Of a stretch of 64,000 nt of DNA, positions 1 to 64,000 are shown piece by piece. Each line of letters opens with the position of its first letter. Position 1 is the stretch's first letter. Both the position numbers and the translations under genes were made by a program. The stretch spans positions 1,178,001 to 1,242,000 of the forward strand of contig NZ_VIKR01000002.1 in the NCBI RefSeq assembly GCF_007004765.1, given 5' to 3'. The DNA is from Aliikangiella marina (GTDB taxonomy: Bacteria > Pseudomonadota > Gammaproteobacteria > Enterobacterales > Kangiellaceae). The notes under the pieces were generated by a model. It worked only from the letters and a program-made list of their open reading frames with translations, was not told where the DNA came from and searched no databases.

Positions 1-131
1 CATTGATCAACGAGCGCTTGGCTCAATGGCTCCTTTTTAAAATCGTGAAACTCATAAGAAAGTGAGTTTGAGTCAAGCCACTTGAGCGCTTTTTTGACTG
101 TATCACAGTTTTTAATTCCATAGATTTTCAT
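1..131 (-). CDS. yffB: ArsC/Spx-family protein, YffB-like (partial, cut by window edge)
   Basis: The minus strand from the ATG at 131 reads a thioredoxin-fold N-terminus beginning MKIYGIKNCDTVKKALKWL, and the gene runs off the window after about 43 residues. The single Cys in the NCDT motif and the following KKALKWL helix match the arsenate-reductase-related YffB/Spx family, which has one Cys here rather than a CxxC pair. It follows dapD by 29 bases on the same strand. In many gammaproteobacteria yffB sits beside the dapD/dapE lysine genes, so the context fits. The family's exact function is unknown; glutathione-dependent thiol reduction has been suggested. Only the N-terminal third can be seen. 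Confidence 0.8.
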   Translation of the reverse strand, partial: MKIYGIKNCDTVKKALKWLDSNSLSYEFHDFKKEPLSQALVDQ

Positions 132-160
132 CAATTAATCCTCGTGCTGTTTTATCAGAG

Positions 161-985
161 TTACTCGACGAGTCTTAGAAGTTCGTTAACTGAAGTTTTT
201 GAACGAGTTTTATCGTCGACTTGTTTGACAATAACCGCACAGTTTAAGCTATAAGAACCGTCTTCTGAAGGCAAGCTTCCTGGAACAACGACGCTACCTG
301 CTGGCACTCGACCATAAGTAATTTCGCCGGTTTCGCGGTTATAAATTCGAGTACTTTGGCCGATAAATACGCCCATTGAAATGACACTACCACGTTCTAC
401 GATTACCCCTTCTACGATTTCACTTCTTGCACCGATAAAACAGTCGTCTTCAATAATGGTTGGGCTGGCTTGCAGTGGCTCTAAGACACCACCGATACCA
501 ACGCCACCAGATAAGTGAACATTCTTACCAATTTGTGCACACGAGCCAACGGTGGCCCATGTATCGACCATGGTACCTTCATCAATGTATGCACCAATGT
601 TAGTGTAACTTGGCATGAGTACGACGTTAGGTGCGACGTAACAACCTTGTCGAACTACCGCTTGTGGAACGACGCGTACGCCCATTTGCTCAAAATCTTC
701 TTGCTGGGTGTTCGCATATTTTAAGGGGACTTTGTCAAAGAATTTTGTGTGGCCCGCATCGACAACTTGATTTTCTGAGATTCTAAACGAGAGTAATACC
801 GCCTTTTTCGCCCACTCATTAACTTGCCAACCTTCTTCAATCGGCTCGGCGACTCTTAGTTCACCATTATCTAACATATTGAGCGTTTCTCTTACTGCAT
901 TGGCTACTTCCGGAGTGACATTTTCCGGCGTGATTCTAAGACGGTTGTCGAATGCTTTTTCGATGGTTTGTATCAAAGGATTCAT
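161..985 (-). CDS. dapD: 2,3,4,5-tetrahydropyridine-2,6-dicarboxylate N-succinyltransferase
   Basis: Cytoplasmic enzyme of the succinylase branch of lysine/meso-diaminopimelate synthesis. It transfers succinyl from succinyl-CoA to tetrahydrodipicolinate. The 274 residues match the usual family length. An alpha-helical N-terminal third is followed by a left-handed beta-helix of hexapeptide repeats (roughly residues 110-225, including [18 protein letters not shown] and a [10 protein letters not shown] segment), which is diagnostic for DapD. The ATG at 985 is preceded by AAGGAAC at proper spacing. It lies 22 bases downstream of glnD and upstream of the yffB-like gene, the gammaproteobacterial map-glnD-dapD order, so it is probably co-transcribed with them. 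Confidence 0.97.
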
Positions 986-1007
986 GGTTAGTTCCTTAGT
1001 GCTAAAT

Positions 1008-3668
1008 TTAATTTTTTAATTGTTCAGTAATTTCTTTACGAATTTGGTCACGTTTTGTTTCATCTGTAATCGGGGTATTATCTCGATGACTGATGATAAA
1101 GGTGTCTTCGACTTTTTCGCCGAAAGTGGATATTCTAGCGTCATGTAATCGAACTTGAGTGTTTACGAAAGCCCGGCCTACGGTGGCCAGTAAGCCCGGT
1201 TGATCTCTAGCCACTAGTTCCATACGTGTATAGCCGGTAAATTCATCATCGGTGAATTGTACGTCTGTTGGAATGGAGAAGTATTTAAACTGCCGCGGCA
1301 TCATCCGTTGAACACTGACTTTCATAGCCTTGTCTTTACTGACATTAGCCACAATTGCACTTTTAATTTGGCTCTTAATTGATTCATTTCTGAGTGCTTT
1401 TCCTTCTTCATCTAGAACAAAAAAACTATCGTAACAAAAGCCATTTTTAGCCGTATAAATATTTGCCGCTTGAATGCTCAGGCCATGTTGGGCGAGTGTT
1501 GCGGTTAAAGCTGCAAACAAGTTTTCTTTGTCAGGACTATACACAAAGACTTCACTACCACTTCTTTGTGGTGTCGATTTGATGCCAACAATAATATCTT
1601 TTTCGTTTTGTTGAGATAAAATTTTACCCGTTTGCCAGGCGATAGTTTTGACTTTTCGGCGAGTAAAATACTGCGGATCTAAGTGTTGCCACAAATCCTC
1701 AATTTCTGCCTCTTGGAATCCTTTTTCAAGCAAAATGGTCATAGCTTGTTCACGACTCTCAAGCCAGGTCTCAGCTGAAGGTTTAGTTTGCTCATTTAAA
1801 TACGCATAGGTATTGAGATAAAGGTTTAGTAACAGCGAGTCTTTCCAAGAATTCCATAAGCTGTGACTCGTTGCTCGAATATCAGCAACCGTAAGAATAT
1901 AAAGCAATTCAAGTCGCCACACATTGCCGACAATACTGGCAAAATTCTCGATGACTTTGGGGTCGGAAATATCTCTTTTTTGAGCGATCATCGACATATT
2001 CAAATGGTTTGCGACCAGCCACTCTATCATTTCGCCATGTTCTTGTTGCATATTATGTCGCTGCCAAAACTCTTTGGCCTCAACGCCGCCAAGTTCACTA
2101 TGATCGCCACCTCGTCCTTTGGCAATATCGTGAAAAAGACCGGCAAGAAAAATCACCTCAGGATATTCTTGACGCTGCATTATCTCGCTACAAACTGGAA
2201 ATTTGTCGTTGAGTGCAGGGTCTGCGAATTCGCTCAAATTCTTCAGTAAAAATAAAGTGTGTTCGTCAACGGTGTAATTGTGAAACATATCGTATTGCAT
2301 CTGACCGGTGATTTGACGAAAGGGTTTTAAATAATCGGCTAAAACGCCACTTCTTTTCATGAGAAACATGGCGCGCGACGAAGTATGCATAATGTGCCAG
2401 AACTGAACAAATAACTCTTTGTTCTCAGGCTTATTTAAAAAAGTTTTAGTGATTTTGTATCTTGCCGCTCGAATTGATCTGAGTGTAGAGGCGGTGATAC
2501 CTTTAAGTGAATCATCCTTAGCAACATAATGGAAAACTCTCAGTAACTGACTCGGCTCTTTTACAAAGAGTTGTCTGTCGATAGCATCGATGCGTTGATT
2601 CACTATTTGAAATTTATCATCGATTTGTTTTATCTCTTTTTTAAACTTATTACCAAGGATATCTTCTTCCATAATCTGAAGTAAGATATCGCAGATATTG
2701 CGAATAACCAACGCCGAACGATAGTATTTTTTCATCATTTTTTCGACGGCTAAACTAGTCTCAGTATCTTTATAGCCCATCAACTTTGCTGCCGCTTTTT
2801 GATAATCAAAAAGCAACCGGTCTTCGGGTTTGCCGCTCACTATGTGTAAAGCAAATCGGACGCGCCAAATATACAATTGGCATTTGACAAGCGTGTAATA
2901 TTCTTTTTTGGTAATGATGTTTTGTTTCACCAGTTCCGGCAACGACTTGGGAAAGTAAGTTCTTTGAGAAATCCAGCTCACTAGGTGAATATCGCGTAAA
3001 CCACCTGGACTTGATTTTACGTTTGGTTCTAGGTCGAATGAAGAACCATCAAATTTTTTGTAACGTGTTTTTTGTTCCGTCGTTTTGGCAACGAAGAAAT
3101 CTTTAGCTTTCCATATTTTTTTGGGGGATGTTGCCTCTCTTAGCTTCTCAAATAGCTCACTCGATCCACATAGGTGTCGGGCTTCCATCAAATTGGTGGC
3201 TATCGTGACATCCTCTTTAGCCAGCTTTACACAGCTTTTTAAATCACGAACCGACTGGCCAACTTTTAAACGAGCATCCCACAAAAGTGAAATTAAACGA
3301 CTAATCTTTTGTTGCTCTTCGCTTGCGAGCGCTTTTTGACTTAAGATCAGTAAATCAATATCTGACTGGGGGTGAAGTTCCCCTCGGCCATACCCGCCGA
3401 CGGCTATTAGTGAAATCGACTCATCAATTTGTAAGTGTTTCCAGAGCGCCGAAAGGAGTTTGTCGATATGTTTGGACCGGGTTGGAACAAGGACTCTGAT
3501 ATTGGTTCCATTGACAAAGCTCTCTTCTAAGTATTGGTTTGAAACATCCAAATATTCTTTGAGAGTGGGCAAAAGCGCGTGTGGCTCAGTGCTCAAACCA
3601 CTAAAATCAAGCAGCTGAGCAAGCTGCTTGATGACCAATTGGCTTTGCTGATTGGTTTTTACAGGCAC
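1008..3668 (-). CDS. glnD: Bifunctional [PII] uridylyltransferase/uridylyl-removing enzyme
   Basis: Nitrogen sensor that uridylylates PII proteins when glutamine is low and removes the UMP when it is high. The 886 residues match the family. Domains seen in order: a nucleotidyltransferase with [19 protein letters not shown] (about residues 91-109, catalytic Asp pair), a helical linker, an HD phosphohydrolase domain with [15 protein letters not shown] near residue 515 (metal-binding HD), and two C-terminal ACT domains (the last includes [18 protein letters not shown]). The start codon is GTG at 3668. No strong ribosome binding site is visible, but map stops only 12 bases away on the 3681 side, so translational coupling is likely. 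All key motifs are intact. Confidence 0.96.
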
Positions 3669-3680
3669 GGGGTAAAACGC

Positions 3681-4448
3681 TTAAAACTTTTCGTCAGGGC
3701 GTTTCGTCAAGACATCGACTCCGTCGCTTGTAACTAACAAGGTGTGCTCCCATTGTGCAGAGAGTGATTTGTCTTTTGTGACCACTGTCCAGTTGTCTCG
3801 CAGCAGTCTTGAGTGACGTTTTCCAGCATTAATCATAGGTTCAATCGTAAAGGTCATGCCCTCTTGAAGAGTCACGCCCGTTCCGGGTTTGCCATAGTGA
3901 AGGACCTGAGGTTCTTCATGAAACACTTCGCCAATGCCATGCCCGCAGTATTCTCTTACAACACTAAAACGGTTCTTGTGAGCATGGGTTTCAATCGCAT
4001 GCCCAATATCACCAAGTCGTACCCCAGGTTTAACCATATCAATGCCTATATACAGGCATTCTTGTGCGACTTTGACTAAATTTTGAGCGAGAACCGATGT
4101 CTTTCCAATAAAGAACATTTTCGATGTATCGCCATGAAACCCATCTTTAATGACTGTGATATCAATATTGATAATATCGCCTTCACGTAGTTTTTTGTCC
4201 GCTGGAATACCATGACAAATTACATGGTTTACCGAGGTACATATGGATTTTGGAAAGCCATTGTAATTAAGTGGTGCTGGAATCGCTTTTTGTTCATTCA
4301 CAATGTAGTCGTGACAGATTTTGTCTAATTCGTTGGTCGTAACACCTTTCTTAACATAGGGTGTAATCATTTCTAAGACCTCTGACGCCAGTTGACCTGC
4401 GACGCGCATCTTTTCTATCTGTTCTGCATTTTTAATGACGATAGACAT
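3681..4448 (-). CDS. map: Methionine aminopeptidase, type I
   Basis: Removes the initiator methionine from nascent proteins. The 255 residues have the pita-bread fold signature of the short type Ia enzyme. The visible metal and substrate residues are His79 (CHGIP), Asp96 and Asp107 (DITVIKDGFHGD), His170 (CGHGIGEVFHEEP), Glu203 (FTIEPMI) and Glu234 (WEHTLLV). It is the first gene of the minus-strand map-glnD-dapD block. In most relatives rpsB lies divergently next to map. Here that place is taken by an FAD oxidoreductase gene, so the synteny breaks at this point. Confidence 0.97.
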   Translation of the reverse strand: MSIVIKNAEQIEKMRVAGQLASEVLEMITPYVKKGVTTNELDKICHDYIVNEQKAIPAPLNYNGFPKSICTSVNHVICHGIPADKKLREGDIINIDITVIKDGFHGDTSKMFFIGKTSVLAQNLVKVAQECLYIGIDMVKPGVRLGDIGHAIETHAHKNRFSVVREYCGHGIGEVFHEEPQVLHYGKPGTGVTLQEGMTFTIEPMINAGKRHSRLLRDNWTVVTKDKSLSAQWEHTLLVTSDGVDVLTKRPDEKF

Positions 4449-4627
4449 TGAGTGATTCCAAAATTCAGTTGATGCGGGCCATTTTACTTGATTTGGTTGG
4501 AATTGGAATACTATTACTGCTTTGCAGTTATAACATAGAGCGATAAATAGGATTTCTCTATTGTAAAGTATCAGCGTAAACTTGTTCGCCCTGGCTCAAA
4601 GCTAATTTATAAAAACAATGGTCAATT

Positions 4628-5926
4628 ATGTCCTCAATATCTTCCGCCTACATTCAAAGTTATTACTCAGATACGCTTAATTACGACGCAGATTATCCTC
4701 AGTTAGTCGAGTCGATTGAAGTAGATGCCTGCATTATAGGTGGCGGATATGCAGGGCTGATGACTGCTATCGGCTTAATTGATCGGGGTTATACAAACAT
4801 TGCGCTGGTTGAATCGGAAAAGGTTGGTTGGGGCGCGTCCGGTCGTAATGGAGGTTTCGTATTTGGTGGATATTCATTGGGTCCAAGAGCACTGGTGAAA
4901 CAGGTTGGGCCCGAAGCGGCGCAGTCACTTTATCGTCTTACAACGGCTGCTGTGGATTTGATTCGTCGCAGAGTCAGTCAGTATGAGATTGATTGTGATT
5001 TGGTTGATGAAGGGGTTATTTGGGCTAATTGGTTTAAAGATCAGCGGTGGTTAATCCAAGAACAGCGTTTTATGAAAGAATTTATGAACACTGATTGGGA
5101 GTATCTTTCACCGCAAGAGCTGAGCCAAAGGATTCAATCAGAACGATACTGTGGTGGGCTTTACGAACCGAATGCGATGCATTTTCATCCGCTTAATTAT
5201 GCCGCGGCAATTGCCAAGCAAGTTAAGTCTGGTGGTGGATTAATTTTTGAAAACTCCCGAGTAGTAGATTTGCAAACTGATGCCGCAGAAAAACGAGTAG
5301 TTACCGAAAATGGTTCCATTCGGTGTAAGCATTTAGTGATTGCTGCTGGTGGATATATCGGAAATATTTGTCCGCCAGTGGCTCGCTCCATATTACCGAT
5401 AGCAACTTATGTGATGACAACTGAACCATTGGGAAGCCGATTGCAGACTTATTTGAAAACTCGCTCAGCTATTTACGATACTCGATTTGCGTTTGATTAT
5501 TACCGGCCATTAAATGACGGTCGGGTTTTGTGGGGGGGCAGGATTAGCGCTAACACCAGCGAACCGAGGGACTTAGGAGAGGAATTACGTCAAGATATGT
5601 TGCGGGTATTTCCGGATTTTGAAGATGTAAAAATTGAAAGAGTATGGAGTGGATGGATGGGTTATGCGCGCCATCAGATGGCGCAAATCGGACAGTTAAA
5701 ACCCGGCGTATGGTACGGGATTGGTTTTGGAGGGCATGGCGTCGCGCCAACGACCGCTGCGGGCGAGATTATTGCCGCTGCAATTTCGCAACAGGACCAA
5801 AGTTACAAACAATTTAAGCCTTGGGGACTGCCGTGGAACGGAAGCCTTTTCGGGCCTGCTGCGGCACAAATGAGTTATTGGTGGTACCAGCTTAAAGATT
5901 GGCTAAAGGATATTTCGGAAAACTAA
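4628..5926 (+). CDS. FAD-dependent amine-type oxidoreductase (DAO family, PuuB-like)
   Basis: A 432-residue flavoprotein of the glycine/D-amino-acid oxidase fold. The Rossmann FAD motif is CIIGGGYAGLMTA at about residues 35-47. It is followed by the GWGASGRNGGFVFGGY segment typical of the gamma-glutamylputrescine oxidoreductase/sarcosine-oxidase-like subgroup. The C-terminal GIGFGGHGVAPTTAAGE region completes the FAD site. It most likely oxidises a secondary or primary amine such as gamma-glutamylputrescine. The substrate is inferred from family resemblance only, because no other Puu genes lie nearby. It stands alone, divergent from map and upstream of recA. No strong Shine-Dalgarno precedes the ATG at 4628. 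Confidence 0.85.
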   Translation: MSSISSAYIQSYYSDTLNYDADYPQLVESIEVDACIIGGGYAGLMTAIGLIDRGYTNIALVESEKVGWGASGRNGGFVFGGYSLGPRALVKQVGPEAAQSLYRLTTAAVDLIRRRVSQYEIDCDLVDEGVIWANWFKDQRWLIQEQRFMKEFMNTDWEYLSPQELSQRIQSERYCGGLYEPNAMHFHPLNYAAAIAKQVKSGGGLIFENSRVVDLQTDAAEKRVVTENGSIRCKHLVIAAGGYIGNICPPVARSILPIATYVMTTEPLGSRLQTYLKTRSAIYDTRFAFDYYRPLNDGRVLWGGRISANTSEPRDLGEELRQDMLRVFPDFEDVKIERVWSGWMGYARHQMAQIGQLKPGVWYGIGFGGHGVAPTTAAGEIIAAAISQQDQSYKQFKPWGLPWNGSLFGPAAAQMSYWWYQLKDWLKDISEN

Positions 5927-6237
5927 TCTTGGCGAATTTTTCCTTCTAATACATTTCTAATTTGATCTGTTTGAAAAAGCGACACACCTATTTAACTAGG
6001 ATAGATCTCTTCGATTCGAGTAATTACAATAATCTCATGAACTGCTCGAGAAGCTTTGTGAAAGCTTGTAAGGGAGAGGTTAAATAAAACTTGCCTACTC
6101 GCATAAGTAGGTGTAGGATGGTGTCAGTTTCGATAGTAGTTATTTAAGTAGTGCTTGTATGGCGTCTGCATCGAGGCAAGTGAGTATTAGAAACAGCGTA
6201 CATCAAGGAAAGGACTGTGACTAATACTTAAAGCTCG
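5927..6237. other. Intergenic region with two short hairpins, no gene seen
   Basis: This part of the recA upstream region has no convincing ORF. Two perfect inverted repeats are visible: AAGCTTT-GTG-AAAGCTT at 6051-6067 and CCTACT-CGCATA-AGTAGG at 6094-6111. Several GGA-containing purine stretches follow (6069-6080, 6116-6120, 6206-6214). The arrangement could be the leader or an unrecognised small RNA, or simply promoter DNA. I see no canonical gammaproteobacterial LexA box (CTGT-N8-ACAG) here, although recA would be expected to have one. Confidence 0.4.
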
Positions 6238-6309
6238 CCAGGTAGCCAGGTAGCCAGGTAGCCAGGTAGCCAGGCGCCCAGGTAGCCAGGTGCCCAGGTA
6301 GCCAGGTGC
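6238..6309. repeat. Nine tandem octamers, consensus CCAGGTAG/CCAGGTGC
   Basis: Nine uninterrupted 8-bp units. Units 1-4, 6 and 8 are CCAGGTAG, units 7 and 9 are CCAGGTGC, and unit 5 is CCAGGCGC. A partial degenerate unit follows at 6310. The array is more GC-rich than its surroundings. Because 8 is not a multiple of 3, the minus strand is open in a frame that reads as repeating Trp-Leu-Pro-Gly-Tyr-Leu-Ala-Thr. From memory, this composition recurs in spurious ORFs of other proteobacteria, so the octamer may be a dispersed element. It ends 123 bases before the recA start codon. Confidence 0.95.
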
Positions 6310-6432
6310 CCAAGGGATGCCCGGAAAGATAACGCTAAAAGTGACAAACTTATTGGCGTACAAATACGAAAACAGACGAATACGAAGAGAGTAAGTCAAC
6401 AAAACGAATTCAACAATCTTGTGGAGAAGATA

Positions 6433-7464
6433 ATGGACGATAATCGTAAGCAAGCGCTCAATGCAGCGCTAAGTCAAATCGAAAGACAATTTGGTAAAGG
6501 CTCGGTAATGCGCCTAGGTGAAGCTCAAGCGCAAAAGATCGACACGATTTCAACGGGCTCACTGGGACTGGATGTTGCACTCGGCATTGGTGGTTTGCCA
6601 AAAGGGCGTGTTATAGAAATATACGGGCCAGAGTCTTCGGGTAAAACAACTTTAACTTTGCAAGCGATCGCTGAGTGCCAAAAACAAGGTGGCACAGCGG
6701 CATTTGTCGATGCTGAACATGCTCTTGACCCAATTTATGCCGAGGCATTAGGTGTCGATTTAGAAAATTTATTGGTTTCACAACCCGATACCGGCGAGCA
6801 GGCGCTCGAGATCTGCGACATGTTAGTACGCTCGGGAGGCGTAGATTTAGTCATCATTGACTCGGTAGCAGCTTTAACGCCAAAGGCTGAAATTGAAGGT
6901 GATATGGGTGACTCTCATATGGGCTTGCAGGCTAGATTGATGTCACAAGCGCTAAGAAAACTCACTGCTAACATAAAACGAACTAACTGCACTGTCGTGT
7001 TTATTAATCAGATCCGGATGAAAATCGGGGTAATGTTTGGCAATCCAGAAACAACAACTGGCGGTAACGCACTTAAATTTTACGCTTCAGTCCGTTTGGA
7101 TATTCGACGAATCGGCGCAGTTAAGCAAGGTGATGAAATTATCGGTAATGAAACTCGGGTCAAAGTCGTTAAAAATAAAGTCGCACCACCATTCAAACAA
7201 ACTGAATTTCAAATTCTCTACGGACAAGGTACATCACGTTTAGGAGAGATCGTTGATATTGGTGTGAAGGAAGGCATTGTCGATAAAGCTGGTGCCTGGT
7301 ACAGCTATAAAGGCGATCGTATTGGACAAGGTAAAGCTAAAGTGACAGATTTTCTCACTGAAAATTCCGAAATCGCGGAAGAAATCGAAATGCAAATCCG
7401 CGCTAAATTGCTGCCGAATACAGTAGAGCAGTCAGGTTCAACAGAGCAAGATTCTGTTGAGTAA
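6433..7464 (+). CDS. recA: Recombinase A
   Basis: DNA strand-exchange ATPase and LexA co-protease, cytoplasmic. From the ATG at 6433 the protein has 343 residues. That start is preceded by GGAG at 6423-6426 with a 6-base spacer; an in-frame GTG at 6421 would add four residues but has no such site. Walker A is GPESSGKT at residues 65-72. Walker B ([10 protein letters not shown]), the L1 loop ([16 protein letters not shown]) and the L2 loop ([22 protein letters not shown]) are all intact. The C-terminus is acidic as usual. No recX follows; a strong terminator lies 113 bases downstream, so recA appears monocistronic. Confidence 0.98.
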
Positions 7465-7576
7465 AAACCGCTGAGGGCGGGAGATTCTTTGGCAATTGCC
7501 CATGAAATTAGTCGGTGGTTAAAAGGATTGTCCTGTAGGTCCTCTACGAGTACTGTAAGTTTTTGCAGAATTGAAG

Positions 7577-7609
7577 AAGGTAACAATCAGTATGATTGTT
7601 ACCTTTTTT
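7577..7609 (+). terminator. Rho-independent terminator after recA
   Basis: A perfect 13-bp stem (AAGGTAACAATCA at 7577-7589 with its complement at 7593-7605), a 3-base loop and a T-run through 7609. The 7465-7576 stretch between the recA stop and this hairpin holds no gene. From 7610 to 7851 I see only AT-rich DNA that presumably includes the promoter of the next gene. Confidence 0.92.
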
Positions 7610-7851
7610 CGCAAAATTTCTTGTGATTCTTTGCCATTATCGATGTTCCAACTAATTAAATCTTAAAAATGGCGATCAAGTAAAAACTATTTAATTTAAA
7701 TAACTGGTTGGCTTGAAGTCGAATATCACTCTCAAATTTGTAATTCTGAGTAAATTCATTTAATGTTTGTCCGCTTGTCTAATATCTGTGCCAATGTTGA
7801 ATTAAGCCGTTTTAACATCGGATTGGTTTTTTACACACTAGGAAGGTCGAC

Positions 7852-8124
7852 ATGGGGACTGAACAAGATAAACACTACCGTCAAAGAGACAATGAGTCAT
7901 CACATCTAGACAAACTTGTTGAAGTAGGCAGTTATAGCCGGCTTACTCAGCAAAATCTCAAAAAAAGTATGAAAGCGGTATTTCCTGACAAACCTGGAGA
8001 TTCTTTTATAACTTATCAAGAAGCTCGTAAAAGAAAAGTTGAACCAATTAAACTTGCAGGTCTGACTGACGAAGAAAATACACAATTGAATTTTATTCTT
8101 TCGGGTCAAGCGGCAGACGAATAA
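7852..8124 (+). CDS. Small uncharacterised protein
   Basis: A 90-residue, strongly hydrophilic protein starting MGTEQDKHYRQRDNE. A good ribosome binding site (AGGAAGG) lies just upstream of the ATG. There is no signal peptide, membrane segment or metal motif, and I do not recognise the family. A basic middle part (QEARKRKVEPIKL) is followed by a short acidic end (GLTDEENTQLNFIL). It ends 6 bases before the DUF4440-like gene and is probably co-transcribed with it. It sits after the recA terminator, so it has its own promoter. Confidence 0.7.
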   Translation: MGTEQDKHYRQRDNESSHLDKLVEVGSYSRLTQQNLKKSMKAVFPDKPGDSFITYQEARKRKVEPIKLAGLTDEENTQLNFILSGQAADE

Positions 8125-8130
8125 AGTTGA

Positions 8131-8469
8131 TTGACTTTGCAGTATTTCTCCACGATTAAAGACAAAGAAGTTGCGCTACATCGACCGGAAATTAGAAGCG
8201 ATCTGACTCAGTTAGTACGTTTGATCCATCCATCATTTATCGAGGTGGGTTATTCTGGAAAAGTTTATGATTTCGAGTCGATAACTCAAAGCCTCACTCA
8301 GCAACCTGAAAGTGATTATCAAATTGTCGCGAGCGAGTTTGAATATAAAGAATTATCGCCCAGTGTCATTTTATTGATCTACAAAACCGAGCGAATAGAC
8401 AATGCCGGAAACATTTCCAGGCAAGCGATGCGTTCTTCAATTTGGATTAGAGAAGCGGGAAACTGGTAA
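8131..8469 (+). CDS. NTF2-like / DUF4440-family protein
   Basis: A 112-residue single-domain protein. The pattern matches the SnoaL/NTF2-like DUF4440 family: an N-terminal helix (KEVALHRPEIRSDLTQLVRLIHPSFIEVGYSGKVYD), then alternating beta strands ending in an SSIWIREAGNW strand. These proteins have a cone-shaped pocket, and most have no known function. The start is taken as the TTG at 8131 (no ATG fits), 6 bases after the preceding stop, suggesting translational coupling. The C-terminus is shorter than in many relatives, where W is often followed by a few residues. Confidence 0.7.
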   Translation: MTLQYFSTIKDKEVALHRPEIRSDLTQLVRLIHPSFIEVGYSGKVYDFESITQSLTQQPESDYQIVASEFEYKELSPSVILLIYKTERIDNAGNISRQAMRSSIWIREAGNW

Positions 8470-8541
8470 ATAAGGTTCCATCAAGGAACACCTATTTAGC
8501 TTTACACTGGTTAAAGTCATTGCAATTACTAGTGCAATGCT

Positions 8542-8580
8542 AGTCCGATATTCCAGTCCGATTTTCCAGACCGACTTTCT
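8542..8580. repeat. Three tandem 13-bp units
   Basis: Three consecutive 13-mers: AGTCCGATATTCC, AGTCCGATTTTCC and AGACCGACTTTCT. They lie in the gene-free 8470-8927 stretch. The first two differ at one base; the third is more diverged, suggesting an older duplication. No coding role is visible. Confidence 0.85.
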
Positions 8581-8637
8581 ATTCCATAAGTGTTATTTAC
8601 GGTTACAGGATTCTTCATCACAATTATCGTTATTCCC

Positions 8638-8669
8638 AATAATCGTTACTCAAAATAATCGTTACTCAC
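8638..8669. repeat. Two tandem 16-bp units
   Basis: Units AATAATCGTTACTCAA and AATAATCGTTACTCAC follow each other directly, with a degenerate third start (GATAATCAG) after them. They are in the same gene-free stretch (8470-8927). The rest of this stretch shows no ORF, clear terminator or RNA gene. Confidence 0.85.
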
Positions 8670-8927
8670 GATAATCAGAAACAAAGATGTTGAATCAGAC
8701 TAAAAAATTGGCACCAGTCGCTAATGCCCTCGAATTTGTTGGACCTTTCGCGATAAACATTTTTCACACTGGCTCGGTTATAAAATTTTCAGGTGGTTGG
8801 CCAATGATACCAGCTCGCCCAGTTTGATTGGGAGCTTGCAAGAGAATAGAAATATCGAGTTAACGCGTTTTAGATTACGTTGATCACACAAATGTTTAAT
8901 CAATGGTTCAGAGATAACGCGTAGAAC

Positions 8928-10459
8928 CTAATCAACGCGTTCTGTTTGGTTATTTTCAGCGGAGTCGTCTTTCGATGCAATCAGCGTTTGTGTCTTTTGG
9001 CTAGGATTCAACTCAAGCGGATCTGCCGGTTGTTGCTCTTCGTCCTGCCAAACTAAAACATCATAGTAACGTCGGATATTGGTCACGTACTGCACTGGTT
9101 CATTGCCCCTAGCATAGCCGTGTTTGGTTTTTTTGTACCAACGCTTCTTCTGTAACAGCGGTAGGCGCTCTTTGACATCAGCCCAAGAGTCAGGATTGCC
9201 ACCTTGTTTTTGAGTGATAATTCGAGCGTCTTCTACATGACCCCAACCAACATTGTAGCCGGCAAGCGCAAACCAAGTTCGGTCTGGATCTTGAATTCTT
9301 TCGGGAACACGTTTTAAAACTTTACGCAGATATCGAGCACCACCGTCAATACTTTGTTCGGCGTCAAGTCGGTTGGTCACACCCAATTGTTTCGCTGTAT
9401 TTAAGGTAAGCATCATCATACCTCGAACACCGGTCGGTGACTTTGCTTTAGGTCGCCAATGAGATTCCTGATAACTCAATGCGGCCAGTAATCGCCAATC
9501 TAAATCTTCACCAGCGGCGTCAACAAACATGTCTTTGTATTTACCGAGCTTGTTTTCAGTAGCGCGGTGGAACGTGCGAGCGCCAACATAATCAAACTTC
9601 TCAACATGGCTGTAGTATTTTTCGGTTAACTGTGCGATACGCCCTGCTGATTTTTGTTCGCCGAAGTACTCGATTATTTGCGCAAAAAGAGAATAGTCAT
9701 CAGACTTTTTCACTGCCCAGGCGAGACTTTGCGGTTTACCTACCGTGAATGCAACCGCCAGCTCCGGGTGAAATCGTCTATTTAAGTCGAGCTCAGTTGA
9801 ATCCACGATGGTGTAATCAATCGTTTCGTCTAGCACCATCATGAGCAATTCTTCGGTTGAATGTTCGCTTGTTTCTGACCAATGTAATCCAGGTTCGGTT
9901 TTTTTCAAGTTGAGCAATTCTTGAGAGAAGTATGAATGTGCAACCACCCGTAACTCGCCGTCAAGTTGACTGATATTTCTTGGCCATTTTTTACCTTGTT
10001 TAAAAACAAGTTTTGAGGTGATTTGTTGATATGCTGGTGCAAATCGTAAGTAGTTTTCTCTTTCTTCGGTGACTGAGAGACCTGCTGCAGCGATATCGGC
10101 TTCGCCCGACTCAATCATTTCTGCAATCTCTTTGAGGTCATCACTGACAACAAAATTAACTTTAACACCTAGTTTTTCAGCAAACCCTTCAACGAGTTCA
10201 AATTCAATCCCAGCTCAACGAGTTCAAATTCAATCCCAGCGAAACCATCCGCTCGCTCATAATAGGTGGTTGGACTGTTACGAGTGACGACCGTTATTTC
10301 TCCGCGATTAAGAACTTGCTCCAACTTAGAGGGCGCTTGTTGGCTACAGCTTGACACGAAGAGGGTTGCGAGCGATAAAAACAACACACGCGCCGTCTGC
10401 TTCTGCGGAAGCAAACTGGGCTTAATCAGGGCTGTAATAAATCGATTAACATGCTGCAT
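8928..10459 (-). pseudogene. mltF: Membrane-bound lytic murein transglycosylase F, frameshifted by a 26-bp duplication
   Basis: MltF cleaves peptidoglycan strands at the outer membrane. The minus-strand start (ATG at 10459) gives a lipoprotein-type signal sequence ending FVSSC. The start of the solute-binding-like domain follows (ITVVTRNSPTTYYERADGFAG). After GIEFELVE the frame shifts, and this first frame ends at 10169. The rest continues in another frame down to 8928, with the SBP_bac_3-like domain and an intact transglycosylase domain (YQESHWRPKAKSPTGVRGMM with the catalytic Glu, then AGYNVGWGHV). The shift is exactly explained by a 26-bp direct duplication at 10189-10240. With one copy the ORF would be 501 residues, like E. 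coli MltF. The location divergent from purL is the conserved one. It could be a pseudogene, a reversible (phase-variable) state or a sequencing/assembly error. Confidence 0.93.
10189..10240. repeat. 26-bp perfect tandem duplication inside mltF
   Basis: Copies at 10189-10214 and 10215-10240 are identical. Each copy codes, on the minus strand, for the AGIEFELV part of MltF. Because 26 is not divisible by 3, the extra copy shifts the frame by two. Skipping one copy restores a continuous reading frame AGIEFELVEGFAEKLGVKV. Confidence 0.97.
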
Positions 10460-10922
10460 ATAGTGATAGTTTGTTCGCCAAAGAATTCCCTGGTACGACT
10501 GCTCCCTTCAATTGGACCGTGAAAACTTGCCCATTCTGCAAGTAGTTTATGAAATTTTTCGCCTAAGTTCTTGATCTCGAAGGCCAAAAACACGCTGTTT
10601 AATCACTCGTCACGGTCTTCGCAAGTGATTGATTTATATCCGTTTTATGTGAATTATCGTTGTTTAATGGAGTTTGATCAAGTTTGTACAAGGGTAAATA
10701 TTATCAAAAGAGATATTTAAAGGCGTTCAAAATTTGCGCAGCTCGCTATTTAAGCGGTCTGCAGCGACGACCTACCGATTATCGGAAATTTGTAAATTTT
10801 TCTTTAATCAGGCGGGATGACCTGTAATCGGTATTTTAAATTACCTTAAATAGCATTATTTTTAGGTTAATTAATCAATTAAATTAGCGTATCATTGCGC
10901 CTTGAATTCAACCCCCCTAGTT
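10460..10922. other. Divergent mltF/purL intergenic region
   Basis: 463 bases without a gene. It holds an imperfect hairpin AATCACTCG...CAAGTGATT at about 10600-10630. A spaced inverted repeat ACCGATTA (10774-10781)/TAATCGGT (10825-10832) encloses a smaller CAGG/CCTG stem (10809-10824). A possible purL -10 element, TATCAT, lies at 10890-10895. I see no clear PurR operator. The inverted repeats could form a leader structure or an operator; that is inference. Confidence 0.4.
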
Positions 10923-13900
10923 ATGAGTCAAATCAATATGCTTATACTCCGTGGTGCTCCCGCTTTATCCTTGTTTAGAACCCAGAAATTACTTGATGAA
11001 GGAAAAACTTTAGTATCCGATCTCGGTCAGATTTATGCTGAGTATGTTCATTTTGCAGATACCAATGCGGAATTACCTGATTCCAAGTTAGAGACCCTAA
11101 ACAAATTGTTAACTTACGGTTCCAAAAAGTTAGTTAAAGAAACCAAAGGAGCCTTTGTTTTAGTCACGCCGAGACAAGGCACTATTTCACCCTGGTCATC
11201 GAAAGCAACAGATATTGCGCACAATTGTGGGCTGCATGAGGTCAATCGGCTAGAGCGCGGAATCGGCTGGTATCTTCAAGATAATCAAGGACAAGATCTT
11301 TCTGACGACGCGGTTACACAACTAATGCCATTGATTCATGACCGAATGATGGATAGCGTGTTTGCTGATTTTGAAGCGGCGGAAGTTTTGTTCAAGCATG
11401 AAGAGCCTAAAGCGCTCATTTCAGTGGATATATTAAAAGGCGGTCGCGAGGAGTTAGTTTCGGCAAACTCCTCGTTGGGATTGGCGCTTGCGGAAGATGA
11501 AATCGACTATTTAGTGGATCGATTTAACGAGTTAGAACGCAACCCAACCGATGTAGAGTTGATGATGTTCGCGCAAGCTAATTCGGAGCACTGTCGCCAT
11601 AAAATATTTAATGCAAGTTGGACAATTGATGGTGAGGATAAAGACATTTCACTATTCAACATGATCCGCAATACCCACAAAGTTTCGCCGGATGGCGTAC
11701 TCTCTGCATACAAGGACAATGCAGCAGTTATCGAGGGCTTTGAGCAACCTCGTCTTTGGTCTGACGCTGACTCTAACGAATACCGTTATCATCTCGAACC
11801 CATCCACATTTTGATGAAAGTAGAGACCCATAATCATCCGACTGCAATCTCACCATTTCCGGGTGCGTCGACGGGTTCTGGTGGTGAAATTAGAGATGAA
11901 GGCGCGACGGGCCGAGGTGGTAAGCCTAAGGCTGGTTTGACAGGATTTAGCGTATCTAATCTTGAAATTCCGGGGTTTGAACAACCATGGGAAAATCATT
12001 ACGGGAAACCCGGTCGAATCGTTTCCGCACTCGACATTATGCTTGAAGGTCCACTTGGCGGTGCTGCATTTAACAATGAATTTGGTCGCCCAGCGTTGTG
12101 CGGCTATTTCAGAACTTATCAGCAAAATATTGAATTTGATTATGGAGAACAAGTCCGCGGTTACCATAAACCCATAATGATTGCTGGCGGAATGGGAAAC
12201 ATTCGCGAACAACATGTTGAAAAGGCGGAAGTTAAACCGGGGTACCATGTGATTGTTCTCGGTGGTCCTGCGATGCTAATTGGTCTCGGTGGAGGCGCCG
12301 CTTCATCAATGGCATCAGGTACAAGTGACGAAGATTTGGATTTTGCTTCGGTACAGCGTGATAACCCAGAAATGGAAAGGCGCTGTCAAGAAGTTATCGA
12401 TACTTGCTGGTCTATGGGTACTGACAATCCCATCGAGTTTATTCATGATATTGGCGCGGGCGGTTTGTCAAACGCTGTTCCGGAGCTCGTGCATGATGGT
12501 GAACGCGGTGGCAGTTTTGAGCTTCGTCGAGTACCTAATGACGAACCAGGAATGAGCCCTGTTGAAGTGTGGTGTAATGAGTCACAAGAACGTTATGTGA
12601 TGGCGGTCGCCCCCGAAAATCTTGAGAAATTTCAAAGTATTTGCGAGCGTGAGCGTTGCCCTTTCGCAGTGTTAGGTGAAGCGACCGAAGCGTTGCACTT
12701 AACTTTGAATGACGAGCATTTTGATAACAAACCAGTTGATTTGCCGATGGATGTTTTGTTCGGCAAGCCACCCAAGATGCATCGTACCGTCGAGTCCGCC
12801 AAAGTTGTCGAAAAGAAGTTGCAAATTGATGCGACTTTAGACGAGGCTCTCGATCGTGTATTGACGCTACCGGCAGTTGCTGACAAAACATTTTTGATTA
12901 CTATTGGCGATCGGACCGTTGGCGGTTTATCGCATCGCGATCAAATGGTCGGTCCTTGGCAGGTTCCAGTCGCTGACTGCGCGGTAACGGCGTCGAGTTT
13001 GCAAGCAAATACGGGTGAAGCAATGGCAATGGGTGAAAGAACACCCGCGGCAAATTTAAATTATGGTGCCGCTGCGAGGATGGCTGTTGCGGAATCAATT
13101 ACCAATATCGCTAGTGCGAAAATTGACGACATCAGTAAGATTCGACTGAGCGCAAACTGGATGGCTGCGTGTGGCGCAAAAGGCGAGGATGCCGGTCTTT
13201 TTGAAGCTGTTGAAGCTGTCGGCATGGATCTTTGTCCAAAACTTGGTGTCGCGATTCCTGTCGGCAAGGATTCTATGTCAATGCGAACAGTGTGGGCAGA
13301 AGAGAGTGAAAATGGGAACATTGATAAGAGTGTCGTTGCGCCTTTATCGCTGATTGTCACCGCTTTCGCGCCAGTCACCAATATTCGCCAATCGTTAACT
13401 CCACAACTGTCACAAGATACTGATACTCGGTTGATTTTGGTCGACTTAGGTCACGGAAAAAATCGCTTGGGTGCAACCGCCTTGGCACAGGTATTTAACC
13501 AATTAGGTGACGAGTGTGCAGACGTTGAAGATGCTGAAATTTTCAAACGATTCTTCCAAGCGATTCAGCATCTAAATGCAGAAGGTGTTTTATTGGCTTA
13601 TCACGACCGTTCAGATGGAGGATTGATTACAACCCTGGCAGAAATGGCATTTGCCGGTCATTGTGGGTTGGATATTGATCTTGCGGAATTATCAAGTGAA
13701 GCGTTAAACGTCTTGTTTAATGAAGAGCTCGGTTGTGTTGTACAGATTTCAGAAAAACACAAAGACAAAGTGATGCAAACTTTTGCTCAATTTGGGCTAA
13801 AAGAGATTGTCCACGATATTGGGTCCGTTCAGAAGGAACTTGCCATCAAAGTGCATCACGGTGACGCGCTCTGGCTAAATCGAGAATTAATGGATTTGCG

Positions 13901-14843
13901 TGCTTTGTGGTCTGAAACCACTTATCAAATGCAAGCATTGAGAGATAACCCACAATGTGCTTTGGAAGAGAAAAATGCCAGACTCGATAGTGGTAATCCT
14001 GGAATAAAGCCGCATTTAACGTTTGACCCAAGTGAAGATATTGTCGAGCGCTTTGGATATGTCGCTGAGAAGCCGCGAGTCGCGATTTTAAGAGAGCAAG
14101 GGGTTAATAGTCATCTAGAAATGGCAGCAGCATTTATCAAAGCTGGTTTTAATGCGATTGATGTTCACATGAGTGATTTGATGAGTGAAAGAGTCAGCTT
14201 AGATAACTTTGTTGGCTTAGTTGCTTGTGGCGGGTTTTCCTATGGTGATGTACTAGGTGCCGGTGAAGGTTGGGCAAAGTCGATTTTATTTAATGAAAAA
14301 CTGAAAGAGGCATTCAGCGAATTTTTTGCTCGAGAAAATACTTTTGCCCTCGGGATCTGTAACGGTTGTCAGATGATGTCCAATCTACGCTCGATTATCC
14401 CTGGTACCGACCACTGGCCACACTTTGTAAGAAATTTATCGGAGCAGTTTGAAGCGCGCTTCTCGATGGTTGAAGTAGCCAAAAGTCCATCAATTTTCTT
14501 CGAGGGTATGGAAGGCTCAAGGATTCCGATTGCAGTGTCTCATGGCGAAGGCCGTGCAGAATTTGCTGACGAAGCTGCAGCCCAACAAGCCGACAAGTCT
14601 GGACTAATCAGTGCGCGATTTATCGACAATTATGGCCAAGTTGCAACCCAATATCCAAGTAATCCTAATGGCTCGCCGTTCGGAATTACCGGTCTCACTT
14701 CAACAGATGGTCGGGTAACCATAATGATGCCTCACCCTGAGCGAGTTGCCAGAACAGTGCAGAATTCGTATGCGCCAGCTGAGTGGGGAGAAGATGGACC
14801 TTGGACTCGAATGTTCCGTAATGCGAGGAATTGGGTCGGTTAA
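10923..14843 (+). CDS. purL: Phosphoribosylformylglycinamidine synthase
   Basis: Large single-chain FGAM synthase of de novo purine synthesis (FGAR + Gln + ATP). It has about 1306 residues from the ATG at 10923; an in-frame TTG at 10902 is upstream, and the ATG at 10938 ([11 protein letters not shown]) aligns best with the E. coli start. Domains in order: N-terminal PurS-like part, linker, first synthetase half ([34 protein letters not shown]), second half ([29 protein letters not shown]), then the C-terminal class I glutaminase with nucleophile Cys in [13 protein letters not shown] and a His in MMPHPERV. All are intact. A hairpin terminator follows closely. The divergent mltF neighbour is as in E. 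coli. Confidence 0.97.
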
Positions 14844-14852
14844 TTGTGAAAC

Positions 14853-14880
14853 GCCCCTCGTTACTAGCGAGGGGCTGTTT
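14853..14880 (+). terminator. Hairpin terminator after purL
   Basis: GCCCCTCG (14853-14860) pairs with CGAGGGGC (14868-14875) across a 7-base loop, followed by a short TGTTT. An A-rich 5' flank (AAAC) extends the stem. It lies 10 bases after the purL stop, between purL and the convergent pldA. Confidence 0.8.
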
Positions 14881-15011
14881 GTGGGTTATTAATTTTTGAA
14901 TTCAAGTTGTAGAAATTGAGTTCTTAAATTGAGAATGTTAGGTTCAATCTCATCAGGTAAATCTAAATTCTATTCTCGCAAACTTCAATCGCTGAAAGCT
15001 TTGCATCCGGG

Positions 15012-16037
15012 TCAGAAAAAATCAGAGAGCAATACACCAATTCCAAACCGTTGTACTGACTCGTTATAATCAATCAGGCTTTCTCCATAGCCATTAAAGT
15101 ACTGTACGTACCCTTTAAAGCGACTACCCATTGGAAACGTCCAATCAAGCTGGATAGCCCCTTTGTTATCTGAGCGAAGGTTGTTTCGGAACATAACCCC
15201 AAATGTTTGGTCGTCCCATTTATAAGTGCTTGTAAACTCGAAGTGACCGAGAAACTTATCAATATCAGGGTTATCGTCACCATCGGGATCATTCGGGTCA
15301 AGCTTGTCGTCTTCAGGTAAACGATACCAGGGCTTAAAACCGACAATCCAGCGATCGTTTTCCCATACAAAGTGCGCGTAGATTCGATTCCAGCTTCGAG
15401 ATTGAGGTTGTGATTGTCCGTTTGATTGGTGTTCGATACCGATTACATTCACTCTATTGGTCCACTCACCGATCGTAAAATCGTTTACAAATCCATAAAA
15501 AATTTCGGGCGTGTAATTAGTTTCTCTAAAAGGAGATGATATATCCGTGTTGTAGGCTTGCCAGTAAGATTCAATCGTAAATCCAAAGAATAATACATCT
15601 TTGTCTTTAATTAGAGATTGAGCTAAGGGAGCCTTGAAGCTGAGCTGAAACTTTGCTTCCCAGTTATCAAGTAATCCCGCGTAATTGGTATTTTCGTAGG
15701 GCGCTTGATTAGGTTGATTAAGATAGCTAATTGGGAGCAAGTAGTTACGTTTATGCGGGGTGATGACGTTTGGATTGTAGACGTTTTTTAACTCTTCATT
15801 GATACGCTTTTCTAGCGGTGACAGCTTTTCGATTGTTCCACCATTGTCTTCGGCAATTTTTTGGATGCATTCAGCCTTAACTTGTTCGAGTGTCTTATTC
15901 TTATTTTGTTGCTTAAAAGCCTCGAGATAACACACTTCAAACCGAGGGTCATCAGCTAAGTTTTCTATTTCAGCGTTAAGCTGTGGTGCAAAAGAAGCGA
16001 GGATGGCGATTGCGTACATTAAATGTAAACGTCTCAT
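15012..16037 (-). CDS. pldA: Outer membrane phospholipase A
   Basis: Calcium-dependent outer-membrane phospholipase (OMPLA), a 12-strand beta barrel that hydrolyses phospholipids appearing in the outer leaflet. The 341 residues start with a signal peptide (MRRLHLMYAIAILASFAPQLNA). The catalytic motif is visible as EHQSNGQSQPQSRSWNR, carrying the His-Ser-Asn residues in the H-x-S-N-G pattern of the E. coli enzyme. The C-terminus ends in Phe after alternating hydrophobic residues (FGIGVLLSDFF), the outer-membrane barrel assembly signal. An extra region of roughly 60 residues with Lys/Glu-rich sequence lies between the signal peptide and the barrel. Convergent with purL. Confidence 0.92.
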   Translation of the reverse strand: MRRLHLMYAIAILASFAPQLNAEIENLADDPRFEVCYLEAFKQQNKNKTLEQVKAECIQKIAEDNGGTIEKLSPLEKRINEELKNVYNPNVITPHKRNYLLPISYLNQPNQAPYENTNYAGLLDNWEAKFQLSFKAPLAQSLIKDKDVLFFGFTIESYWQAYNTDISSPFRETNYTPEIFYGFVNDFTIGEWTNRVNVIGIEHQSNGQSQPQSRSWNRIYAHFVWENDRWIVGFKPWYRLPEDDKLDPNDPDGDDNPDIDKFLGHFEFTSTYKWDDQTFGVMFRNNLRSDNKGAIQLDWTFPMGSRFKGYVQYFNGYGESLIDYNESVQRFGIGVLLSDFF

Positions 16038-16258
16038 AAGCAGTGACTCTAAACGCTACTAGGTTAGGGTGAGATGATAACAAGTTGGTTGATAAAGGCC
16101 AGCCGAATATTCAAATATTGTTCCAGTTTGAGGTGCTTAGCCTTAGAATTGAAAACTCTGATTAATCAAAAGCAAAGTGATAGAATCCCTCAAACACAAC
16201 AGAGGTGTCGATTCGATATGCTTGGAACACCTGAAAAATAGTATGTGATGGTAATCAA

Positions 16259-17134
16259 ATGAAAAAATGCGCAATTCTCTCAATGGATAATACTCAAGAC
16301 TTTGTAATTTATGATCAGCTTTTAGAAGCGCCGCTAGCGGATGCCGGTTGGCAGTGTGAGACCGTTTCTTGGCGAGCTGATGTCGATTGGAATGAATATA
16401 CCACTGCGATTATTCGCTCGACGTGGGATTATCAAGATCATGCCGATGAGTTTCTCGAGGTTTTGCGTAAAATAGATGATTCTGATACCCATTTAGATAA
16501 CCCACTTTCAATCGTTGAATGGAATATTGACAAACGTTACCTCCAGGAACTCCAAGCGAAAGGAGTGGCTATTGTTCCGACAACCTGGTTTGGAGACTAT
16601 GATTTATCGAAGGTTTTGGCGTGTTTTCAGCAATTTAATGTCGAAGAGCTAGTCATTAAGCCGTGCGTGAGTGCTAATGCTGACGATACTTATCGAGTTA
16701 GGATTGACCAGCTTAAAGATAGCTCGTCGATGCTGGCAGAGACCTTTGAGCAGCGCAACTTTATGGTACAACCTTTTATGTCGGCTATTGTTGAGGAAGG
16801 CGAATATTCTCTTTTCTATTTTGATGGCCAATACAGTCATGCCATCTTAAAAACACCTAAATCGGGCGATTTTAGAGTGCAAGAAGAGCATGGAGGGCGT
16901 TTGAAGAAAATTATTCCCGAACCCGCTCTCCTGGCTGCAGGCGATAATACCCTAAAGCAGATTGCGCAATCATTGCTCTATGCGCGTTTGGATTTCGTAA
17001 GACATAACGATGAATTTGTTTTAATCGAAGCAGAACTGATTGAGCCCTCTCTTTACTTCAATCTAGACGAGGATGCGCCGGGACGTTTTGTAAAAGCAAT
17101 GGAAAATCGACTCCAGCGGTTAGCCGTAATTTAA
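16259..17134 (+). CDS. ATP-grasp domain protein (glutathione synthetase/RimK-like)
   Basis: A 291-residue cytoplasmic protein. The N-terminal Rossmann-like part (CAILSMDNTQDFVIYDQLLEAPL...TAIIRSTWDYQDH) and the later VIKPCVSANADDTYRV, FMVQPFMSAIVEEGEYSLFYFDG and FVLIEAELIEPSLYF segments match the family of stand-alone ATP-grasp proteins related to the prokaryotic glutathione synthetase ATP-binding domain and DcsG. These form an amide or similar bond with ATP; the substrate is unknown. The acidic metal ligands (EAELIEPSLYF) are present. It precedes selO by about 100 bases on the same strand, so they may form one transcript. Confidence 0.75.
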   Translation: MKKCAILSMDNTQDFVIYDQLLEAPLADAGWQCETVSWRADVDWNEYTTAIIRSTWDYQDHADEFLEVLRKIDDSDTHLDNPLSIVEWNIDKRYLQELQAKGVAIVPTTWFGDYDLSKVLACFQQFNVEELVIKPCVSANADDTYRVRIDQLKDSSSMLAETFEQRNFMVQPFMSAIVEEGEYSLFYFDGQYSHAILKTPKSGDFRVQEEHGGRLKKIIPEPALLAAGDNTLKQIAQSLLYARLDFVRHNDEFVLIEAELIEPSLYFNLDEDAPGRFVKAMENRLQRLAVI

Positions 17135-17250
17135 AGCAATTTGCAGGCAGGGGCGATGCGTGAGGATTAAAAACTTCCTCATGATGGAATAACGGGAAAT
17201 TTAGTTCAGAGTAAATCGAACCTATTGAAAGGTTGACAACGAGTAAACCG

Positions 17251-18840
17251 ATGAGCATAAAGTTCAAATTACGAAACCGTTTTAGCGAATCACTTCCCGC
17301 CGATCTCGAGACGGCTGTGATGCCGCGTCAGGTTCATAATGCGGCATTTTCTTATGTTAATCCGACTCCAGTATCTCAGCCCCAAGTACTAGCCGTATCA
17401 ACTGAGATGTTGACGTCGCTTGGACTTGAGCAGCAAGCATGGCAAAGTGAGCAGTTTCTTGAAATATTTGCCGGCAATCAATTAATTGAGAACAGTCGCC
17501 CGTACGCCATGTGTTATGGCGGACATCAGTTTGGAAATTGGGCAGGCCAGCTTGGTGACGGTCGAGCCATTAACCTCGCAGAGGTTGTCGATGCTCAAGG
17601 GAACAATCAAACGCTCCAGCTCAAGGGAGCCGGGTTAACTCCTTATTCTCGAACCGCGGACGGCCTTGCCGTGTTGCGTTCATCGGTTAGAGAGTTTTTG
17701 TGTAGTGAAGCGATGTTTCATTTAGGTATACCAACCACTCGTGCGTTAAGTTTAATTCTTACGGGTGAGCAAGTGATGAGAGATATGTTTTACGATGGTA
17801 GACCGCAATTAGAGCCTGGGGCGATTGTCTGTCGAGTGGCCCCTTCATTTGTGCGGTTTGGTAGTTTTCAAATTTTCGCCTCTCGTCAAGAAACCGATAA
17901 CTTAAAAAAACTGATAGAGCATACTATCCGTTATGACTTTCCTCATTTGATGTTGGACGAGGAGAAGCTGACCAGCGAAACTTATGAAGCATTTTTTGAT
18001 GAGGTTTGTCGACGCACCTGTGAAATGATTGTTCACTGGATGCGAGTTGGCTTTGTTCATGGCGTTATGAATACCGATAACATGTCAGTGCTCGGCTTGA
18101 CGATTGATTATGGTCCATATGGCTGGCTAGAAGGATATGATCCGCACTGGACGCCGAATACGACAGATGGCGAAGGCAAGCGCTACTCCTTCGGTAATCA
18201 ACCGCAGATTGCCCAGTGGAATTTACTTCAATTAGCGAATACGCTTTATACTGTCATCGGTACTGCCGACAAGCTGGAAGAGTCATTGCAAAAATTCGCC
18301 GATCTCTACACGCACAGTTCGCAGCAAATGTACGCCGACAAACTCGGAATTGGTCGTCACAGAGGAGAGGACGATCAAAAGCTGATCGGTGATTTGTTTG
18401 CTTGTTTGGCATCAACCGAAACCGATATGACTATTTTTTTCCGAAATTTGACAAAATTTTCTCAAGAATCCGAGCTAGCCACTTGGTATGAATCGGTAAA
18501 AGAAGCGTTTTATACATTGGATGAAATCAACACACAAACCAAAGATGAATTTCAATCGTGGTTTACTCGTTACAAAGCAAGGCTGCAAGTTAGTGAGCTC
18601 GATTCTCAAGATAGGATAAGTTTGATGAATCGAACAAATCCAAAATATATTTTGAGAAACTATTTAGCTCAAATTGCTATCGACAAAGCCCATGAAGGCG
18701 ATTATTCTGAAATCGAGAAATTATTGGACATAATGCGTCGCCCCTATGACGAGCAACCTGAGCATGAACAATATTTTGCCAAAAGGCCTGAATGGGCCCG
18801 AACCAAAGCTGGCTGTTCCATGTTATCGTGTAGCTCCTAA
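17251..18840 (+). CDS. selO: Protein adenylyltransferase SelO (YdiU family)
   Basis: Pseudokinase-fold enzyme that transfers AMP from ATP to protein Ser/Thr/Tyr residues; in E. coli it is linked to redox regulation. From the ATG at 17251 it has 529 residues. An in-frame TTG at 17233 would add six; the ATG is preferred because the conserved sequence begins soon after it. Family signatures are clear: MCYGGHQFGNWAGQLGDGRA, LQLKGAGLTPYSRTADG, RSSVREFLCSEAM and VGFVHGVMNTDNMSVLGLTIDYGPYGW. The C-terminus CSMLSCSS carries the conserved Cys position where eukaryotic SelO has selenocysteine. No frameshift is present. Confidence 0.95.
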   Translation: MSIKFKLRNRFSESLPADLETAVMPRQVHNAAFSYVNPTPVSQPQVLAVSTEMLTSLGLEQQAWQSEQFLEIFAGNQLIENSRPYAMCYGGHQFGNWAGQLGDGRAINLAEVVDAQGNNQTLQLKGAGLTPYSRTADGLAVLRSSVREFLCSEAMFHLGIPTTRALSLILTGEQVMRDMFYDGRPQLEPGAIVCRVAPSFVRFGSFQIFASRQETDNLKKLIEHTIRYDFPHLMLDEEKLTSETYEAFFDEVCRRTCEMIVHWMRVGFVHGVMNTDNMSVLGLTIDYGPYGWLEGYDPHWTPNTTDGEGKRYSFGNQPQIAQWNLLQLANTLYTVIGTADKLEESLQKFADLYTHSSQQMYADKLGIGRHRGEDDQKLIGDLFACLASTETDMTIFFRNLTKFSQESELATWYESVKEAFYTLDEINTQTKDEFQSWFTRYKARLQVSELDSQDRISLMNRTNPKYILRNYLAQIAIDKAHEGDYSEIEKLLDIMRRPYDEQPEHEQYFAKRPEWARTKAGCSMLSCSS

Positions 18841-18867
18841 ACCTCTAAATTAAAGACACATATCTCT

Positions 18868-19458
18868 ATGAAATCTTATCGCCAAACAAGAAAAAGAAAA
18901 AACGCGTTCAGTCTGACTGAAAAGCTGGAGCAACCAATCGATCTGTATGATCATTTACCATTTCAGGTGGCTGTTGTTAGTAATCTTCTTCAACTAAATC
19001 GAGATTTTTCGATTCGCCAGATTATAGATTTAGATCCGCGAGAGTTGCGCGTTATTTTAAATATTGGTTCATACATGCCCATTAGTAGCGCGGATATTGC
19101 TTATCAAGCAAGGTTAGATGCGTATACCGTAAGCCGTGCAGTAAAAACATTAAAGTCGCTCGAGATGATTGAAGTGTTTAGTCGCTCAGACAATAAAAAA
19201 GTTAAATTACTTCGGCTAACAGAGAAAGGTCACGAAGTGTATCAAAAGCTTGTTGACGAGATAAATCAACGAACCGAATTTCTAGAATCGGTGATCACGC
19301 AAGAAGAGAAAGCGCTATTAATGGAAACTCTGGCCAAAATCGAAGATCGTGCCGAAAAGATGCTGACTGAACATGCGACCGGTGCGTTGAAAAAAGGCAT
19401 AAATTTACCCGCAGATCAAAAAGAAATCATTCGCTGGCATAAAAAGAGTAATCATTAA
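18868..19458 (+). CDS. MarR-family transcriptional regulator
   Basis: A 196-residue winged-helix DNA-binding protein. After a basic N-terminal tail (RQTRKRKNAF) come the MarR helices, the recognition region (ISSADIAYQARLDAYTVSRAVKTLKSLEMIE) and the wing (SRSDNKKVKLLRLTEKGHEVYQKL). The C-terminal helices provide the dimer interface. It lies 27 bases after selO on the same strand and before a secreted NTF2-like protein; a target cannot be deduced. It is longer than typical MarR proteins (about 140-150), the extra length being in both tails. Confidence 0.85.
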   Translation: MKSYRQTRKRKNAFSLTEKLEQPIDLYDHLPFQVAVVSNLLQLNRDFSIRQIIDLDPRELRVILNIGSYMPISSADIAYQARLDAYTVSRAVKTLKSLEMIEVFSRSDNKKVKLLRLTEKGHEVYQKLVDEINQRTEFLESVITQEEKALLMETLAKIEDRAEKMLTEHATGALKKGINLPADQKEIIRWHKKSNH

Positions 19459-19568
19459 TCGGCGAAGTTGAACAGCTTGTCTGATTGAAACTTGAAATCT
19501 AGTAGTTTCGAATTTAAGGTTACAGACAAGTGATTGATACTGTTTGACAGAAAATTTTCGAGAAAACG

Positions 19569-20204
19569 ATGAACGCTTTCAAAACCTTTATATTGATTTT
19601 ACTAGTAGTGCTAAGTTCAAAGGGCTTTGCTTATACCGATTCAGATGCAATCCAAAAGCTATTCAAAGAATACAAAGCATTAATCACTAAAAATGATCCG
19701 ACGACGATTGATAGGATTTCACAAGAGACTATCAAATATTTTGGTCATACGCTTGAGTTGGTTAAGTATGCGACTAAACAAGAGTTGCTTGATGCGAGTT
19801 TGTTGGAACACTCAAATGCTATTCTCTATCGGCACGTTTTACCCAAAAATAAGCTAGCCAATATTACGCCGCAAGCATTATTTCAGTTCTCGGTTATCAA
19901 TGGGTTTTCGGGAGAGGGTAACTATTCGAGGATGGCGATTAGTCATGTTGTGGTTGATGATAAGAAAGCCTTCGCTAACATGACCTTTGATGGGCGAGGA
20001 ATACCCAATCGTTTTTATTTTAAAAAGGAAGCAGGCGAATGGAAGGTCGATTTGATTGCAATGTTACTGGACTCTGAACGATTTCTCGAGTTTGAATTTA
20101 AGAAAAATAAAGTACCAAAGTCAGACTTTGTTTTGGGGTATATCAAGTATGTCACTCAGACGCCGGTGCCAAATGAAATCTACATTCCGCCCTTTCAAAA
20201 ATAA
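19569..20204 (+). CDS. Secreted protein of unknown function
   Basis: 211 residues. The signal peptide is visible (MNAFKTFILILLVVLSSKGFAYT, cleavage probably after FA). The mature part mixes helix and strand: an N-terminal helix (DAIQKLFKEYKALITKNDPTTIDRI), then strands such as NYSRMAISHVVVDDKKAFANMTFDG and NRFYFKKEAGEWKVDLIAML. The latter resembles the last strands of NTF2-like folds (EAGEWKVD). The family is not recognised. The C-terminus is Pro-rich (TPVPNEIYIPPFQK). It lies between the MarR gene and the CBS gene on the same strand. Confidence 0.65.
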   Translation: MNAFKTFILILLVVLSSKGFAYTDSDAIQKLFKEYKALITKNDPTTIDRISQETIKYFGHTLELVKYATKQELLDASLLEHSNAILYRHVLPKNKLANITPQALFQFSVINGFSGEGNYSRMAISHVVVDDKKAFANMTFDGRGIPNRFYFKKEAGEWKVDLIAMLLDSERFLEFEFKKNKVPKSDFVLGYIKYVTQTPVPNEIYIPPFQK

Positions 20205-20283
20205 GCGATAATTGTGCACATTTTCTGGCAGCATTGCGTTTATGTTCTAACCTTAATATAAGAGGTTGTGTCGAGGAATAGCA

Positions 20284-20700
20284 TTGAAAGTAACAGCTTT
20301 AATGAGTACAGAGGTTGTCTCTGTCGAATTGGATGATTCGCTTAAAGAAATAAAATCAATTTTTGATGAAAAAGGATTCCATCATCTACTAGTTGTTGAG
20401 TCAGGCAAATTGCTGGGAATCATTTCGGATAGAGATTTATTTTTATCTTTGAGCCCGAAAGTAGGCACCAATGCGGCGAGTAAAAGTGATCTAGCGACCT
20501 TGCAAAAAAGAGCCCATCAAATCATGTCCCATGATCCCGTGACCCTCAAACAAGACTCCCTCATTCAAGAAGCTATCAAGCTATTCAATCAAGAAGATAT
20601 TTCGTGTATTCCGATTGTTGATAATGAAAAAAGGCCTGTTGGTATTTTGTCTTGGCGAGATATTATGCGTAAGCTAGGTGAGCTTTATCAACAGTCCTGA
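20284..20700 (+). CDS. CBS-domain pair protein
   Basis: A 138-residue stand-alone pair of CBS domains: first VTALMSTEVVSVELDDSLKEI...HHLLVVESGKLLGIISDRDL, second AHQIMSHDPVTLKQDSLIQEAIKLF...SCIPIVDNEKRPVGILSWRDIMRKL. Such modules bind adenine nucleotides and act as sensors of energy state. The TTG at 20284 is chosen as start because GAGGA at 20272-20276 is at the correct distance; a TTG at 20266 would be only an upstream extension. The last codons (YQQS) and the stop fall inside a 20-bp tandem repeat that continues beyond the gene. Confidence 0.85.
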   Translation: MKVTALMSTEVVSVELDDSLKEIKSIFDEKGFHHLLVVESGKLLGIISDRDLFLSLSPKVGTNAASKSDLATLQKRAHQIMSHDPVTLKQDSLIQEAIKLFNQEDISCIPIVDNEKRPVGILSWRDIMRKLGELYQQS

Positions 20701-20780
20701 ACTAATATCAACAGTCTTGAACTAATATCAACAGTCTTGAACTAATATCAACAGTCTTGAACTAATATCAATAGTCCTGA
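20687..20780. repeat. 20-bp tandem repeat spanning the CBS gene stop codon
   Basis: Nearly five copies of a 20-bp unit (phase ACTAATATCAACAGTCTTGA). One partial copy overlaps the gene end (20687-20700); four full copies follow at 20701-20720, 20721-20740, 20741-20760 and 20761-20780. Copies 20701-20760 are identical; the outer ones carry one or two substitutions (TCCTGA instead of TCTTGA, TCAATAGT). More degenerate traces follow to about 20812. The unit includes the gene's own stop (TGA in frame), so each copy repeats the Tyr-Gln-Gln-Ser-stop sequence. The rest of the gap to ppc (20813-21032) shows no gene. Confidence 0.95.
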
Positions 20781-21032
20781 ACCAACAGACCGTAAACTAA
20801 AAGTCCTGAGATAGTAGTTTGGTAACAGCAAACCCAAACCAGTGGCCCAGAATCAATAATCCTATTCGCGTTAATTAAGCAACAAATCGACACTCAATTC
20901 GATCAAATTGTTCAAAGTGGTCTGATGACTTTAGCAAATTATCTCATATAAATACTAAGTATCAGACTTATCGTAGCGGATGTGATTTAATTTTTAATTC
21001 CATAACTTCTAATCTAAAAGTCCCTATAAAGA

Positions 21033-23654
21033 ATGAACCAAGAATTATCCTATGACGGGTTGAGAGAGAGAGTACGCTTATTGGGCGATATGTTAGGTGA
21101 TACGATAAAGCATAGCCTTGGTGAAGATTGGCTCGAGACAATTGAGAATATTCGAGTATTGGGCAAATCAGCAACCGAAGAGAATCAAGAGTCAGTCCAA
21201 AAGCAATTGGAAGTCTTATTCGCAGCAATGAATAACGATGAACTTTCTCGTGTCGTGAGTGCCTTTTCGCAGTTCTTAAATTTGGCTAATATCGCCGAAG
21301 AACAGTATACCGTTGCTCACTATCAAGGAAATCCAGTTAATGACTATTTGAAAAGACTTAAGGAAGAGGGAGTCGATGGTGAGGTTTTACGACAAAAGGT
21401 GAATCAACTTAGTATCGATTTAGTACTAACGGCTCACCCGACAGAAGTTACGCGACGCACGCTAATCAATAAATATCGAGAACTGGCTGACCAGTTACAA
21501 CAGCTTGATGTCAATCAGGCGCTTGCTAATGATGTCACTCATGTTGAACGGCGTATTGCAGAACTCATCACTCAAGCTTGGCATACGCATAAAATTCGAG
21601 AGAGTCGGCCCACGCCAATTGATGAGGCTAAATGGGGTTTTTCGGTTATCGAACATAGTTTGTGGGAGGCGCTTCCTCAGTATGTTCGAGAATTAGAAGA
21701 TGCCTTAAAGCAGAGTTTTGACATCGAACTACCCCTTGATGCTCGCCCTTTGAAAATGACCTCCTGGATGGGGGGAGATAGAGATGGAAACCCTCGGGTT
21801 ACCGCAAAGGTAACCGAGCAAGTTCTCTTAATGTCTAAATGGCGCTCTGCCGATCTTTTTATTGGTGATTTAGATAACTTAGCAAATGAGCTATCGGTAT
21901 CAGTTGCGAGCGACTCATTGATTAAGCTAGCAGGCGGAAACCAAAAAGAACCTTATCGTGTTGTCATGCGTAATTTGCGTGACCAGTTAGTGGAAATCAG
22001 AGAAAAAATTTCTGAGAAAATATTAGGTAAAAATATTCACCCAGCTGAATGTGCCTTTAGCGACGAACAGTTGATAAAACCATTACTAGCGAGTTATGAG
22101 AGCCTCCAAGCCTGTGGCTTACAGATTATTGCGAATGGCGCGCTCAAAGATACCTTATTGCGAGCTTATTGCTTTGGAACAAGTTTAATCAAACTGGACA
22201 TTCGCCAGGACAGCGAGCGGCATGAAGAAGTAATCAACGAAGTTACCCGTTATTTAGGTTTAGGCGATTATTCCCAATGGCGAGAACAGGAAAAGCTGAC
22301 ATTTTTGAGAAAAGAACTCGTTGAAAAACGCCCTCTATTTCCACGCCGTTGGCAACCTAGTGAGTCGGTACAAGAAGTACTCGATACAATGCAGGTGATT
22401 GCTAACAATGATGCGACGAGTTTTGGTATTTACGTTGTTTCAATGGCTCGTTCTGCTTCCGATGTTTTGGCCGTACAACTATTGTTAAAAGAAGCAGGTG
22501 TTGATTGGCCGATGCCTGTTGCGCCGTTGTTTGAGACCCTAGATGATTTAAATAATGCCGAATTTGCGACTCGCCAGTTGCTCGATATTGATTGGTATCG
22601 GGAATATATTGAAGGTCGTCAGTTCGTGATGATCGGTTATTCTGATAGTGCCAAAGACGCGGGGGTATTGTCTGCAGCTTGGGCTCAATATCGAGCGCAA
22701 GAAAGTTTGGTAGCCCTAGCAAAAGAGTTTGGCGTTACTTTAACGCTTTTCCATGGACGCGGCGGTACAATCGGCCGGGGCGGTGGTCCAGCGCATGATG
22801 CAATTCTTTCTCAGCCGCCCGGAAGCGTTGATGGCGGGTTTCGTGTGACAGAACAAGGCGAGACGATTCGTTATAAATTTGGTATGCCGGAATTGGCGGT
22901 TCGCAGTCTTAGCCTTTATACGAGTGCTATTTTGGAGGCATTGATTACACCGCCGCCAGAACCAAAGCTGGAATGGCGAGAAATGATGACACAGTTAAGT
23001 GGTCGTGCAACTGAAATCTATCGAGGGGTCGTGCGTCACAATCCTGATTTTGTTCCCTATTTTCGCCAAACGACACCAGAGCAAGAGTTGGCGAGCCTAC
23101 CTTTGGGTAGCCGCCCAGCTAAACGAAAACCAGAGGGCGGAGTGGAGAGCTTGAGAGCGATCCCTTGGATATTCGCCTGGTCTCAAAACAGGTTAGTTCT
23201 GCCATCTTGGCTAGGTGCAATGGAATCAATTGCTGGGGCAATCGAAGGGTTTGGCAAAGATACTTTAGAGCAAATGCGACAGCAATGGCCATTTTTTAGA
23301 AGTCGTTTAGCGATGCTGGAGATGGTGTTTAGCAAATCCGACCCTCACTTGTCCGCAGCATACGACAAGCATTTAGTCGATAAAGATAAACAGGCTTTCG
23401 GAGAGAAACTGCGCGATCAATTGGCCAAGGATAAACAAACATTACTGTCACTCAGTCAGATTGATCATATGATGCAATTTGATCCATGGAACCGAAATAG
23501 TATAACAATGCGCATGCCCTATTTATTACCACTTCACATGGTGCAGATAGAACTGCTTAAGCGTACGCGAGCGAACCCAGATGACAAAAACTTGCAAATG
23601 ACGTTAATGATGACAATTGCTGGAATCGCGGCGGGAATGCGAAATACCGGTTAA
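21033..23654 (+). CDS. ppc: Phosphoenolpyruvate carboxylase
   Basis: Carboxylates PEP to oxaloacetate, refilling the TCA cycle. The 873 residues are of usual length. Motifs: catalytic His in VLTAHPTEVTRRTLI, MGGDRDGNPRV, GYSDSAKDAGVLSAAWAQY, FHGRGGTIGRGGGPAHDAIL, QPPGSVDGGFRVTEQGE, the helix TELAVRSL-type region, and the C-terminal GIAAGMRNTG that reaches the active site. All are intact. The ATG at 21033 begins MNQELSYDGLRERVRLLG, matching the conserved N-terminus. It is transcribed alone in this stretch; a malic enzyme at 28342 acts in the opposite direction at the C3/C4 node. Confidence 0.97.
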   Translation: MNQELSYDGLRERVRLLGDMLGDTIKHSLGEDWLETIENIRVLGKSATEENQESVQKQLEVLFAAMNNDELSRVVSAFSQFLNLANIAEEQYTVAHYQGNPVNDYLKRLKEEGVDGEVLRQKVNQLSIDLVLTAHPTEVTRRTLINKYRELADQLQQLDVNQALANDVTHVERRIAELITQAWHTHKIRESRPTPIDEAKWGFSVIEHSLWEALPQYVRELEDALKQSFDIELPLDARPLKMTSWMGGDRDGNPRVTAKVTEQVLLMSKWRSADLFIGDLDNLANELSVSVASDSLIKLAGGNQKEPYRVVMRNLRDQLVEIREKISEKILGKNIHPAECAFSDEQLIKPLLASYESLQACGLQIIANGALKDTLLRAYCFGTSLIKLDIRQDSERHEEVINEVTRYLGLGDYSQWREQEKLTFLRKELVEKRPLFPRRWQPSESVQEVLDTMQVIANNDATSFGIYVVSMARSASDVLAVQLLLKEAGVDWPMPVAPLFETLDDLNNAEFATRQLLDIDWYREYIEGRQFVMIGYSDSAKDAGVLSAAWAQYRAQESLVALAKEFGVTLTLFHGRGGTIGRGGGPAHDAILSQPPGSVDGGFRVTEQGETIRYKFGMPELAVRSLSLYTSAILEALITPPPEPKLEWREMMTQLSGRATEIYRGVVRHNPDFVPYFRQTTPEQELASLPLGSRPAKRKPEGGVESLRAIPWIFAWSQNRLVLPSWLGAMESIAGAIEGFGKDTLEQMRQQWPFFRSRLAMLEMVFSKSDPHLSAAYDKHLVDKDKQAFGEKLRDQLAKDKQTLLSLSQIDHMMQFDPWNRNSITMRMPYLLPLHMVQIELLKRTRANPDDKNLQMTLMMTIAGIAAGMRNTG

Positions 23655-23813
23655 TCTACTTTTGTAGATGCGGTTTGAGATATTAAGTTTTCTAAACCAA
23701 AAATTTGCTCGCAAAGCTCGATAAGTGCGCAATTAAAAACTCAAGAATTGGCTTAAAAAACGAGAATACGTTATGCTTTTATTTATAACGCTTTCAAAAT
23801 TTAAGGACAATTC

Positions 23814-24641
23814 TTGAGGCTGCAAAAATCCAATCTTTTAGTTTTAATAATTATTTCTATTTCATCAATAGCTAAAGCCAATGCGCAAGCTGTTACGCGC
23901 GATAGCATCCAGGCTGATTCTAATAGTCAACATTGTGAGCTGGTGTATGGATGGGCAGAATGGCCACCACTTCAATACTTTAAAACGAACCGAGAAATAG
24001 CTGGCATTCAAACTGAGATGGTGCGAACACTTGCCGAAGATCTAAATTGCAATATAACGTTTTTTAAAAGTGACTGGAGCAATATCGTTGAGCTTATAAA
24101 AATTGGCGAAGTCGACTTTACAGCGAATGCAACACCGACAGAAACTCGAAAGCAATTTGCGCTATTTTCTGATGTCTATCGTAAAGATTCTTATGGCATT
24201 TGGGTGAAAGCAGAAAGTTTTGCTCAATATAAAAATATGAGTATCGATGAACTCAAGCGTTCGGGGTTTAAGTTAGGGATGACAAGGAGTCATTTTTATA
24301 GCGAAGCGCTAGATAACTGGCAGCATGATAAGGAATACTCGAAGAATATTATTTATGGTGATTCATCGGCGATCAGTATGCAACGATTAATCGAGGGACA
24401 AGTTAACGGTTGCGTTGAGGATCCACTTATCGTTGGCTACAAAAAACGCATTAAAGTTATTACTGCGGATATTGCTCGATTACCCATTAATATTTTTGGT
24501 CACGATGTCGCTTTAATGTTTAGTAAAAAATCGGTCTCACCAGAAACGGTGATAAAATTTAATGAGGCTTTAGCGAGGCTGAAAAAATCAGGAAAATACA
24601 ATTCAATTTGGTTAGACCCTAAATATCAGTCAGAAGATTGA
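23814..24641 (+). CDS. Periplasmic solute-binding protein, family 3
   Basis: A 275-residue exported protein. The start is TTG at 23814 with AAGGA at proper distance upstream. The signal peptide is hydrophobic (LLVLIIISISSIAKANAQA). The mature part follows the SBP_bac_3 pattern: ELVYGWAEWPPLQYF, NREIAGIQTEMVRTLAEDLNC, GEVDFTANATPTETRKQFALFSDVYRKDSYGIW, and the C-terminal FNEALARLKKSGKYNSIW. It could bind an amino acid or another small ligand. No transporter permease or ATPase is adjacent, so it may be an orphan or act as a sensor input. Convergent with the GGDEF/EAL gene next door. Confidence 0.85.
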   Translation: MRLQKSNLLVLIIISISSIAKANAQAVTRDSIQADSNSQHCELVYGWAEWPPLQYFKTNREIAGIQTEMVRTLAEDLNCNITFFKSDWSNIVELIKIGEVDFTANATPTETRKQFALFSDVYRKDSYGIWVKAESFAQYKNMSIDELKRSGFKLGMTRSHFYSEALDNWQHDKEYSKNIIYGDSSAISMQRLIEGQVNGCVEDPLIVGYKKRIKVITADIARLPINIFGHDVALMFSKKSVSPETVIKFNEALARLKKSGKYNSIWLDPKYQSED

Positions 24642-24743
24642 AATGGATGTTGTGCTAATCAGCCGTACTTTGGTTGACGCTTTTTAATATAAAATATTTG
24701 TTATTCTGGTGTGAATCTTTATCAAATAATTGAGGCGTATCGT

Positions 24744-26840
24744 TCATTTTTTCTTTAAACTATCTAATAAAAAATGTTTAAATTTTTCTCTATCGATAGC
24801 GGGACTATACAAGAATCCCTGGAATGAGTGACAGCCAAACTCAACTAATCTATCTCGTTGCATTTCTGATTCTACACCTTCTGCAATAACGGCAAGGCCC
24901 AGGCTGTTCGCTAAAGCGACCACTGTTTTGGCAATCTCGGCATCATTTTTATCGTCGAGCAAGTCTCTAACAAAAGATTGATCGATTTTTAGCTGGTCAA
25001 GTGGGAGTCTTTGAAGATAGGCGAGTGAAGAATAGCCCGTTCCGAAATCATCAAGTGAGAAACTAATACCAAATTCTTTTAACTGATTCATCTTGCTTTT
25101 CGCTTCAGAAATATTTTTTACCAATAGGCTTTCTGTTAGTTCTAATTTTATTTGACGAGGATTAATTGAGTATTGACTAATGATACTTTGAACATCTGTC
25201 ACAAACTCTTCCGAGAACAATTGGTTGGCGCTGATATTGACTGCGAGTTTAAAGTCGTTACCAATACCAAGAGAAGACCATTCCTCGAGAGCAGAGCAAG
25301 CTTCATGTAGGACCCATTTCCCGATTTCGATAATCATTCCTGATTCTTCAGCAATTGGAATGAATTCTCCAGGGGAAATGTCACCTAGTGCTTGGCTCTT
25401 CCATCGAATTAATGCTTCGGCCCCCTCAATACTGTTATCCACTTTAATTTGAGGTTGAAAATACACGCTAAACTCATGGTTATTCAGGCTATTGCTCAGT
25501 ACTTTTTCTACGGTAACACGCCGTTGTAAATCTTTTTGCATTTGCGGATCGAAAAAGTGGAGTGTATTTCTGCCAGAACCTTTTGCTTTGTACATGGCGA
25601 GGTCGGCTTGTCTGAGTATACTGCTAGGATCTTTGTCGGCACCACGAAACAGAGTCACACCAATACTAATGCCAATTTGTTGCAAGCCAATGCTTAGTTC
25701 AAATGGTTTTTCCAGTAATGCTAATAACTTTTTACAGAGTCGTCTCGCCATTAGCACTGCTTGAGTTTCTTTGGTGGAAAGGTTGCTCAATATAATTATA
25801 AACTCATCTCCACCAAATCGACCGATAGTATCTGATTCTCGCAGCGCAGTTTGAAGTCTATTAGCGACTTGGATAATTAGTTCATCGCCGACGTCATGCC
25901 CCGCGGTATCATTAACTAATTTAAAATGATCCATGTCTAGAAAGAGTAACGCGCCGAAATGCTGAGTACGGCTACTTGCGGCTAAAAGTTGGCTGAGTCT
26001 ATCTTGTATCAGCGTTCGATTAGGAATACCGGTAAGCTGGTCGTAAAGCGCTAAGTTACGCGCTTTTTCTTCGGCTTGTTTGCGCTCAGTGATATCAATA
26101 TTGACGCCAATCATTTGGGTTGCTTTACCCAAATCATCAAAGAAAATTTGTGCTTTAGCCAGCACATGGCGGATGTCTCCGTTAGGCCGAACCACTCTAA
26201 ATTCAGAATCAAAAGGTATTCGATCATTGATGGCAAGTTTAAGCTCTTCCTCTGCTCGCCCAATGTCTTCGTGATGGACGCCTTTAACCCAAGTTTCGTA
26301 TGCACCGACAAAATTTGCTTCATCAACTCCGTAAATACGATACATCCACTGATCCCAAATCAATGTGTCCGATTTCAGATCAAGCTCCCAAATACCGATC
26401 TGGCCGGCATCTGCGGCGATAGCTAAACGTTTTTTGCTTGCGCGGAGCTCAGTATCACCAACAAATCGTTCGTGATAAATACAAACATATCGTTGATTTT
26501 CAATGACAATCGGAACGGCTCTCATTAAAAACCAGCGAGTTTCGAAAGGAGAGTGGCAAGGGTATTCGAGTGGCGGAAATGAACCTTGTCCGTTTAACAT
26601 CAGCTCGAGTGACGCCAAAATATTAGTGCATTGAGCGTCGCCGTCGTTACTCGCTTTTCTGCAAACAGAGAGATAATTGACGCCAATCCAGTCGGATGTC
26701 GGGGCATCGTTTTCCAGGCCAAACTTAACCCACGCCTCGTTAGCATAGACGATAGTTCCGCTTTCGTTTATGACTGCAATATGGGCAGTTGAATGCTCTA
26801 CTACAGAACTAAACAAGTTGATGTTTGGGCTCTGTGACAA
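24744..26840 (-). CDS. PAS-PAS-GGDEF-EAL cyclic-di-GMP protein
   Basis: A 698-residue cytoplasmic signalling protein. Two PAS-type domains (about residues 10-130 and 140-255, the second a PAS_3/PAC with VNIDITERKQAEE at its end) precede a GGDEF domain (RFGGDEFIIIL near residue 348, with RESD inhibitory site just before). An EAL domain follows (EALIRWKS, TESLLVKN, DDFGTGYSSLAYLQRLPLDQLKIDQSFV). Both enzymatic motifs look intact, so it may make and break c-di-GMP. The start is a TTG at 26840 without a strong ribosome binding site; an unrecognised upstream start is possible. No membrane segment is visible. Confidence 0.9.
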   Translation of the reverse strand: MSQSPNINLFSSVVEHSTAHIAVINESGTIVYANEAWVKFGLENDAPTSDWIGVNYLSVCRKASNDGDAQCTNILASLELMLNGQGSFPPLEYPCHSPFETRWFLMRAVPIVIENQRYVCIYHERFVGDTELRASKKRLAIAADAGQIGIWELDLKSDTLIWDQWMYRIYGVDEANFVGAYETWVKGVHHEDIGRAEEELKLAINDRIPFDSEFRVVRPNGDIRHVLAKAQIFFDDLGKATQMIGVNIDITERKQAEEKARNLALYDQLTGIPNRTLIQDRLSQLLAASSRTQHFGALLFLDMDHFKLVNDTAGHDVGDELIIQVANRLQTALRESDTIGRFGGDEFIIILSNLSTKETQAVLMARRLCKKLLALLEKPFELSIGLQQIGISIGVTLFRGADKDPSSILRQADLAMYKAKGSGRNTLHFFDPQMQKDLQRRVTVEKVLSNSLNNHEFSVYFQPQIKVDNSIEGAEALIRWKSQALGDISPGEFIPIAEESGMIIEIGKWVLHEACSALEEWSSLGIGNDFKLAVNISANQLFSEEFVTDVQSIISQYSINPRQIKLELTESLLVKNISEAKSKMNQLKEFGISFSLDDFGTGYSSLAYLQRLPLDQLKIDQSFVRDLLDDKNDAEIAKTVVALANSLGLAVIAEGVESEMQRDRLVEFGCHSFQGFLYSPAIDREKFKHFLLDSLKKK

Positions 26841-27016
26841 TCACGCTCTCGCAAATATAGGGGTATCCTCAAGAATAGCCTAGAACGCTTGCTTTTGCCG
26901 GTTTAAAGTTAACACCTAGTAATCTTCTTTGGGTGTTAGTTCGATGAAAAACATGAATATCTTTAGTCACCTATTCAATCTTGGACTTTAAATAGGAAAA
27001 GGCCTATTAAATGAAA

Positions 27017-28057
27017 CTACTTATTTTGTTTTAAGCGCTTAGAAAACCGTTTAAATTCCTTGCTAAATTGACGGTCAACAAAGGATTTTGACTGTATTTC
27101 TTCGAGTATAACTTTAGCTTGCTTGCTATTTCCCTCACGCCAATGTATTTGCGCGATGCGAAGTTTTGCCCAGTACAACTCAGGAAGTTTTTCTTGTTGA
27201 GGATAAGTAATATAAGTCTTGAGAGCATATATCCCCATTTTTGATTGGAGGCCACTAATCGCCGAAGTTTTGCCGACTTGATAAAGTGACATTAATTTTT
27301 CTGACAAAGAGGCGCTTGTCGACCATTCGGTACTTTCCTTGGCGTTCAACTTAATGTTCACTATCGGTAACAAAAGTTCAAAGACTACTTGGTAGTTTTT
27401 GACTTGTTGATAAGCATAGACAAGTCTCAGGCGGTGATTAATTGAATCTGGCAAGTTTTCAAGCACTTGTTGATGGACGGCATTGATGCCTTTGATATCT
27501 TCTTTTTGTTGATAGATGCTAAGTTCTGCGAGCAGACCTTCACCGATGTCGAGTAATTTGATTTGGTGACTTAAAGCAAGAGACTTTTTGAGAGAACCGC
27601 CCGCAATACTCGGGGCAAACAAATAAAAACGTTGCAAACCAATTAATGAAGGTAAGTGGTTTTTATCTAAAGCCAGTGCTTGTTGAAAACTTTTTTCGGC
27701 GGTCTTAGCGTATCCTGGCGCAAATAGAAAAGACGCTTCACTAGCCAATCGACTTGAGGTCCTCGCTAGCCAATAGTATTCATCTGGATTATTAGGGGGG
27801 TACTCGAGCGCTTTTTTGAAAAAATGTTCAGCTTGTTCAGTGTTATCGCTGTCAAAATTAATTCGTCCCAAATAGTAAAGACAATCCTGAAATGCAGAGA
27901 GTTCTGTTTTTACAGACTGACAGTACGTTTTTATCGCGGAGAAGTTTTTAGCTTTAAAGTTTTTTTGCAGCAAGGTACCTGTCGTCTCATTGGCAGATGT
28001 AGATGAGCTGAATACAATTATTGCGATCGAAATTGACAACCAATATTGTATCGTCAT
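27017..28057 (-). CDS. Exported TPR-repeat protein
   Basis: A 346-residue protein with a signal peptide (MTIQYWLSISIAIIVFSSSTSA). The ATG at 28057 is preferred because GGAG lies six bases upstream; the ATG at 28069 is 12 bases earlier and has no such site. Several tetratricopeptide units can be read (CLYYLGRINFDSDNTEQAEHFFKKALEYPP, YAKTAEKSFQQALALDKNHLP). It is therefore probably a periplasmic scaffold. The function is not known. Transcribed divergently from the malic enzyme gene with about 280 bases between. Confidence 0.75.
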   Translation of the reverse strand: MTIQYWLSISIAIIVFSSSTSANETTGTLLQKNFKAKNFSAIKTYCQSVKTELSAFQDCLYYLGRINFDSDNTEQAEHFFKKALEYPPNNPDEYYWLARTSSRLASEASFLFAPGYAKTAEKSFQQALALDKNHLPSLIGLQRFYLFAPSIAGGSLKKSLALSHQIKLLDIGEGLLAELSIYQQKEDIKGINAVHQQVLENLPDSINHRLRLVYAYQQVKNYQVVFELLLPIVNIKLNAKESTEWSTSASLSEKLMSLYQVGKTSAISGLQSKMGIYALKTYITYPQQEKLPELYWAKLRIAQIHWREGNSKQAKVILEEIQSKSFVDRQFSKEFKRFSKRLKQNK

Positions 28058-28341
28058 AAATGACTCCATTATTAAAGTTAGTGATTATTTTAAGGATTGT
28101 GCGCGAATATATTAGTGCCGTAAGTCATTGTTTAAAATCATGACTTTTGACCTATTCACACGACTTGGTGTTAGGAGACTCTGCTGAACGATCAATCAGT
28201 CAATGACCATATAGCAGACAATTCATGAGCTTCTTGTGGGGGGAATGAATAAAAATAATTTTTAATTGGTTGTGTACTTGGCTATCTTTGTTAAGCTTTC
28301 ATTAATAACGGACTAATTGTTAAACTTTAGATAGAAAACTT

Positions 28342-29649
28342 ATGAAAATTGTTGAAATTTTGCTCGTCGAAGCCCCTCATCAACCCGGTAATATGGCGAA
28401 AGTGCTCACAATCATCGGTGATATGGGTATTACCGTCGAAGGGTTAAATGCCATACGTCGATTGTATAAGGACACGGTATGGGAATTAACCATAGAATAT
28501 GATGATTCTTTAGATATGCAAGTGCTTGTGGATCAAATCAATGCGTTACCAGAAACAAAAGTGGTGGGTAAATCTGATCGCGTTTTTAATCGACATAAAG
28601 GTGGCAAGATCAAAACTCAGTCTAGTATTGAAATAAATTCACTGGAGGTTTTACGAGATGTCTACACTCCCGGTGTGGCGAGGGTGTGTCAAGCCATAAA
28701 AGCCGCACCAGAAAAGATAAAGGAATATACCAATATTCAAAATACGGTCGCTATAGTGACTGATGGAACGGCAATCTTAGGTTTGGGCGATATTGGACCT
28801 GAAGCAGGTCTGCCGGTTATGGAAGGTAAGGCTGCGATATTTTCTGAGTTGGCGGATATTTCTGGCGTGCCAATACTATTAAAAGAGAAAGATCCATTGC
28901 GTATTATCGAGACTGTCGAATCAATCTCTTCCTCTTTTGGGGCTATTCTTCTGGAAGATATCAAGGCTCCCGAGTGTTTTCAAATTGAAGCGGAATTAGT
29001 CCAGCGTCTGGATAAACCGGTATTTCATGACGACCAGCATGGTACCGCTATAGTAACGCTTGCTGCGCTTTTGACTGCGACCAAGCGAGTCGGCATGTGT
29101 ATTAAAGAAAAGACTTTTGGTCAAATTGGTCTTGGCGCAGCAGGCATGGGGATCTGTAGTCTGCTTTTGGAATATGGTGTCAAAGAAGTACTTGGTGCGG
29201 ATATCAATGAGAAAGCAAAAAAGAAACTCCGTGGTGATGGAGGAACTCCGGTATCGCTGGAAGAACTGATGCAAAAAGCCGATATCGTCGTCGCGACAAC
29301 TGGGGTGAAGGGCTTAATTAAACCTGAAATGGTAAGAGAGGGCCAGATCATTATGGCGCTTACTAATCCCGATCCAGAAATAGAGCCTGATGTTGCGTTA
29401 GAGCATGGTGCCGCTTTTGCTACAGATGGTAAAACAGTCAACAATATGCTGGCTTTCCCAGGGTTGTTCAGAGGAACACTCGATGCCGGCGTGACTAATA
29501 TTACTCACCAGATGAAAATTGCTGCCGCGGAGACGCTTTCGAGTTTAGCAAAGGAAGATGCTCTGGTACCTTCAGCGCTCAACAAAGAGGCCCATCGAGC
29601 AGTCGCTGAAGCGGTTTATGATTCGGCGTTAAAACAAAAGCAATACTAA
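28342..29649 (+). CDS. NAD(P)-dependent malic enzyme with N-terminal ACT domain
   Basis: Oxidatively decarboxylates malate to pyruvate. 435 residues. The N-terminal ~80 residues are an ACT-type ligand-binding domain (VEILLVEAPHQPGNMAKVLTIIGDMGITVEGLNA), then the malic domain (VYTPGVARVCQAI, AIVTDGTAILGLGDIGPEAGLPVMEGKA, DDQHGTAIV) and the NAD-binding domain (GQIGLGAAGMGICSLLL). ACT fusion is known in some bacterial malic enzymes and suggests amino-acid or similar feedback, though the ligand is not deducible. Together with PEP carboxylase (21033) it forms the C3/C4 node. A hairpin terminator follows. Confidence 0.93.
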   Translation: MKIVEILLVEAPHQPGNMAKVLTIIGDMGITVEGLNAIRRLYKDTVWELTIEYDDSLDMQVLVDQINALPETKVVGKSDRVFNRHKGGKIKTQSSIEINSLEVLRDVYTPGVARVCQAIKAAPEKIKEYTNIQNTVAIVTDGTAILGLGDIGPEAGLPVMEGKAAIFSELADISGVPILLKEKDPLRIIETVESISSSFGAILLEDIKAPECFQIEAELVQRLDKPVFHDDQHGTAIVTLAALLTATKRVGMCIKEKTFGQIGLGAAGMGICSLLLEYGVKEVLGADINEKAKKKLRGDGGTPVSLEELMQKADIVVATTGVKGLIKPEMVREGQIIMALTNPDPEIEPDVALEHGAAFATDGKTVNNMLAFPGLFRGTLDAGVTNITHQMKIAAAETLSSLAKEDALVPSALNKEAHRAVAEAVYDSALKQKQY

Positions 29650-29792
29650 CATTTTGCTGATGATATGCTGACAGTTGAAGTATTATTGAGTTTTATTATT
29701 CTATCAGCGGTTTGAATACTCTTGAGCCTGTTTGTAGCGGTTTTGTTGGGATAAATGAGCGGAAAAGAGACAGGCTAGGTTAATAAAAGTGA

Positions 29793-29836
29793 GACCCAAA
29801 GCGCCATTCTTTAAAGACTGGCTCTTTGGGTTTTGG
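29793..29836 (+). terminator. Terminator after the malic enzyme gene
   Basis: A stem of about 13 bp with one mismatch: ACCCAAAGCGCCA pairs with TGGCTCTTTGGGT across a 12-base loop that is itself self-complementary. TTTTGG follows. It lies between the malic enzyme gene and the convergent phoX; on the minus strand the T-run is poor, so it mainly serves the plus strand. Confidence 0.75.
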
Positions 29837-29846
29837 TTTAATGCCA

Positions 29847-31763
29847 TTAAGAGCCGATAATGCCGCCATTTTTACGCGTAATCACCAAAGTACAATCGCG
29901 CGGAATAGTCTGACCATCAAAGTCTGCTGGGAAGTTAGTACTTGACGGAGAACCATTACCTGGATGTTGAATGTTTACGAATGCCGTTCGTCGATCGGGT
30001 GTCATCGTAAAACCTGTAATTTCATCACTGCTAACACCGACCAACAAACGCTTGGGTTCGGGATTTTCTTTGGTCGTATCAATGACAACTAACTGATCTT
30101 GTAATCCGTCTGGTTGACCACCATCGGTGCCAATAAATAAACGACCGTCTTCATCGGCGTATGCTAGATCGGGATCGGTAAATACGCCTTCAGTACCTCG
30201 TGTCGATGAAGCCAACAAATAAATGTCCCAAGTGAAAGTCGTACCTAGGTGACCATCGGAGTCTGTTGTACGGATTATGTGGCCATCTGAATTTGGCGCT
30301 TCTGGGTTTGCGACATTCGTCTCAGTTCGATTCGAATTATTCGTACATGTCCAGAAGACTTCACCATTCTTCCCAATAGTGGTCCACTCTGGGCGATCCA
30401 TTGGTGTTGCGCCAAGTATGTCTGAAGCAAGTCGAGCAAAAATCAGTAACTCAGCTTGTGAGTCGAATCGCGCTGCCAGTAAAGGGTTGTTGATAGTTAA
30501 CTCCAACCATTCTCCTGTACCGCCCTCATCGAAACGAGCTACATAAAGTTTACCTTCGTCAAGAGGGCTTTTTCCTTCAGCAATTGCTTGTTCCCACGGC
30601 TGATCCGAAACATATTTGTAACAGTAATCAAAACGCTGGTCATCGCCCATGTAAGCGGCGATACGGCCATTTGAACTCTCTGCGATCGCAATTGCCTCAT
30701 GCTTGAAGCGACCAAGAGCTGTGCGTTTTACTGGTGGTTTTGTTGCATCATAGGGGTCGATTTCAACGATCCAGCCAAAACGATGTTGTTCATTTGCATA
30801 GTCCTCATCCGATAAGTCGAATCGCTTATCAAACAAGTGCCACCCGTAACCAAAACCGAGTGCATTCAAGCCATAACGGTCCTGCTCTTCTGTTGGGGTG
30901 AACTCATTGTTAGCCCCAAAGTAGCCATTGAAGTTTTCTTCACAAGTCAGGTAGGTACCCCATGGCGTTGGACCAGAGCCGCAGTTATTCACGGTTCCTA
31001 GCGGGATGTTTCCGTTAGGGTTTTGTAGTAATTCAGATGCCGCTGCTGGACCAGAAAAATTAACTGGTGTGTTAGCGGTAATACGGCGAGAATTTTTGCT
31101 TTTAACTACTTTCCAACCTCGAATATAATTGTATTTAATTTTAAGGACTGAGACACCATGGACATTTTGAGAAAGTCGAACGTCCTCTAAGCTCTCTGGC
31201 ATATCTTTGCCGAGTGCGTGAGAGTTAGTGCCAAACTCATGGTTAACACAAAGCATACCTTTAGTACTGCTTTCGATATCACGATGGCCATATCGACCAT
31301 TTCTCCAGGAAATTGGAAAGAACCACATTCCATCGTGACCAAGACCAGTTTGCAGTGCAGCTTCTGCAGAAGTCGGTCGCTTCATCGGATCGCCGCTGTA
31401 TTCTGCTGTAGCACCTGGCTCGATTGGTGTACCCCAAGGTATTAGTACTTGGTATTGGTAATCATCAGAGATTGTTGGCATTGTAGTATCAACGACATCC
31501 TCAATTTTCACCGGATCAAATTTAACCAGTTTTCTGCGACCACGACCACGTCCTCTACCTTTATCTCCCCAACTCGCAGAAGCTGTAGGTGCTAAGAATG
31601 CTGTTGCTGCGGTTGCGACACCACCTTGGAGCACTGTGCGTCTGCTTAGGCTGTTTTTAATAATCGAAGCGAAAGAGCGATTACCTGATTTGTTTGAAGG
31701 CGTGTTTTCTATTTCGTCGTGCAACTGAGCGTTGTCTTTAGTTGTGTTTTTGATGTCAGACAT
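29847..31763 (-). CDS. phoX: PhoX-family alkaline phosphatase (DUF839), Tat-exported
   Basis: A periplasmic or secreted phosphatase, 638 residues. A long N-terminal leader contains a twin-arginine motif (SRRTVLQGGVATAATAFLAP). The mature part carries the PhoX signatures: LCVNHEFGTNSHAL, LTCEENFNGYFG (the conserved Cys-Glu), ALGRFKHEAIAIAESSNGRIAAYMGDDQRFDYCYKYVS, DRPEWTTIGKNGEVFWTCTNN, and a late GFTMTPDRRTAFVNIQHPG block. The family enzyme uses a Ca/Fe cofactor and hydrolyses phosphate esters; it is usually under PhoB control. I see no clear Pho box in the 31764-31920 upstream DNA, which instead carries a 17-bp tandem duplication. Confidence 0.92.
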   Translation of the reverse strand: MSDIKNTTKDNAQLHDEIENTPSNKSGNRSFASIIKNSLSRRTVLQGGVATAATAFLAPTASASWGDKGRGRGRGRRKLVKFDPVKIEDVVDTTMPTISDDYQYQVLIPWGTPIEPGATAEYSGDPMKRPTSAEAALQTGLGHDGMWFFPISWRNGRYGHRDIESSTKGMLCVNHEFGTNSHALGKDMPESLEDVRLSQNVHGVSVLKIKYNYIRGWKVVKSKNSRRITANTPVNFSGPAAASELLQNPNGNIPLGTVNNCGSGPTPWGTYLTCEENFNGYFGANNEFTPTEEQDRYGLNALGFGYGWHLFDKRFDLSDEDYANEQHRFGWIVEIDPYDATKPPVKRTALGRFKHEAIAIAESSNGRIAAYMGDDQRFDYCYKYVSDQPWEQAIAEGKSPLDEGKLYVARFDEGGTGEWLELTINNPLLAARFDSQAELLIFARLASDILGATPMDRPEWTTIGKNGEVFWTCTNNSNRTETNVANPEAPNSDGHIIRTTDSDGHLGTTFTWDIYLLASSTRGTEGVFTDPDLAYADEDGRLFIGTDGGQPDGLQDQLVVIDTTKENPEPKRLLVGVSSDEITGFTMTPDRRTAFVNIQHPGNGSPSSTNFPADFDGQTIPRDCTLVITRKNGGIIGS

Positions 31764-31813
31764 TTGGCTGTTCCTTTAAAAATAATAAATTTTTGGTTTT
31801 ACTTAACTGCCTA

Positions 31814-31847
31814 CTACTTCTGTTACTAATCTACTTCTGTTACTAAT
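31814..31847. repeat. Two tandem 17-bp units upstream of phoX
   Basis: CTACTTCTGTTACTAAT occurs at 31814-31830 and again at 31831-31847 without a gap, about 60 bases upstream of the phoX start and so possibly in its leader. The remaining gap between phoX and the 32324 gene (31848-32282) shows no supported gene; a 63-codon minus-strand ORF through the repeat is probably chance. Confidence 0.9.
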
Positions 31848-32282
31848 TTCTTTAACTTGCTGTTTTACTGTGATGGTTTTTAATTTTTCGATACGACATC
31901 CTAGATTCGAGATGTGACACTTGTGTTGAATATTTATTACAGTGGAATTACATCCGTAAAACTTTGAAGGCATAGCCATACATAAATTAGACAAATAGAA
32001 AGTTAACGAAGAAGGCTGGTTTTGGTTACAGGTTTGTGAAATTAACGAGGATTGAAAGGGGAGTTTGTCAAAAGAGCTAGCTGCGGGTGATAGGCGTCAA
32101 TGTGATCTTTCAAATAGGTATTGTTGATAGTTTTTTGATCGAAAGAAATCTATTAAAACAGTATCTCAGTAAAACAATTTGCTTCTTGCTTGATGAACCT
32201 GTTGCTATTAATTCGTTCATTAAGTGCTTCAAATTGTTGCCAAGTTATCGTCGATTATAATAAAGACACGTGTAGATTGAGC

Positions 32283-32336
32283 TGTTTTTATCGCGCAACC
32301 TGTTTTTATTGTACAACCTATTTTTATCGTACAACC
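32283..32336. repeat. Three tandem 18-bp units at the 3' end of the 32324 gene
   Basis: Units at 32283-32300, 32301-32318 and 32319-32336, each of the form TGTTTTTATYGYRCAACC, differing at 1-3 positions. On the minus strand each unit reads GGTTGTACGATAAAAA-like. The last codons of the 32324-33157 gene (EVVR-stop) are in the first unit read, so the stop codon itself has been copied downstream. Confidence 0.9.
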
Positions 32337-33157
32337 TCAAGGCTTCCCTGTTCTGTCTCACAGAGTATGGTTGACACATTTTCGGAATGGGGTTTTTGGT
32401 CATTAAACTTGAAGAGAAAATTAAAGCAGCGCGCCTTTTTTATTGTGGTAGCGTTTACCAGCGTAATCTCACCGCTCCTTGTTGTTGCCGGGTTTTTCCA
32501 CGCCGTGGTTTTCCCAAACTCAGAGGCATTTATAAGCGCTTGTACTGTCTCTAGAATCATTTCTTTGTCGGAATTGTCGAGAATTATTTCTTCGCTTTTA
32601 AATATCGAAAATACCGAATTGCCGATACCCGCAATCAGTTCAAACGGTGCTCGTAGTGCTCCGGAAAAGACACCTGCAACTGCGCCTTCACTTGTCTCTT
32701 TTCCAATGTTTCGTGATTCAGTAATTAAGGATTCAACTCGTGTAATTGAAACAGGAATCTCCTGGCGGACTAAGTTTATTTCTTGAATTCCTGAGTTTAA
32801 AGTTTCTCGCGCGAGCTCTGCTTCTTTTACGATAATAGGAACCAGAATTCGCCAGTTTTTTGATTCAGTTAATGCTACTGGGAGTTGAGAGTTTAGCTTT
32901 TCGGCTTCTTTAATGGTCTCATTGATACTCACTCTAATTTGTTCCGATTCTTTGAGTATTGCCGGGATTTGCTTTTTGATATCGGCGGCTTCAGCGACAA
33001 GTGGGGCAATGTTCTGATTAACTTTTTCAACCGTATCGATTATCTGGGGCAGACTGGAATTTATGTCGCGCAATGATGCCGCAAAGTAAGTTATTGCGCC
33101 GGCGAGAGCCAATAGACTCAAAGACAACAAATATAAAGCGGCGTTTTTAAGTTGCAT
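32324..33157 (-). CDS. Membrane-anchored coiled-coil protein with surface-antigen-like C-terminus
   Basis: 277 residues. One N-terminal membrane helix (AALYLLSLSLLALAGAITYFAA). A long amphipathic helix region (residues about 30-165, heptad-like QIIDTVEKVNQNIAPLVAEAADIKKQIPA) probably forms a coiled coil in the periplasm. A short Gly/Ala segment (GAVAGVFSGALRAPFELIAGIGNSVF) follows. The last ~70 residues (TTAWKNPATTRSGEITLV, two Cys about 30 residues apart) resemble the small surface-antigen/17-kDa-like domain with its W-x-NP...SG-x-v/i-T pattern and a paired Cys. The role is unknown. The stop lies in an 18-bp tandem repeat. It is just downstream of the serine hydrolase gene (15-base gap). Confidence 0.7.
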   Translation of the reverse strand: MQLKNAALYLLSLSLLALAGAITYFAASLRDINSSLPQIIDTVEKVNQNIAPLVAEAADIKKQIPAILKESEQIRVSINETIKEAEKLNSQLPVALTESKNWRILVPIIVKEAELARETLNSGIQEINLVRQEIPVSITRVESLITESRNIGKETSEGAVAGVFSGALRAPFELIAGIGNSVFSIFKSEEIILDNSDKEMILETVQALINASEFGKTTAWKNPATTRSGEITLVNATTIKKARCFNFLFKFNDQKPHSENVSTILCETEQGSLEVVR

Positions 33158-33172
33158 AATGACCCTTTGAAA

Positions 33173-34495
33173 CTATCTGCCGCTTCTTAAATATTGGGAT
33201 AACGCTTCATAAGCGGGCAGTGAAGTTGGATCGATTTTCGCATTTTTTGCTGTCGGGTATGATGCAAACCTCACCAGCACCATTTCGGCTTCTGGGTCAA
33301 TATAGATAGTTTGTCCGTAAACGCCTCGTGCCGCAAACGCCTTGCTATCATTGTGGAAGAGCCACCACATACTTTTATAACTCCCCCCTGCAAGAGTTGA
33401 ATATCCAGCTTTTTCAAAGGCTGCTTTGTCACCGCCACGCATAATATTTTCAACAGCAGCAGCGGGGATTATTTGGTTGCCATTTAAGTTGCCTTTATTT
33501 AGCACCATTAAACCGAATCGACCCAAATCTCTTAAACCTGCGCTGAGTCCGCCTCCAGAGAATGGAACCCCTTTACTATCTACTGTGATATAGGCGTCCT
33601 GCTCAGCTCCGATTTTTTGCCAAATTTTGTTTGAAAACAAGTCTGCAATACTTTGTTTCGCAACTCGTGCAACAATCCATCCCAACACATCGGTATTTAT
33701 CGTTCGGTAACCGAAAGCGTCACCATGTTTTCCCGAGGACTTTACTGTTTGAAGGTACTCATAGTAGCCAACAGGTCCATCATAACCTTTAGGTTTTGGT
33801 AGGGGACTCGCGGCAATGGAGTATGTCCATATATCGGCTTTAGGGTCCGAATAATCTTCGCTGTAGGTTAAGTTAGTCGTCATATCCATCACTTGCCGAA
33901 CAGTTGCATTGCCAAAGCCACTAGCAGAAAGTTCAGGAATAATATTCTTCACCAATTCATTCTCATTGAGTCGCTCTTCTGCGATGAGTATTTCAGCCAA
34001 CAACCCGACTACTGATTTGGTCATGGACATTGCCGCGTGCTTTCCAAATTCATTTAAACAGCCTGATTGTTTTTCGTAAATAATTTTACCCTTATGGATA
34101 ATCAGAATCCCGTCGGTGTAATTAGCGTCAAGAGATTCTTTCCAAGTCATATCCTTGTTGCTATTTATGGGCTTAAACGTCAAAGAGTCGATATTTTTGT
34201 CTAGTTGATAAGTGAACAGCGTTGGACCAGACAGACCTTTACTGATATTTTTTGTTGGTAAAAGCTCTCTTATGTGACAAACGGTCCAACGAAGTTTCGG
34301 AAAGCTAAAGTAGTTTGATTCGGGCTGCATGATTAGTTTATCTGGAGGCGGTGGAAATCCTTGCATCCACTTCATTGTCTTGGGATCGCTTTGCTTAGCG
34401 TTAAGTATTTTTGAATGATGACTACTTTGTGTCAGGCCTACTGTGGAAAAAGCGCTTAGATAAATTGCTAGACATAATTTAAACATTGTTTGCAT
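33173..34495 (-). CDS. Serine hydrolase of the beta-lactamase/DD-peptidase fold
   Basis: 440 residues with a signal peptide (MQTMFKLCLAIYLSAFSTVGLTQ). The catalytic S-x-x-K is SMTK in AAMSMTKSVVGLLAEIL. The second motif region (GYRTINTDVLGWIVARV) resembles the Y-x-x-x-N segment of the class C/6-aminohexanoate-dimer hydrolase (NylB-like) subgroup. The third block is GVYGQTIYIDPE, where class C enzymes have KTG. It is probably a periplasmic esterase or peptidase; the substrate is unknown and it should not be assumed to confer antibiotic resistance. AGGAG-type sequence precedes the ATG at 34495. It is followed closely by the coiled-coil gene. Confidence 0.82.
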   Translation of the reverse strand: MQTMFKLCLAIYLSAFSTVGLTQSSHHSKILNAKQSDPKTMKWMQGFPPPPDKLIMQPESNYFSFPKLRWTVCHIRELLPTKNISKGLSGPTLFTYQLDKNIDSLTFKPINSNKDMTWKESLDANYTDGILIIHKGKIIYEKQSGCLNEFGKHAAMSMTKSVVGLLAEILIAEERLNENELVKNIIPELSASGFGNATVRQVMDMTTNLTYSEDYSDPKADIWTYSIAASPLPKPKGYDGPVGYYEYLQTVKSSGKHGDAFGYRTINTDVLGWIVARVAKQSIADLFSNKIWQKIGAEQDAYITVDSKGVPFSGGGLSAGLRDLGRFGLMVLNKGNLNGNQIIPAAAVENIMRGGDKAAFEKAGYSTLAGGSYKSMWWLFHNDSKAFAARGVYGQTIYIDPEAEMVLVRFASYPTAKNAKIDPTSLPAYEALSQYLRSGR

Positions 34496-34749
34496 AATCT
34501 TCAGAGAGCTCCTGTAAATGCTTAGCAGTAGACAGTTTTAGTATAAAAGTTAATTTTAGACGCCAAATAAAACAGTCAGGAGGGGCAGGATAGACTAGAT
34601 GGCTCATCGAGTATCACATTAAATGAGATTGGCAAATGCTGTCAATAGTCTGAAAAAGCTGAGTTAAAGTTGATTGGTAATTGATATCACTCTCTTGAGA
34701 TTAAATTAAGTTGCGCAACTCCAATCGTATTTAAATCGCTCAACAAGGT

Positions 34750-35625
34750 TTAAGTAACTTTCACCGGTATCCACCAGCGGACTCCCATATCTTTCATCGG
34801 TTTAAACGGAATCGGAAAATAAGCAGCGACGTCAGGCTTGTTACCATCTCTTTCGTAGCCGGTAGCATTAAACCAGTCGCCATAAATTGCACGGTTAGTT
34901 TTCATTGAAGTTTGATAAGTGCAATTAAACTCAGCATAGGTCGCTTTTGGAATTTTGAAGACTTCAAATGATTTATTATCTACCTCGACAGGTTTTTCTA
35001 TCGCAAGTACATCAGTAAATAAATCTCGGCTCCCTGAGTCATTGGGGAAATATACCGACATCATCGGAGCGTCCGAAACGAGCCCCGCTCGTCCATTGGT
35101 TATTTCATATAACGCCTGATACTCACTCGAACTCACATAGTCTTTCCAAAATTTTGGCCCCTGTTTAACAAACTCTTCGAACTCAAAGTTTTTACTTTTG
35201 CCAAGCACTTCAAAAGCTGGTTGTTCAATAATACGGTAATCTAACATTGGTTTTCCTTTCGAATTAAATTTACAAGATGCCCGCCTAAAAGCCTTCAGTT
35301 TCACCTGACCAGAACGAGCTGCGCTCGGAGTGACGCCATGGATGTTACGGAATGCACAAGTAAACGCGTTTGGAGATTCATAGCCGTACTTAAAGGCAAT
35401 ATCGATTATTTTTGTATTGCCCAAGACTACTTCGCTTGCCGCTTTGGTAAGTCTGCGCCGGCGAATGTATTCTGCCGGAGTCGTATTAAACTGCGCGTAA
35501 AACATCCTGTGAAAATGATACATTGACGAGTAAGCCTTTCGCGCGACTTCATCTATCGAAATATCTGCATCAAGGTTATTCTCGATAAAATCGAGTGCCA
35601 AGTTCATACGTTGTGACCAATCCAA
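34750..35625 (-). CDS. AraC-family regulator with GyrI-like ligand domain
   Basis: 291 residues from the TTG at 35625. That start is chosen because GGGAGG lies a normal distance upstream and the protein then begins MDWSQRMNLALDFIENNLD, as in relatives; a GTG at 35682 would add 19 unlikely residues. The N-terminal double helix-turn-helix is AraC-type (SIDEVARKAYSSMYHFHRMFYAQFNTTPAEYIRRRRL and IIDIAFKYGYESPNAFTCAFRNIHGVTPSAAR). The C-terminal half (from about residue 125) is a GyrI/effector-binding domain (RIIEQPAFEVLG). Such proteins sense small, often aromatic or cationic molecules. Its target is unknown. Confidence 0.88.
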   Translation of the reverse strand: MDWSQRMNLALDFIENNLDADISIDEVARKAYSSMYHFHRMFYAQFNTTPAEYIRRRRLTKAASEVVLGNTKIIDIAFKYGYESPNAFTCAFRNIHGVTPSAARSGQVKLKAFRRASCKFNSKGKPMLDYRIIEQPAFEVLGKSKNFEFEEFVKQGPKFWKDYVSSSEYQALYEITNGRAGLVSDAPMMSVYFPNDSGSRDLFTDVLAIEKPVEVDNKSFEVFKIPKATYAEFNCTYQTSMKTNRAIYGDWFNATGYERDGNKPDVAAYFPIPFKPMKDMGVRWWIPVKVT

Positions 35626-35982
35626 TCTAAATTTCCTCCCGTTGTTAGTTAGCCTATCTGAACATGGAGCGATGGGACTCACCTTTTTTTGCTGTAGTTC
35701 AAATAGAATATAACGTCAATTTGCGACCAATGCAGACTTTGAGACCAGACTTGGAGACAGTCATGCGGTAGTTGAAATCAAGCTTGCCACTGAATTGAGC
35801 GCTGCGACAGGGATTAAAGCGGGCGGTGAACCGATAAAGTTTTTCTATCTTATTATTTTAAATTAAGGTAAATTGAATACCATGCAGAATAAAAAAACAA
35901 TAATTTAATCAGTTAGTTACAGATCGAATCTGGTTTTAAGGTTGACCCGATAACATTTAGATTAACTAGAGGCAAGCCGTCG
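35626..35982. other. Divergent promoter region, nothing else seen
   Basis: About 360 bases between the AraC/GyrI gene and the antiporter gene. There is an AT-rich stretch at 35840-35920 that may hold the plus-strand promoter, and an imperfect 12-bp direct repeat near 35735-35760. I see no hairpin, operator or small gene I would defend. Confidence 0.35.
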
Positions 35983-37146
35983 ATGCACATGGATCCCGCC
36001 ATGCCCCAATTGATGGGGGTGCTGTTACTGCTGTTGTTTACTGGAATGTTGTTAAAAGTCCTAAAGCAACCGCACGTGATTGCCTATTTAATTGCTGGAA
36101 TCTTTATCGGTCCTTTTGGGATTGAACTCATCACTGACACCGAGGCGATTACTCGCTTTGGTGCGATGGGCGTAGTACTTTTGCTGTTTTTCGTTGGAAT
36201 GGAAACCGATCCGAAAAAGCTTGCGTCTAACTGGCGGCTTGCAATAATCGGAACCTTAGTACAAATCGCTTTAAGTATACTATTTGTTTACTTGCTCGCA
36301 TTCTGGTTTGATTGGAGTATTCAGCGAACCATCCTTATTGGATTCGTTATCAGTCTTAGCAGTACTGCTGTAGTCATTAAATTATTACAAGATACCGGAA
36401 TTATCCACACGAGAGCAGGGCAAAGTGCTCTGAGTATCGTACTCGCTCAAGATCTGGCTATTGTACCTATGCTTATCTTGTTAGGGTTACTGGGGGAGAA
36501 TAGTCTTGAACCAATTCATTTAATCAAACAAGGCGTTGGCTCGTTCGTTATTGTTTTGCTTTTAATGTATGTTTTTAAAAAGCCCAAATTAGAACTTCCA
36601 TTCAGTCGTTGGTTTAAACATGATCATGAGCTTCAGCTTTTTGCAGCATTGGTTATTTGCTTTGGATTAGCCTTCATTACAGCATGGTTTGAGTTATCCA
36701 CGGCGTTAGGTGCGTTTATCGCGGGAATTATCATTGGGGTAGCGAAAGAAACACAGTGGGTACAACATGCGCTAGAGCCATTTAAAGTATTATTTCTAGC
36801 GCTATTTTTTGTATCTGTTGGGATGTTATTAAATATTGATTTTTTACTGACTAATCTTGTCGAAACTTTAGCGCTTGTGATCGCGGTAATATTAACGAAT
36901 ACATTCATTAACGCGCTAATACTCAAGTTCGCAAAGTTCAATTGGAAAGACAGCTTGTATACTGGAGTGCTTTTATCGCAAGTCGGCGAGTTCAGCTTTG
37001 TTCTTGCCGCAGTAGGGTTTCAATCGTCTATAATCAATGAATATGGATACCAGCTAGCTTTGTGCGTGATATCAGTTAGCCTATTAGTGAGTCCCGCATG
37101 GATAGCTTTTGGACGCAGTGTTATTGGCTGGAATGAGAAAGATTAA
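35983..37146 (+). CDS. CPA2-family monovalent cation:proton antiporter
   Basis: A 387-residue integral membrane protein of the Na/H-exchanger domain family. About 12 hydrophobic segments are visible from residue 8 to 375, with the characteristic LAQDLAIVPMLILLGLL and GFVISLSSTAVVIKLLQDTGI segments of the KefB/KefC/RosB-like group. Unlike KefB/KefC, it ends right after the membrane domain (GRSVIGWNEKD), so it lacks a cytoplasmic TrkA-N (RCK) domain that would sense NADH or glutathione adducts. It probably exchanges K+ or Na+ for H+. It is first in a run of three transport genes, with mscS-like and zntB-like genes close behind. Confidence 0.88.
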   Translation: MHMDPAMPQLMGVLLLLLFTGMLLKVLKQPHVIAYLIAGIFIGPFGIELITDTEAITRFGAMGVVLLLFFVGMETDPKKLASNWRLAIIGTLVQIALSILFVYLLAFWFDWSIQRTILIGFVISLSSTAVVIKLLQDTGIIHTRAGQSALSIVLAQDLAIVPMLILLGLLGENSLEPIHLIKQGVGSFVIVLLLMYVFKKPKLELPFSRWFKHDHELQLFAALVICFGLAFITAWFELSTALGAFIAGIIIGVAKETQWVQHALEPFKVLFLALFFVSVGMLLNIDFLLTNLVETLALVIAVILTNTFINALILKFAKFNWKDSLYTGVLLSQVGEFSFVLAAVGFQSSIINEYGYQLALCVISVSLLVSPAWIAFGRSVIGWNEKD

Positions 37147-37217
37147 GTGGCGATTGACTCATTGAATGACAAAATAGCCCATAAACAAAATAAAATTTAA
37201 CTGGAAGTCTTATTAGA

Positions 37218-39296
37218 ATGTTTCTGTTATGTAAAAAGAACTTGGTGATTATCATCGGTTTGTTTTTAGTTTTCTTGTTCTCATCTTCGGTGCAATCGAC
37301 GGAGCAAGACTTTGATTACCAAAAAATCGAGCGTTCGATTCAGGATTTATCTAAGGCCACTGATAATTTTACTGCTCGAGAGCAGGTTCAGACTGCCAAT
37401 TCTCAGCTAGATGAGTATATCAATCAGCTTAAAACTTGTGAGACTGAAGCTTCGCAAAGTTTACTTAATTTGACTGGTATAATCGGTGAAGCGAAAGAGA
37501 CTACATCTGAGCAAAAAACGACGAGTCGCAATCTCAGTGCCAATATCGAAAAGCTTGAACAGCGAATTATCGAATGTAAATATTTATTGTTGGTGGCTCG
37601 GCAACTGAAAGATAAATTATTAGCTCAAGCGAGTAAAATAACCAAGCAGGACTACTTTAAACGAATACCATTTTATTGGGCCGATAATTCTCAAATCGAA
37701 CCACATCAACCGGGCAAAAAGGTCCTCTATTATACCTCTGCAATTGCAATGCTATTAATAGTGATAGCATTGCTTCAATTAGTGCTGCGCAGTTCAGGAT
37801 GGCGAGATAGCCTTTACGCCAACCTCTTTTTTCCGATTTTTTGTCTTAGTTCGATAATTACTGCTGTTGCCTTTTTAAAGTCGCAGCTTGGAGTGGAACA
37901 ATCGTTAATTTGGTTAGTTTTTACCGGGGTACTAATTACCGCTTTTAGACTTGAGAGTCCGGCTAACTCAGCGGTAATTGAAACGATGTCATTAGCCGTT
38001 ATGGCTTTTACCTCAACTATTGTCATCGTGGGGCTGGGATTATACGAATCAGTGATTTTTCACAGCTTAGTCGTTATTGGGTTGGCTGTTTCACTAATTG
38101 TTTTGTTGAGAACAAGAATCAAGGGATTAGTGAAATATTTGGCGTTTTTAGTTATTGCCTTAGGGTTAGTTTTAGAATTCCTTGATTTCCATATTATGGC
38201 CCATCAGATATTAGTAGCGGTAACGACTATGTTGGTCATTGTGTACTTTTTCTTTCTGGTAAAAGAATTGCTCGCTTCGATAGGAAGTTTACTCAATCAG
38301 ACGATCTTAACTCAGTACCGGTATACTCAACAAACCAATGCGCAATCGCCAGGAATAATCTGGATCTATTATGCTGTATTTGCCTTTATATTGAGTCTGT
38401 TCATTTATTATATGGTTCCTCTGGTAGGGTTTCCGTTAGAAATAGTTTCAATGATTCATGAAATACTAACCAATGAAATCAACATAGGAACAATTTCAGT
38501 CGCATTTAACAATCTAATATTTGCTTTTTTAATATTTGGTCTGGTCTTGTATATCTCTCATATCGTCAAGCTCCAAATAGAAGGCGGGCTAGCCAACAGT
38601 TTGTCTCCTAAAGAAAGTGCACAGACCGCAAAGGCTTCTTTGTTTTGGTACTCTGCTGTGCTTACTGCATCTTTGATTGCTTTAGCTGTTGCTGGTTTCA
38701 ATATTCAAAATTTGGCTATCATTGCAGGTGCCTTTTCAGTTGGAATTGGATTTGGCCTACAAACAATAGTGAGTAATTTTGTGTCTGGTCTAATTCTACT
38801 CATAGAAAGGCCCGTCAAACCAGGGGATTGGATCGTTATTGGGAATACCGAAGGCTTAGTTCAAAAAATAAGTATCCGAGCTACCCAGATTACTACTTTT
38901 GATCGCGCAGATATATTGGTTCCCAACAGTGAACTCATCAGTAATCAGGTCACTAATCTAATGTTAGGCGATGATGTAGGTCGGTTAAAATTTATGGTTG
39001 GAGTTGCTTATGGTACTGACACAGAATTTGTCGCTAAGCTCATGTATCAAACAATTGTATTGCATGAAGAAATTATCAGTGATAACCATGAGTTAATGCC
39101 CTCGGTGGTATTGCAAAAATTTGGCGACAGTAGCGTTGACTTCGAAGTACGGTGCTTTCTCAAGGATATTAAAAAAATCGTTAATGTACGAAGCGATTTG
39201 CTTCACGCAATATACAAACAATTTAAAGAAAAAAATATCGAAATTCCTTTTCCAAAAAGAGATGTATATATAAAGCAACATGTGGATAAAGGATAA
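37218..39296 (+). CDS. MscS-family mechanosensitive channel with large N-terminal extension
   Basis: 692 residues. A signal peptide or first helix (NLVIIIGLFLVFLFSSSVQS) is followed by a periplasmic coiled-coil region (about residues 25-150; repeated Gln/Glu/Lys with a Cys at about 74 and 116). Many membrane helices follow (residues 172-500). The MscS core has the pore helix (LAIIAGAFSVGIGFGLQTIVSNFVSGLILLIERPVKPGDWIVIG) and the cytoplasmic cage domain. The architecture resembles the large MscK/YjeP-type channels in miniature. It is expected to open on hypo-osmotic shock. It lies 71 bases after the CPA2 gene and 24 before the zntB-like gene. Confidence 0.9.
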   Translation: MFLLCKKNLVIIIGLFLVFLFSSSVQSTEQDFDYQKIERSIQDLSKATDNFTAREQVQTANSQLDEYINQLKTCETEASQSLLNLTGIIGEAKETTSEQKTTSRNLSANIEKLEQRIIECKYLLLVARQLKDKLLAQASKITKQDYFKRIPFYWADNSQIEPHQPGKKVLYYTSAIAMLLIVIALLQLVLRSSGWRDSLYANLFFPIFCLSSIITAVAFLKSQLGVEQSLIWLVFTGVLITAFRLESPANSAVIETMSLAVMAFTSTIVIVGLGLYESVIFHSLVVIGLAVSLIVLLRTRIKGLVKYLAFLVIALGLVLEFLDFHIMAHQILVAVTTMLVIVYFFFLVKELLASIGSLLNQTILTQYRYTQQTNAQSPGIIWIYYAVFAFILSLFIYYMVPLVGFPLEIVSMIHEILTNEINIGTISVAFNNLIFAFLIFGLVLYISHIVKLQIEGGLANSLSPKESAQTAKASLFWYSAVLTASLIALAVAGFNIQNLAIIAGAFSVGIGFGLQTIVSNFVSGLILLIERPVKPGDWIVIGNTEGLVQKISIRATQITTFDRADILVPNSELISNQVTNLMLGDDVGRLKFMVGVAYGTDTEFVAKLMYQTIVLHEEIISDNHELMPSVVLQKFGDSSVDFEVRCFLKDIKKIVNVRSDLLHAIYKQFKEKNIEIPFPKRDVYIKQHVDKG

Positions 39297-39320
39297 GGTG
39301 TTTTTGTCGGGAGAAAGGAC

Positions 39321-40268
39321 ATGAAAAATAATAGCTTTTTGATATGCGCGAGCGAAGAAAAATATTTTCTCAGTGAAGGTGAAGCTGATAAATGTTGCAG
39401 CAATAGTTGGTCTCATTTTGATAGGGAGACTAGAAATCTAGATGCGATTGTTGAGTTGGGCGCAGAACCTAATGATGCCGCAAGCTTGCTAGAAGAAACG
39501 ACTCGACCTCATGTTCATCGAACTAACAATAACGGCATCATTTTATTTTTAAGAGCAATCAATCTTAATCCTAACAGCGAGCCAGAGGACATGGTTTCAT
39601 TGAGGTTTTGGTGCAATGGTGAGCGTTTAATTACTGTAATGAATCGTAAGGTTCAGGCGGTTGCTATGGTCAAAGAGAAAATTCTAAGTAATAGTAACCG
39701 TACACTGAAGATTCCCGATATATTTGTCGAGATAATTCACCAAACAATGTTGAGAATAGAAACTCACGTGACTAAGTTATCGGAAAAAATCGAGTTTTTA
39801 GAGGAGCAAATCGATAAAAATCAGCCGGTTCAACAATCTGATGTGATGGATTTAAAACGCAGTACTTCACGGTTATGGCGCTTCATGTACCCACAGTTAG
39901 ATTCTTTAAAAAAACTATCAGCGACGGACTTGGCATGGATGAGTGATAATTTAAAGTATTCACTTAAAGAATTTGTTGACTTGATGAGTTACTACAATGA
40001 AGAGCTCATCTTGATTAAGGAAAGATGTGAAATATTAAGTAATGAAATAACCAGTAATATTAACGATAAAGTTAACCGGAATTTATACATCATTTCTATT
40101 ATTTCAGTCATATTTCTACCTTTAGGATTTATTACCGGACTACTAGGAATTAATGTGGGTGGGATTCCGGCAGCGAGCTCCGAAGACGGCTTTCTGTATG
40201 TCATGATAATAATGGGAGTTATTTTTATCGGCCAGTTATTACTGCTTAAAATTTTTAAATGGTTCTAA
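39321..40268 (+). CDS. zntB: ZntB/CorA-family metal ion transporter
   Basis: A 315-residue protein with the CorA fold. The soluble N-terminal part has a long alpha-helix bundle (EFLEEQIDKNQPVQQSDVMDLKRS). Two C-terminal membrane helices enclose the signature GINVGGIP at about residue 270, which is the ZntB form of the GMN/GxN motif. The C-terminus is short (KIFKWF). It transports Zn2+ or a similar divalent cation; selectivity is not provable from sequence. A good AAAGGA ribosome binding site precedes the ATG. It is the last gene of the three-gene ion cluster and convergent with the Asp-box protein gene. Confidence 0.88.
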   Translation: MKNNSFLICASEEKYFLSEGEADKCCSNSWSHFDRETRNLDAIVELGAEPNDAASLLEETTRPHVHRTNNNGIILFLRAINLNPNSEPEDMVSLRFWCNGERLITVMNRKVQAVAMVKEKILSNSNRTLKIPDIFVEIIHQTMLRIETHVTKLSEKIEFLEEQIDKNQPVQQSDVMDLKRSTSRLWRFMYPQLDSLKKLSATDLAWMSDNLKYSLKEFVDLMSYYNEELILIKERCEILSNEITSNINDKVNRNLYIISIISVIFLPLGFITGLLGINVGGIPAASSEDGFLYVMIIMGVIFIGQLLLLKIFKWF

Positions 40269-40421
40269 CGATTATTACATCTATTTTATCGGCAGCACGG
40301 GCTTATTTAACCGGTAGAACAAAAACAAAACCAATTGAGTTTCGCAACTCATGAATAATCGGCAAACTAGTATCGGGTTCGGATTAATTTTCATGAGGAT
40401 TAATCCATTAACTTGATAGAG

Positions 40422-41507
40422 TTAGCTGCATCTTAAAAAGCGAACCGCATAAATTGGCGGTAAATGATTCGAGATACATTGCCAATTTTGTCCTTGATCT
40501 TCAGATAACCACAAGTTTCCCGTTGTGCTCCCTAAAAGAAGTTTTTCTCCGTTATGATCGATATCTAACCCATGCCTGAATACCAAATCGTAGCATTTCT
40601 CTGTCGGTAAGCCATTGTCCAGAGCGGAGAAGGTTTTTCCGCGATCCTCTGTATAATTAACGATAAACTTAGCGTTAACGGGTATGCGAGATTCATCTTT
40701 TACGCCGGGTACAAACCAAGCTTTATTCGCATTGTTAGGATGAACGGCAACAGCGAACCCAAAACCAGACGGGGATACGTTTTTGCATTCATGCCAACTT
40801 TGACAATTATCGTCAGAATAAAAAATACCATTGTGGTGCTGAGTCCAAAACTTGTCGGGATCATGAGCACATTGAACCATTCGGTGTGGATCCTGAATGT
40901 TGATATCGAATGTTTTATCCGGAGGCATATATTCTGCTCGCATTCCCTGCGCACCTGCACGCCAGTTAGCACCAAAGTCCTCTGTTACCCAAACGCCACC
41001 GCATGATATGGCTACTTTAACTTCATGGTGGTTTCGCGGATCGACGCAAATTGAATGAATCCCCGGTTCGTCAAAACCTCCACCAAACCACTCACTGGTT
41101 TGCTTTTGTTGCCATAAAGTTTTATTTAATGTCCAAGATTGGCCACTATCATCAGAGTAAAACAATCCGCCGGGAACAGTTCCTGCCCACAGCTTCATGA
41201 GGTCATTAGGGTCGGCAAATTCAAGTGACCAAATCAGCTTCAGAGAATCGCCTTCTTGTTTCTCATCGCGATTTACCTGAGGATAGGAAGGTGTGGAAAC
41301 CTCGGTCCAAGTGGCGCCACTATCTTCTGAGCGATGCAGTTTTACGCCAAAGTGACCCAGATCCAAGGCGGCGTACCATAGAGGCTTGTCAGGATGAGCG
41401 AGTATCATTGATACTGGGTCGCCGATAAATGCGACTTCTTCGATTTGTTTCTCGTGGGTTAATTTAAATAATCCTTTGCGCGTCGCAATTAGGGCAAGCG
41501 TGTTCAT
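40422..41507 (-). CDS. Asp-box (BNR) repeat beta-propeller protein
   Basis: 361 residues built of repeated S/T-x-D-x-G-x-T/S-W Asp-box motifs: SEDSGATW, SDDSGQSW, TEDFGANW, SDDNCQSW, TEDRGKTF and SEDQGQNW, i.e. six blades of a sialidase/sortilin-type propeller. No signal peptide (it starts MNTLALIATRKGLFKL), so it is probably cytoplasmic. It is often labelled exo-alpha-sialidase or glycosyl hydrolase, but no catalytic sialidase residues can be assigned here and it should not be called that. The gene immediately upstream on the same strand is a MoaD/ThiS-like protein, a pairing I believe recurs in other genomes; that is memory, not computed. Confidence 0.82.
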   Translation of the reverse strand: MNTLALIATRKGLFKLTHEKQIEEVAFIGDPVSMILAHPDKPLWYAALDLGHFGVKLHRSEDSGATWTEVSTPSYPQVNRDEKQEGDSLKLIWSLEFADPNDLMKLWAGTVPGGLFYSDDSGQSWTLNKTLWQQKQTSEWFGGGFDEPGIHSICVDPRNHHEVKVAISCGGVWVTEDFGANWRAGAQGMRAEYMPPDKTFDINIQDPHRMVQCAHDPDKFWTQHHNGIFYSDDNCQSWHECKNVSPSGFGFAVAVHPNNANKAWFVPGVKDESRIPVNAKFIVNYTEDRGKTFSALDNGLPTEKCYDLVFRHGLDIDHNGEKLLLGSTTGNLWLSEDQGQNWQCISNHLPPIYAVRFLRCS

Positions 41508-41575
41508 AACATTTTTCCTTTTGAAATCGATTAATGTTCGAGTTCTAGCGATTGATTAGGGACGAACAACGCCAG

Positions 41576-41845
41576 CTAACCGCCTGAAAGTGCTTGGAGA
41601 ACATATACCTCTGAGTCGCCAGCAACAGTGTCCGTTAAGTTGATCCTATCTTTGACTAATTCATTATCAATTGAAACCAATATGTGCTTTCTGAGCCGAC
41701 CTTGGTCATCGAGAATATAGCTGCCGAGTTTGGCGTTATTGGCGAATACGGCGTCAAGAACTTCTTTCAGGTTGGTGCCTGATACTTTGCTTGGTGGACA
41801 CTCGATGTGTCTTTTTAAATTATCGGTAAAAGTGACTCTAGGCAT
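41576..41845 (-). CDS. MoaD/ThiS-like small protein ending in GG
   Basis: From the ATG at 41845 (MPRVTFTDNLKRHIECPP) the protein has 89 residues and ends QALSGG. A C-terminal Gly-Gly, small size, alternating beta strands and a central helix (GTNLKEVLDAVFANN) are the signs of a ubiquitin-fold sulfur carrier, normally used in molybdopterin (MoaD) or thiamine (ThiS) synthesis. No moa or thi gene and no E1-like adenylating partner is nearby. It sits 68 bases upstream of the Asp-box propeller gene. An ORF frame extends upstream to 41911, but that extension does not look like protein and the ATG at 41845 gives the right family length. Confidence 0.75.
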   Translation of the reverse strand: MPRVTFTDNLKRHIECPPSKVSGTNLKEVLDAVFANNAKLGSYILDDQGRLRKHILVSIDNELVKDRINLTDTVAGDSEVYVLQALSGG

Positions 41846-42007
41846 GACGGTAACTTGGCTCACTTCGACAACTTTTATACGAGAATCTATAATAACCGAA
41901 AATTCACGCAACCGCAGCGAGTAATTATTGAAATTAATCGGTTGACGAGAGCAGCTACACCGATAGTATGTGAGCTGTTGCGTGACGAGCTAACTATCAA
42001 AATACGA

Positions 42008-43009
42008 ATGCATAACATATCCAATCAAATTGTGAAATGGCAATTACAAGGGCTGAAAGCCCGAGACGTTGATCTTAAACCGATTTATTCAATTGCCGGT
42101 TTATCGGAAGAGGATTTATCTAAGCCAGGGAATCTTCTCACTGCAGAAGAGTTTGCGCAGTTGATGCGGTCAGCTTTTGAATTAGTTGATGATGAAGCGG
42201 CTGGTTACACTCAAAAGCCATGGCGTCTCGGTACTTTCCGAATGATGTGCCACGCAACGATTGACTGTGATAATTTACGTCGTGCAATTATGCGTATGAT
42301 GGAATTTTTTCGGTTATTGAGTGATGAATTTAAGTGGTCTTTAGAAGAACAAGGAGAAGAGGCAGTCTTGTCGTTTACGACCCTGCCCAATGGCATCATT
42401 GACAATGGCTATTTTGTTGCAAGTATGATGACAATATTGTGGCGGTGGGCCTCTTGGATGATTGATACACCGATTTTGTTGAGCCGAGTTTACTTTGACT
42501 TTAGTGGCGAATTCGACTCTGCAGAATTAAGAAGTGTTTTTCGAACTGCGATATATTTTGATCAAAATGCAAATCAACTAGTGATACCCTCTCACTATTT
42601 AGAACAACCCATCAAACAAAACAGTGAATCCTTGGTTCCGTTTTTGAATAACTCACCAGAATGTCTGCTCAGCCACTATCAATCAGACAATAGCTTTTCT
42701 CAGCAAGTAAAAATATTTTTAGAAGCAGAGCAAGAGCTGGACACTGTAAGTCTAGACTCGATGGCTAAAAACTTCGAAATTAGCGGTCAAACACTGTCGC
42801 GACGCCTCAAGAAAGAAGGCCATCAATTTCAAGAAATAAAAGACAAAGTTCGTAAAAATCGAGCAGTTAACCTGTTGCAGAAAACCGACTTATCTTTTGC
42901 TGAGATTTCTAACGCTCTAGGGTTTTCTGAAGACTCTGTATTCTACCGAAACTTTAAAAAATGGACGGGTATGACCCCAAGTGAGTACCGTCAGAACCGT
43001 TCCAAGTAA
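42008..43009 (+). CDS. AraC-family regulator with arabinose-binding-type N-terminal domain
   Basis: 333 residues from the ATG at 42008 (MHNISNQIVKWQLQGLKAR); an upstream ORF extension to 41855 overlaps the divergent promoter and is not used. The N-terminal two thirds are the Arabinose_bd (PF12625-like) type (LTAEEFAQLMRSAFELVDDEAAG, LGTFRMMCHATIDC). The C-terminal AraC helix-turn-helix is MAKNFEISGQTLSRRLKKEG plus FAEISNALGFSEDSVFYRNFKKWTGMTPSEYR. It is divergent from the MoaD-like gene (162-base gap) and 191 bases ahead of the acyl-CoA operon on the same strand. It most likely controls that operon in response to an intermediate, which is inference from position. Confidence 0.85.
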   Translation: MHNISNQIVKWQLQGLKARDVDLKPIYSIAGLSEEDLSKPGNLLTAEEFAQLMRSAFELVDDEAAGYTQKPWRLGTFRMMCHATIDCDNLRRAIMRMMEFFRLLSDEFKWSLEEQGEEAVLSFTTLPNGIIDNGYFVASMMTILWRWASWMIDTPILLSRVYFDFSGEFDSAELRSVFRTAIYFDQNANQLVIPSHYLEQPIKQNSESLVPFLNNSPECLLSHYQSDNSFSQQVKIFLEAEQELDTVSLDSMAKNFEISGQTLSRRLKKEGHQFQEIKDKVRKNRAVNLLQKTDLSFAEISNALGFSEDSVFYRNFKKWTGMTPSEYRQNRSK

Positions 43010-43155
43010 GTAACCCTTCGTTTTAAATGACAATTTTGGTCAGCAAACTGATATTTCTGGTCATTTCTTCCGTATCTTATCTTAGTTAAATTATCGGTTA
43101 TCTTTTTCAAGCTGGCGACGCGTCAACCCTTGAAGCTCGTCGATATTCCCGCAGA

Positions 43156-43173
43156 GACTCCGTCGAAGGAGTC
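43156..43173. promoter_or_regulatory. Small hairpin/operator-like palindrome before the thiolase gene
   Basis: GACTCC-GTCGAA-GGAGTC, a perfect 6-bp inverted repeat 28 bases before the thiolase ATG at 43201. It may be a leader hairpin or part of an operator. Support is only the symmetry. Confidence 0.3.
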
Positions 43174-43200
43174 ATTGCATTCCTCAACAAAGGACAATAA

Positions 43201-44409
43201 ATGACCATAGATGCTTTTATATTTGATGCCATACGTACACCGCGTGGTAGAGGAAAATCTTCCGGTAGTCTTCATGAGGTGAAGCCGGTTACTTTGCTCG
43301 CCGGACTTTTGAGGGAATTAAAAAATCGCCATCAATTTGAGACTTCACAAGTCGATGATATTGTCATGGGGTGCGTTACTCCCATCGGGGATCAGGGCGC
43401 TGATATTGCCAAGACTGCAGCGCTAGTTGCGGGTTGGGATGACGATGTTGCGGGAGTCCAGTTAAATCGATTTTGCTCATCGGGGCTTGAGGCAATCAAC
43501 CTTGCCGCGATGAAAATCCGCTCGGGCTGGGAAAACTTGGTGGTTGCGGGTGGCGTCGAGTGTATGTCGCGTGTACCGATGGGGAGCGATGGTGGTGCTT
43601 GGGCGATGGACCCAGAAACAAATTTCAATACAGGGTTTATGCCACAAGGTATTGGCGCTGACTTGATAGCTACTTTGGATGGTTACACACGAGAACAAGC
43701 GGACGAGTTTGCGATGAAGTCACATCATAAAGCGGCTGCAGCCTGGAATAAAGGAGCTTTCACGCGTTCGGTTGTGCCAGTGCTAGATAGAAATGGCGAG
43801 ATTATCTTAGACCGGGACGAAATGATTAGGCCTGAAAGTTCAATGGAAGTCTTGTCGGGACTCAAACCATCATTCTTGCAGATGGGACAGATGGGATTTG
43901 ATGGCGTTGCTAAAGAAAAATACCCGCACGTTGAAACCATTAATCATATCCATAGCCCGGGAAACTCCTCTGCCATTGTGGACGGCGCCGCCGCGGTTCT
44001 CGTCGGCAATGAATCAATCGCTAGTCGGTTTAACTTAAATCCACGGGCGCGAATTGTGTCAACCGCTCTGGTCGGTACTGATCCGACTATCATGCTTACC
44101 GGTCCGGCTCCAGCGACCGAAAAGGCGCTCAAAATCGCTGGTTTGTCGATTGATGATATTGATCTTTTTGAGGTCAATGAGGCGTTTGCGTCGGTGGTTA
44201 TGCGATTTCAAAGTGCTCTCGGTGTTCCTTGGGAAAAAATTAATGTGAATGGCGGCGCGATTGCGATGGGGCATCCTCTCGGCGCAACAGGCGCGATGAT
44301 TTTAGGTACCTTGCTTGATGAGCTGGAAGCGCGAAATCTCAAACGAGGTCTTGCAACCTTATGTATCGGTGGCGGTATGGGTATCGCAACAATCATTGAA
44401 AGAGTTTAA
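43201..44409 (+). CDS. Acetyl-CoA C-acyltransferase (thiolase)
   Basis: 402 residues; the last step of beta-oxidation, cleaving 3-ketoacyl-CoA with CoA. The catalytic Cys is in [12 protein letters not shown], the His in [18 protein letters not shown] and the second Cys in [12 protein letters not shown]; all are present. Start ATG at 43201 after AAAGGA. First gene of a six-gene run (43201-50496) in which neighbours are 14-54 bases apart or nearly touch. It looks like the FadA-type partner of the fused hydratase/dehydrogenase that follows. Confidence 0.93.
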
Positions 44410-44422
44410 TCAGGGGACAATT

Positions 44423-46555
44423 ATGCAAGTTATTCAATACGAAAAAGATGCCAATAATATTGTCCACTTAATTTTGGACAGGCCAAATGCCAATGCTAAC
44501 TTAATGGATGAACATTTCGCTGAGTCTCTCTCGAAAATTGTTAATCAATTGACTGCAGATGATTATGCTGGCGTGATCCTTCGTTCAACCAAATCGACCT
44601 TTTTCGCCGGTGGTGATTTATCCAAGTTGGTTAAAACCAATGATGAATCAGCAACTGAGTTATTCGCGATGACTGAATCGATCAAAGCGTCTTTTCGAGT
44701 TTTAGAAACTCAAGGCAAACCAGTAGTGGCCTGTATCGCGGGCACTGCACTAGGAGGCGGCTGGGAAACTGCACTCGCTTGTCATTACAGAGTTTCAGTG
44801 AACAACCGGAAGATTAAATTAGGGTTGCCAGAAGTTACTCTAGGTTTGTTGCCTGGCGCGGGCGGTATTATTCGGACCGTTCGCTTATTAGGACTGCAAG
44901 CAGCATTACCTTTGTTAGCAGAGGGGCGTCAGCTGACACCCGAACAGGTTCAAGGCTTGGGGTTACTGCATGAGCTAGTAGACAGCGAAGAAGAGTTAAT
45001 CGATGCTGCGACTCGCTTTATCCAAGCTAACCCTTCAGCAACTCAACCTTGGGATGCTAAAGGTTACAAACTTCCCGGCGGTGCAGTGACTCACCCGAAG
45101 ATTGCGTCAATGTTAGCAATTGCCCCATCGATGATGCGTCAAAAAAGCCGCGGCTGTTATCCTGCGCCTGAATCCATTTTAGCGGTAATGGTTGAGGGCG
45201 CACAGGTTGATTTTGAAACGGCTACTCGAATTGAAACGCGTTATTTCGTCGAATTGGCGCGCGGACAAGTTTCGAAGAATATGATTAATACACTATGGTT
45301 TCAGCTTAACGAAATTAAAGCGCTGGTGGGTCGACCTAAAGATATACCGCAACAAAAATTTCAAAAAGTCGGCGTGTTAGGCGCGGGCATGATGGGAGCA
45401 GGAATTGCTTATGCTTGTGCAGTCCGCGGTATCCCGGTGGTACTTAAAGATACGACTAAAGAAAATGCCGAAAAAGGTAAGCAGTATTCTCAAGATTTAC
45501 TCGATAGACGTGTCAATAAAGGCAAGATGAGTCGAGAAAAAATGGTAGGTATATTAGCGCTTATTGAACCGACTGATTCGGCAGAAGATTTGCGAGGTTG
45601 TGATCTCGTCATTGAGGCTGTCTTTGAAAATAGAGAACTGAAAGCTCAAGTGACCCAAGAGGCTGAGGCACAGCTTGAATCTAACGCTGTTTTTGCTTCG
45701 AACACATCAACATTGCCAATCACTGGCTTAGCGCAAGCTTCTCAGCGTCCAGAACAATTCATCGGCCTGCATTTCTTTTCCCCGGTAGACAAGATGCCAT
45801 TAGTCGAAATTATTTGTGGTAAACAAACAAGTGAAGAAGCACTAGCTCGAAGTTACGACTTTGTACTCCAAATTGGCAAGACGCCGATCATCGTCAATGA
45901 TTCTCGTGGTTTTTTTACCTCGCGCGTATTTAGCACTTTTGTAAAAGAAGGCATTGCAATGTTGGGCGAAGGCTTATCGGCATCAGCGATTGAAAATGCG
46001 GGTTTTTTAAGTGGTTTTCCGGTTGGACCATTGGCGGTAAGTGATGAAGTGACTTTGTCTTTAATGGCTAAGATCAAAAAACAAACAATGCTTGATATGC
46101 AAGCAGATGGTGAACAGTACGTGACTCACCCTGCAGAGTCTATCATTGATCGTATGCTTGAAATGGAACGAGCGGGTAAATCAACCGGTGGCGGTTTTTA
46201 TGATTATCCGAAGGCAGGAAAAAAATATTTATGGCCCGGATTAGAGGAGCATTTTAGGCAGGCAGATAAAGCTATATCTTTAACTGATATGAAAGAACGT
46301 TTGTTGTTTATCATGGCGATTGAGTCTGTGCGGTGTTTACAAGAATCAGTACTAAAGACAACACGTGATGCCAATATCGGTTCGATATTTGGTATCGGTT
46401 TTCCGGCCTGGACTGGTGGTGTTATTCAATATATTAACCAATATGGCTTGCGAGAATTTGTTCAACGAGCTAACCAGCTCAAAGATTTGTATGGTGAGCG
46501 ATTTGCGCCGCCAAAGCTATTAATCGAAAAAGCCGAGAATGGTGAGAGGTTTTAA
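44423..46555 (+). CDS. Enoyl-CoA hydratase/3-hydroxyacyl-CoA dehydrogenase fusion
   Basis: 710 residues from the ATG at 44423, preceded by CAGGGGACA; an ORF frame reaching back to 44315 overlaps the thiolase gene and is rejected. N-terminal crotonase domain: FFAGGDLSKLV and CIAGTALGGGWETALACHY for the oxyanion hole, GLPEVTLGLLPGAGG with the catalytic Glu. C-terminal 3-hydroxyacyl-CoA dehydrogenase: KVGVLGAGMMGAGIAYACAVRG as NAD site, HFFSPVDKMPLVEII, then a second C-terminal domain. Same architecture as FadB/FadJ. The gene begins 13 bases after the thiolase stop. Confidence 0.93.
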   Translation: MQVIQYEKDANNIVHLILDRPNANANLMDEHFAESLSKIVNQLTADDYAGVILRSTKSTFFAGGDLSKLVKTNDESATELFAMTESIKASFRVLETQGKPVVACIAGTALGGGWETALACHYRVSVNNRKIKLGLPEVTLGLLPGAGGIIRTVRLLGLQAALPLLAEGRQLTPEQVQGLGLLHELVDSEEELIDAATRFIQANPSATQPWDAKGYKLPGGAVTHPKIASMLAIAPSMMRQKSRGCYPAPESILAVMVEGAQVDFETATRIETRYFVELARGQVSKNMINTLWFQLNEIKALVGRPKDIPQQKFQKVGVLGAGMMGAGIAYACAVRGIPVVLKDTTKENAEKGKQYSQDLLDRRVNKGKMSREKMVGILALIEPTDSAEDLRGCDLVIEAVFENRELKAQVTQEAEAQLESNAVFASNTSTLPITGLAQASQRPEQFIGLHFFSPVDKMPLVEIICGKQTSEEALARSYDFVLQIGKTPIIVNDSRGFFTSRVFSTFVKEGIAMLGEGLSASAIENAGFLSGFPVGPLAVSDEVTLSLMAKIKKQTMLDMQADGEQYVTHPAESIIDRMLEMERAGKSTGGGFYDYPKAGKKYLWPGLEEHFRQADKAISLTDMKERLLFIMAIESVRCLQESVLKTTRDANIGSIFGIGFPAWTGGVIQYINQYGLREFVQRANQLKDLYGERFAPPKLLIEKAENGERF

Positions 46556-46557
46556 AA

Positions 46558-47703
46558 ATGATTCCAAGAACAGTTTATGACAGTGAGCTCGAGTTGTTTA
46601 GAGATATGTTAGCAAAATTTCTCCAAGCCGAGGCCGTTCCGTATCACGAGCAATGGGAGAAGGATGGTCAAGTATCTCGTGAATTATGGTTGAAAGCAGG
46701 ACAACAAGGATTTTTATCTCCAACAGTACCAGAGGCTTATGGTGGAGTTGGCGCTGACTTCCGATACAATGCAATTGTTGATGAAGAAGTAGCACGTTTT
46801 GGGTTGTCCGGGATAGGCTGGGGACTCCACTCCGATATCGCGGTGCCATACATTATCCGACTTGGTACCGAAGCGCAGAAACAAAAGTATCTCCCTGGTA
46901 CAGTAAGCGGAGAAATTATTACCGCGATTGCTATGTCTGAACCTGCAGCGGGATCTGATCTACAAGGCGTAAAAACATCCGCGGTGCTTGACGGTGATGA
47001 GTATGTAATTAATGGCTCTAAGACCTTTATCACTAATGGACAAATGGCAGACCTAATTATTGTCGTTGCCAAAACAGACCCATCAGCGGGGGCTAAGGGA
47101 ACGAGTTTATTTTTAGTCGAAGCGGGTATGGCAGGATTTAGTCGCGGTAAAAATCTTCATAAAATAGGTATGAAAGCTCAGGATACATCGGAGTTGTTTT
47201 TTGATAACTTGCGCGTACCTAAGTCGGCCTTGCTCGGCGAGTTAAATAAAGGATTTATTTATCTTATGGAAGAGTTGCCGCAAGAGCGCTTATCGGTTGC
47301 CGTTAATGCGATAGCTAATACCGACTCTATTCTTAAGCAAACTGTTGAATATGTGAAGGAACGTCAAGCATTTGGTCAACCTGTGGCGGCATTCCAGAAC
47401 ACTCAGTTTACCTTAGCTGATGCTGCTACTGAAGTTGCTACGACCCAAGTTTTTGTTGATCGCTGTTTGGAATTACATATTCAAGGAAAGTTAGATGCGG
47501 TTACTGCAGCACAAGCTAAATTAGTGGCAACTGAGGTTCAAAACAGAGTACTCGATGAGTGTTTGCAACTCCATGGTGGATACGGATATATGTGGGAGTA
47601 TCCCGTCGCAAGGGCATGGGCCGATGCACGAGTTCAGCGCATTTATGCGGGAACTAGTGAAGTGATGAAGCTCATTATCGCGCGCGATTTGTTGAGTAAC
47701 TAG
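46558..47703 (+). CDS. Acyl-CoA dehydrogenase
   Basis: 381 residues; first oxidation step of acyl-CoA degradation, using FAD. Signatures: AIAMSEPAAGSDLQGVKTSA, the FAD-adenine region QAFGQPVAAFQNTQFTLAD, LQLHGGYGYMWEYPVARAWADARVQRIYAGTSEVMKLIIARDLL. The catalytic Glu is in the final GTSEVMK region, the position seen in the short/medium/long-chain group. The ATG at 46558 starts only two bases after the preceding stop, so translation is coupled. Chain-length preference cannot be told. Confidence 0.93.
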   Translation: MIPRTVYDSELELFRDMLAKFLQAEAVPYHEQWEKDGQVSRELWLKAGQQGFLSPTVPEAYGGVGADFRYNAIVDEEVARFGLSGIGWGLHSDIAVPYIIRLGTEAQKQKYLPGTVSGEIITAIAMSEPAAGSDLQGVKTSAVLDGDEYVINGSKTFITNGQMADLIIVVAKTDPSAGAKGTSLFLVEAGMAGFSRGKNLHKIGMKAQDTSELFFDNLRVPKSALLGELNKGFIYLMEELPQERLSVAVNAIANTDSILKQTVEYVKERQAFGQPVAAFQNTQFTLADAATEVATTQVFVDRCLELHIQGKLDAVTAAQAKLVATEVQNRVLDECLQLHGGYGYMWEYPVARAWADARVQRIYAGTSEVMKLIIARDLLSN

Positions 47704-47722
47704 TTAGGAATATTTAATTCTT

Positions 47723-48925
47723 ATGGAACAAGTTGATTTATCTAAAGGGCCCTTGACGGGCGTTAGAATATTAGATTTTTCTACATTGTTGCCGGGCCCT
47801 TATGCGACGATGTTGCTCGCTGATATGGGTGCTGAAGTGATTCGAATAGAATCGCCGCAGCGACCGGATTTAATGCGAGAGATGGCTCCAAAGTATGACG
47901 AGCGCTCGTACGCCCATTTATCGATTAACCGCAACAAGCAGTCTTTGGCGATCGACCTTAAACAGATGGAAGCCAAACCCATCATAGAAAAGCTAATAAA
48001 ATCAACAGATATTATTGTTGAGCAGTTTCGACCTGGTGTAATGCGACGGTTAGGTATTGATTATGACTCAGTTAAAAAAATCAACTCGAAAATTATTTAT
48101 TGTTCGATTACAGGCTATGGGCAAACGGGGCCCTACAAAGATCGAGCAGGTCACGATATCAATTATTTAGCGCTAAGTGGTCTTGCAAGTTATAGCGGTC
48201 GCAGCGATACGGGACCGGTTTTAAGTGGTACTCAGTTAGCAGATATTGCTGGAGGTTCGCACCATGCTGTGATGGCCATTCTTGCCGCGGTTATTGCAAG
48301 AGGCGTCAGTGGGCATGGTCAGTTTTTAGATATTAGCATGAGTGACGCTGCATTAGCTTTAAATAGTCTGTTTGCTCCCGGCGCTTTAGCTACTCGTCGA
48401 GATCCTCTGTTGGGTAAAGAGGTGCTCAACGGTGGAATATTCTATGATTATTATCAAACTTCAGATGGCCGTTTTTTTTCTGTCGGTGCGCTAGAGCCTA
48501 AGTTCGCATTGAGTTTTTTTACCGCTATAGGTAAACCGCATTGGGCGATACGAGCCGCTAATATCGATAGTGAGCAAACTAAACTTAAACAGGATATCGC
48601 GAAAGTCTTTAAGAAAAAAACGTTTGCCGAATGGCAAAAAAAGTTTGCTGAAAAAGATATTTGCGTTGAGCCAGTATTAACCATTAGTGAAGCAGCAGAC
48701 AGTGATCTATTTCAACAACGGAATATGATTAAAAATATAATGGATGAGAACGGAAATGCAATTCCTCAAATAGCGTGCCCCATTAAACTTGACTCACAAC
48801 GGTCTGAGGATTTGTTAGGTAGACAGCTTGGTCAAGACACTAAAGCAGTTTTAACGTCGATTGGCTTAAATCAAGATGAGATTAATCAGCTAATCAACTC
48901 ATCTGTAGTGAAACAGTATGATTAA
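47723..48925 (+). CDS. CaiB/BaiF family CoA-transferase (family III)
   Basis: 400 residues. The N-terminal RILDFSTLLPGPYATMLLADMGAEVIRIESP and the later GHDINYLALSGLASYSGR (with the aspartate that carries the CoA thioester) are characteristic of the class III CoA-transferase / alpha-methylacyl-CoA racemase family. With no acyl-CoA ligase in the operon it may activate the acid substrate by CoA exchange, or it may racemise a 2-methylacyl-CoA. Both are possible from sequence. It lies 19 bases after the dehydrogenase. Confidence 0.88.
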   Translation: MEQVDLSKGPLTGVRILDFSTLLPGPYATMLLADMGAEVIRIESPQRPDLMREMAPKYDERSYAHLSINRNKQSLAIDLKQMEAKPIIEKLIKSTDIIVEQFRPGVMRRLGIDYDSVKKINSKIIYCSITGYGQTGPYKDRAGHDINYLALSGLASYSGRSDTGPVLSGTQLADIAGGSHHAVMAILAAVIARGVSGHGQFLDISMSDAALALNSLFAPGALATRRDPLLGKEVLNGGIFYDYYQTSDGRFFSVGALEPKFALSFFTAIGKPHWAIRAANIDSEQTKLKQDIAKVFKKKTFAEWQKKFAEKDICVEPVLTISEAADSDLFQQRNMIKNIMDENGNAIPQIACPIKLDSQRSEDLLGRQLGQDTKAVLTSIGLNQDEINQLINSSVVKQYD

Positions 48926-48940
48926 AGGATAGGATTTGTT

Positions 48941-49591
48941 ATGCAAGAATATTTAAGAGAAACCCGTTACTTTGACTTTAATTCTGATCAAGTCAGAGAC
49001 CTCGCGATGAGAGTAGAAGGTGACAATGTCAAAGAGATAGCAATCAGTATTTACTACCTTGTGAGAGACAGCATTCGCTATAATCCATACATCGTTAGAT
49101 ATGGTGAAGAAAGTTTTAAAGCAAGTCATGCACTTAAAAAAGGGGAGTCCTACTGCATTCCCAAGGCGGGTCTTATGGTTGCCCTTTGCCGCAAGTTTGG
49201 TATTCCAGCACGACTTGGGTTGGCTGATGTGAGGAATCATTTGTCGAGTGAAAAATTTATTGAAATGATCGGTACAGACTACTTTGCAATGCATGGATAT
49301 GCCGAAGTTTATTTAGATGACAAATGGATCAAAACAACACCCGTATTCAATAAAGAGCTCTGTGAAAAGTTTAATGTTGAACCGCTTGAATGGGATGGTG
49401 AAACTGACGCGGTATTTCAAGAGTTCACCAAAGATGGTAAAAAGCATATGGAGTACTTAGAGGAACACGGGACGTTTGACGATGTACCTGTAGAATTTAT
49501 ATTTGAAAGTTTTAAAAAGCATTATCCCAAATTAGCGGCTGCTGGATTCCAAGCTATCGCTGAAAATTCCTTTGAAACTGATATTGCTTAG
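48941..49591 (+). CDS. Transglutaminase-like domain protein
   Basis: 216 residues. A papain-like transglutaminase core: Cys in KGESYCIPKAGLMVALCRKFGIPARLGLADVRNH, His in FAMHGYAEVYLDDKWIKTTPVF, Asp later. No signal peptide. Start ATG at 48941 after AAAGGATAGGA. Located inside the acyl-CoA operon, 15 bases after the CaiB-type gene. The activity is unknown; such proteins often act as peptidases. Its presence in a fatty-acid-like operon is unusual. Confidence 0.85.
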   Translation: MQEYLRETRYFDFNSDQVRDLAMRVEGDNVKEIAISIYYLVRDSIRYNPYIVRYGEESFKASHALKKGESYCIPKAGLMVALCRKFGIPARLGLADVRNHLSSEKFIEMIGTDYFAMHGYAEVYLDDKWIKTTPVFNKELCEKFNVEPLEWDGETDAVFQEFTKDGKKHMEYLEEHGTFDDVPVEFIFESFKKHYPKLAAAGFQAIAENSFETDIA

Positions 49592-49644
49592 TTGAATCGA
49601 CCGAAGGGTAATTGTGTTGTTAGTGGGATGGATAAACTATTGGG

Positions 49645-50496
49645 ATGGCAAAAAATAACCGCCAAGAAAAAGCACTTGAACTCATTAGATGCCTTTCAAG
49701 CGATTTGGGGTTGCGGGTTGAGGCTCCTAAGGTTATCAATGACTCTAGTTATATTTGTATTCGAGTCAATCAAAGTTTATTAGCGAGAGTAAAGCTTTTT
49801 GATGAAAGTTTTAATGATAGCTCGCGAGTTTATAGAGAGGTTAGGGTAGCGAGCTTTTTAGCTGATTGTGGTGCGCCTGTGGTTCAGTTTGCCCAAGGAA
49901 TTGAACCTGGACCCTATAAAATAGATAACAGCTTTATAATGCTTTTACGTTTTGAAACGCTGACAAAGCAGCAAGTCCTTCACTATGAGGTAGGCAAGTC
50001 GCTTAGCGCATGTCATCAGTATCTGAAAAGTTATGGAGAGCCACTTCCTAATTACTTAGACGATATCAATTTGTGTTTTAATCACTTAAAAGGCTTTAAA
50101 GACCGAACATTTCTATCATCGAGAGACTATGGTTTTCTTACAAATATTGGCGGTGCTTTGATAGAAAAGGTTATCGCTTGGAAGGTTGAAAATCCTACCA
50201 AAGAATATCAACCGCTACATGGCGACCCGCATCTAGGAAATATTTTGAACACCAAGAATGGACTATTATGGTGCGACTTCGAGTCTGTGTGTTATGGTCC
50301 GGTGGAATGGGATTTATCCTCTCTTCCTGAAACGGCGCTTGAAAGCTTTCAATTTGATAGTAAGCTGCTAGAAACAATGAGACTTCTTCGCTCTTGGGTT
50401 GTAGCCGCTTGGTGCTGGATGTACTACGAGCGCTCACAAGATAAAAAAGATGCCGCAACCTTTCACTTAGAGCGACTTAAAAAATCACTCATTTAA
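49645..50496 (+). CDS. Aminoglycoside-phosphotransferase (APH)-fold protein
   Basis: 283 residues. The kinase-like APH signature is clear: LHGDPHLGNIL (catalytic Asp) and LWCDFESVCYGPVEWDLSS (metal-binding DFE). The N-lobe begins LELIRCLSSDLGLRVEAP. It probably phosphorylates a small molecule; the name does not imply antibiotic resistance. Start ATG at 49645; no strong ribosome binding site. It follows the transglutaminase gene by 53 bases and ends inside a 28-bp palindrome that terminates the operon. Confidence 0.82.
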   Translation: MAKNNRQEKALELIRCLSSDLGLRVEAPKVINDSSYICIRVNQSLLARVKLFDESFNDSSRVYREVRVASFLADCGAPVVQFAQGIEPGPYKIDNSFIMLLRFETLTKQQVLHYEVGKSLSACHQYLKSYGEPLPNYLDDINLCFNHLKGFKDRTFLSSRDYGFLTNIGGALIEKVIAWKVENPTKEYQPLHGDPHLGNILNTKNGLLWCDFESVCYGPVEWDLSSLPETALESFQFDSKLLETMRLLRSWVVAAWCWMYYERSQDKKDAATFHLERLKKSLI

Positions 50497-50508
50497 ATGA
50501 GTGATTTT
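50481..50508. terminator. Bidirectional terminator, 28-bp perfect palindrome
   Basis: AAAATCACTCATTT immediately followed by its exact complement. The TAA stop of the APH-like gene (50494-50496) lies at its centre. It sits between the plus-strand operon and the convergent GGDEF/EAL gene (stop at 50534), with A-runs and T-runs on both sides, so it can stop transcripts from both directions. Confidence 0.85.
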
Positions 50509-50533
50509 ATTAATCGTTAATGAGTTTAATTAA

Positions 50534-52636
50534 TTAGTCTGATGATTGTAGAAAGGATTCTAGCCGTTCCGGTTTCGCAAAAAAATATCCCTGCATACCA
50601 AAAGCTTTACTTTTTAGCGACTCACAAGTTTGCTGGTCTTCAACGCCCTCAACGATAATATCCAGGCCCATTACGTCCGCCATGTAAAATATACAATCAA
50701 CAATATTCCTTGACGCGACATTTGAGTGGTAGTCATGGATAAAAGAGCGGTCGATTTTTATGATGTCTACTGGAAAATGATGGCAATGAGTCATTGAGGA
50801 GTAACCAGTTCCGAAATCATCTAGGGCAATACGAATGCCTTTCTCACGAAGAGTATTTAAATTTTTTAATACTAGTGCTTCATCTTCCATTAATGCGGTC
50901 TCAGTATATTCAACATTGATATGCTTGGCTAAACTAGGGTTACTATTGAGTGCATCATAAAGCGTCGATAAACCATTACTCGGCTTTGATAAATCGAATG
51001 CGGAAATATTAATACTGAAGGTGACATCGTCAGGTAATCGCGAGACTTTCTCTTGAAGGTCGTTAACCACTTGTTTAACAACAAAATCTGTTAAATGATG
51101 TATCAACCCAGACTCTTCTGCTATTGGTATAAACTCTGCCGGAGAAATACTACCTAACTCATCATCATGCCAGCGGAGCAAGCTCTCGAAGTGATTATAT
51201 TGGCTGTTATCATGGGTTATGATTGGTTGGTAAGCCAGCGAAAGACCATAATGACTTCCGCATATTTCAGATAATTTTTTTCTAATGGTTGAAGAACGTT
51301 CAATCGATGACTGGATCTCTGGTTCAAATAATCTAAATTTATTTTTACCTTCTTTCTTTGCAAAAAACATGGCGTCGTCAGCAAGTGCCAATAATCCGGT
51401 CGCAGTCAGTGCGTCATCAGGAAAAATTGCACTGCCCATTGAGGCCGACATGGTCACTTCAATATCACTGAGTTCAAATGGATAGCGGAGCGCATTGAAT
51501 ATTTTGTCGATTGTAATCATATGCTCTTCAGTATCGTGGGTAATCATGGCGAATTCGTCTCCGCCGATACGGGCTAATTGAGCGTTCTCGGGTATTGCAG
51601 CTATGAGCCGTTTACCAAATTGAGAGAGTACAAAGTCGCCCACTTCATGGCCGTAAATATCGTTAATTTCTTTAAAGTAATCTAAGTCGATATAAGTAAC
51701 AAAAAATTGTTGATGAGATTGCGTTGAGTTAGCGATAGTCTGGTCGAGAAAATCTAAAAATCCGCGACGATTTTTAAGTCCTGTTAGGAAGTCGGTATGT
51801 GAAATCTCTTTGAGATATCGCTCTTTTTCTTTTTGCTCTGTTATGTCTTGGACCATGCCGAAAAACTCAATCGGATTTCCTTGTCTGTCTCGACGTAGTT
51901 GGCCTTGTAAGTGAATCCACCTTACCTCACCAGATTTTAAAATAATTCGATGGTCAATGTTCAGCTTTACTTTATTAAAAACGCTATTTTTTTCGGCTTC
52001 TTTCATTGCCAAAAAGTCATTTGGATGGAGATATTCATAGTATTGATCGACGGTTGGGTGAAACGAGAAGGGAACTTCACCGAAAATCTCGAATGTTTCT
52101 TTCGACCAAATCACGCGATCAGTCACCATATCTCGATACCAATATCCAATCTTTGCAAATTGCGCTATTTCGAGGAGCAAATAATCTGAATCAATTTGTT
52201 GCTCCTGAAGTAGGTATGCACGAAAGAAGTAGATAAGCGCATTGGTCTCTAATTCGATATCCGATTGAGCTGGAGTTTCAGTGATTTCCTTAAAAGATAA
52301 AACAAGACTGCCTAGTTGTTTATCTAGTGCATTATAGATTGGTAAATAGACCGCGTTAATGGCTTCAAGCTGTTTAATAAATGGATCATTACTTTCTTGA
52401 ACTGAATAACATTCAAAATGCTGTTGCCGCAAGCTTAAAGGGCTATCAATAGTGATTTTAAAACTAATAGAATCTAGGTGATCGGATGAATTATTGATGA
52501 TAAGCCGCGAACGGATTTCGTCGGGTTTTGATTCAAATAGGTGAAGTGTATCGCCTTTTAGACGAGTTAAAGTATCTTTTGCGATTTGCAAGAGTAATTC
52601 GTCTTCTTGCTCAAATGGCAAGGAAGAAAGTTCCAT
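50534..52636 (-). CDS. PAS-GGDEF-EAL cyclic-di-GMP protein
   Basis: 700 residues, cytoplasmic. The first ~150 residues are an unassigned sensor-like region. A PAS/PAC domain follows (IGYWYRDMVTDRVIWSKETFEIFGEV ... HLQGQLRRDRQGNPIEFFGMVQDITEQKEKE). GGDEF: RIGGDEFAMI near residue 360, without the RxxD inhibitory site (ENAQ at that place). EAL: here ESLLRWHDDELGSISPAEFIP (E-S-L variant), then TETALMED and LDDFGTGYSSMTHCHHFPVDIIKIDRSFIHDY. The central phosphodiesterase residues are present. Starts with ATG at 52636. Confidence 0.9.
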   Translation of the reverse strand: MELSSLPFEQEDELLLQIAKDTLTRLKGDTLHLFESKPDEIRSRLIINNSSDHLDSISFKITIDSPLSLRQQHFECYSVQESNDPFIKQLEAINAVYLPIYNALDKQLGSLVLSFKEITETPAQSDIELETNALIYFFRAYLLQEQQIDSDYLLLEIAQFAKIGYWYRDMVTDRVIWSKETFEIFGEVPFSFHPTVDQYYEYLHPNDFLAMKEAEKNSVFNKVKLNIDHRIILKSGEVRWIHLQGQLRRDRQGNPIEFFGMVQDITEQKEKERYLKEISHTDFLTGLKNRRGFLDFLDQTIANSTQSHQQFFVTYIDLDYFKEINDIYGHEVGDFVLSQFGKRLIAAIPENAQLARIGGDEFAMITHDTEEHMITIDKIFNALRYPFELSDIEVTMSASMGSAIFPDDALTATGLLALADDAMFFAKKEGKNKFRLFEPEIQSSIERSSTIRKKLSEICGSHYGLSLAYQPIITHDNSQYNHFESLLRWHDDELGSISPAEFIPIAEESGLIHHLTDFVVKQVVNDLQEKVSRLPDDVTFSINISAFDLSKPSNGLSTLYDALNSNPSLAKHINVEYTETALMEDEALVLKNLNTLREKGIRIALDDFGTGYSSMTHCHHFPVDIIKIDRSFIHDYHSNVASRNIVDCIFYMADVMGLDIIVEGVEDQQTCESLKSKAFGMQGYFFAKPERLESFLQSSD

Positions 52637-52974
52637 TATCTTGGTCCCATTGTTAATCGCTATGACAGCTTTTTTAACGACACGATTCTATCAGTGCGAG
52701 CACTCAGAAAAGAACAGCAACTAAATTGTATTAGTCGATAAAGCCAAAGGAAACTTAGAAAGCGTGTTATCTGTTTAGCTTTTAGCTAAAGCACCAAGCA
52801 TTAAGTACTGGCGGTTAGGCAACAAACATTGAGTTCTCAGCCATTTGAAGAATAAGATAAGTGTAGTATGAGTACCTTTTGATGGGTAGATAATATTGGA
52901 ATTTTACTTGATACAGATCACCCTAGGATTTTATTTAATGCTGTATCTCTCATGGAGATTCAAGTGAAAGGCAA
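52637..52974. other. Gene-free gap between the GGDEF/EAL and ligE genes
   Basis: 338 bases, AT-rich. I find a small inverted repeat GCTTTTAGCTAAAGC near 52778-52792 and otherwise no ORF, terminator with a clear T-run, or RNA gene. It probably holds the promoter of the minus-strand GGDEF/EAL gene. Confidence 0.35.
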
Positions 52975-53823
52975 TCAGAATTCATCCCGTATTCGCATAA
53001 AACTAGCAAACCTTGGAACGCCTCGACTCGTTTTACCCCGATAGCGAAAGGTTATCTCACTCCCGACAGAAGGTGGGTTTTTTCGTTCAAGATCACTAAA
53101 TCCGGTACCGATTTTGAACCTAACGCCGGATTTAGTCTCGACCAGGATCGACCCCATTAAGCCACTATATTTCCCTTTTCCAGGGAGATGTTTAAGAACG
53201 ATCGCTTCTTCATCTATATAAGATTTAACTTTTAATAAATCATCTGTTCTTTTAGATTGATACAAAGCATTGGCACGATGAAGCATCAACCCTTCGCCTC
53301 CGATAGCATCAATCCCTGCAAGAGCAGAATCTAACTGCTCTTGGGTTTCAATTGAGAATTGCTCAACGTACTCGAGATGTCTGACACTGGTTTCGCGAAT
53401 AAGTTGTTTTAGTTTGTTAGTCCTGTTAGCAAAAGTCTCTAAATTATGCGGAAGGTCGAATGCCATAAACTTGACTCTCAGCCACTCTCCGTCGTCTGGG
53501 ATGTGCTTTCTGACAATGCTAGAGACCGTTTCAAATTGTCCTCTGCCAACCCATAACTCACCATCAAGCGGTACCGCTGGTAGAGAGTCAGTAAACCATT
53601 TTGGGGCGTAAATCAAGTTACCAAAGCGAGTAATTAACTGTTTGCCGTTCCAATAGGCTCTGATCCCATCCAACTTCTCGCTCACAAAAAATTGATCTAA
53701 ATTTACGGTACTTTGATAAACCTTTGCTAGTTGTAATTTGGGGGCTTTATTCGTTGCTGCAGCCAGTGTCATTGGTGAGCAATATAATAAAGCAAGCGAT
53801 AACGGGAAAACGACCTTGTACAT
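52975..53823 (-). CDS. ligE: Periplasmic ATP-dependent DNA ligase (LigE type)
   Basis: 282 residues from the ATG at 53823, which gives a signal peptide (YKVVFPLSLALLYCSPMTLAAA); the longer frame to 53904 would bury it. The minimal ligase motifs are visible: motif I VSEKLDGIRAYW with the nucleophile Lys50, motif III MAFDLP, motif IV GGEGLMLHR, motif V LLKVKSY, then an OB-fold (GVRFKIGTGFSDLERKNPP). No zinc finger or BRCT domain. Such exported ligases occur in several Gammaproteobacteria and may join nicks in incoming DNA or in biofilm DNA. Next to a YceI lipoprotein gene on the same strand. Confidence 0.92.
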   Translation of the reverse strand: MYKVVFPLSLALLYCSPMTLAAATNKAPKLQLAKVYQSTVNLDQFFVSEKLDGIRAYWNGKQLITRFGNLIYAPKWFTDSLPAVPLDGELWVGRGQFETVSSIVRKHIPDDGEWLRVKFMAFDLPHNLETFANRTNKLKQLIRETSVRHLEYVEQFSIETQEQLDSALAGIDAIGGEGLMLHRANALYQSKRTDDLLKVKSYIDEEAIVLKHLPGKGKYSGLMGSILVETKSGVRFKIGTGFSDLERKNPPSVGSEITFRYRGKTSRGVPRFASFMRIRDEF

Positions 53824-53942
53824 TAATTCAATCCATGAGTAACCAATAGTTGATATTATCTCAGGGTTAACTAAGCCTGAATGCCAGTTTTCAGCGAGAA
53901 TCAATGTAAGATATTGCTGAATTCAGTTTGAGAGTTTTACGA

Positions 53943-54599
53943 TTATTGCTTTAAGAATTCAGCATACACTTCGATCGCGACAGTATCACCAACCATTGGT
54001 ATATACTGGTCCATACCAAAATCAGAGCGACTAATTTCTCCCACGGCTGTAAATCCTAGGGTGTAGTATCCAGTCAATAAATTATAAGCACCACCATTAA
54101 AGGTTGATGTTAAGGCGACTGTTTTCGAAACACCAAGCAGTGTCAGTTCTGCGTTAAAAATAAATTGATTAGCCGTTTCCGTTTCTTCGACCGAAATTGT
54201 TCTCAGTGTAGCCTCTGGAAATTTCTCAGCGTCAAACCAGCTCGATCCCGTCAGACTTTCTTCTAGCGATTGATTGTTGACATCAATACTGGCGGTTTTT
54301 ACTAAAGCGGTTAAACGAGTTTTTTCTATATTTTTAGGATCGAACTCTAAGCTCGCATCCATTTCGTTAAATCGTCCGACGTAGGTAGAAAGGTTTAGAT
54401 GGCTGACCTTAAAAATAACTGAAGTGTGGCTAGGATCGAGTTTATACGCGCCTTGTTCTAATTGAAGAAGCGCTGTTTTGACGTTTGGGGTCAGTAACCA
54501 AGTACATCCCTGCAAAAACATAAGAATAAGCAGAGTAATACTCATTGGTTTTAGCACAGCTGAAGCAGGTAATGGTTTACTGATATTATTGTTGATCAT
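53943..54599 (-). CDS. YceI-family lipoprotein
   Basis: 218 residues from ATG at 54599 (a TTG at 54605 is also in frame). A signal with lipobox LMFLQGC (Cys about residue 32) predicts a lipid anchor. The YceI fold follows: GAYKLDPSHTSVIFKVSHLNLSTYVGRFNEMDASLEFDP, SWFDAEKFPEATLRTISV, GFTAVGEISRSDFGMDQYIPMVGDTVAIEVYAEF. YceI proteins bind isoprenoid-type lipids in a beta barrel. It precedes ligE with a 119-base gap; a link to DNA is not evident. Confidence 0.88.
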   Translation of the reverse strand: MINNNISKPLPASAVLKPMSITLLILMFLQGCTWLLTPNVKTALLQLEQGAYKLDPSHTSVIFKVSHLNLSTYVGRFNEMDASLEFDPKNIEKTRLTALVKTASIDVNNQSLEESLTGSSWFDAEKFPEATLRTISVEETETANQFIFNAELTLLGVSKTVALTSTFNGGAYNLLTGYYTLGFTAVGEISRSDFGMDQYIPMVGDTVAIEVYAEFLKQ

Positions 54600-54617
54600 C
54601 TTCAATCAATAGTTGTT

Positions 54618-54974
54618 CTACTGCTGGTAAAGGGTACAAATTGCGCCGGCGGGATCTTCGATGACAGCATATTGACTATTTTCTCTTGGTGGTTTGAGCA
54701 CCTTACCTCCAAGACGTTGGCATTCTTCTAACGACTTTTGTAAATCATCGACGGTAATATAAATCATCCAAACAGGGGGTAAATCGGCATTACTCCCGCG
54801 AGCATGGCAAATACCTGCCGAGGGTTCATTACTGCCTGGTGCAACCATATTAAAGTCATCATATTCACCCATTCTGACGGCCTCGGGTTCCCAGCCAACA
54901 ACGTTAGAATAAAAATCTCGGATTGATTGCGCGTCAGCGACTGTCAAATCAGTCCAGGCTATTTTTCCAGACAT
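54618..54974 (-). CDS. VOC (glyoxalase/bleomycin-resistance) superfamily protein
   Basis: 118 residues. Begins MSGKIAWTDLTVADAQSIRDFYSNVVGWEPEAV and ends AVIEDPAGAICTLYQQ, two beta-alpha-beta-beta-beta modules as in VOC proteins. Some metal-binding positions (His/Glu) of true glyoxalases cannot be confirmed. Catalytic role unknown. On the same strand as, and 18 bases ahead of, the YceI gene. Confidence 0.85.
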   Translation of the reverse strand: MSGKIAWTDLTVADAQSIRDFYSNVVGWEPEAVRMGEYDDFNMVAPGSNEPSAGICHARGSNADLPPVWMIYITVDDLQKSLEECQRLGGKVLKPPRENSQYAVIEDPAGAICTLYQQ

Positions 54975-55364
54975 CTTATCACTCCCTAGTGATTGTTTTT
55001 TATTAAACTAATTCAGATTACCAATTAATTCAATCTTAATCGGGACTAATTCTGCAAAATTCGATGGGGTTAACGCGCGTTAAAGAAATTATCGAGGTGA
55101 CACAGCCTTAAATTCGATGTGAATCTCTACTCGGAAATCACTTGTGAATATTTGCGAATAAATAAAGTTGTTCTGCTTGCTTTGGCTCACTGAAGTAAAA
55201 CGCAAAACCGCAAAAATAAAGCACGGTTTGTAAATAAACGAGGTGAACACGGCAGGAAACGAGTGAAATTGATTTGTGTCTGTTCAAAGCCGACTTTCAT
55301 TTTCAAGCAACTATAACGCGTCCAAAAGAATGCATGTGAAACAAAGTGGAAGTGACATGAAATG
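54975..55364. other. Gene-free stretch with a 14-bp palindrome
   Basis: About 390 bases between the VOC gene start and the trp operon terminator. The only structure I trust is TTAACGCGCGTTAA, a perfect 14-bp palindrome at 55070-55083. It may be a regulatory site for the VOC-YceI genes; that is conjecture. Confidence 0.35.
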
Positions 55365-55396
55365 GGACTAGCTTTTCAATTTAAGAAAACTAGTCC
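55365..55396 (-). terminator. Hairpin after trpA (end of trp operon)
   Basis: GGACTAGTTTTC on the minus strand pairs with GAAAAGCTAGTCC, a 12-bp stem with one bulged base, loop TTAAATT. It lies about 30 bases after the trpA stop. The following T-run is weak, so termination may be partial or Rho-assisted. Confidence 0.6.
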
Positions 55397-55423
55397 ATTA
55401 AGTTTAAAAGTGAGTAAACTCGA

Positions 55424-56248
55424 TTAACCAGTGACGATTGATGACTTGGTTGCTTGTTTCATTGCTTCAACAAACTCTCCAAGTTTGTTTAATAGAGTCG
55501 CGGGATCGTCCTTGTGTTGTTCGATTATTTTGACAACTGCAGAACCACTTATCGCCCCGTCGGCACCTGACTCTATAGCCTGCTTAACCTGAGCGGGAGA
55601 TGATATACCAAATCCAAGTAAACTCGGCGGAGCGCCAAACCTTTTTAAGGAGTCGATAATCCCTTCAACCGGCATTTCTGCTTGTGTTTCGGTTCCTGTT
55701 ACTCCAGCACGGCTTAGCAGATAGGTGTAGCCGGCACCGAGATGAGCAACTTTTTTTAAAGTTTCCTCTGTAGCATTAGGGGTGGCGATAAATATTGGTT
55801 GAATATTGTTGCTGTTGGCTGCGTTTATAAATCGCTCGCTTTCAAGTGTCGGTACATCTGCAACCAAAATGGAGTCAACACCGGATTCGCTCGCTTGTCG
55901 ATAGAAGTTATCAACAGAGTTGCCAACGACTAAGTTCGAGTAAACTAATAAGCCAATCGGAATTTGTGGATAGTCTTTTCGAATATTGGCGATTAGATTA
56001 AAGCATCGAGCCACAGTGGCTTCGTTTTCCAAAGCTCTTATTGCCGCTGCTTGAATTACCGGCCCGTCAGCGATTGGATCGGAGAAGGGAATGCCGAGTT
56101 CCAGCGCATCTGCGCCGCTGTCAATCAGGGTTGTTATGATTTGATAACATAAATCGAGATTAGGGTCTCCGAGCATCACAAATGGTACGAATGCACCTTC
56201 ATTATTGGATTTCAAATTAGCAAAACATTGTTGGTATCTGTCAGTCAT
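55424..56248 (-). CDS. trpA: Tryptophan synthase alpha chain
   Basis: 274 residues; cleaves indole-3-glycerol phosphate and passes indole to TrpB. Active-site Glu50 ([18 protein letters not shown]) and Asp61 are visible, and [11 protein letters not shown] and [28 protein letters not shown] form the phosphate site. ATG at 56248, 23 bases after trpB. Last gene of the operon. Confidence 0.97.
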
Positions 56249-56271
56249 AATCTTTTCCTAGTGGCTGCGGA

Positions 56272-57462
56272 CTAATCAATAGTATCTTCAGGCTTTAGAA
56301 CGCTTCGAACATGAGCCAAGTCTTTGTCGCCGCGTCCCGATAAATTGACGACGATTATTGTTCCATCATCAGCTTTCTCTGCAAGCTTTAATGCGTAGGC
56401 TAACGCATGTGACGACTCCAGCGCTGGAATAATTCCTTCACTCTTTGATAAAGTTTGGAATGCTTCAAGGGCTTCTGTGTCAGTTGCTGATACGTACTCA
56501 ACACGACCGATATTTTTTAAGTGAGCATGTTGAGGGCCTACGGCAGGGTAGTCTAACCCTGCCGATATTGAGTAGGATTCTTCTATCTGACCATCGTCAT
56601 CTTGCATGACATAGGTTTGGGCGCCGTGCAAAATACCAAGTTTTCCTTTTGCCAAGGTCGCACCGTGTTCATGAGTGTCAACACCTTTACCCGCCGGCTC
56701 TACCCCGATTAGCTTTACTGTTTCTTTGTCGAGCAAATCGGCAAAAAGTCCGATGGCGTTCGAGCCACCACCGACGCAAGCAATAGCGTAATCGGGTAAA
56801 CGACCTTCAGCTTCGAGAATCTGCTTGTGAACTTCTTCTCCTATCATTTTCTGAAACTCTCTCACCATTGTTGGAAATGGATGAGGGCCCGCTGCGGTTC
56901 CGAGGAGGTAATGGGAGTTTTTATAAGTAGCAGACCAGTCTCTGAGTGCTTCATTACAGGCATCTTTTAATGTCCCACTTCCTGAAGTCACAGGTATAAC
57001 TTTGGCCCCCATGAGCTCCATCCTAAAAACGTTGGGTTGTTGTCTTTGACAATCCACTTCCCCCATGTAAACGCGGCATTTTAACCCCAGAAGTGAGCAG
57101 GCTATCGCCGTTGCCACACCGTGTTGGCCAGCACCAGTTTCAGCGATTACTTCTGTTTTTCCCATTCGTTTTGCCAACAATGCTTGACCAAGAACTTGGT
57201 TAGTTTTGTGTGCGCCACCGTGAAGAAGGTCCTCTCGTTTTAGATAGATTTTAACTTTATCGTTTGGAGAGAGATTTTTGGTAAGCGTTAGCGGGGTTGG
57301 ACGCCCAGCGTAGTTTTTGAGTAAGTCGGAAAATTCTTTTTTAAAAGACTCATCCGATTGAGATTCGATAAAAGCACCTTCGAGTTGAGTGAGAGCTGGA
57401 ACTAGTAGCTCCGGCACATACATTCCACCAAAGTCCCCAAAATAGCGATTTAACTTTGTCAT
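56272..57462 (-). CDS. trpB: Tryptophan synthase beta chain
   Basis: 396 residues; PLP enzyme joining indole and serine. PLP-Lys86 is in HGGAHKTNQ, with GGGSNAIG phosphate loop, [12 protein letters not shown] and [17 protein letters not shown]. Complete. It begins 11 bases after the trpCF stop. Confidence 0.98.
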
Positions 57463-57473
57463 TAGTTTACCTT

Positions 57474-58856
57474 TTATACTCTTAAATTTTGGAATAATTG
57501 CGCGATCTTTTGTTCGCTCTTTAATCCCGGCTCGTGTTCAACACCCGAACTGAGATCAATCCCAAAAACATTTTTCGATACTGCGTCTACTGCATTATTT
57601 AAATTGATACCACCAGCTAACATTACTTGCGTGCAATCAATCGTTTCAAGTAACTGCCAGTCGAAGGTATGTCCAGACCCGCCATAAGTGCTAGAATCTG
57701 TGTCCAAAAGATATCGGTTTACATCTGGATTTTTGATAAAGCGAATTTCATCAGATATTCGTTCGGCTTTCCAAATTTGAACTTGATTTAATTTCGACTT
57801 TAGTTCGGCAATGTATTCTGCAGTTTCATCGCCATGTAATTGAACTGCGAATAGCGAAAGTGTTTGTGCAATATTCACAATCTTTTCGATAGATTCGTTG
57901 ACAAAAACACCTACGTACTTCAGTGGAGCTGTGGATACTAGTTGTTTAGCCGCGTCCAGCTCGATATAGCGTTTTGATTTTGGATAAAAAACAAGGCCTC
58001 CGAATATACCTCCGTGCTTGTCAACAGCGGTTGCATCTTGAGGCGTTTTCAAACCACAAATTTTAACGTTACCAAACAATAGTGATTTACAATGACTGCG
58101 CATATCAGCTTGGGCCATAATAGATGAACCAATCAAGAAGCCATTGACCAAAGGTGATAAGCGTTTGATATCTTGATAAGTTTCGATACCAGATTCCGAG
58201 ATAAGAATTACATCTTTATCGACTTTACTAACAAGCTTTTCAGTTGTTGCTAAGTCTATCTTTAGTGTTTTTAAATCTCGATTATTAATGCCAATTATCT
58301 TTGCATCCAGTTCAAGCGCTCTGGATAACTCTGATTGATCATGCACTTCGGTTAGCACATCCAGATTTAAAAACTCGGCAACTTGCGCAAGACTGTTGTA
58401 AGTCTCATCATCTAATACGGAAAGCATTAACAAAATTGCATCAGCGCCATAGTGACGAGCTTCGTATACTTGGTAGCAATCGATAAAAAAGTCTTTGCAA
58501 AGAATGGGCTGGTCAACCCGCTTGCTCGCCGTTTTAAGATATTCAAAGTCACCTTGAAAATATCGATTATCAGTTAATACCGATATTGCGCTAGCAAAGT
58601 CTTTGTACTGGTCGAGTATTTCATTAATATTAAAATCGGCGCGAATCAACCCTTTAGAGGGAGATGCTTTTTTACACTCTAAAATAAAGTCAGACGCTTG
58701 ATTGCTAAGCGCTTTTTTAAGGCTGCGTTCACTTGGTTTTATTTCCGCTTTAAAATCTACCAGTGGCTTGCGCTTTTTTCTCAGGTCGACTTCGACGCGT
58801 TTATGATTAACAATTTCTTCGAGCACATTGCGCTTGCTCGCTTCAGGACTAAGCAT
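57474..58856 (-). CDS. trpCF: Indole-3-glycerol-phosphate synthase / phosphoribosylanthranilate isomerase fusion
   Basis: 460 residues, two TIM barrels. Residues up to about 260: IGPS ([63 protein letters not shown]). From about 265: PRAI ([45 protein letters not shown]). The same fusion as E. coli TrpC. It overlaps the end of trpD by 8 bases. Confidence 0.97.
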
Positions 58857-59871
58857 TTACGACCTCCGTTTGGCTAACTTCAGCGAGAGAGAGGAGCGTT
58901 TCAAATGCTTTACCGCTCTCAATAACGGCTTTCGCATCGACAACACCTTGTTTAATTGTCGCACTTTTGCCAACTACATAAAAAAGAGCGCCTGCATTCG
59001 CTGCGACAGTATCGATTATTGCAGGATCCGCTTCACCTTTTAATACGGCTACAAACTGACGCGCATTTTCTTCTGGTTCGCCACCAAATAGTGCATCTAA
59101 AGGAACCGGTTGAAGCCCAAAATCACTTGGCGATAACTCGTACTCGTGAATTTCGCCGTCTTTTAATTCAGCAACAACCGTTGAGCCTGCAAGGGTGATT
59201 TCATCACATCCACAACTATGAACAACCATTGCCGATTTACAACCCGATAATCGAAGAGATTCCGCTGCAGCATAACAGTATTCGGGAGAATAAACTCCCA
59301 TCAACTGAAATTCTGGATTTGCTGGATTAATAAGCGGCCCAAGCAAATTAAAAATAGTACGCGTACCAAGTTGATTTCTAATTGGCATAACATGTTTAAC
59401 GCCCGGGTGATATTGCGGTGCGAACAGAAAGGTTACGCCAACTTCGTCAAGACACTTGCGAGCGATCTCTGGCGCCATATCGATTTTAATCCCAAGTCGT
59501 TCTAACACGTCGGCAGAGCCACACTTACTTGATATAGAACGGTTTCCATGTTTAACCATTTTAATACCATGAGTCGCAGCCAGAAGTGACACTAAGGTTG
59601 AAATATTTAAGGTGTGTTTTCCGCTTCCCCCAGTGCCACAGCTATCGGCAGAGCTATACTCTGGCTTATCGAAGAAATTTGCTTGCGTTCTAAGCGCTTG
59701 CGCGGCTCCAGCTACTTCTTCAGGAGATTCCCCCTTCATTTTCAATGCAATAAGAAACGCAGCAATCGTAATAGGATCTTGTTCGCCTCTAACAAACTCG
59801 CCGAAGATTGATTCTGCATCATCTTTAGTTAAATTCTCTTTTTGGAACAATTGTGCTAGTTGTTGTTTCAT
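58849..59871 (-). CDS. trpD: Anthranilate phosphoribosyltransferase
   Basis: 340 residues. PRPP-binding glycine loop GTGGSGKHTLNISTL, KHGNRSISSKCGSADVLERLG and KHVMPIRNQLGTRTIFNLLGPLINP are all present. Here TrpD is separate from TrpG, unlike E. coli. Overlaps trpCF by 8 bases and begins 43 bases after trpG. Confidence 0.97.
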   Translation of the reverse strand: MKQQLAQLFQKENLTKDDAESIFGEFVRGEQDPITIAAFLIALKMKGESPEEVAGAAQALRTQANFFDKPEYSSADSCGTGGSGKHTLNISTLVSLLAATHGIKMVKHGNRSISSKCGSADVLERLGIKIDMAPEIARKCLDEVGVTFLFAPQYHPGVKHVMPIRNQLGTRTIFNLLGPLINPANPEFQLMGVYSPEYCYAAAESLRLSGCKSAMVVHSCGCDEITLAGSTVVAELKDGEIHEYELSPSDFGLQPVPLDALFGGEPEENARQFVAVLKGEADPAIIDTVAANAGALFYVVGKSATIKQGVVDAKAVIESGKAFETLLSLAEVSQTEVVNA

Positions 59872-59914
59872 CGCTATTTACTCATTTAATTTAAATTCGT
59901 TCTGTTTCTCTTTC

Positions 59915-60547
59915 TTATTTTGTCGTCGTTTCATCGCTCAGTAACCACTGAATAGAGGACTGTAATAAGTGACTGCCCTGAGTGGTTAAAATAGATTCTG
60001 GATGAAATTGAAAACCTAAAACCTTTTTTTCGCGATCCGCGACAGCCATGACTTCTTTTTCTCGGTCGCTTGTGGTTGCGATGACCGCCAAATCATCGGG
60101 AGTGACCTCTGCGACCAATGAGTGATATCGAGCAGCTTGAAAATATTTTGGCAAGTGTTCGAAAATCGTTGCTGCAAGGTGATCGGTGTCATCATAAATA
60201 ATCTGGTCAGCCTTCCCATGCACAATACTTTTTGCTTGACCAATTTTTCCGCCATATTGCTGTACAATGGATTGATGACCCAAACAAATGCCTAGAATGG
60301 GTAGTTGGCCGGCATACGCTTTGATCACTTGAAGAGAAATACCCGCAGAATCTGGATTACCTGGCCCAGGAGAAATCACAATGATGGTTTGTTTATCTGC
60401 TAACCGGCTCTCAGTAAAAATTGATTCAATCGGTGTGTCATTTCTAAAAACAACAACCTCAGCGTCGAGCATTCGAAATTGGTTTACGAGGTTATAAGTA
60501 AACGAATCGAAGTTGTCGATCATAATTATTTGTAAGGGTAAACTCAT
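59915..60547 (-). CDS. trpG: Anthranilate synthase glutaminase component
   Basis: 210 residues, class I glutamine amidotransferase: ISPGPGNP, nucleophile Cys88 in LGICLGHQSIVQQYGG, His in FQFHPESILT. Its ATG overlaps the trpE stop by one base (TAATG), indicating translational coupling with the partner subunit. Confidence 0.97.
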   Translation of the reverse strand: MSLPLQIIMIDNFDSFTYNLVNQFRMLDAEVVVFRNDTPIESIFTESRLADKQTIIVISPGPGNPDSAGISLQVIKAYAGQLPILGICLGHQSIVQQYGGKIGQAKSIVHGKADQIIYDDTDHLAATIFEHLPKYFQAARYHSLVAEVTPDDLAVIATTSDREKEVMAVADREKKVLGFQFHPESILTTQGSHLLQSSIQWLLSDETTTK

Positions 60548-62289
60548 TAGCTGTTCCCCTCGGTTTGAGTCTTTTTTATAACTATATTTGATCCCGTTTG
60601 CTGGCAGATCCGATTGGCGTTTTTGATCGCATTGATGACCGCTAAAGCTTTATTTTCTGTCTCTTTGGCTTCCATGAGTGGGTCAGAATCGAAAACTACT
60701 CCCGCACCAGCTTGAACATAGGCAAGGTTATCTCGGCAGAACGCTGAGCGAATAACAATGCAAGTATCCATGTCGCCTTGACCATTCAAATATCCGACCG
60801 CACCGCCATAACTGCCTCTGCGTTTTTGTTCTGAACGTCGAATTAATTCTGAAGCCTTGATTTTGGGCGCACCAGTTAATGTTCCCATATTCATGCATGC
60901 CTGATAAGCATGTAAAGCATCAAATTCGGGGTTAAGTAATCCCTTAACGCACGATACGAGGTGCATAACTTGCGAGTATCGATCAACGGCTAAAAGACGC
61001 GGAACATGTGTTGTCCCTGGACGACTTATTCGCGCAATGTCATTTCGTGCGAGATCGACCAGCATCATATGTTCAGCAAGCTCTTTTTGATCGAGTTTAA
61101 GCTCTGCTTCAATTCTTGCATCAAGATCTAAGTCGATTTCGCCGCGACTGTTTTTGCCGCGAGGGCGAGTACCAGCGATCGGGTAGAGCAGTACTTCATT
61201 AGACTGGCTATCATATTTCAGCGCGCTCTCCGGTGAAGCGCCGAATAACACGAAAGCTTGGTCTTGCATATAAAATAAATAAGGACTCGGATTAGCGGAC
61301 TTGAGTTGGCGGTATGCTTCTATAGTTGATTGACAGTTGAGCGAATAAGTTCGAGAGGGCACTACTTGAAAAATATCCCCTTGGACGATGTTTGCTTTCA
61401 ACTTTTCAACTAATTGAGCAAACTGCTGATCATCAAGATTAACCGTTACTTGCTCGTTTTGGGAATCGTTGTCGGAATCATCATTTTTATTGCCTGATAA
61501 CGTTAAGCGATTTTTATCATCGGATTGAATACCGACAATCTGGTTATTTTCTTCTGCTCCTAATTGATTTATTTTAAGCTCAAACTCAGCAAATTTTCGG
61601 GATAAATCAAAATAGGTTTTATCCTGTTCCTCTCCAGAGAAGTGATTGCCAATCAATCGCTTTGAGTTGTTCTGATGATCAATAATCAATAAGGTTTCGG
61701 CTAGATAGAAGACAAAGTCTGGACAGCTATTTTGACCGTCTGTCACTTCTGGAAGCTGCTCAAATGTCGCGATAAAATCAAAAGCAAAAACACCACACAA
61801 GAATAATGAAAACTCATTAGCGGTATTAGCGACAAAAGCGCTTTTGATTAATCTCAGAATATTGATCGGTGAGGCGCTTTTTAGACGTGAATCTTCATCG
61901 AGATTCGGTTGTTGTTGCGCAATTTGAATTGTCAGCTTAGGGAGACCTTTGGGATCCCCCTGAGCTAAAACTGACTCCTGGACTTGTTCGTCATAGTTCA
62001 CCATTTGTGCAATATGTTTCAACGCATTTGAACCATTTTCTGATAGCGACTGCAGGACGACTTGTCGCCCATTACATTCGATTCGAAGTGCTGCAGCCAG
62101 CATCAAAATACTTTTTACATTCTCTTTAGACTCTATTTCACTCGACTCCAAAAGCATCCGGTTTTGGGTCGTTGTATCTTGCAAGCTGAGCCTGCGAAAA
62201 ATTTCCACAGGCTCGAGCAAGGAGTCGACTCCTTTAACAATGGTCTTGATTTGACCAAAGTTTGCTTGGTTCACGTTGATCGATGACAT
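60547..62289 (-). CDS. trpE: Anthranilate synthase component I
   Basis: 580 residues, longer than E. coli TrpE (520). N-terminal Trp-binding motif LLESSEIESKEN at residues 46-57 is the feedback-inhibition site, so inhibition by Trp should work. The catalytic C-terminal chorismate domain is present (GDIFQVVPSRTYSL, PYLFYMQDQAFVLFGASPES, PIAGTRPRGK, RSQVMHLVS-like, GTLTGAPKIKA, YGGAVGYLNGQGDMDTCIVIRSA, QAGAGVVFDSDP). Between them, about residues 245-285, lies an Asp/Asn/Gln-rich low-complexity insert (KNDDSDNDSQNEQ). Its ATG overlaps the stop of the DAHP synthase gene by one base. Confidence 0.97.
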   Translation of the reverse strand: MSSINVNQANFGQIKTIVKGVDSLLEPVEIFRRLSLQDTTTQNRMLLESSEIESKENVKSILMLAAALRIECNGRQVVLQSLSENGSNALKHIAQMVNYDEQVQESVLAQGDPKGLPKLTIQIAQQQPNLDEDSRLKSASPINILRLIKSAFVANTANEFSLFLCGVFAFDFIATFEQLPEVTDGQNSCPDFVFYLAETLLIIDHQNNSKRLIGNHFSGEEQDKTYFDLSRKFAEFELKINQLGAEENNQIVGIQSDDKNRLTLSGNKNDDSDNDSQNEQVTVNLDDQQFAQLVEKLKANIVQGDIFQVVPSRTYSLNCQSTIEAYRQLKSANPSPYLFYMQDQAFVLFGASPESALKYDSQSNEVLLYPIAGTRPRGKNSRGEIDLDLDARIEAELKLDQKELAEHMMLVDLARNDIARISRPGTTHVPRLLAVDRYSQVMHLVSCVKGLLNPEFDALHAYQACMNMGTLTGAPKIKASELIRRSEQKRRGSYGGAVGYLNGQGDMDTCIVIRSAFCRDNLAYVQAGAGVVFDSDPLMEAKETENKALAVINAIKNANRICQQTGSNIVIKKTQTEGNS

Positions 62290-63305
62290 TATGCAACAAC
62301 CTTACCTGCAGCTTGAATAAATGGCTTGATTTCATTCATCAGTTTTGCAAAATGAGCCTCATCGAGCGATTGCGCGCCGTCAGATAAAGCGACTTGTGGG
62401 TTGTAGTGGGCTTCGACGATCACTCCGTCGGCACCGCAAGCGACAGCTGCTTTTGCCATAGGGCCGACAAGCTCCCTAATACCAGTACCGTGTGAAGGGT
62501 CAACAATAACAGGAAGATGGCTCTTGGTTTTGATGTAGGCGACTGCATTCAAGTCGAGAGTATTGCGAGTCGCTTTTTCAAATGTACGGATCCCTCGCTC
62601 ACAAATGATGACGTTTTGGTTGCCTTCGTTATAAATATACTCAGCAGCTAAAAGTAATTCTTCAATGGTCGCAGACATTCCGCGTTTTAAAATAGCGGGT
62701 TTGTGAGACTGACCGACTGCTTTAAGCAATTTGAAGTTTTGCATGTTTCGGGCACCAATTTGAAAAGCATCAACATATTGTTCGAGCATTTCCACGTGGG
62801 CCGGATCGATTATTTCTGTTACGCACGGAAGGCCATATTCTTTTGAGGCTTCTTGAAGCAGCTGCAAACCTTCTTCCTCTAATCCTTGAAAACTATATGG
62901 TGAGGTCCTGGGTTTAAAAGCGCCACCGCGAAGGCCTACTGCACCGTATTTTTTAACGAGTTCGGCCGATTTGAAAATTTGCTCTCGGTTTTCGACCGCA
63001 CAAGGGCCTGCGATTATGGCAAAGGAGCCACCGCCGATCGTCACATCGCCAAACTGCACCTGAGTGTCGTGACTTTGCAGTTCGCGGCTGACCTGTTTGT
63101 AAGTACTTAAGATAGGTTTAACATTTTCTACCATAGGATGGGCGCCGATATTGAGGTTATTGAGGATCCTTTCGTCGCCTAATGCCCCAAGGACAATTCT
63201 TTCGGTTCCAGGCATGTACAGTGGTTTCAAATTGACAGATTCAATCTGCGCGAGTATTTCCTTGGCTTCAACTTCTGTTGCTTCTGGCTTTAATACGATA
63301 ATCAT
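62289..63305 (-). CDS. aroF: DAHP synthase, type I-beta (AroF/TM0343 class)
   Basis: 338 residues; condenses PEP and erythrose-4-phosphate, the first step of aromatic synthesis. An N-terminal ferredoxin-like regulatory domain (MIIVLKPEATEVEAKEILAQI) is followed by the barrel: IIAGPCAVENREQI (Cys102), LRGGAFKPRTSPYSFQG, CERGIRTFEKATRN and VDPSHGTGIREL. This is the beta subclass, not the E. coli AroFGH type. Being the first gene of the Trp operon puts pathway entry under Trp control by attenuation; the N-terminal domain of relatives mediates feedback. Confidence 0.93.
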   Translation of the reverse strand: MIIVLKPEATEVEAKEILAQIESVNLKPLYMPGTERIVLGALGDERILNNLNIGAHPMVENVKPILSTYKQVSRELQSHDTQVQFGDVTIGGGSFAIIAGPCAVENREQIFKSAELVKKYGAVGLRGGAFKPRTSPYSFQGLEEEGLQLLQEASKEYGLPCVTEIIDPAHVEMLEQYVDAFQIGARNMQNFKLLKAVGQSHKPAILKRGMSATIEELLLAAEYIYNEGNQNVIICERGIRTFEKATRNTLDLNAVAYIKTKSHLPVIVDPSHGTGIRELVGPMAKAAVACGADGVIVEAHYNPQVALSDGAQSLDEAHFAKLMNEIKPFIQAAGKVVA

Positions 63306-63378
63306 TGGTTTATCCTCTAAGTTAATAATATCTTCAATCTGTAATTAAAAAATTCGGTTTCTTTCCGTCAAATTAAGC

Positions 63379-63408
63379 AAAAAAAAACCCGCTTGAAGGA
63401 GCGGGTTT
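63379..63408 (-). terminator. Attenuator terminator 2 (before aroF)
   Basis: On the minus strand AAACCCGCT pairs perfectly with AGCGGGTTT (9 bp, plus-strand 400-408 with 385-393 of 63xxx), loop CCTTCA, followed by a T-run. It lies between trpL2 and aroF. The upstream half of the stem can instead pair with 63441-63448: GAGTGGGT with ACCCGCTC (63399-63406), one G-U, forming the antiterminator. CACTCA (63457-63462) pairs with TGAGTG (63444-63449) as the pause hairpin. Confidence 0.92.
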
Positions 63409-63438
63409 CAAAAAGTCGTCTTTTTTAGACAGCATCGG

Positions 63439-63504
63439 TTACCCACTCAAAGTATCTGAGTGCCACCACCATGCTGTATGAATATTGTTGTGTCTGTTAA
63501 TCAT
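63439..63504 (-). CDS. trpL: Trp leader peptide 2 (three adjacent Trp codons)
   Basis: 21-residue ORF, ATG at 63504, TAA at 63439-63441. Sequence MINRHNNIHTAWWWHSDTLSG in two parts: MINRHNNIHTA then WWWHSDTLSG. Three consecutive TGG codons sit just ahead of the pause hairpin, the layout of a Trp attenuator. No strong ribosome binding site is visible upstream; a weak promoter of its own (63505-63585) cannot be excluded. Confidence 0.88.
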   Translation of the reverse strand: MINRHNNIHTAWWWHSDTLSG

Positions 63505-63585
63505 GATTTTAATCGTCTATTTATTTAATTTCGCTATTTCTAGAACAAGATTAATTATTCGTTGTTTAAAGCGGCAATTCGGACA

Positions 63586-63619
63586 TAAAAAAACCCGTTA
63601 GATTGCTCAAACGGGTTTT
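63586..63619 (-). terminator. Attenuator terminator 1
   Basis: On the minus strand AACCCGTT (63610-63617) pairs with AACGGGTT (63592-63599), extendable by A-T pairs, followed by a run of seven T. It lies after trpL1 and 82 bases before trpL2. The antiterminator GGGTTTTC (63649-63656) pairs perfectly with GAAAACCC (63613-63620), and the pause hairpin is ACTCTCT (63678-63684) with AGAGGGT (63653-63659). Confidence 0.92.
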
Positions 63620-63657
63620 CAAATTCTTTACAAATCGCGTATACGCCAGAAAACCCT

Positions 63658-63720
63658 CTAGTTTTGCCAGTGCCACCAGAGAGTAGAAATGTTGTGTGCG
63701 TGTACATTTATTGTTTTCAT
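63658..63720 (-). CDS. trpL: Trp leader peptide 1 (Trp-Trp-His-Trp)
   Basis: 20-residue ORF, ATG at 63720, TAG at 63658-63660, ending LWWHWQN. Three Trp codons in four positions lie in the pause-hairpin arm. The stop codon falls directly in the antiterminator arm, as expected. The ribosome binding site is weak. It is contained in a longer chance ORF in another frame (63566-63763), which I reject. Confidence 0.9.
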   Translation of the reverse strand: MKTINVHAHNISTLWWHWQN

Positions 63721-63733
63721 GGGGCAAAGGTAT

Positions 63734-63763
63734 CTTATAAGTCTCGGCACTGTCAAGCGTCAA
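63734..63763 (-). promoter_or_regulatory. Probable sigma70 promoter of the trp operon
   Basis: -35 TTGACG (63758-63763), 17-18 base spacer, -10 TTATAA/TATAAG (63734-63740). The predicted start is near 63727, which would leave only about 6 bases before the trpL1 ATG; a start further upstream is possible. No TrpR operator is recognised. Confidence 0.65.
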
Positions 63764-63893
63764 TTTTTTGATATAAGCAAAATATATTGTTTTATTTCAC
63801 GACAAAAAAACGCAACTTCTTGAAAATTGACTATATTTATACAAGAAATGCCTGCGTTAAGCGGAGATTTTTTGAGCCGAGTAGGGTGGAAAA

Positions 63894-63918
63894 TCGACAT
63901 TTAACGAATTGGTATAAT
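63894..63918 (+). promoter_or_regulatory. Candidate promoter toward the right edge
   Basis: A good -10 TATAAT lies at 63913-63918, with GGTATAAT context; a TCGACA at 63894 is too near (13-base spacer) for a standard -35, so the -35 is uncertain. It faces the partial gene starting near 63992. Confidence 0.4.
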
Positions 63919-63991
63919 TATTGCCTTCATTCTAGCTAAACGCAGAAATTAGGCTGATCCGACAAAAATCTGACAAATAGGAACATCAGAC

Positions 63992-64000
63992 GTGGCTGCA
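63992..64000 (+). CDS. Possible gene start at window edge (partial)
   Basis: GTG GCT GCA begins after AGGAA (63979-63983) at a normal spacing. Only three codons are in the window, so the product cannot be named; it could be chance. Confidence 0.3.

Follow-up and report, generated by a model that had tools for sequence, protein, structure and literature searches.

Two predicted tryptophan attenuators in series upstream of the aroF-trp operon in Kangiellaceae without a detectable TrpR

Introduction

Operons for tryptophan and other biosynthetic pathways are equipped, in the textbook cases, with one attenuator gate per operon. In trpL of Escherichia coli (Rfam RF00513), which lies upstream of the trp operon, a leader peptide with a run of Trp residues is combined with a 1:2 pause hairpin, a 2:3 antiterminator, and a 3:4 terminator with a T-run. 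T-box riboswitches bind uncharged tRNA directly, with no involvement of a leader peptide or a ribosome. They are found as tandem or triple elements in Gram-positive trp operons, where they constitute serial Trp-tRNA sensors in front of the trp genes (PMC12452182). In E. coli, TrpR provides approximately 70-fold and attenuation approximately 10-fold control of trp (PMC1183508), and the trp response becomes graded when TrpR is absent (PMC13178558). The trp operon of Sinorhizobium meliloti is controlled by attenuation without transcriptional repression; its trpL has a leaderless leader ORF, and attenuation releases the trans-acting products rnTrpL and peTrpL (PMC7298713). The leader of Salmonella mgtCBR contains two short ORFs and two attenuators and was presented by its authors as a singular example, with one attenuator being the norm for biosynthetic genes (PMC3641672).

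We describe here a locus of Aliikangiella marina, contained in a stretch of 64,000 nucleotides that was analysed as a whole (hereafter the window), at which two such units are predicted in succession. Each unit resembles E. coli trpL in the arrangement of leader peptide, pause hairpin, antiterminator and terminator, whereas the locus differs from E. coli trpL in that two units are arranged in series, aroF is the first gene, the genome lacks TrpR, and both units score below the Rfam gathering threshold. The combination of two ORFs with two attenuators is shared with mgtCBR, but mgtCBR senses ATP and proline, whereas both gates of the present locus would respond to one and the same tRNA, and the genes they control are biosynthetic. 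Tandem T-boxes are a functional analogue, although the leaders described here would use a leader peptide and a ribosome. The S. meliloti system is similar in its reliance on attenuation but has a single attenuator, with peptide and RNA acting in trans. A search of the open-access literature for tandem ribosome-mediated amino-acid attenuators returned only mgtCBR, tandem T-boxes or riboswitches and, for some rimP leaders, a tandem terminator. We know of no published report of a serial attenuator pair that senses the same tRNA, as judged from that literature. To our knowledge, therefore, the single unit is a classical trpL attenuator and the serial pair is apparently undescribed.

Results

The two predicted attenuators occupy positions 63379-63763 on the minus strand, 5' of aroF-trpE-G-D-CF-B-A, and all features given below are on this strand. 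The first leader ORF, trpL1 (MKTINVHAHNISTLWWHWQN, 63658..63720), has Trp at codons 15, 16 and 18, and these codons overlap a pause-type hairpin (segments 1:2, 63654..63683) in the MFE fold of the leader. The 5' arm of antiterminator 1 (GGGTTTTC, segment 2, 63649..63656) can pair with GAAAACCC (segment 3, 63613-63620) through 8 bp, all Watson-Crick, and intrinsic terminator 1 (63587..63620) is predicted from an 11-bp perfect stem (63620-63589) with a T-run to 63587. The second ORF, trpL2 (MINRHNNIHTAWWWHSDTLSG, 63439..63504), has Trp at codons 12-14 and is accompanied in the MFE fold by a pause-type hairpin (segments 1:2, 63444..63462). Its antiterminator pairs GAGTGGGT (segment 2, 63441..63448) with ACCCGCTC (segment 3, 63399-63406) through 8 bp, one of them G-U, and intrinsic terminator 2 (63379..63409) has a 10-bp stem (63409-63384) and a T-run to 63379. 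Both ORFs have positional counterparts in relatives; those of trpL1 in other tandem Kangiellaceae also carry Trp runs. In each leader, Trp codons are thus clustered within a short ORF ahead of the trp genes, and a 3:4 intrinsic terminator lies between this ORF and aroF.

We compared the 458-nt leader region (63306-63763) with 3000 dinucleotide-preserving shuffles of itself. None of the shuffles contained an ATG-initiated ORF, 8-35 codons long, with three or more Trp within four codons, none contained two terminators, and none contained even a single leader-terminator unit. The first-pass annotation had proposed two complete Trp attenuators in series, with antiterminators of 8 bp each and a single G-U in one of them; the ORFs, hairpins, antiterminators and terminators were all found as it described them, beyond what chance produced. 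In a comparison with the Rfam Trp_leader model (RF00513; gathering score of 41), leader 2 scored 32.8 bits (E value of 8.9e-5) and leader 1 scored 20.3 bits, and no match was obtained for either leader at the gathering threshold. Both leaders are predicted to work like Trp_leader, yet are not members at the Rfam level by score.

The first gene of the operon, aroF (62289..63305), encodes a DAHP synthase that belongs to the PRK08673 subfamily (NCBIfam NF006421; score of 483.5 bits, cut-off of 335). It is followed by trpE (60547..62289; NF010079 and TIGR00565), trpG (59915..60547; TIGR00566), trpD (58849..59871; TIGR01245), a trpC-trpF fusion (57474..58856; NF006945), trpB (56272..57462; TIGR00263) and trpA (55424..56248; TIGR00262), all over the respective cut-offs. 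Given that the window genome (G000) encodes two more DAHP synthases, one of class I and one of class II, control of the operon's aroF by Trp does not have to leave the Phe and Tyr branches starved.

Competing RNA structures, whose prediction had been proposed in the first-pass annotation, were modelled by folding the RNA that is left free by a ribosome at set positions; for the stalled state, the final arm of the terminator was taken as not yet transcribed. When the A site held the first Trp codon, the 2:3 antiterminator formed in leader 1 (-13.0 kcal/mol) and leader 2 (-16.1 kcal/mol). When it held the stop codon instead, the pairing was lost (-0.9 and -1.8 kcal/mol, respectively) and the terminator formed once complete in both leaders, so that a stall on the Trp codons freed the antiterminator and the stop-codon position did not. 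The helix score was better than that of shuffles for antiterminator 1 (p = 0.027) and antiterminator 2 (p = 0.003). The full-length MFE fold favoured the terminator in every case. The same is true of classical attenuators, in which the order of folding decides the outcome, as it presumably does here. The pattern extended to 40 tandem loci, those in which both units were scored automatically: the 2:3 antiterminator was better than in shuffles (p < 0.05) in 34 of the 40 first units and 29 of the 40 second units. Segment 3 was sequestered by upstream RNA (at least 5 bases) in the stalled state in 40/40 first and 36/40 second units, compared with 14/40 and 5/40, respectively, in the stop-codon state. 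In the window and these 40 loci, folding thus indicated that the 2:3 antiterminator is free only with a ribosome stalled on the Trp codons.

A stricter sigma-70 scan missed the main promoter as well as terminator 1, and direct scoring was used instead. A predicted sigma-70 promoter for the whole leader and operon (63734..63763) consists of a -35 element TTGACG (63763-63758), an 18-nt spacer and a -10 element TATAAG (63739-63734); its consensus score is 10.5 (z = 1.9), and transcription is predicted to start approximately 6-7 nt before the ATG of trpL1. An element of the form TTGAC[A/C/G]-N16-18-TA... is located 5' of leader 1 in most relatives, and promoter-like scores of the regions upstream of leader 1 had a mean z of +1.5. 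The two leaders could instead belong to independent transcription units, with leader 2 having its own promoter and each attenuator gating a different transcript, so that no series effect would arise. The gap between the leaders in the window (85 nt, AT-rich) is among the longest of the set and contains a weak promoter-like site, GCGAAA-TAAAAT, but the score of this site (9.5) equals that of shuffles (z = 0.1). In relatives, the ATG of trpL2 follows terminator 1 at a median distance of 52 nt (range of 22-104), often at only 22-50 nt, and inter-leader gaps scored below shuffles (mean z of -0.8). For a promoter dedicated to leader 2, which the first-pass annotation had set against its own proposal, no signal was thus obtained: none of the 36 gaps lay more than 2 SD above shuffles, as against 13 of the 40 regions upstream of leader 1. 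We consider independent units very improbable. The TTGAC-type promoter before leader 1, together with the lack of promoter signal between the leaders, suggests instead that a single transcript should pass both terminators.

Leader 1 has no Shine-Dalgarno sequence. The -10 box ends 13 nt before its ATG in the window and only 6-8 nt before it in many relatives, and leader 1 is therefore probably leaderless or nearly so. Leader 2 shows no clear Shine-Dalgarno sequence in the window, and in relatives the signal is weak on average (mean of -2.4 kcal/mol, compared with -1.7 kcal/mol for shuffles). Translation of trpL2 is a prediction, and it is here that the model is weakest. The nearly leaderless state predicted for leader 1, with its short -10 to ATG distance in many relatives, recalls rnTrpL of S. 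meliloti (PMC7298713) and raises the possibility that attenuation releases small RNAs or peptides from the leaders and that action in trans is an additional or even the main role of the leaders, in which case there would be two products and no steeper gate. A trans-acting peptide would need a conserved sequence, whereas the peptide sequence outside the Trp codons is not conserved between genera, and we regard such action as exceedingly unlikely. The NH2-termini of the leader peptides drift between genomes while the Trp codons are kept, indicating that the codons rather than the peptides are under selection.

We examined the region upstream of aroF in the 38 Kangiellaceae genomes that encode this gene, 36 of which were scorable in that they had enough upstream sequence. 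A pair of Trp leaders with a terminator after each one was present in 32 of the 36; in two of these 32 loci (L012 and L020), the second leader contains just one Trp codon. Three genomes (G002, G021 and G024), all lacking TrpR, contain a single intact leader. In G015 (locus L041), also without TrpR, the sole Trp leader is interrupted by an in-frame stop that precedes its Trp codons, and aroF is split into two pieces; the occurrence of both defects in one assembly suggests that they may reflect an assembly error, or else decay. These four single-leader loci without TrpR indicate that two gates are not obligatory. Outside Kangiellaceae, two leaders with terminators were found in at least three families of the same order: f4 (1 genome), f14 (3) and f15 (5). 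Family f13 (1 genome) is probably also tandem with terminators, its second ORF reading through its hairpin, and families f7, f11, f12 and f25 have a second Trp leader without a terminator. The second leader is thus conserved well beyond the window, contrary to the loss in relatives that had been named beforehand as evidence against the proposal.

This distribution also bears on whether only one unit is active, the other being a decaying relic of a duplication whose terminator is a minor leak. In a few relatives, the second leader does contain just one Trp codon (L012 and L020), or there is only one leader (L007, L008 and L010). Both units are complete in the window, however, and both retain Trp runs, antiterminators and terminators across genera even though their surroundings have diverged, which makes a single active unit most unlikely.

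The first-pass annotation had taken strings shared by the leaders, ACACAACA and TGGTGGCACT, as a sign of duplication. This evidence proved weak: the need to encode Trp-Trp-His largely dictates TGGTGGCAC, and on average leader 1 is closer to the first leaders of other genera (mean z of 5.2) than to leader 2 of its own genome (3.4). A recent duplication in the window was rejected on this comparison. Leader 2 resembles other second leaders (3.3) no more than it resembles leader 1 within a genome. Given that leader 1 is more alike across genera than the two leaders are within a genome, the tandem is old in Kangiellaceae and, as far as sequence likeness indicates, ancestral there, and a recent duplication is not needed. 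It had further been suggested that the order of the leaders sets two thresholds. The mean number of Trp codons is 2.9 in leader 1 and 3.35 in leader 2, with Trp runs varying freely between positions, and with no consistent difference in Trp number such thresholds do not appear to be a conserved design.

A search for TrpR (PF01371) gave no hit in the window genome, which therefore does not show E. coli-type regulation by TrpR and an attenuator. No hit exceeded the cut-off in the 38 Kangiellaceae genomes or in any other tandem genome searched, and the E. coli control was positive. Among TrpR-positive genomes of the same order with a leader, all eight sampled (G037, G041, G045, G053, G056, G431, G746 and G761) have a single one. 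The cleanest contrast is provided by genus g302 (family f6), which combines an upstream aroF of the same type with TrpR and a single leader. When counted by family, a second Trp leader of any kind was found in 0/5 TrpR-positive and 9/13 TrpR-negative families (Fisher p = 0.03), and a terminator-bearing second leader in 0/5 and 5/13, respectively (p = 0.25); because families share ancestry and are not phylogenetically independent, this correlation is suggestive only.

Discussion

The sequence contains both complete units, conserved among relatives, with no promoter signals between them and no TrpR gene in the genome. We consider it highly probable that two ribosome-mediated Trp attenuators operate in series on one transcript, from a promoter before trpL1, upstream of aroF-trpEGD(CF)BA. 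We infer that both ORFs are translated, that termination occurs at both sites, and that one spanning transcript has its read-through multiplied. According to this proposal, a single promoter before trpL1 would drive transcription through both attenuators ahead of the operon. When charged tRNA-Trp is plentiful, the ribosome would reach the stop codon and cover segment 2, the 3:4 terminator would form, and RNA polymerase would stop; when it is scarce, the ribosome would stall on the Trp codons, segment 2 would pair with segment 3, and the polymerase would read on. Given that both gates would sense one signal and share one transcript, their read-through probabilities should multiply, with a lower basal leak, a wider range and a steeper response than with one attenuator. 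In a toy model with 10% basal read-through per gate, two gates gave an approximately 100-fold range compared with 10-fold for one, and twice the slope. The steeper response follows arithmetically from multiplication in this model, and the multi-step advantage of attenuation needs ribosome and polymerase to be synchronised at each leader.

The best reading of these data is that two serial ribosome-mediated attenuators do the job performed in E. coli by TrpR and one attenuator, and they are likely to be the main transcriptional control of the operon in this TrpR-less lineage. For a broader proposal, we see the case for and against as evenly balanced: that TrpR-less lineages in the GTDB order containing Kangiellaceae run the trp operon by two serial Trp-codon leaders in place of TrpR and one attenuator, with a terminator-type pair in Kangiellaceae and at least three further families and, in four more families, a terminator-less second leader just before the first gene that probably acts on translation or by peptide-dependent stalling.

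A conserved double gate on one tRNA would make it possible to ask, in a natural system, how range and steepness depend on the number of attenuators, and whether attenuation can substitute for a repressor on its own. The predictions are that the basal leak is squared, that the response is steeper, and that loss of one gate gives an intermediate phenotype. The one-leader relatives G002, G021 and G024, and genus g302 with TrpR and one leader, offer ready comparisons.

Several other features were observed at these loci. In family f7 (L182-L190; for example, the upstream regions in L139, L140 and L157), a Trp-rich leader ORF without a terminator is located approximately 30-40 nt before aroF or trpE. 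Its peptide, K[VA]K[ST]WF[IM]WWL[QL]P[IL]YAG-stop, is conserved over seven genera, and the counts of variable sites by codon position (6, 8 and 14) suggest that the peptide itself is selected; this leader may be a nascent-peptide stalling leader or a translational attenuator. In L137, L138, L160, L163 and L164 (families f25, f12 and f11), a second leader of the WRW type without a terminator lies directly before aroF or trpE, 3' of a first attenuator of the normal kind; these genomes have no TrpR. In L006, L007 and L008, a repeat starting with CCAGGGATGGACTGTATG directly follows the attenuator terminator and displaces aroF, with several copies in tandem in L006. Finally, in L040 (G058, family f23), a single Phe/Tyr/Trp-rich leader, MNLSHQYFYFFGWFCSHSGREGMVCG, followed by an antiterminator and a terminator, is located 150 to 69 nt before aroF and is perhaps a general aromatic sensor.
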